This document shows positions 1 to 20,527 of a DNA stretch of 20,527 bases, one piece after another. Below the pieces are notes generated by a model, which was not told where the DNA came from, did no database searches, and was given only the letters and a program-made list of their open reading frames with translations. Source of the stretch: a virus; the IMG/VR virus record IMGVR_UViG_3300043823_000253, positions 1 to 20,527 of that record; one strand, 5' to 3'. Every line of letters starts with the position of its first letter. Position 1 is the first letter of the stretch. The position numbers and the translations under genes were made by a program.

Positions 1-461
1 CATTGATCTCTGGTGGTGTTAACGCCAACACTCCATCTACTCCTGCTGACTTGAACGAAACTGCATTGGAAAATGCTGTTATTCAAATCGCTGCGTGGAC
101 AGATGAACGTGGTCTCTTGATCGCTGCACGTCCTAAGAAATTGGTTGTTCCTCCTGCACTCCAGTTCGTTGCAACTCGCTTGCTCGAAACTGAATTGCGC
201 GTTGGTACAAACAACAACGACATCAATGCAATTAAGAACAATGGTTCAGTTCCAGAAGGTTACACAATTAACCACTTCTTGACAGCAACCAATGCATGGT
301 TCTTGACTACTGATGTTCCTAACGGACTCAAGCATTTCGTTCGTATCCCATTGCAAAACAGCATGGACGGCGACTTCGACACTGGTAACGTTCGTTACAA
401 GTCTCGTGAGCGTTATTCCTTCGGTGTTTCTGATCCTTTGGGTATCTACGGTTCTTACTAA
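1..461 (+). CDS. Major capsid protein, C-terminal part (5' truncated by window edge)
   Basis: The reading frame is open from the left edge and ends with TAA at 459-461, so only about the last 153 residues are present. The TTG at position 3 is not taken as a start. The visible part has an alpha/beta run ending in a block that recalls HK97-fold phage coat proteins: a helix followed by RLLETELRVGTNNNDIN, then NHFLTATNAWFLTTDVPNG, and a basic/aromatic C-terminus with RERYSFGVSDPLGIYGSY. The RYSFG..DPxGIYGS ending is, from memory, common in phage major capsid proteins. It would form the icosahedral shell. A strong terminator follows 20 bases after the stop, as expected for a highly expressed capsid gene that ends a transcription unit. 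Assignment rests on recalled motifs and context; the fold is inferred. Confidence 0.8.
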   Translation, partial: LISGGVNANTPSTPADLNETALENAVIQIAAWTDERGLLIAARPKKLVVPPALQFVATRLLETELRVGTNNNDINAIKNNGSVPEGYTINHFLTATNAWFLTTDVPNGLKHFVRIPLQNSMDGDFDTGNVRYKSRERYSFGVSDPLGIYGSY

Positions 462-481
462 TATTCTTAGTAAACCTGAAG

Positions 482-507
482 ACCCCGCTCAAAAGGCGGG
501 GTTTTTT
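482..507 (+). terminator. Intrinsic terminator after the capsid gene
   Basis: A perfect 7-bp stem, ACCCCGC (482-488) with GCGGGGT (496-502), closes a 7-base loop and runs directly into six T residues (502-507). This is a textbook Rho-independent terminator for the capsid transcript. The stop codon of the convergent minus-strand gene lies at 509-511, so the same hairpin also ends that transcript. On the minus side it is followed by CTTCAGG rather than a T-run, so termination there should be weaker. Confidence 0.93.
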
Positions 508-508
508 A

Positions 509-1291
509 TTATTGGAATAACTCTTGCAGAAATTGCTTAGTTTTATCCATGCCTTCTTTGAGCTGCTTGAATGAATCTTTATACTTAAATACCTGCATAA
601 CTCCATCATCTACGTATGGGTTTATAAAGGTAATATCCCTAAAGAAGTCCATTTGATCTGGAATCCATATAAATGTAGGTATCTTCAGCATAGAACTCAT
701 CGTTTTAATAGAGCTATCTGCAGCGATAACAGCATCACATTGCTCAACATAGGATAAGCTTTTTGCTATGTCTAAATAGCTAACAGGCTGTAAGTTACTA
801 GACGGCTTTATATTTAGTTTAGTAATCTCTTCTGGAAGACCAAAAACAATTACGTTATAGTCTCCAAGCTCTGTAATGATATCTGCAGGAATTGATTTTG
901 TAATTTCTCCATGCTTTATGTAATGATTTGTAGAAAACTTACTACCGCATAGGTGTACTCCAACTACGGGTTTACCATTAGAAAACAATGGCTTTTGTTT
1001 TGGGAATGGGTTCTCAGTAAAGTATTGTGTTCTTGGAACCTGTGCAGGAACTTCATTTAGCTTAAACCCAAAAAATAAGTCTTCTTTTTCTTTTTCATTG
1101 GTGTAGGTTTCGCACTTTTCGGTGACTGCACCAATAGACCGCAAAAACTCTTTAGCTCCCTTGTAATGAACAAGAGCCATATACCGTAATTTATTGGACT
1201 TATTGGCTAAAATAAAAGGTGCAAATTGAAGCGCATCTCCTATTCCACCCTCAATAAGCCACAATGGATTACTTGCTGGAAACGAGCGCAT
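509..1291 (-). CDS. Glycosyltransferase family 9-like protein (heptosyltransferase-related)
   Basis: A 260-residue protein that would transfer a sugar from a nucleotide-sugar donor if active. The N-terminus has WLIEGGIGDALQFAPF (about residues 11-26), the Gly-rich GxGD loop typical of GT9/ADP-heptose LPS heptosyltransferase-like proteins. The C-terminal half has CDAVIAADSSIKTMSSMLK (about 185-203), equivalent to the DT/DSxxxH...A...KP donor-side element. Here the usual His is absent (SSIKTMSS), so catalysis is uncertain. It starts inside the end of the upstream TPR/GT9 gene (23-base overlap), with AAGAAAG ahead of ATG, so the two are probably translationally coupled. It ends at the capsid terminator. 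It may be a degenerate partner of the upstream enzyme rather than an independent transferase. No signal peptide or membrane segment is seen. Confidence 0.65.
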   Translation of the reverse strand: MRSFPASNPLWLIEGGIGDALQFAPFILANKSNKLRYMALVHYKGAKEFLRSIGAVTEKCETYTNEKEKEDLFFGFKLNEVPAQVPRTQYFTENPFPKQKPLFSNGKPVVGVHLCGSKFSTNHYIKHGEITKSIPADIITELGDYNVIVFGLPEEITKLNIKPSSNLQPVSYLDIAKSLSYVEQCDAVIAADSSIKTMSSMLKIPTFIWIPDQMDFFRDITFINPYVDDGVMQVFKYKDSFKQLKEGMDKTKQFLQELFQ

Positions 1292-2825
1292 CCAAATCTT
1301 TCTTAATGTCTTCTACCACATTATCCCAGTTATGTAGTTTATTTTGACGGTATATGGTAAAGCTTGGATACCAATCTGTTTTAGATCCTGTTGCAAGCCA
1401 TCTCCAGCATGTATCAAATCGGTTCAATAGCCATACTGGTTTTCCAATAGCTCCAGCCACATGAGCTGTAGATGTATCCACGGAAATCACTAGGTCTAAG
1501 TTCTCTATCAGTGCTGCAGTATCTGAAAAATCCTTTAGATCCCCTGTTAAATCAACCATCCATTCGGGCGTTTTCTCCCCTATTTGCAAGGAATAAAACT
1601 CAACATCGTCCCTTTTGATCTCAGAAAGCTTGGATATTGGGATATTTCTACGCTCATTGACAGCCCATAACTCTGGCTGTTCCTTCCTAAAACCCCCAGA
1701 CCACACCAATCCAACTCGTAACTTATTGTTTTTTAAGGGAATTTTTTTTGAAAATTCATGCACTTTCTCTGGATCAGCCTTAAGATAAGTTTCTTTTGGT
1801 ATATTTGTTAAGTCATTCTTTAGGATATATGGAAGAGACATCATTGGGCATTGATAGTCATACTCTGGAATATCATCTGCACCGATTCTAACCTCATCAA
1901 TATCAGGCATTGTAGATATTAGGCTAGCTATTTCTGGCTTTACACCAGCAATTACTCGTTTAGCACCTAACTTTTTGAGATGCTTTGCGTACCTAATAAA
2001 TTGAATGGTATCTCCAAGACCTTGCTCATGGTGCACATAGATGACCTTTCCAGTCAAATCCTCACCAGTCCATAGGTTTTTAAGCTTCATTGGTCTAAAC
2101 TTACTATCCCAACGCTCCTCGTGGGCCTTCCAGCCTTTTTCCATTTCTCCTTTTAGGAGATATAAAAACCCAACATTAAACTTAGCTTCTGTAGCTTTTG
2201 GATCAATATCTCTAGCCCGCTCATAGGCAGCTATAGACTCGTCAATCCGCATTAAAACGTGTAAGGCGTATCCCTTGTTATTATGGAGATAATAATCATC
2301 TGGTTTGATTTTAAGGGCTTTTTCATAGTATTCTAGAGCAAGGGCGTGTTGCTGAAGATTTTGATAGGACATACCCAAATTGGTATAGGCATTGTGATAA
2401 CTGGGATCACATTGGATAGCTTCCTTATAGACTTTAATAGCCTCATCCATTTGATGAAGTTCTCTAAGGCAGTTTGCTTTGTTGTAATAAGCCTCTACAA
2501 GCTTCTTATTAAGCTTGATAGCCATGTCATAATCTTCTAGTGCTAGCTCATATTGTTTGAGTTCTTGGTACAAATTAGCACGATTATTGTAAGCTGATGC
2601 GTTCTTTCTAGCTTCTATGGACTTGGTAAAGTACTCCAAAGCCGCAAATTTTTGGTTACTTTCCCCCAAAATTATGCCCATTAAGCTAAGAGTTTCAGCC
2701 TGTTTTGGTATAGTTTTTAGGATCTGCTCACATAATATGTAGGCTTGTTGTGGACTTCCATGTGTTTTAAGCTGAAACGCTTTTCGGTAGGAGGCTTCTA
2801 CCCAATTCTCACTCTGTTTTTTCAT
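1269..2825 (-). CDS. TPR-repeat protein with C-terminal GT9-like glycosyltransferase domain
   Basis: 518 residues in two parts. Residues about 25-235 are tandem tetratricopeptide repeats, roughly six, with hallmark units such as AYNNRANLYQELKQYELAL, AYYNKANCLRELHQMDEAI and AYTNLGMSYQNLQQHALAL. Residues about 260-510 are GT9-like: HHEQGLGDTIQFIRYAKHL (265-283), VGLVWSGG (371-378), LDLVISVDTSTAHVAGAIG (443-461) and a C-terminal RFDTCWRWL/TDWYPSFTIYRQ block. GT9 enzymes add heptose or related sugars to lipopolysaccharide cores. In a phage the target could be host surface glycans or virion proteins; which one cannot be told here. The gene is divergent from the structural operon and first in a two-gene minus-strand unit. 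The start chosen is the ATG at 2825, seven bases from a TATAAT box, which implies little or no leader. Confidence 0.82.
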   Translation of the reverse strand: MKKQSENWVEASYRKAFQLKTHGSPQQAYILCEQILKTIPKQAETLSLMGIILGESNQKFAALEYFTKSIEARKNASAYNNRANLYQELKQYELALEDYDMAIKLNKKLVEAYYNKANCLRELHQMDEAIKVYKEAIQCDPSYHNAYTNLGMSYQNLQQHALALEYYEKALKIKPDDYYLHNNKGYALHVLMRIDESIAAYERARDIDPKATEAKFNVGFLYLLKGEMEKGWKAHEERWDSKFRPMKLKNLWTGEDLTGKVIYVHHEQGLGDTIQFIRYAKHLKKLGAKRVIAGVKPEIASLISTMPDIDEVRIGADDIPEYDYQCPMMSLPYILKNDLTNIPKETYLKADPEKVHEFSKKIPLKNNKLRVGLVWSGGFRKEQPELWAVNERRNIPISKLSEIKRDDVEFYSLQIGEKTPEWMVDLTGDLKDFSDTAALIENLDLVISVDTSTAHVAGAIGKPVWLLNRFDTCWRWLATGSKTDWYPSFTIYRQNKLHNWDNVVEDIKKDLDALVSSK

Positions 2826-2831
2826 TCATAA

Positions 2832-2837
2832 ATTATA
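2832..2837 (-). promoter_or_regulatory. Candidate -10 box for the minus-strand glycosyltransferase cassette
   Basis: Read on the minus strand, a perfect TATAAT lies six bases before the ATG at 2825. A start site six to seven bases downstream of this box would fall on or beside the start codon, which predicts a leaderless or nearly leaderless mRNA. No ribosome binding site is visible between box and ATG. The -35 is poor: TTTCAA is the best match at an over-long 19-base spacing, and TTGCAA lies too close at 13 bases. The box is perfect but AT-rich sequence produces such matches by chance. Confidence 0.4.
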
Positions 2838-2850
2838 TACAAAATTTGTT

Positions 2851-2877
2851 TTGCAATTGAAATTTTTAATGTATACT
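2851..2877 (+). promoter_or_regulatory. Candidate promoter for the rightward structural operon
   Basis: TATACT at 2872-2877 resembles a -10 box. TTGCAA at 2851-2856 is a possible -35, with a short 15-base spacer. Because the capsid terminator and a minus-strand cassette separate this operon from the capsid gene, a promoter is needed somewhere in 2826-2962. Transcription starting about seven bases after the box would begin near 2884, exactly at the foot of the first leader hairpin. The assignment is by eye and context only. Confidence 0.4.
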
Positions 2878-2883
2878 AAGTCA

Positions 2884-2949
2884 ACTGGGTGATTCCTGTG
2901 CCGGACTGCCCCAGCAGACGATGCAACGATTGGTACGGGACTTTTGCAT
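2884..2949 (+). promoter_or_regulatory. Structured 5' leader with two inverted repeats
   Basis: Between the candidate start site and the ribosome binding site lie two potential hairpins. The first pairs CTGGG (2885-2889) with CCCAG (2910-2914) and can contain an inner TCC/GGA stem (2894-2896 with 2903-2905). The second pairs ATGCAA (2921-2926) with TTGCAT (2944-2949), whose 3' arm abuts the AAGGA ribosome binding site. The leader is clearly richer in G and C than the promoter sequence before it. It could protect the mRNA 5' end or tune translation of the abundant virion protein that follows. No known riboswitch class is recognised. Confidence 0.45.
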
Positions 2950-2954
2950 AAGGA
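2950..2954 (+). promoter_or_regulatory. Ribosome binding site that fixes the start at 2963
   Basis: AAGGA sits eight bases before ATG 2963. The in-frame ATG at 2921 has no such site, and the 14 residues it would add (MQRLVRDFCIRTYI) are coded by the hairpin-rich leader, so 2963 is the real start. Confidence 0.8.
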
Positions 2955-2962
2955 CATATATT

Positions 2963-3637
2963 ATGGCACGTAGTACCTTCAATGGCCCGATTCTATCAGG
3001 CGACGTACGTTTTGGCCCACAACGAAATGTTGGCTATACTCGTTTATCTCAAACTGCAGGCTTAACACTGACTAACACTACTGTTGGTACAGCTGGTTAC
3101 GCTGGTGGTTCTGGTCAGTTTGTTAGCTCAAACGGCATTCAAAATAACAACGGTAGCATTTTAACTCCGGGCACAACTGTAGCCTATACAACTCCTACTG
3201 CAGATAGCGCTACTGCTATTTATCGTGGCGTAGTATTTTGGATTCCTACTGGTTGCCATCTTGATAATATTTTCCTTGATACCATTGTTGTTCCTACGGT
3301 TACTGGAACTTTGACAGCAATCACTCCGTATATTTCTAATACATTTGCTACTTCTGCTGGTATCTATGCAACTTCCGCAGCATTGTCTGCTGTAGGTCGT
3401 ACAACTGCTACTTATACAGCTACTCAGTATCCAGATGCAATTTCTACATTGGCTGATGTTCCAAATATTTACGGCCAAGATCCATCATCAATGACTCAGA
3501 TTGTAGTAACTTTAGCAATTACCGGCACAGCATTATCTGCAATTACCGCAGGTCAAGTGCAAGTAACTATTAGCTACACACAGCCTGATAACAATATTGG
3601 AAACTTGACAACTTACCCATACGGTAACTTTGACTAA
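2963..3637 (+). CDS. Virion structural protein, possibly capsid-associated
   Basis: 224 residues beginning MARSTFNGPILSGDVRFGP. The rest is rich in Thr, Ala, Gly and Ile with alternating beta-like stretches and very few charged residues, as is typical of phage decoration or appendage proteins. No catalytic motif, signal peptide or membrane segment is seen. I recall the MARSxFNGPxLSG..RFGPxRNVGY opening from uncharacterised proteins next to capsid genes of other phages, which supports a capsid-associated role, but no function is known to me. It has its own promoter and leader after the capsid terminator, which fits a protein needed in large amounts. Start chosen from AAGGA at 2950. Decoration protein is an inference; a head fibre or minor coat protein is equally possible. 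Confidence 0.72.
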   Translation: MARSTFNGPILSGDVRFGPQRNVGYTRLSQTAGLTLTNTTVGTAGYAGGSGQFVSSNGIQNNNGSILTPGTTVAYTTPTADSATAIYRGVVFWIPTGCHLDNIFLDTIVVPTVTGTLTAITPYISNTFATSAGIYATSAALSAVGRTTATYTATQYPDAISTLADVPNIYGQDPSSMTQIVVTLAITGTALSAITAGQVQVTISYTQPDNNIGNLTTYPYGNFD

Positions 3638-3645
3638 TTAATCCG

Positions 3646-3663
3646 GGGGGACTTCGGTCCCCT
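3646..3663 (+). other. Very stable UUCG-tetraloop hairpin without a T-run
   Basis: GGGGAC (3647-3652), TTCG, GTCCCC (3657-3662) forms a perfect 6-bp stem on a C(UUCG)G tetraloop, extendable by a G-T pair at 3646/3663. The following bases, TGTTAACAATTT, are not a T-run, so it does not look like a full intrinsic terminator. It lies between two structural genes, just before AGGAGA at 3674-3679. It may stabilise the 3' end of the upstream message, set a processing point or partly attenuate transcription. Confidence 0.7.
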
Positions 3664-3686
3664 GTTAACAATTTAGGAGATTAATT

Positions 3687-3971
3687 ATGACAATGCAGTA
3701 TGATGTAAAAGGTTCGTACAATACAACTTCGCCAGCAACTATTACCACTAATCGTCAAAGATTAAAAGGGTACATGTATGTTGGAACTGGAACTGCAGGT
3801 TCTATTACCTATACAGATACAACTTCTGGAGCTGTATTGTGGGAGCAGATTGTATCTGCAACGGATACTTACACAATCAATATCATATTTCCCGGTGAAG
3901 GTATTCTTGCAGCTGGTGGTTTGACTGTAACATTTAGTGACTGTGCTTACGTTTCTACTATTTATGGTTAA
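3687..3971 (+). CDS. Small beta-rich virion protein
   Basis: 94 residues beginning MTMQYDVKGSYNTTSP, with a good ribosome binding site (AGGAGA). The sequence alternates short hydrophobic strands with Gly/Thr turns (YVGTGTAGSITYTDTTSGA, FPGEGILAAGGLTVTFSD) and ends in VSTIYG. It has no charged catalytic residues, signal or membrane segment. I recall similar short proteins, with an MTMQYDVK start, an IPGEGIL motif and a C-terminal FYG, beside head genes in other phages, all without known function. Position suggests a minor head or decoration component. The one-TM gene follows two bases after its stop. Confidence 0.65.
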   Translation: MTMQYDVKGSYNTTSPATITTNRQRLKGYMYVGTGTAGSITYTDTTSGAVLWEQIVSATDTYTINIIFPGEGILAAGGLTVTFSDCAYVSTIYG

Positions 3972-3973
3972 TC

Positions 3974-4222
3974 ATGGTTTTAGACGATCAAACTAAATCG
4001 GAATTAGTAGATCTAGTGAAGACGGCAGTTAACGCTGCTGTTGAATCTAGGCCTTTAAGTACTGAAGAAGTGCAGTGGGTTAGAATGGCTATACAAGCTG
4101 AAGCTGAACGTGCAGAATTGCGTAAAGCTGTTATTCAGAAATCATTAGCTGGTTTAGCTTGGGTACTCATTGTATTTGTTGGCGGATTATTACTTAGCGG
4201 ATTGAAGGACACTTTTAAATAA
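3974..4222 (+). CDS. Small single-TM protein (holin-like candidate)
   Basis: 82 residues. The N-terminal half is charged and helical (DDQTKSELVDLVKTAVNAA, then STEEVQWVRMAIQAEAERAE), and residues about 58-76 form one hydrophobic segment (SLAGLAWVLIVFVGGLLLS) followed by a short GLKDTFK tail. This is a helical cytoplasmic region with a C-terminal membrane anchor. Size and topology are compatible with a small holin or other lysis-accessory protein, but one-TM proteins of unknown role also occur among phage structural genes, and no endolysin is in the window. It starts two bases after the previous stop with no clear ribosome binding site, and its TAA overlaps the next ATG (TAATG), so it is translationally coupled on both sides. 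Confidence 0.6.
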   Translation: MVLDDQTKSELVDLVKTAVNAAVESRPLSTEEVQWVRMAIQAEAERAELRKAVIQKSLAGLAWVLIVFVGGLLLSGLKDTFK

Positions 4223-4635
4223 TGCCATCTAAGTCGAAAAAGCAGCATAATCTTATGGAAGCTGTAGCCCATAGTCCAGCCTTTGCTAAGAAGGTTGGCA
4301 TCAAGCAATCAGTTGGTAAAGACTTTGCAGCTGCTGATAAAGGTAAAAGATTTGGAACTGGTGGAAGCCCTACTATTGTTCGTGGTGGTAAGAGTATGAT
4401 TAATCGCCAAGCTACTCGTTATGGTAGTGTGCTAGGTGAAGAAAAAAATGTTCCTAATGTAAACCTAAATAAGTATGCTGGCAAAAAAGAAGGTGGTCTT
4501 ATGAAAAAGCATGATGATGTAAAAGAAGACAAGAAGCTGATTAAAAAAGCTTTTGGTATGCATGACAAGCAATTACACGAATCCAAAAAAACGGATTTAT
4601 CGAAACTCAAAAAAGGCGGAAAGGTCAAGAAATAA
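4222..4635 (+). CDS. Basic Lys/Gly-rich protein, DUF3008-like N-terminus
   Basis: 137 residues, strongly basic. The opening MPSKSKKQHNLMEAVAHSPA followed by FAKKVGI and SVGKDF resembles the short MPSxSKKQQ..M phage and bacterial proteins I know as DUF3008; this is recall, not a search. The C-terminus has KEGGLMKKHDDVKEDKKLIK, MHDKQLHE and a final KLKKGGKVKK tail. Function is unknown. Lys-rich disordered tails suggest contact with DNA or with a negatively charged capsid interior. It starts on the stop codon of the previous gene (TAATG) and opens a run of six tiny basic genes. The KKGGK tail recurs in neighbouring genes, suggesting related or co-functioning proteins. Confidence 0.65.
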   Translation: MPSKSKKQHNLMEAVAHSPAFAKKVGIKQSVGKDFAAADKGKRFGTGGSPTIVRGGKSMINRQATRYGSVLGEEKNVPNVNLNKYAGKKEGGLMKKHDDVKEDKKLIKKAFGMHDKQLHESKKTDLSKLKKGGKVKK

Positions 4636-4636
4636 T

Positions 4637-4795
4637 ATGGCAAAGCAAAAATTCCCTATGGGACAATCAATGGAAAAAGTAAAAACTGCTGCTCCTAGCA
4701 AAGATGGTATTGCTGAGCGTGGTAAAACAAAGGGCAAACAAGTTAAGATGGCTGGTAATACAGTTGGTAACGGCCCATTAGTGAATACTAAATAA
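4637..4795 (+). CDS. Tiny basic protein (52 residues)
   Basis: Starts at ATG 4637, one base after the previous stop; a longer in-frame reading from 4553 only adds sequence that overlaps the upstream gene. It begins MAKQKFPMGQSMEKVKTAAP, continues with SKDGIAERGKTKGKQVK and ends NGPLVNTK. It is Lys/Gly-rich with no hydrophobic core, hence probably disordered. The SKDGIAxRGKTKGxxVKM pattern is one I recall from uncharacterised small phage proteins in this position. Function unknown; it belongs to the chain of small basic virion-region proteins. The next ATG is two bases after its stop (TAATCATG). Confidence 0.6.
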   Translation: MAKQKFPMGQSMEKVKTAAPSKDGIAERGKTKGKQVKMAGNTVGNGPLVNTK

Positions 4796-4797
4796 TC

Positions 4798-5091
4798 ATG
4801 GCTACTTTTTCTAAAGAAGAACTTGCTAAGATTCGTGACAAAGAGCAAGCTAATAGAGATAGAGCAGTTGCAGCATCAGCAGTTCACGATGCAGCTGTAA
4901 TGGATTCTATTAAAAGCAAATTAGGAATGGGACAAGCTCCACAGCAAGCTCCAGCACCAGTCCCTGCACAATCTCCACAGATGAAAAAAGGTGGATTCAT
5001 AGAGCATAGTCAACATGTTAAAAAACATTCCGCTGGTTTTAAACACCATGATGACCATGTAAAAACTATGTGCAAAGGCGGGAAAAGCTAA
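4798..5091 (+). CDS. Small His/Lys-rich protein with Ala/Pro/Gln linker
   Basis: 97 residues in three parts: a charged helix (FSKEELAKIRDKEQANRDRA, about 4-23, continuing to about 46), an Ala/Pro/Gln linker (about 47-62) and a basic His-rich tail containing MKKGGF, HSQHVKKHSAGFKHHDDHVK and a final MCKGGKS. The His cluster with one Cys could bind a metal, but no classic zinc motif is complete. Function unknown. KKGG/KGGK motifs are shared with the genes on both sides. Its TAA overlaps the ATG of the next gene. Confidence 0.62.
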   Translation: MATFSKEELAKIRDKEQANRDRAVAASAVHDAAVMDSIKSKLGMGQAPQQAPAPVPAQSPQMKKGGFIEHSQHVKKHSAGFKHHDDHVKTMCKGGKS

Positions 5092-5348
5092 TGCGAGCCT
5101 CTCGTGGTATGGGTGCAATTAATCCATCGAAAATGCCCGGTAAAAAGATTATCAAACGAAAAGATAATCCAGATGACGTTGCCATGTATAAATGTGGTGG
5201 TAAAATTAAGCGATATGATGGGACTCAAGGTTCTCAAGCTACATTGGATGACCCTTTATCGAATACGATAGCCGAAGAAGAATTGATGCAAGCACAAGAT
5301 GCAGGTTCTAAAAAAGGCGGCAAAGTCAAAATTAAGAGGAAAAAATAA
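5091..5348 (+). CDS. Small basic protein beginning MRASRGMGAINPSKMP
   Basis: 85 residues. The start is ATG 5091, which overlaps the previous TAA; an upstream in-frame start at 5070 is discarded because it lies wholly inside the preceding gene. The opening RASRGMGAINPSKMPGKK is familiar to me from uncharacterised phage proteins near head-tail genes. It has KCGGKIKRYDG in the middle, an acidic stretch (EEELMQAQDAG) and ends KKGGKVKIKRKK, the same Lys-Gly-Gly-Lys tail as the 137-residue protein. Function unknown. Translational coupling on both ends (TAATG). Confidence 0.65.
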   Translation: MRASRGMGAINPSKMPGKKIIKRKDNPDDVAMYKCGGKIKRYDGTQGSQATLDDPLSNTIAEEELMQAQDAGSKKGGKVKIKRKK

Positions 5349-5527
5349 TGGCTACTAAGAACTGGATTGCTGGCGCTATTAAAAAGCCCGGAGCATTACG
5401 TAAAGAGTTAGGAGTTAAGGAAGGTAAAACTATTCCTGCTAAAAAGCTTGCTGCTGCCGCTAAAAAGCCCGGTACATTGGGTAAACGTGCTCGCCTAGCA
5501 GAAACATTAAAAGGAATGAAAAAATGA
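5348..5527 (+). CDS. Tiny basic protein (59 residues)
   Basis: ATG at 5348 overlaps the previous TAA, and TGA at 5525-5527 overlaps the next ATG (5524). It begins MATKNWIAGAIKKPGALRKE and continues KEGKTIPAKKLAAAAKKPG with an RARLAETLKGMKK ending. The two AxKKPG(A/T)L segments are an internal near-repeat: AIKKPGALRKE and AAKKPGTLGKR. I recall the KWIAGAIKxPGALxxxLG...IPxKKL pattern from many phage genomes, always uncharacterised. Both junctions are perfect stop-start overlaps, which strongly supports a real gene despite its length. Probably a DNA- or capsid-contacting basic peptide; that is inference. Confidence 0.72.
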   Translation: MATKNWIAGAIKKPGALRKELGVKEGKTIPAKKLAAAAKKPGTLGKRARLAETLKGMKK

Positions 5528-5742
5528 TAAAGCATATTAAAAAAGCTTTGTCATTATTTTCTAAGAAAAAAGAAGAGATTGATCCTGCTTCTGCAAAAGA
5601 ATGGCCTTTCCCTGTAGGGCACGAGCCACAATTGGTAGCAAAAAAGAAGCCTGCTTTAAAGAAAGCTACAACTCGTAAGAAAGTTGTTGCCAAAAAAGCT
5701 ACAACTGTTGCTAAAAAGAAAACAAAGGCTAAATCTAAATGA
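5524..5742 (+). CDS. Small protein with histone H1-like Lys/Ala tail
   Basis: 72 residues. The first half (about 1-38) contains IKKALSLFSKKKEEIDPASA and a short hydrophobic patch EWPFPVGHEPQLV. The second half (about 39-72) is almost only Lys, Ala, Thr and Val (KKATTRKKVVAKKATTVAKK), resembling histone H1-type tails. Such a tail would bind DNA or RNA non-specifically. Start (ATGA overlap with the previous stop) and stop (ATGA overlap with the adaptor gene) are both coupled. It could condense DNA near the portal or act early on host nucleic acid; neither is shown by the sequence. Confidence 0.65.
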   Translation: MIKHIKKALSLFSKKKEEIDPASAKEWPFPVGHEPQLVAKKKPALKKATTRKKVVAKKATTVAKKKTKAKSK

Positions 5743-6686
5743 CTACATCAGCCACAACCCTGTTCAATTTGGACATGAATGAGCTTATTGAAGAAGCATT
5801 CGAGCGTTGTGGTTCGCAGTTACGTACTGGCTATGATTTCCGCACAGCTCGTCGTAGCGTCAATATGATGACCATTGAATGGGCCAATAAGGGCATTAAT
5901 CTTTGGACAGTTGAGCAGGGACAGATTCCAATTAATATCAATGCTGGTCAAATTAGCTATCCTATTCCAGTTGATACTATTGATTTGTATGACCATGTAA
6001 TCCGTCAAGGCACAGGCCAAAATCAGCAAGATATTAACATCACCCGCATCTCTGGCGATACATACCTCACAATCCCTACTAAAAACGCCTATGGGCGTCC
6101 TATTCAAGTTTGGATAGATAGACAGTCAGGAAACGTTGATTCACTTCCTACGACCACTTTATCACAAGCTGCTGGAGCCTCTGATACCACATTATATGTG
6201 ACATCTACTCAGAATCTTCGCACCCAAGGATATATTAATATTGATGGAGAGACCATTCTTTATCAAAACGTTGGAACTGTAAATGGCAGCAATGCTAATC
6301 AGTTGTTAAATTGCTTCCGTGCTCAGAATGGAACAACTGCTACAGCTCACGCAGCTGGTGCAAGTATTTATAATAACTTCTTGCCAAATATTAACATTTG
6401 GCCTACTGGTAATCCCGGAACACAATATACATTTGTTTATTGGCGTATGCGCCGTGTACAAGATGCAGGCACAGGTATTACTACTGAAGATATCCCATTC
6501 CGATTTATTCCAGCAATGGCTGCAGGATTAGCATATTACCTTAGCATAAAGATTCTTGGTGTTGATCCAACTAGAATTGCTGGATTAAAGTCGATGTACG
6601 ATGAAGCGTTTCAATTAGCGGCTGAAGAGGATAGAGAGAAAGCCGCTTTACGAATAGTTCCACGTAATATGTTTTATTATAGATAG
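5739..6686 (+). CDS. Head-tail adaptor-like protein (first), with inserted beta domain
   Basis: 315 residues. The N-terminal part (about 11-60) is helical, LIEEAFERCG then RTGYDFRTARRSVNMMTIEW, and the C-terminal part (about 230-300) has FVYWRMRRVQDAGT, DIPFRFIPAMAAGLAYYLSI and LAAEEDREKA. This arrangement is the one I associate with P22 gp4/tail-tubular-A-like head-tail adaptor proteins, which close the portal and connect it to the tail. Residues about 136-213 look like a separate beta domain inserted between RPIQVWIDR and INIWPT: it has TLYVTST, GYINIDGETILYQ, FRAQNGTTATAHAAGA, a module I recall from other phage structural proteins. No ribosome binding site is obvious; the ATGA overlap with the preceding gene suggests coupling. 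Adaptor role is inferred from recalled similarity and position. Confidence 0.72.
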   Translation: MTTSATTLFNLDMNELIEEAFERCGSQLRTGYDFRTARRSVNMMTIEWANKGINLWTVEQGQIPININAGQISYPIPVDTIDLYDHVIRQGTGQNQQDINITRISGDTYLTIPTKNAYGRPIQVWIDRQSGNVDSLPTTTLSQAAGASDTTLYVTSTQNLRTQGYINIDGETILYQNVGTVNGSNANQLLNCFRAQNGTTATAHAAGASIYNNFLPNINIWPTGNPGTQYTFVYWRMRRVQDAGTGITTEDIPFRFIPAMAAGLAYYLSIKILGVDPTRIAGLKSMYDEAFQLAAEEDREKAALRIVPRNMFYYR

Positions 6687-6688
6687 TC

Positions 6689-7117
6689 ATGCCGAATAAG
6701 TTCGCTTCTGGTAAGCACTCGATAGCCGAATGTGACCGGTGTGGTCAAAGGTATAAGTTAGCTGAATTACGCATACAAACGTTAAAGACAAAGCCTTATA
6801 AGGTAAAAGTATGCAAAGCTTGTTGGGATCCGGATCATCCACAGTTACAGCTTGGTATGTATCCAGTTTCCGATCCGCAGGGTGTTCGGGAGCCTCGCCC
6901 TGACGTTAGTTATTATGCGTCTGGATCTACAGGTTTATATGTAAATCCGAATGCTAGCAATAGTGTAAACAATGCTGGGTATCCTAGCGATGGTAGTAGG
7001 CAGTTCCAGTGGTCTTGGAATCCAGTAGGTGGAGCAAGTTACTTTGACAGATATTTAACGCCAAACAGCTTGGTTCTGGTAATAACAATCGGTAATGTTA
7101 CAATAGTAACAACTTAA
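6689..7117 (+). CDS. Zinc-ribbon-like virion-region protein
   Basis: 142 residues. C15-x2-C18 (ECDRCGQRYKL) and C42-x2-C45 (VKVCKACWD) form a four-cysteine knuckle pair of the kind that binds one zinc ion. They are followed by DPDHPQLQLGMYPVSDPQ and a Pro-Arg-rich stretch. The rest is Ser/Asn/Gly-rich and ends in an alternating beta strand (LVLVITIGNVTIVTT). I recall the MPNKFASGKxxIAECDRCGxRYKL opening from uncharacterised proteins between adaptor genes in many phages, so it is probably a conserved connector component. A DNA-binding role is also possible. It starts two bases after the previous stop. Confidence 0.68.
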   Translation: MPNKFASGKHSIAECDRCGQRYKLAELRIQTLKTKPYKVKVCKACWDPDHPQLQLGMYPVSDPQGVREPRPDVSYYASGSTGLYVNPNASNSVNNAGYPSDGSRQFQWSWNPVGGASYFDRYLTPNSLVLVITIGNVTIVTT

Positions 7118-7128
7118 GGAGCATTAAA

Positions 7129-7314
7129 ATGGGATACAAAAGCGGTGCTGACGGCATCAATAAAAAGGGTAAAACCAAAGGTAAAAACTACGGCGATACT
7201 GGTCCAACAGTTGGTATCGAAGGCGGTGCTGGTAAAAAAGGCGCCCGTACTGTTACTAATGAGAACCTAAGAAAATATGGTCGTAATTTAGCTCGTGCTA
7301 AAAATCAGGAGTAA
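7129..7314 (+). CDS. Small basic Gly/Lys-rich protein (61 residues)
   Basis: Preceded by a strong ribosome binding site, AAGGAG at 7116-7121. It begins MGYKSGADGINKKGKTKGKN, has a Gly-rich middle (VGIEGGAGKKGARTVTNENL) and ends RKYGRNLARAKNQE, a short amphipathic basic helix. No membrane segment or enzymatic motif is seen. It continues the small basic protein theme of 4222-5742 on the other side of the first adaptor. Function unknown; I recall the KYGRNxAxxxNQ ending from other phages. Confidence 0.62.
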   Translation: MGYKSGADGINKKGKTKGKNYGDTGPTVGIEGGAGKKGARTVTNENLRKYGRNLARAKNQE

Positions 7315-7316
7315 TC

Positions 7317-7613
7317 ATGGCTATTAAACCAACTAAAAAGAACAGTTCACCAATGGTAACTGGAAAAGCTAAGCCAAAAGCAGCTGAGTCTACCGATAAA
7401 AAAGGTACTGGCGTAGCAGCAGAGCGTAAGGCTACTGGTCATTATGCAACAGATCCAAATACTATGAAGGCAGATGAGCTAACTCCGGGTGGAATGCCTG
7501 CTATGACTGTATCTATTGGCAACAAAACTCGTGAGCCAAAGACTTCTGGCATCGAAACTCGTGGTAACGGCGCAGCTACTAAAGGCCGTATTGCACGTGG
7601 CCCTATGGCTTAA
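7317..7613 (+). CDS. Small basic protein (98 residues)
   Basis: Starts two bases after the previous stop, with AGGAG just upstream. It begins MAIKPTKKNSSPMVTGKAKP and ends TRGNGAATKGRIARGPMA. The middle has KADELTPGGMPAMTVSIGNK and REPKTSGIETRG. It is Lys, Thr, Gly and Ala-rich, lacks hydrophobic segments and is probably disordered. I recall the NKTREPKTxGIxTRGxGAATKGxxxRGPMA tail as conserved in uncharacterised phage proteins immediately upstream of the second adaptor gene. Function unknown. Confidence 0.62.
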   Translation: MAIKPTKKNSSPMVTGKAKPKAAESTDKKGTGVAAERKATGHYATDPNTMKADELTPGGMPAMTVSIGNKTREPKTSGIETRGNGAATKGRIARGPMA

Positions 7614-7622
7614 GGATAGCTT

Positions 7623-8552
7623 ATGGGTATGAATTACGAGACAATGTACAACACTATTCAGTCTTACGCTGAGAATACTGAACAGTTGTTTGTGGCTAAT
7701 ATCCCTGTATTCATACAGGAAGCCGAGTCTCGTATTTACAACTCTGTTAATTTGCCATCTTTACGTAAAAATGTAACGGGTACTTTAACCACAAATAATC
7801 CATACGTAGCATTGCCAGATGACTGGCTTGCCAATTATTCATTGGCGGTTATTGATTCTTTAGGAAACTATAAGTATTTGTTAAATAAGGATGTAAACTT
7901 CATTCGTGAAGCATATCCTAACCAGTCTGTCACTGGAAAGCCTTATTGCTATTCATTATTTGGATCACAGTTAAATAACGCCAATGAAATGACACTCATG
8001 CTTGGGCCTACTCCTGACCAAGACTACACTGTTGAAATGCACTATTTCTACTATCCTCCTACGATAGTTCAAGGTCAGATTTCTATTTTAAGCAATATTG
8101 TTGCAGGATCGCTATATACCAATGGTGTATACCAAAACGTAGATTTAACTGGTGGATCTGGATCTGGAGCAACTGCAGATATCGTAGTTGTGGGTGGTGG
8201 CGTGGTTTCATGTACCCTTACATTTGGCGGAAATTTCTATATTAGCGGTGATATTCTTTCTTGCGCAGACCTAGGAAATACTGGATCTGGCTTTTCTATT
8301 ACAGTAGATGTGATATCAAATGCTGCTGGAACTAGCTGGCTTGGTGATAATTATGACCCCGTATTGTTTTATGGAGCAATGCGGGAAGCCATGCTCTTTA
8401 TGAAGCAAGAGCAAGATTTGGTATCCTATTACGAACAAAAGTATCAAGAAGCATTGGCTGAGCTTAAACGTCTTGGAGATGGTATGGAGCGTGGAGACGC
8501 ATACCGAGATGGGCAAACAAAGCTCAACGTTAATTTAAAGGGTAATGCATGA
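7623..8552 (+). CDS. Head-tail adaptor-like protein (second), with inserted Gly-rich beta domain
   Basis: 309 residues. The N-terminus (about 4-100) has NYETMYNTIQSYAENT, IPVFIQEAESRIYN, LPSLRKNVTG and LLNKDVNFIREAYP. The C-terminus (about 235-300) has GTSWLGDNYDPVLFYGAMRE and a helical EQKYQEALAELKRLGDG. This layout matches phage head-tail connector/adaptor proteins as I recall them. Residues about 150-232 form a distinct insert rich in Gly, Ser and Val (LYTNGVYQNVDLTGGSGSGA, VVGGGVVSCTLTFGG, GNTGSGFSITVDV), a repeat-type beta module I recall from other virion proteins. AAGGA at 7612-7616 favours ATG 7623 over ATG 7629. TGA overlaps the next ATG. Confidence 0.7.
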   Translation: MGMNYETMYNTIQSYAENTEQLFVANIPVFIQEAESRIYNSVNLPSLRKNVTGTLTTNNPYVALPDDWLANYSLAVIDSLGNYKYLLNKDVNFIREAYPNQSVTGKPYCYSLFGSQLNNANEMTLMLGPTPDQDYTVEMHYFYYPPTIVQGQISILSNIVAGSLYTNGVYQNVDLTGGSGSGATADIVVVGGGVVSCTLTFGGNFYISGDILSCADLGNTGSGFSITVDVISNAAGTSWLGDNYDPVLFYGAMREAMLFMKQEQDLVSYYEQKYQEALAELKRLGDGMERGDAYRDGQTKLNVNLKGNA

Positions 8553-9004
8553 TAGTTCAGGGGTCTACCACGACGTTTATGCAAAATCTCCTGAATGGTA
8601 ATGAGAACTTTACCACTGGGGATTACTATATTGCCTTATATAACGGAAACGCCAATCTAGATAATACAACTACAGCTTACACATCTACAAATGAGGTAAC
8701 TGGTACTGGATATACGGCTGGCGGTCAGCCTTTGACTATTAGCGTATCCCCAACAGTAGACAATACCTATAACCTAGCATATATCTCCTTTGCAAATGCA
8801 ATTTGGAGTCCCGCAGCCTTTACGTGTAGGGGTGCTTTGGTCTACAATTACACTACTAAAGCATCCTGTTTTGTGCTAAATTTTGGGTCAGACAAGACCT
8901 GCAATAGTAGTTTTACCGTGCAGTTCCCGGCAGCGACAAGTACGTCTGCTATTTTATCAATTGGTAGCTATACAAGTGCTACCGTAGTTAGTTCTGGAGA
9001 TTAA
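8549..9004 (+). CDS. Small beta-rich structural protein
   Basis: 151 residues starting by an ATGA overlap with the adaptor gene. It contains GSTTTFMQNLLNGNENFTTG, YYIALYNGNANLDNTTTAY, TNEVTGTGYTAGGQPLTI and a C-terminal beta region with FVLNFGSDKTCNSSFTVQFP. I recall the TTFxxxLLNGxxNFTT...YKIALYTGxAxL pattern from uncharacterised phage structural proteins that sit just upstream of fibres. No catalytic motif, signal or membrane segment. Likely a tail or fibre-base component; function otherwise unknown. Confidence 0.65.
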   Translation: MIVQGSTTTFMQNLLNGNENFTTGDYYIALYNGNANLDNTTTAYTSTNEVTGTGYTAGGQPLTISVSPTVDNTYNLAYISFANAIWSPAAFTCRGALVYNYTTKASCFVLNFGSDKTCNSSFTVQFPAATSTSAILSIGSYTSATVVSSGD

Positions 9005-9006
9005 TT

Positions 9007-9618
9007 ATGCAAAAAGAATTTGCAAGTTGTGGTGACAAGGCAGAAATTAGTCTGCAAGCTGGCGCTGCACAAAACGAAATGGTTGGTATCGAAGGTCAAT
9101 ATGTAGTTGAGTGCCGTGATGCCGATGGTAATTTAAAATGGTCTGATAGCTTTCCTAACCTAGTTAACGCTCTTGGTAAGCAGTTAATGCTAAATACATT
9201 GTTGCGTACTTCTGGTACATACACAACTACAGGTCCATTCCTTGGCTTGATTGCTACAACTAGCCCTACATTTAACGTAGAAGATTCGATGACTAGCCAC
9301 TCTGGTTGGACTGAATTTACTGCATATACAGTAAGCAGCTCAGCAGTTCGTGGTACAGCAGTATTTGCTACAGCAACCGATAATGCAGTTGCATCCCCAT
9401 CAAACGTGGTGACCTCTGCAGCTAGTTCTATTACTTATGCAATCGTTGCTCCCGGCGGAAACGTAACTGGATGCTTCTTGACTACTGGTTCTGGTGCATC
9501 TTCTACTATTAGTAATACTGGTGGAACATTGTATAGCGCAGGCGCATTCGGTACAGCTAAAGCGGTATCTGCTGGAGACACTGTTTCGGTTTCTTACAGT
9601 ACCACCGCCACTTCTTAA
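9007..9618 (+). CDS. Probable tail-associated structural protein
   Basis: 203 residues with GGAGA (8996-9000) ahead of ATG. After a polar N-terminus, VECRDADGNLKWSDSFPNLV leads into NALGKQLMLNTLLRTSGTYT, then FLGLIATTSPTF and GWTEFTAYTVSSSAVRG. The C-terminal half is a Ser/Thr/Ala/Val beta-rich region ending SAGDTVSVSYSTTATS. I recall the VGKQLxLDTxL...WxMGLI...GWTExxxY...F layout as common in uncharacterised phage virion proteins. The position between two structural genes and the fibre supports a tail role. Confidence 0.65.
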   Translation: MQKEFASCGDKAEISLQAGAAQNEMVGIEGQYVVECRDADGNLKWSDSFPNLVNALGKQLMLNTLLRTSGTYTTTGPFLGLIATTSPTFNVEDSMTSHSGWTEFTAYTVSSSAVRGTAVFATATDNAVASPSNVVTSAASSITYAIVAPGGNVTGCFLTTGSGASSTISNTGGTLYSAGAFGTAKAVSAGDTVSVSYSTTATS

Positions 9619-9631
9619 TTAGGAGCCTTTT

Positions 9632-10879
9632 ATGGCTTTAGCACTTTATGATCGAGTCCAGCAAACTGGATCCGCTAATACTACTGTTAGCTTTACACTA
9701 ACTGGCTCTGTTACTGGGTATCAGTCTTTTGCTGTTGTCGGAAACGGCAATACAACTTATTATGCGGCTACGGACTCTTCAGGTGATTGGGAGGTCGGCA
9801 TTGGGACGTACTCCACTACTGGACCTACCCTAACACGCACCACGATCATATCGTCATCTAATTCTGGAAGTGCAGTTACATTTTCTGGAACGGTTAACGT
9901 ATTTGTTACTTATCCTGCTGAAGATTCTGTTTACCTTAATGGCGGAAATGTTAGTGCATTAGGAACGGTTAGCTCTGGAACTTGGCAAGGCACTACAGTT
10001 GGTGTCGCTTATGGCGGTACAGGCGTTACTTCTTCTAGTGGCGCTAATTCTGTAGTGCTAAGAGATGCTGATGGAAATATTGCAGTAAATAATATTTATA
10101 CTGGATTTGCTAGTACTGTATCTTCAGGAACAACCGTAGTATTAACCGCAGCATCTGCAAATTATCAGCTTTTTACTGGGACTACTGCTCAAACAGTTCA
10201 GCTGCCTGTTGCCACAACATTGCAAGTGGGCGAGAGTTTTGCTATTGACAATGATACAACTCAAACCTTAACTATTGTAGATAGCACTGGCGTCACTGTA
10301 ATTGATACAATTCCAGCAGGAGGAATTGACCAAACAATTCTTTTGACAAACGGCACATCTGCCGGAACATGGTCAATCTATAGCCAAGTTCCTTCAGCAT
10401 TTGACTTTGGTACAAATACAGCTAGCTTTAATAATGTACCTATTACCAATGCAGTTTGGAATGGTACAGCAGTTGGAGCTACTTATGGCGGTACAGGATT
10501 ATCAGGATTTGGTGCTGCTAACTATGCACTTTATTCAACATCAACAACAGCATTAACTGCAGGAACATTGCCGATTGCAGCGGGCGGTACAAATGCTACA
10601 TCTTTCAATGCTCCATCTGGTAGTGTAAATCCTTTAGTTTGGTTTAACGGATCAGCATTAACTACAGACTCTACTGTAACTGATGCTGGATATAATGCAG
10701 CAACAAATACACTATACTCTAATAACTTTTACGTTGGCGGTACTGTATCGTTAGCTGGATCTACTGGTACTAGCGGTCAAGTATTTACTTCTAATGGTTC
10801 ATCAGCTCCAACATGGTCTACTCCAAGCGGCGTATCTAAAGCTCAGGCAATCGCCTACTCCATGACCTTGGGCTTCTAA
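9632..10879 (+). CDS. Tail fibre-like protein with YGGTG repeats
   Basis: 415 residues, AGGAG at 9621-9625. The N-terminal domain (about 1-100) has LYDRVQQTGSANTTVSFTL, WEVGIGTYSTTGPTLTRTTI and VNVFVTYPAEDSVYLN, which I recall as a virion-proximal fibre module. It is followed by fibre repeats around GTWQGTTVGVAYGGTG (about 114-129) and VWNGTAVGATYGGTG (about 272-286), with a related AAGGTN unit later. The C-terminus has GQVFTSNGSSAPTWSTPSG. There are almost no charged residues and no enzymatic motif, as expected for a trimeric beta-structured fibre. It opens the receptor-binding region. Whether the C-terminus contacts the host or a further fibre piece is not known. Confidence 0.78.
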   Translation: MALALYDRVQQTGSANTTVSFTLTGSVTGYQSFAVVGNGNTTYYAATDSSGDWEVGIGTYSTTGPTLTRTTIISSSNSGSAVTFSGTVNVFVTYPAEDSVYLNGGNVSALGTVSSGTWQGTTVGVAYGGTGVTSSSGANSVVLRDADGNIAVNNIYTGFASTVSSGTTVVLTAASANYQLFTGTTAQTVQLPVATTLQVGESFAIDNDTTQTLTIVDSTGVTVIDTIPAGGIDQTILLTNGTSAGTWSIYSQVPSAFDFGTNTASFNNVPITNAVWNGTAVGATYGGTGLSGFGAANYALYSTSTTALTAGTLPIAAGGTNATSFNAPSGSVNPLVWFNGSALTTDSTVTDAGYNAATNTLYSNNFYVGGTVSLAGSTGTSGQVFTSNGSSAPTWSTPSGVSKAQAIAYSMTLGF

Positions 10880-10890
10880 AGGAATAACAA

Positions 10891-11295
10891 ATGGCAAATC
10901 CAAACATTGCAGCACTAAATAATATTTATGGCAACACTGCCTATGTGGTTCCGTCTACTACTAGCGCAACAACTAGCTGGACTTATAACGGTTCTACATC
11001 GTTAACTGGCTTAACGCCTGCTACTAATACCGTTAATAAGATTACGGGATTGATCGTATCTAATACAACATCCTCTGCGGCATATGCAACTGTCGGTGTA
11101 GGTAACAATGCAACATTCGGCTCTGCTACTGTGATTGGTTACTTGGCTTATAACATCTCTGTACCAGCAAATGCGTCCTTGATTATTGTTGATAAGACTA
11201 CTGACCTGTACATTACTGAGAACCAATCCGTTGGTGTGACATCTGGTACAGCCAGTGCGCTGACTTTTACAGCCGTTTTTGAAGCAATATCATAA
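10891..11295 (+). CDS. Small structural protein, tail/fibre region
   Basis: 134 residues with AAAGGA at 10878-10883. It begins MANPNIAALNNIYGNTAYVV and is a string of hydrophobic beta-like segments: VNKITGLIVSNTTSSAAYAT, VIGYLAYNISVPANASLIIV and LYITENQSVGVTSGTASALT. This layout (short N-terminus, KI..L...N....A.vtv, P...slivid.....yltEgqsi.v.a) is one I recall from phage virion proteins of unknown function that accompany fibres. No signal or membrane segment. It lies six bases before the first RCC1 propeller gene. Confidence 0.66.
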   Translation: MANPNIAALNNIYGNTAYVVPSTTSATTSWTYNGSTSLTGLTPATNTVNKITGLIVSNTTSSAAYATVGVGNNATFGSATVIGYLAYNISVPANASLIIVDKTTDLYITENQSVGVTSGTASALTFTAVFEAIS

Positions 11296-11301
11296 TCTAG
11301 C

Positions 11302-12429
11302 ATGAGCGAGCGTTATGTTGGTGCATGGATGACCGATGGCGGATTTAATCCGCTAGTTGCGCCTACGCCTACAACTTTATACAACTTATACGGTTGGGGA
11401 TTAAATGGTTATGGTCAATTGGGTCTCGGAAACGTAGGATACTACTCATCTCCAAAACAAGTAGGTTCTTTAACGAATTGGTCAGTTATTTCAGTAGGAA
11501 GAGCTTCAAGTGTAGCAATTAAAACCGATGGAACTTTGTGGACTTGGGGATTAAATAATAGTGGTCAATTAGGGTTAGGAAATACAACTTATTACTCATC
11601 TCCAAAACAAGTAGGATCTCTTACTAATTGGTCAACAGTATCTATAGGAAATTCTACTTGCATTGCAATCAAAACGGATGGAACCCTTTGGTCTTGGGGG
11701 ACAGGAAGCAGTGGTGAAACTGGACAAGGAAACCAAACAAATCTATCTAGTCCTAAACAAATTGGCTCTTTAACAACTTGGATTTCAATATTTACTGGAC
11801 AAGGTTTTTCATTTGCTATTCAAAATAATGGTACTCTATGGTCTTGGGGATATAACGGTATTGGAAACTTAGGAGTTGGAAATACAAATTCTTACTCCTC
11901 TCCTAAACAAGTAGGCTCATTAACTAATTGGCTTAGATTATCTGCAGGAGATTATCAAGCAATTGCTATTAAAACAGATGGCACTCTATGGTCTTGGGGA
12001 GAAAATAATTATGGTCAATTAGGACTTGGAAATACAACAAGTATATCTTCACCAAAACAAGTAGGAAATTTGACAACTTGGTCAAAATCATTTAATGCTT
12101 TTCTATCAACTGCAGCAATAAAGACAGACGGTACTTTATGGACTTGGGGTCAAGGTACTAATGGTCAACTTGGCCTAGGGAACACAACAAATTACTCATC
12201 CCCAAAACAAGTAGGAGTTTTAACGAACTGGTCTTCAAAAGGTGCTGGAGGATTGCGCAATTATGCGATTATTAAAACTGATGGTACTTTGTGGTCTTGG
12301 GGATATAATTTTTACGGACAGCTTGGATTAGGAAACACAAACTATTACTCATCACCTAAACAAGTAGGAAGTTTAACTAGTTGGTTAAATATTGCTGGGG
12401 CATACTACTCTATGTTAGCAATAGGATAA
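11302..12429 (+). CDS. RCC1-type seven-bladed beta-propeller, type A, copy 1
   Basis: 375 residues. A 28-residue leader (MSERYVGAWMTDGGFNPLVA then PTPTTLYN) precedes seven consecutive RCC1 repeats of about 50 residues. Each repeat has L(W/Y)(S/T/G)WG, then G(Q/N/E)xG, SSPKQ(V/I)G, (N/T/S)W and (K)TDGT. Repeat 6 is one residue longer (RNYAIIKTDGT). Seven is the number needed to close an RCC1 propeller. In other proteins this fold binds proteins, as in RCC1 itself and BLIP-II. In a phage fibre region the likely role is receptor or surface binding, with the short leader as a virion anchor; this is inference. No good ribosome binding site is seen. The next gene starts one base after its stop. Confidence 0.85.
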   Translation: MSERYVGAWMTDGGFNPLVAPTPTTLYNLYGWGLNGYGQLGLGNVGYYSSPKQVGSLTNWSVISVGRASSVAIKTDGTLWTWGLNNSGQLGLGNTTYYSSPKQVGSLTNWSTVSIGNSTCIAIKTDGTLWSWGTGSSGETGQGNQTNLSSPKQIGSLTTWISIFTGQGFSFAIQNNGTLWSWGYNGIGNLGVGNTNSYSSPKQVGSLTNWLRLSAGDYQAIAIKTDGTLWSWGENNYGQLGLGNTTSISSPKQVGNLTTWSKSFNAFLSTAAIKTDGTLWTWGQGTNGQLGLGNTTNYSSPKQVGVLTNWSSKGAGGLRNYAIIKTDGTLWSWGYNFYGQLGLGNTNYYSSPKQVGSLTSWLNIAGAYYSMLAIG

Positions 12430-13585
12430 TATGGCAACTACAGTCTACCCATACATCCAATACGGCGGAATCTGGACTACAAGCCAAGCTACTGATGCTA
12501 TTGCAGCGGGGACGTGGGCTACGCCGCCACAGCCACATTTGTTTAGCTGGGGAAATAATACCCAAGGGCAGCTTGGATTAGGGAATATAACTCAATATTC
12601 ATCCCCTAAACAAGTAGGATCATTAACGAATTGGTTAAAAATATCTACTTTTTATACTTCTATATCAGCTATTAAAACCGATGGTACTCTTTGGTCATGG
12701 GGAGATAATTATTATGGTCAATTAGGCCTTGGTAATTTAACCTATTACTCATCCCCAAAACAAGTTGGGTCACTAACTAATTGGTCGCAAATAAGTGTTG
12801 GAAATTATAGTGCATTAGCCATTAAAATTGACGGCTCTCTGTGGTCTTGGGGCAAAAATAATTTTGGAACATTAGGTCTTAATAATACAACCTATTATTC
12901 ATCACCAAAACAAGTAGGCTCATCAACTAATTGGGCAAAAATTAATTGTGGATCCCATTATTCGTTTGCTATTAAAACTGACGGTACTCTATGGTCATGG
13001 GGACTTAATAGTAATGGTCAGCTTGGCCTTGGAAATACAACATATTATTCTTCACCTAAACAAGTTGGCTCTCTTGCTAATTGGGCAAATATATCCGGTT
13101 TTGGCAATGGAGTCGCAGCAATCAAAACCGATGGAACTCTGTGGACTTGGGGTTGGAATAGTTACGGTCAATTAGGATTAGGAAATGTAACACCTTATTC
13201 CTCGCCAAAACAAGTAGGTAGCCTTACTAATTGGGCAACCCTAGGAAAAGGCAGCACTCAGAATGTTGCAGCTATAAAAACTGATGGCACATTATGGACA
13301 TGGGGAAGGAATAACGATGGTGCTTTAGGACTTGGTAATACAACTAATTATTCCTCACCCAAACAAGTAGGGAGCCTTACAAATTGGTTTTCTACCAGTG
13401 GAGGAAACTTTTTTACTTGTGCAACTAAAACAGATGGTACCCTATGGTCATGGGGAAGTAATGCTTATGGTAATTTAGGCATTGGAAATATGACATACTA
13501 CTCATCTCCAAAACAAGTCGGCTCTTTAACCACTTGGCTACAAATTACTGGTGGTTCTTACAACATAACCGCAATAGCAAAATTT
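11386..13585 (+). repeat. Fourteen ~150-bp RCC1 coding repeats, cassette 1
   Basis: Two arrays of seven units (11386-12426 and 12539-13585), period about 150 bases, separated by the stop, one base and the leader of the second gene. Units match strongly as protein, but the DNA coding the common SSPKQVGSLTNW segment differs at silent positions (for example Ser as TCT, TCA, TCC or AGT, and Val-Gly as GTAGGT, GTTGGC, GTCGGC). Confidence 0.85.
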
Positions 13586-13588
13586 TAA
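12431..13588 (+). CDS. RCC1-type seven-bladed beta-propeller, type B, copy 1
   Basis: 385 residues. A 36-residue leader (MATTVYPYIQYGGIWTTSQA, then AGTWATPPQPH) is unrelated to the type A leader and leads straight into seven RCC1 repeats (from LFSWGNNTQGQLGLGN to LWSWGSNAYGNLGIGN). Repeat 5 is one residue longer. The invariant SSPKQVGS core is the same as in type A, while the x residues between WSWG and GQLG, and the loop after the NW pair, vary. The GGIWxxxxAxxAxxxxTW leader looks like a virion-attachment peptide. It probably acts with the type A protein encoded one base upstream as a pair. The 3' end runs into an inverted repeat that includes the stop codon. Confidence 0.85.
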   Translation: MATTVYPYIQYGGIWTTSQATDAIAAGTWATPPQPHLFSWGNNTQGQLGLGNITQYSSPKQVGSLTNWLKISTFYTSISAIKTDGTLWSWGDNYYGQLGLGNLTYYSSPKQVGSLTNWSQISVGNYSALAIKIDGSLWSWGKNNFGTLGLNNTTYYSSPKQVGSSTNWAKINCGSHYSFAIKTDGTLWSWGLNSNGQLGLGNTTYYSSPKQVGSLANWANISGFGNGVAAIKTDGTLWTWGWNSYGQLGLGNVTPYSSPKQVGSLTNWATLGKGSTQNVAAIKTDGTLWTWGRNNDGALGLGNTTNYSSPKQVGSLTNWFSTSGGNFFTCATKTDGTLWSWGSNAYGNLGIGNMTYYSSPKQVGSLTTWLQITGGSYNITAIAKF

Positions 13589-13620
13589 CTATGATAAACT
13601 TTACACTCATTTCATAGTTA
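13586..13620 (+). repeat. Perfect 9-bp inverted repeat before the sulfotransferase gene
   Basis: TAACTATGA (13586-13594) and TCATAGTTA (13612-13620) are perfect inverted copies around a 17-base centre. The left arm includes the stop codon of the RCC1 gene, and the right arm ends one base before AGAGG, the ribosome binding site of the next gene. A TATGAT (13590-13595) overlaps the left arm and could be a -10 box, but no -35 partner is visible. The element might be an operator, an mRNA hairpin that separates expression of the two genes, or a trace of insertion. The stem is AT-rich and has no T-run after it. Confidence 0.6.
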
Positions 13621-13630
13621 AGAGGAAAAC

Positions 13631-15403
13631 ATGAAGAAAACCCTACACTTCTTGAGCGGTATCCCACGCAGTGGAAGCACTGTTTTGGCTGCTATTTTGA
13701 ACCAAAACCCGATGACGCACGTCTCTACTACTAGCGGTCTAGTACATGCACTTGACGGACTGGCGAACACGTGGCATTCCGCTGGACTGCTCAACGAGAA
13801 CGACCCAGACCGCAAGAAACTAGCGCAGACTATGCGTGGCATGATTGACGCATTCTACGAAGATACTGATAAGCCTGTAGTAATTGATAAAGGACGTGGC
13901 TGGCCTATTCCCATCATTATGGGCGCTATGACTCAGGTTCTCGGACACAAGCCGAAGATTATCGCTACAGTACGCCCCGTGCCTGACTGCATGGCATCCT
14001 TTGTGCGTGTTGCCAAGCCTGAGAACTTGGATGAGTTTATGTACTCTGGTCAGCTTGCCGACCATCTAAAGGCAGCCTATATTTCCCTTCAGGAAGGCTA
14101 TAACGCCATGCCTGAGTGCTTCTTATTCGTGGAGTATGACAACCTACTCTCAAACCCAAAAGCCGAACTAGAGCGCATCCATGCCTTCCTAGAGCTACCA
14201 CCGTTTGAGTACGACCTATCTAACATTGACGGCACTCCAGTTAAGGAAGATGACGAGAACTTGCACGGTTATGCTGGCATGCACGACATCAAGCCAGAGT
14301 TAAAGAAACAACACAATGACCGCTCACAAGACCTACTCAAGCACCATTACAACCAGTTCTGCCAGCCAGAGTTCTGGAACGACAACGCCCGTACTATCCC
14401 TGAGTTAGATGACCTAGACTTACAGGTCGCTGCAGGTAGAATGGGTGACTTTGTAGAAGGCTGGAGACTATCTGAGAAGCTGAACTCCGAACGTCCACAA
14501 GACCACCGTGCAGCGTATAACCGTTCTTGGTATCTCTTAAAGCAGGGTAAGATTGGTGAAGGCTATACCCAAATGAACCGTGGACGTTTCTGCGGAATCA
14601 TTGGTGAGCGTCACCCAGATACCCCGATGCCAGAGTGGGACGGCAAGACTAAAGGCACAGTGCTGTTGTATTTAGACCACGGCTTGGGAGATCAGATTCA
14701 CCAAGTACGCTACGCTAAAGACTTAGTTGCCCGTGGTTGCCGTGTAGTGGTCTGCTGCACTGGCATGTTAGCAAGCCTATTTAAGGATGTAGAAGGCGTT
14801 GATGCCGTTATCCAGCATGGCGCTGAGTATGGCGTTTACCACGACTTTTGGACGTTCGGTATGGTGATGCCCTACTACCTTGGATACGAGATGTCTGACA
14901 TTAAAGGCACACCGTACATTGCTAAACCAGCTACCATTAAAGGACGCAAGAAGCGCATTGGTCTGCGCTGGCAGGGTCAGTCTAAGTTTGAAGATGACCA
15001 CAACAAGCGTTTTCCGTATGAGTTGATGTTTAATGCCGTACAGGGCGCTGACTATGAGTTTATTTCATTACAGCGTGACGAAGGCGCAGATGCTTGCCCA
15101 CCATGGGTTAAGCGTGTACCATTAGACTCTTGGGATCAGACCAAAGAAGCTATTGCAAGTTGCGACCTCGTAATCTCAAGTTGCACATCTGTATCCCACT
15201 TAGCAGCCGCTATGGGTGTAGAGACTTGGGTAGTAATCCCTGTGATGGGCTACTATTTATATTCTCTAGATGGTGATAAGACTCCGTACTATGACTCAAT
15301 GACACTATTCCGTCAGGAAGTCTTTGGAGACTGGGAAGCACCGTTTAATAAGATTAAAGACCGATTAACCGCAGAAAAGCCGCAGATACGAATGGTGAGT
15401 TAA
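13631..15403 (+). CDS. Sulfotransferase fused to a C-terminal GT9-like domain
   Basis: 590 residues. The N-terminal domain (about 1-230) has the PAPS-binding signatures of sulfotransferases: LSGIPRSGSTVLAAIL (5'-phosphosulfate loop, residues 8-23) and ATVRPVPDCMASF (112-124), giving the R-x7-S pair R115/S123 that holds the 3'-phosphate. A TPR-like linker (about 265-320) leads to a GT9-like domain: YLDHGLGDQIHQVRYAKDL (347-365), IGLRWQGQSK (443-452) and CDLVISSCTSVSHLAAAMG (511-529). It would move sulfate from PAPS to a hydroxyl, perhaps on a glycan handled by the second domain. It lies between the two RCC1 cassettes, and a CysC-like kinase follows 3.3 kb later. Its base composition is clearly richer in G and C than the RCC1 genes. 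AGAGG at 13621-13625 supports the start. Confidence 0.8.
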   Translation: MKKTLHFLSGIPRSGSTVLAAILNQNPMTHVSTTSGLVHALDGLANTWHSAGLLNENDPDRKKLAQTMRGMIDAFYEDTDKPVVIDKGRGWPIPIIMGAMTQVLGHKPKIIATVRPVPDCMASFVRVAKPENLDEFMYSGQLADHLKAAYISLQEGYNAMPECFLFVEYDNLLSNPKAELERIHAFLELPPFEYDLSNIDGTPVKEDDENLHGYAGMHDIKPELKKQHNDRSQDLLKHHYNQFCQPEFWNDNARTIPELDDLDLQVAAGRMGDFVEGWRLSEKLNSERPQDHRAAYNRSWYLLKQGKIGEGYTQMNRGRFCGIIGERHPDTPMPEWDGKTKGTVLLYLDHGLGDQIHQVRYAKDLVARGCRVVVCCTGMLASLFKDVEGVDAVIQHGAEYGVYHDFWTFGMVMPYYLGYEMSDIKGTPYIAKPATIKGRKKRIGLRWQGQSKFEDDHNKRFPYELMFNAVQGADYEFISLQRDEGADACPPWVKRVPLDSWDQTKEAIASCDLVISSCTSVSHLAAAMGVETWVVIPVMGYYLYSLDGDKTPYYDSMTLFRQEVFGDWEAPFNKIKDRLTAEKPQIRMVS

Positions 15404-16527
15404 TGAGTTATAGGTATTCCAATTCCTTTGTTGATCCGGGGTTAAATACCTTGGTTAGTCCTGCTCCTCAGTATACATATAACTTGTATAGCTGGGGAAA
15501 TAATGGTAATGGTCAATTAGGATTAAATAACACAACATCCTATTCTTCTCCTAAACAAGTAGGCAGTTTAACGAATTGGTCAAAATTAGGCGCTGGATTT
15601 TATCATAATACAGCTATTAAAACTGACGGCACCTTATGGTCTTGGGGAAATAATGGTAATGGTCAATTAGGTCTTGGAAATGTAACTCTATATTCATCCC
15701 CAAAGCAGGTTGGAAGTTTAACAAATTGGTCTACAGTTTCTTGTGGTGCTTATTTTTCCACAGCCATTAAAACCGATGGTACATTATGGGCTTGGGGATT
15801 TAATAACAATGGACAATTAGGATTTGGTAATACAACAATGTATTCTTCTCCTAAGCAAGTTGGATCTCTTACAACTTGGTTAAAAATATCATGCGGATAT
15901 TATAATATATGTGCTATTAAAACAGATGGAACTATTTGGTCTTGGGGTCGTAACAATCTTGGACAATTGGGTATTGGAAATACAACCGATTATTCTTCAC
16001 CAAAACAAGTCGGATCTTTAACTAATTGGTTATCTATTTCTTGCGGAACTTATTTTGCTACTTCTATCAAAACTGATGGAACGTTATGGACTTGGGGATA
16101 TAATGCTTACGGAGAATTATGTCAAGGAAACACAACTACATTATCATCTCCAAAGCAAGTAGGTGCGCTAACAAATTGGTTAAAAAGTTCTGGAGGAAGA
16201 TTTATTTCATCTGCTATCAAAACTGACGGCACTCTCTGGACTTGTGGAAATAACAATGCTGGTCAATTAGGCATTGGAAATGTCACTAAATATTCATCTC
16301 CAAAACAAGTCGGCTCTTTAACTAATTGGTCTTTAATTTCACTTGGTGGTCAAGCCTCTACTGCAATTATGTCAAACGGTACGTTATGGACTTGGGGTAC
16401 TGGAGGTTATGGGCAACTTGGATTAGGAAATGTAACCAATTATTCATCACCAAAACAAGTCGGATCACTCACCAGCTGGATAAATATTGCAGCAGGTCAA
16501 TATGACGTTTTAGCATTAGCCTACTAA
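15403..16527 (+). CDS. RCC1-type seven-bladed beta-propeller, type A, copy 2
   Basis: 374 residues starting on the sulfotransferase stop codon (TAATG). The leader MSYRYSNSFVDPGLNTLVSP then APQYTYN aligns by eye with the type A leader of copy 1 (MSxRY, a Gly, NxLVxPxP, YNLYxWG). Seven RCC1 repeats follow, from LYSWGNNGNGQLGLNN to LWTWGTGGYGQLGLGN. Repeat 5 has an unusual GELCQGN and repeat 6 has LWTCGNNN, where Cys replaces the strongly conserved Trp of the WG pair. Several repeats carry SCGxY in the strand after NW, a feature less common in copy 1. Likely a receptor-binding or surface-binding propeller. It pairs with the next gene, which starts one base after its stop. Confidence 0.85.
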   Translation: MSYRYSNSFVDPGLNTLVSPAPQYTYNLYSWGNNGNGQLGLNNTTSYSSPKQVGSLTNWSKLGAGFYHNTAIKTDGTLWSWGNNGNGQLGLGNVTLYSSPKQVGSLTNWSTVSCGAYFSTAIKTDGTLWAWGFNNNGQLGFGNTTMYSSPKQVGSLTTWLKISCGYYNICAIKTDGTIWSWGRNNLGQLGIGNTTDYSSPKQVGSLTNWLSISCGTYFATSIKTDGTLWTWGYNAYGELCQGNTTTLSSPKQVGALTNWLKSSGGRFISSAIKTDGTLWTCGNNNAGQLGIGNVTKYSSPKQVGSLTNWSLISLGGQASTAIMSNGTLWTWGTGGYGQLGLGNVTNYSSPKQVGSLTSWINIAAGQYDVLALAY

Positions 16528-17683
16528 TATGCCAATAACATACCCCTACACCCAATACGGAGGCATCTGGAAGCTCAACGCAGCAAGCGCAGCTCAAGGG
16601 GCTAGCACTTGGCCTACGCCGCCAGCACCGCATTTGCTTAGCTGGGGTGATAATAATGCTGGTCAATTAGGATTAAATAACACAACATATTACTCATCCC
16701 CCAAACAAGTTGGCAGTTTAACGAATTGGTTAAAACTATCCCAAGGACAGGGAATGTCTGCCGCAATTAAAACTGACGGTACATTATGGTCATGGGGTTT
16801 TAATTCTAACGGTCAATTAGGCTTAGGTAACACAACATATTACTCATCACCAAAACAAGTTGGCTCCCTTACGAATTGGGCTACTATATCGTGCGGGTTC
16901 AGGCATATGGCATCTATTAAAACAGATGGCTCATTATGGACTTGGGGTAATAATGGTTATGGAAATTTAGGATTGGGCAATGTAACATATTATTCATCCC
17001 CTAAACAGGTCGGATCTCTTACCAATTGGTCATCTGTATCTTGTGGATATGCATACACTGTAGCACTTAAAACAGACGGTACTCTTTGGTCTTGGGGACG
17101 TAACGCTTTTGGTCAACTTGGATTAGGAAATGTCACTAATTATTCATCCCCTAAACAAGTTGGAAGCCTTACGACTTGGCTATCAATTGTAGCTGGATAT
17201 GCTTCTGTATTCCCCACCAAAACAGATGGTACTTTGTGGGCTTGGGGTTTTAATACTTACGGTGTGCTTGGATTAAATAGTGTAGTACATTATTCTTCCC
17301 CAAAACAAGTTGGATCTTTAACCAATTGGCTAAATATAGCATGTGGATATTATACAACTATTGCATCTACTACAGCCCATACATTATGGTCGTGGGGATT
17401 AAATAATTATGGTCAATTAGGTTTAGGAAACAGAACACAATATTCCTCCCCAAAACAGATTGGAGTTTTAACTAATTGGTTGATCCCTTATGAACATTCC
17501 TCTACGACATTTGTCATTAAAACAGACGGAACACTTTGGGCTTGGGGTGCTGGAGGTGAGGGTCAACTTGGATTTGGAAATACTACATATTACTCATCAC
17601 CAAAACAAGTAGGATCATTAACAACTTGGACTTCTGTATCAACAGGATCTAGTGGACAGCAAACTTTAGCAATAGCAACAGTT
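15484..17683 (+). repeat. Fourteen ~150-bp RCC1 coding repeats, cassette 2
   Basis: Two arrays of seven units (15484-16524 and 16634-17683), same period and gene order as cassette 1. With cassette 1 this gives 28 coding repeats in 6.4 kb. The arrays should be prone to recombination and to assembly error from short reads. Confidence 0.85.
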
Positions 17684-17686
17684 TAA
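16529..17686 (+). CDS. RCC1-type seven-bladed beta-propeller, type B, copy 2
   Basis: 385 residues, the same length as type B copy 1. Its leader MPITYPYTQYGGIWKLNAAS, ending TWPTPPAPHLLSWG, clearly corresponds to the type B leader (YPYxQYGGIW...TWxTPPxPHLxSWG). Seven RCC1 repeats follow. In repeat 5 the usual IKTDGT is replaced by STTAHT and the GLGN by GLNS, and repeat 4 has FPTKTDGT, so blades 4-6 have drifted most. As in copy 1, the gene begins one base after the type A stop (TAAT ATG). Role as for the other propellers: probable virion-attached binding protein. BLIP-II-like protein binding is a known use of this fold, but nothing here shows the ligand. Confidence 0.85.
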   Translation: MPITYPYTQYGGIWKLNAASAAQGASTWPTPPAPHLLSWGDNNAGQLGLNNTTYYSSPKQVGSLTNWLKLSQGQGMSAAIKTDGTLWSWGFNSNGQLGLGNTTYYSSPKQVGSLTNWATISCGFRHMASIKTDGSLWTWGNNGYGNLGLGNVTYYSSPKQVGSLTNWSSVSCGYAYTVALKTDGTLWSWGRNAFGQLGLGNVTNYSSPKQVGSLTTWLSIVAGYASVFPTKTDGTLWAWGFNTYGVLGLNSVVHYSSPKQVGSLTNWLNIACGYYTTIASTTAHTLWSWGLNNYGQLGLGNRTQYSSPKQIGVLTNWLIPYEHSSTTFVIKTDGTLWAWGAGGEGQLGFGNTTYYSSPKQVGSLTTWTSVSTGSSGQQTLAIATV

Positions 17687-17706
17687 TTTTTTAAAGGAGC
17701 AACAAA

Positions 17707-18162
17707 ATGTCATTATATGTACGAGTAGTAAACAATCAAGTAGTCGACTGCTGGGACACACCTCCCGCTGAAGGTGTTGGTAATAACGGCTGGATGAATG
17801 CGGTAGAAAACCGTCCATCTATCGTTGCAAATCGTCAAGGCTACACAGCCCACACATTTGATCTCACCACAGATCCAGTAGGTATCAACTATGGTACTTT
17901 TAATATTGCTGTAGCTGATCGTGCTGCTGGGATGACGGCTAACGCTAACTTTGCAGTATCACAAATGCTTCACCAAATGGCACGTGATCCGTCCACTTTT
18001 GATGCAACTAAAGTAGCTGCTGAACAAGCCTCTGCTGCCGCTCAAATTTCTGCAATCGCCGCCGCTACAACGCACAACCAATTGGACGCTATCCAAAACG
18101 GCACAGCAACAACAGTTGCAGAAGTTCAAGCAATTACAACTCCTGATCCAGTACTGAGCTAA
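17707..18162 (+). CDS. Small tail-associated protein with Ala-rich helical C-terminus
   Basis: 151 residues with a strong AAAGGAG (17693-17699). The N-terminus MSLYVRVVNNQVVDCWDTPP followed by GVGNNGWMNAVENRPSI resembles, from memory, short proteins that accompany phage tail fibres and may act as fibre-assembly or attachment factors. The C-terminal third is helical and rich in Ala, Gln and Thr (VAAEQASAAAQISAIAAATT). No enzymatic motif, signal or membrane segment. It follows the last RCC1 gene and its TAA overlaps the methyltransferase ATG (TAATG). A chaperone role is a guess. Confidence 0.6.
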   Translation: MSLYVRVVNNQVVDCWDTPPAEGVGNNGWMNAVENRPSIVANRQGYTAHTFDLTTDPVGINYGTFNIAVADRAAGMTANANFAVSQMLHQMARDPSTFDATKVAAEQASAAAQISAIAAATTHNQLDAIQNGTATTVAEVQAITTPDPVLS

Positions 18163-18710
18163 TGAAACTGAATCTTGGTTGCGGATATAACAAGTATGAT
18201 GGTTACGTAAATGTAGACCATGATGCTAACTGCAGCCCAGATATTGTTGCCGATCTGGAATCCAATCTTCCATTTGAAGATAACTCGGTAGATGAGGTCA
18301 TTATGTTCCACGTCTTAGAACACCTAGGACAGGACGTGAGCACCTACTTTTCTATCTGGAAAGAGCTGTATCGTATCTGCAAGGATCAGGCCGAGATTAA
18401 GATCACAGTGCCACATTGGAACCATGAGAACTTTCACCACGATCCTACGCACGTCCGCAAGGTGACTCCCGTTGGCGTGAATATGTTCAGCCAGAAGAAG
18501 AACCGAGAGACTATCGCAGAAGGCGGTCAGGAAACCACATTAGGGTTACAACTAGGCATAGATATTGAGGTAGTGGGTGTACACTATGACTTATCGCCTT
18601 GGTTTCAGCAAGCTATGCAGGGTCAACCTAAAGAAGTAGTAGAGCGGGAAATTGGGCGATATAACAATAGTTGCTATCAAATTCACATCTACGCAAAGGT
18701 AATAAAATGA
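18162..18710 (+). CDS. SAM-dependent class I methyltransferase
   Basis: 182 residues. Motif I is LNLGCGYNKYDGYVNVD (3-19), the Gly-rich SAM loop with the acidic end of strand 2 at D19. The following DIVADLESNLPFEDNSVDEV (27-46) and MFHVLEHL (48-55) are the methyltransferase-11-type post-motif elements. It would move a methyl group from SAM to an unknown acceptor. Proteins of this small type are frequent in glycan and surface-polysaccharide loci, so a sugar or lipid-linked acceptor is plausible here, next to glycosyl- and sulfotransferase genes. DNA methylation is unlikely because no target-recognition domain or DPPY-type motif is seen. The gene overlaps the genes on both sides (TAATG at its start, ATGA at its end) and is richer in G and C than the RCC1 genes. 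Confidence 0.8.
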   Translation: MKLNLGCGYNKYDGYVNVDHDANCSPDIVADLESNLPFEDNSVDEVIMFHVLEHLGQDVSTYFSIWKELYRICKDQAEIKITVPHWNHENFHHDPTHVRKVTPVGVNMFSQKKNRETIAEGGQETTLGLQLGIDIEVVGVHYDLSPWFQQAMQGQPKEVVEREIGRYNNSCYQIHIYAKVIK

Positions 18711-19135
18711 AGATTCTCATAATGGGACTGCCCGGCTCAGGTAAAACAACACTTGCTCAAGCATTGTGCAAAAAGATCCATGCCGTACATTTAAACGCAG
18801 ATATTATGCGTAATCGGGTATGGACAGACTTGGATTTTTCCCCATCTTGCCGTATGATACAAGCACAGCGTATGGGCGCATTATCGGACGTTTTAAACGA
18901 GCAAGGTCTTGATACTATTGCAGATTTTGTTTGCCCGACAGATTTTACTCGTGAGCTATTTGGCGATGCCTATGTGGTATGGGTAGATAGAATTAAAGAA
19001 GGCCGCTTTGAAGATACCAACAGAATGTTCGAGGCCCCAAGGAAGTATGACTTGCGTATCCCAAATGGGTTAACAATAGAACAGGAAGTAGAAAAGATTC
19101 TCAAGGGAATCTCTAAACTTAAGAAAGCCGCATAA
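18707..19135 (+). CDS. CysC-like (APS kinase family) P-loop kinase, short form
   Basis: 142 residues from ATG 18707, with AAGG at 18696-18699; an upstream in-frame start at 18671 is rejected because it lies inside the methyltransferase gene. Walker A is GLPGSGKTTLA (7-17). LNADIMR (29-35) replaces the LDGDxxR of adenylylsulfate kinase, DLDFSPSCR (41-49) matches DLGFSxxDR, ADFVCPTDFTRELF (72-85) matches the ISP..R segment, and FEDTNRMFEAPRKYDLRI fits the C-terminal block. APS kinase phosphorylates adenosine-5'-phosphosulfate to PAPS, the donor used by sulfotransferases. The protein is shorter than bacterial CysC (about 200 residues), lacking most of the mobile lid, and two residues of the DGD motif differ, so the substrate is not certain. 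Another small kinase activity is the main alternative. Confidence 0.72.
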   Translation: MKILIMGLPGSGKTTLAQALCKKIHAVHLNADIMRNRVWTDLDFSPSCRMIQAQRMGALSDVLNEQGLDTIADFVCPTDFTRELFGDAYVVWVDRIKEGRFEDTNRMFEAPRKYDLRIPNGLTIEQEVEKILKGISKLKKAA

Positions 19136-19971
19136 TGTTTGGTTTATCAGCATTCGCTCAATCCCCATTTGCTAGTCTAGGAACTAGCTCTTATGTTCTG
19201 ACGCTTACAGAAAATATGGGTATGGGTGATGTTGATGCTATCTCAGCTGCTTTCTTAGAAAGTATTACTGAGAATTTCGCAATTATAGATAATAATGCCG
19301 AAAACGACATTTATGTAGAGGCTATTACAGAAGGATTTAGCCCAGCTGATTCTAATACTGCTGGTGCTATGTATTCAGTATCTGTTGCTGAAAACTCAAC
19401 AATATCTGACCTTTCATCTACTGGAGCATTGGTAGTAGCTAGCATAACAGAGACCGCTGCTATTGCAGATGCGAATGTTGTATATTTTGCTGGCACTGGC
19501 TCTGTTGCTGAAAACGCCACGTTTGCAGACTTAAATGCAACGCAATCAGCATTCTTGCAATCTATCTTTGAAAACTTTACTTCGGGTGATTCTGAAAGTA
19601 TTGCAGCCCAATTCCAAGAAAGTATTGCAGAAAACATTACCAGCGCCGATATTTATGCTACCGCATCTACATTCTCGGTATCTATATCTGAAAACTCTAC
19701 TCTAGCAACACTTCAGTCTGCTGGAGAAATCTACATATTCTCTATTATTGAGGGATTAAATTCCGCAGATACAGAAACTATCATATCCATCTTTACTGAG
19801 TCTATAACAGAAAACTTTAGTTCTGGTGAATTTGAGTCTGCACAAGCAGCATTTTTGGAGTCTATTAGCGAAAATATGTACATACTGGACTCGCTAGCAG
19901 CCCGTGGCTGGATTAAAATTAACGATATTCAGTCCGCTAATTGGACGCCAGTTAACGATATACAAGGATAA
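19135..19971 (+). CDS. Virion protein of twelve 20-residue repeats
   Basis: 278 residues beginning MFGLSAFAQSPFASLG. From about residue 20 to 250 it consists of roughly twelve units of 19-22 residues with a core like SI(T/A)EN(F/S)xxxD, followed by a Ser/Ala/Glu stretch and an aromatic (SITENFAIIDNNAEN, SIAENITSADIYATA, SITENFSSGEFESAQ). The C-terminus carries two WxxxNDIQ units: GWIKINDIQSANWTPVNDIQ. I recall both the repeat type and the C-terminal WxxIxDxQ motif from phage tail proteins. The regular acidic repeats suggest a rod or beta-solenoid shaft, with the C-terminus as a docking tag. Its ATG overlaps the kinase stop (TAATG). Function is inferred from architecture and position. Confidence 0.68.
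   Translation: MFGLSAFAQSPFASLGTSSYVLTLTENMGMGDVDAISAAFLESITENFAIIDNNAENDIYVEAITEGFSPADSNTAGAMYSVSVAENSTISDLSSTGALVVASITETAAIADANVVYFAGTGSVAENATFADLNATQSAFLQSIFENFTSGDSESIAAQFQESIAENITSADIYATASTFSVSISENSTLATLQSAGEIYIFSIIEGLNSADTETIISIFTESITENFSSGEFESAQAAFLESISENMYILDSLAARGWIKINDIQSANWTPVNDIQG
19195..19880 (+). repeat. Twelve ~60-bp degenerate coding repeats
   Basis: Units of about 60 bases encode the xSI(T/A/S)EN...D motif. They are diverged at DNA level but keep phase and spacing, and two units are one residue off the usual 20. Confidence 0.7.
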
Positions 19972-19974
19972 ATT

Positions 19975-20527
19975 ATGCCAACAACCTACTCGCCACTACT
20001 CCAGCTGCAATTGATGGCTAACGGAGAAGACTCCGGAACTTGGGGTACAAACACAAATACCAACTGGAACCTAATAGAACAGGGTGTTGCCGGTGTTCAA
20101 TCCATCACAATGTCCAATGCGAACTATACGTTATCAGTAAACAATGGTTCTACAGATGAAGCTAGAAATATGGTTCTATTGGTTACTGGAACAAATAATG
20201 CCACATATCAGGTTATTGCTCCGTTGACTCAAAAGTACTATATTGTATCGAATCAAACAACGGGAAGTCCTGCATATCCAGCCATTACATTTGGCGCATC
20301 TTCTGGTGCTACTGTAACAATTCCAAACGGCGTAACAGCTCAAATCTATTGTGATGGATCTACTGGGTTTTATCCTGCAAATACAGGAACCGCTGGAAAT
20401 TTCTATGTCAATGGTAACCTATCTGTAGCTGGTAATGAAACTGAAATCGGCAACCTTTCTGCTGCTGGAGTATTTGAGGCTTTTGAAAGCGCTTCATTTA
20501 CAGGATCTATTAGCGGCAATACATTAA
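19975..20527 (+). CDS. Tail fibre-like protein, N-terminal part (truncated by window edge)
   Basis: The frame from ATG 19975 is open to the end of the window (184 codons), so the 3' part is missing. AAGGA at 19964-19968 is the ribosome binding site and overlaps the end of the previous gene. The N-terminus PTTYSPLLQLQLMANGEDSG then TWGTNTNTNWNLIEQGVAGV is a pattern I recall as the virion-proximal module of many phage tail fibres. A beta-rich stretch follows (NMVLLVTGTNNATYQVIAPL, ITFGASSGATVTIPNGVTAQ), and then FYVNGNLSVAGNETEIGNLS, the start of a shaft-like repeat. Probably the second major fibre of this virion. Confidence 0.78.
   Translation, partial: MPTTYSPLLQLQLMANGEDSGTWGTNTNTNWNLIEQGVAGVQSITMSNANYTLSVNNGSTDEARNMVLLVTGTNNATYQVIAPLTQKYYIVSNQTTGSPAYPAITFGASSGATVTIPNGVTAQIYCDGSTGFYPANTGTAGNFYVNGNLSVAGNETEIGNLSAAGVFEAFESASFTGSISGNTL

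Follow-up and report, generated by a model that had tools for sequence, protein, structure and literature searches.

The window analysed here, a stretch of 20,527 nucleotides (20.5 kb), is the entire virus record IMGVR_UViG_3300043823_000253, and carries on its + strand four propeller genes arranged around an enzyme gene in the order A-B, enzyme, A'-B'. Gene A (11302–12429; 375 aa), gene B (12431–13588; 385 aa), gene A' (15403–16527; 374 aa) and gene B' (16529–17686; 385 aa) each encode a leader followed by a seven-bladed RCC1 propeller, with seven matches to PF00415 in all four proteins (E 1e-68 to 1e-79; 3e-68 over seven stretches for A, 2e-75 over seven stretches for B, 3e-79 for A' and 1e-75 for B'); the gene A protein also matches phrog_4219 (E 1.6e-65). 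The original prediction of four genes with seven RCC1 repeats each, matched lengths, one-base junctions and two leader types agrees with gene coordinates, PF00415 counts and sequence comparison: one base lies between stop and ATG at the A-B as well as the A'-B' junction, and A and A' share one leader type, B and B' the other. The start of A' overlaps the final base of the enzyme stop codon. All 28 RCC1 matches in the record exceed the family cut-off and internal stops are absent; judged from these matches, a chance origin of 28 blades in four genes is excluded. An exact 7+7/7+7 blade pattern is present in 31 of 143 non-redundant related loci, many of the others being cut by contig ends. Because the A-B-enzyme-A'-B' order recurs in related loci, the cassette array does not stem from a chimera or from faulty assembly.

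Seven repeats with a conserved blade motif, as found in each of the four proteins, are the mark of the RCC1/BLIP-II seven-bladed beta-propeller. A', the one protein folded, closes in its AlphaFold2 model as the expected seven-bladed propeller (mean pLDDT 93.3; 28 strands, 7 x 4), with UVR8 as its nearest solved fold (TM 0.86) and the RCC1 domains of RPGR and HERC also among the nearest folds. The propellers had been thought near-identical, a description that does not hold: they share 57–64% protein identity and 63–67% DNA identity, and A-A' (64%) stands barely above A-B (62%) or B-A' (63%). In a blade comparison across the four genes, same-index blades were no closer than different-index blades, and single blades gave no signal linking body A with A' or B with B', so that such a pairing was rejected. 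The proposal that a two-gene unit was duplicated and kept stands in part: the A-B unit is present twice, but its trace is carried by leaders and synteny alone and not by the bodies.

Could the blades be young duplicates without adaptive variation, arising from ordinary recent amplification? Continual blade amplification is known (PMC9218822), and in L118 and L139, two of the few relatives with this trait, blades within genes are 81–88% identical in DNA, which indicates that they were recently amplified or homogenised. In this record the blades lack the high mutual DNA identity that marks a recently amplified propeller: mean identity is 0.62–0.67 and synonymous sites of the framework are saturated among blades (dS 1.48); this synonymous divergence refutes recent amplification for the record itself, and we consider such an origin of the variation very unlikely. 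Because blades with 62–67% DNA identity have saturated synonymous sites, it is selection acting on the protein that maintains the framework.

Aligning ~2,000 blades from 300 proteins revealed variable columns at positions 6, 9, 11–15, 28, 30, 31 and 41, that is, ~11 variable positions per blade and up to roughly 300 across 28 blades. With faces assigned by strand order in the A' model, not by measured coordinates, the s1-s2 and s3-s4 loops exceed the opposite face in variability (mean entropy 2.05 vs 0.84, p 0.004). Columns 11 and 28, which vary most, line up with the tryptophans of the 'CGW' and 'WGW' motifs in UVR8. Among related alleles, dN/dS is 0.64 at variable sites and 0.12 at framework sites; since the pooled value at variable sites does not exceed 1, these data do not demonstrate that individual sites are currently under positive selection. 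In one pair of relatives, L040/L036, pN exceeds pS at variable sites.

The main fact of the locus, as read from alignments of its relatives, is wholesale body replacement: propeller bodies are exchanged whole between near-clonal phages, with their leaders kept. L109 and L120 are 98–100% identical across 1,200 bp upstream and 96–100% in most leaders, and their enzyme genes are 98.2% identical, whereas genes A and B share 62–65% DNA identity; synonymous divergence is correspondingly split (dS 0.07 for the enzyme vs ~1.9–2.0 for the bodies). The same pattern is repeated in L076/L077, L012/L119, L075/L123 and L085/L091, and, across most of the range of backbone identity, values for the bodies are near-bimodal, clustering at about 1.0 or about 0.63. 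In L192/L153 the A body is 100% identical and the enzyme 94%, and in L153/L154 the B' body is 98.8% identical as compared to 91% for the enzyme and 87% for the leader. Bodies also cross slots (A' of L143 and A of L149 are 90% identical), and identical alleles are found again on other contigs and within other backbones. Partial, blade-level mosaics between alleles were looked for in the relatives and none were seen. A constant N-terminus with a variable distal part in near-clonal phages is the configuration of a receptor-binding protein.

Restriction of the variation to defined columns on a fixed framework would also be expected if a targeted mutator, for example a diversity-generating retroelement, altered the bodies where they stand. 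This is exceedingly improbable: reverse transcriptase (PF00078) was found in 0 of 14 related virus records (33–67 kb, possibly fragments), synonymous framework sites are saturated too, and in-place mutation fits poorly with the reappearance of the same alleles in different surroundings.

The leaders occupy 11302–11379 in gene A (residues 1–26, the constant part, which by comparison with the A' model ends ahead of the propeller's first strand), 12431–12535 in gene B (YPYxQYGGIW...TW), 15403–15477 in A' and 16529–16630 in B'. When near-clonal phages are paired, the opening ~18 codons of gene A mostly have 70–90% DNA identity, with background level beyond. Leader B is a modular anchor because it is also found on other bodies: in other phages it stands in front of a LamG body (PF13385, E 8e-11) and also of glycine-rich bodies, and in the relative L063/L074 the B' slot holds a LamG lectin body behind it. 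Such an anchor, common to other recognition domains, is a further feature of phage receptor-binding proteins. The idea that the two leader types mark two attachment points on the virion is weakened by 31 genes in relatives whose single propeller is preceded by both leader types, A and B, in tandem, an arrangement that suggests neighbouring sites instead. A candidate docking partner for the leaders is a small, conserved, beta-rich protein of 134 aa (10891–11295, + strand) encoded directly 5' of gene A; a homologue occupies this place in 79/79 related loci with enough upstream sequence (34–100% identity), and in the closest relatives it is 79–91% identical as compared to 56–68% for the propellers.

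The gene between the cassettes (13631–15403, + strand; 590 aa) had been called a sulfotransferase, which describes its N-terminal part (residues ~1–200; PF13469, E 2.6e-14) and leaves out a C-terminal, GT-B-type glycosyltransferase-like half, so that the product is a predicted bifunctional fusion. In a model of modest quality (pLDDT 77, pTM 0.53), its nearest solved folds are tyrosylprotein sulfotransferases and its C-terminal half resembles SPY, O-GlcNAc transferase, TibC and GT9, a modelled likeness to protein-modifying enzymes. The enzyme is conserved between propeller cassettes in relatives, and it tracks RCC1 bodies: an enzyme- or GT-like gene lies near RCC1 in 27 of 42 RCC1-anchored loci vs 0 of 14 loci with leader B and glycine-rich bodies, a comparison that spans different phage lineages and loci of unequal length. 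The propellers are the proposed substrate of the enzyme. Farther downstream, a P-loop kinase (18707–19135, + strand) resembles adenylylsulfate kinase (PF01583, E 2.4e-10, above its cut-off) and scores far below the NCBIfam apsK cut-offs; related kinases lie downstream in L010, L021 and L035, and the kinase might conceivably supply the sulfate donor PAPS.

Contrary to the initial view that no comparable phage system had been described, coliphages 121Q, PBECO4 and phAPEC6 carry 10–13 RCC1 genes each, with 11–13 copies in 121Q and phAPEC6, and cyanophage S-SRM01 has three adjoining its long tail fibre gene, undiscussed in the published S-SRM01 paper. Mass spectrometry has detected RCC1 proteins, distant in sequence from those of this phage, in virions of coliphages W70 (PMC11370258), phAPEC6 (PMC7247149) and GAP32 (PMC5259590). 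Asteriusvirus and related jumbo coliphages (121Q, PBECO4, Sharanji, phAPEC6; GAP32) resemble the present locus in their tandem RCC1-like genes of ~370–400 aa, most copies having a constant short leader (MLPFARMVKYGNIAP) and differing bodies, and the order and content of their arrays vary between close relatives. Unlike here, the arrays comprise about 10–13 genes with one leader type in most copies and weaker RCC1 repeats, and no sulfotransferase or glycosyltransferase is annotated within them. T7-type tail fibres with RCC1 heads are found in Pseudomonas phages SeaP1-4, PollyC and Littlefix. In SeaP1-4, cultured phages of Pseudomonas protegens Pf-5, as here, the anchor is constant and the RCC1 head is replaced between near-identical phages: the N-terminal fibre part, weakly matching the T7 fibre N-domain, is mostly 90–100% identical and the flanks 97–98%, while the heads are of two types, about 50–60% identical to each other. 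Unlike here, the head sits on a full-length fibre of ~860–900 aa instead of a 25–35 residue leader, and each genome has a single RCC1 gene.

For the Asteriusvirus-type arrays the published guess is DNA ordering; the phAPEC6 authors, who described RCC1 function in prokaryotes as without any information, proposed it because eukaryotic RCC1 binds nucleosomes (PMC7247149), and PHROGs files phrog_4219 under DNA metabolism. DNA-ordering (chromosome-condensation) proteins inside the capsid would nevertheless be a poor fit with body replacement between near-clonal phages, with one-sided variability, with LamG and glycine-rich bodies behind the same leader and with RCC1 heads on T7-type tail fibres, and we regard this function as highly improbable. 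Because the tip is constant and the body is swapped between near-identical phages, the proteins look like a large interchangeable adhesin set and not like 'chromosome condensation' proteins.

A receptor-binding (adhesin) role is our best reading of the propellers: the four proteins are probably hypervariable virion-borne adhesins, most likely receptor-binding, whose alleles are swapped by recombination. The short constant leader, of A or B type, would dock each protein on the particle, probably in the tail-fibre region, and the seven-bladed propeller would serve as an exchangeable head, its framework under strong purifying selection and its variable positions, mostly in the s1-s2 and s3-s4 hairpins of one face, forming the binding surface. 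Recombination would draw whole bodies from a large reservoir of old alleles and leave the leader and adjacent genes in place; in some lineages, amplification of one blade may be a further source of new alleles. The propellers are probably modified by the bifunctional sulfotransferase/glycosyltransferase encoded between the two cassettes. Binding to a non-receptor target, whether as surface decorations for particles or mucus or through BLIP-II-style inhibition of a host enzyme, is an unlikely alternative: RCC1 propellers are versatile in the proteins they bind (RCC1/BLIP-II group; PMC9218822) and coliphages carry many copies per phage, but the position beside tail genes, in S-SRM01 next to the long tail fibre gene, the fusion of RCC1 heads to T7-type fibres and a swapping of alleles between strains such as genes for host recognition typically show (metaviromic islands, PMC3909814) favour receptors. 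In those islands of marine phages, as here, near-identical phages differ at host-recognition genes, and tail-fibre tips keep their N-terminus and vary distally; unlike here, the heads are C1q, lectin or fibre tips, with RCC1 and propellers unmentioned (PMC3909814), whereas the four parallel heads of our phage combine an unchanging fold with synonymous sites that have diverged to saturation.

Phage RCC1 proteins are currently annotated as chromosome-condensation or DNA metabolism proteins. The constant-leader, swapped-head pattern in three unrelated phage groups, cultured ones included, makes their function directly testable and predicts that the jumbo-phage gene array, so far unexplained, is a repertoire of adhesins. 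If true, the propeller would offer a stable scaffold of natural origin whose binding face comes in very many variants, and phages may modify their own virion proteins through sulfation or glycosylation. A broader and doubtful possibility, which we raise tentatively, is that the propellers serve phages generally as a recognition scaffold, much as a repertoire of antigen receptors does, combining a fixed seven-blade framework, ~11 variable positions on the face of each blade, more than one head on a virion, whole-unit allele swaps that leave the leader constant and a dedicated bifunctional sulfotransferase/glycosyltransferase decorating a Tyr-rich binding face. The HNWD sensors of Podospora (het-d, het-e) likewise have a conserved propeller framework with few hypervariable recognition sites (PMC12222747); they are WD40, not RCC1, propellers of fungal immune receptors, and their repeats vary by concerted evolution and in repeat number, whereas here seven blades are fixed and whole bodies are exchanged.

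The window record, 20,527 bases in its entirety, is probably a genome fragment, and by its gene content it reads as a phage tail region: a major-head-protein fragment lies at 3-461, virion structural proteins at 5739-9618, and the four RCC1 genes at 11302-17686, in the order A, B, enzyme (the fused sulfotransferase/glycosyltransferase-like gene), A' and B'. This location and order agree with the original prediction, as do the seven RCC1 repeats per gene (28 in the window, by repeat counts), the single base between stop and ATG at both A-B junctions, and the kinship of leader A with A' and of B with B'. The propeller bodies, which had been called near-identical, are in fact 57-64% identical in protein and bear no trace of A-A' or B-B' pairing. 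We consider it likely that the four RCC1 proteins are hypervariable virion adhesins in which an exchangeable RCC1 head follows a constant leader.

In near-clonal pairs of related loci, the flanks, leaders and enzyme agree but the bodies differ. Loci L109 and L120 are 98-100% identical over 1,200 bp upstream, mostly 96-100% in the leaders and 98.2% in the enzyme; their A and B genes are 62-65% identical, and dS is 0.07 for the enzyme and about 2 for the bodies. In 1,451 comparisons, body identity clustered mostly around 1.0 or around 0.63, and few values fell in between. Backbones that have diverged can carry the same or nearly the same body (L192/L153, L164/L182, L176/L173), one body occurs with different leaders (L153/L154), and others are common to different slots (L143 A' and L149 A; L073 B' and L103 A'); this shows that bodies are exchanged. 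Identical alleles were also found in separate contigs (L087/L088/L127; L069-L072), and the alleles are therefore stable rather than assembly noise. In the A, B and A' genes of L118 and L139, blades are 81-88% identical in DNA, as compared to a norm of ~62%; this suggests that new propellers were born there recently, through amplification of blades or gene conversion, and that blade amplification is an occasional source of new alleles. Among the window blades synonymous sites are saturated (framework dS 1.48, dN 0.13), so these are not young copies.

Structure prediction, proposed earlier and run on A' with 52 sequences, gave 28 strands, four per blade, at a mean pLDDT of 93.3; the first strand (26-32) comes from the N-terminal part, and the closest solved folds are the RCC1-like domains of UVR8, RPGR and HERC. 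Aligning the blades of 300 distinct proteins revealed that W4, G27, P45, Q47 and G49 are almost invariant and that columns 6, 9, 11-15, 28, 30, 31 and 41 vary most. By the strand positions of the A' model, the variable columns map to the s1-s2 and s3-s4 hairpins, predicted to lie on the same side of the four-stranded meander, with the conserved s2-s3 and s4-s1 loops opposite (mean entropy 2.05 on the variable side vs 0.84, p 0.004). Tyrosine is abundant on the variable face. Columns 11 and 28, where variation is greatest, align with the UVR8 tryptophans of CGW and WGW, which form the UVR8 dimer interface. In comparisons of related alleles, the framework has a dN/dS of 0.12 and the variable positions one of 0.64; the latter are relaxed or diversified, with dN/dS not above 1. 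Separately, an open frame in locus L046 runs the whole length of its contig without closing at either end; at 7,195 aa and with 46 blade matches, it encodes a giant protein of RCC1 repeats.

Using the middle enzyme as query, three scans yielded 143 non-redundant loci, in which the RCC1 genes adjoining the enzyme nearly always have seven blades. The exact 7+7 | 7+7 layout occurs in 31 loci; others have one downstream gene, and 31 genes have leaders of both types, A and B, fused to a single propeller. In all 79 testable loci, A is directly preceded by one and the same small protein (10891-11295 in the window), a candidate dock for the leaders. A pattern search for leader B found it mostly before RCC1 bodies; in L074 (9946-10695) a LamG lectin body follows it, in the B' slot of L063, another fold replacing the RCC1 head, and in further cases glycine-rich VEYLVVAGGGG bodies do.

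Of the two halves of the enzyme, the N-terminal one is a sulfotransferase, and both profile and fold comparisons place tyrosylprotein sulfotransferases among its nearest solved structures. The C-terminal one is similar to SPY, O-GlcNAc transferase, TibC and GT9 enzymes. Several of these look-alikes are protein modifiers. A sulfotransferase- or GT-like gene lies within 3 kb of the RCC1 genes in 27 of 42 RCC1-anchored loci, and in none of 14 loci where a glycine-rich body follows leader B. We infer that the enzyme modifies the propellers. Downstream of B', a methyltransferase and an APS-kinase-like P-loop protein (18162-19135) are encoded; the latter, which scores far below the NCBIfam apsK cut-offs, could provide the sulfotransferase with its sulfate donor. 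The minus strand carries two genes (509-2825) in the stretch that separates the major-head-protein fragment from the plus-strand tail genes, one of them for a TPR protein that has a GT9-like glycosyltransferase domain; together they may form a virion- or host-glycan-modifying module.

Cultured phages offer parallels. Four phages of Pseudomonas protegens Pf-5, from one garden, carry RCC1 heads on fibres that match the T7 N-terminal domain weakly (E 7e-5 to 1e-4, narrowly missing the Pfam cut-off); the N-terminal part is mostly 90-100% identical, the flanks 97-98%, and the heads are of two types, with about 50-60% DNA identity between them. Asteriusvirus coliphages (L310, L311, L312) have arrays of RCC1 genes, most preceded by a near-identical ~105-bp segment of upstream region and leader, through which recombination could reshuffle the heads; bodies are either common to relatives at 90-99% or absent. 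In S-SRM01, three RCC1 genes follow the distal long tail fibre gene, interspersed with genes for a TPR protein, for a sulfotransferase and for a glycosyltransferase; a comparable mix occurs in marine virus AG-345-E08. RCC1 proteins were detected in virions of W70 (PMC11370258) and phAPEC6 (PMC7247149) and, as cited in PMC5259590, in those of GAP32; between fEgEco12 and Ecwhy_1, two 'chromosome condensation' genes are strongly divergent (PMC13070987).

A constant anchor with a variable recognition head is of an already known kind; to the extent that searches of an open-access library can show, the RCC1 scaffold, the swapping of whole bodies at four loci and their recurrence in unrelated phages are undescribed. 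PHROGs places its phage RCC1 families (phrog_4219, phrog_7220, phrog_16766) in the category 'DNA, RNA and nucleotide metabolism'; our analysis suggests that they belong with tail or host-recognition proteins.
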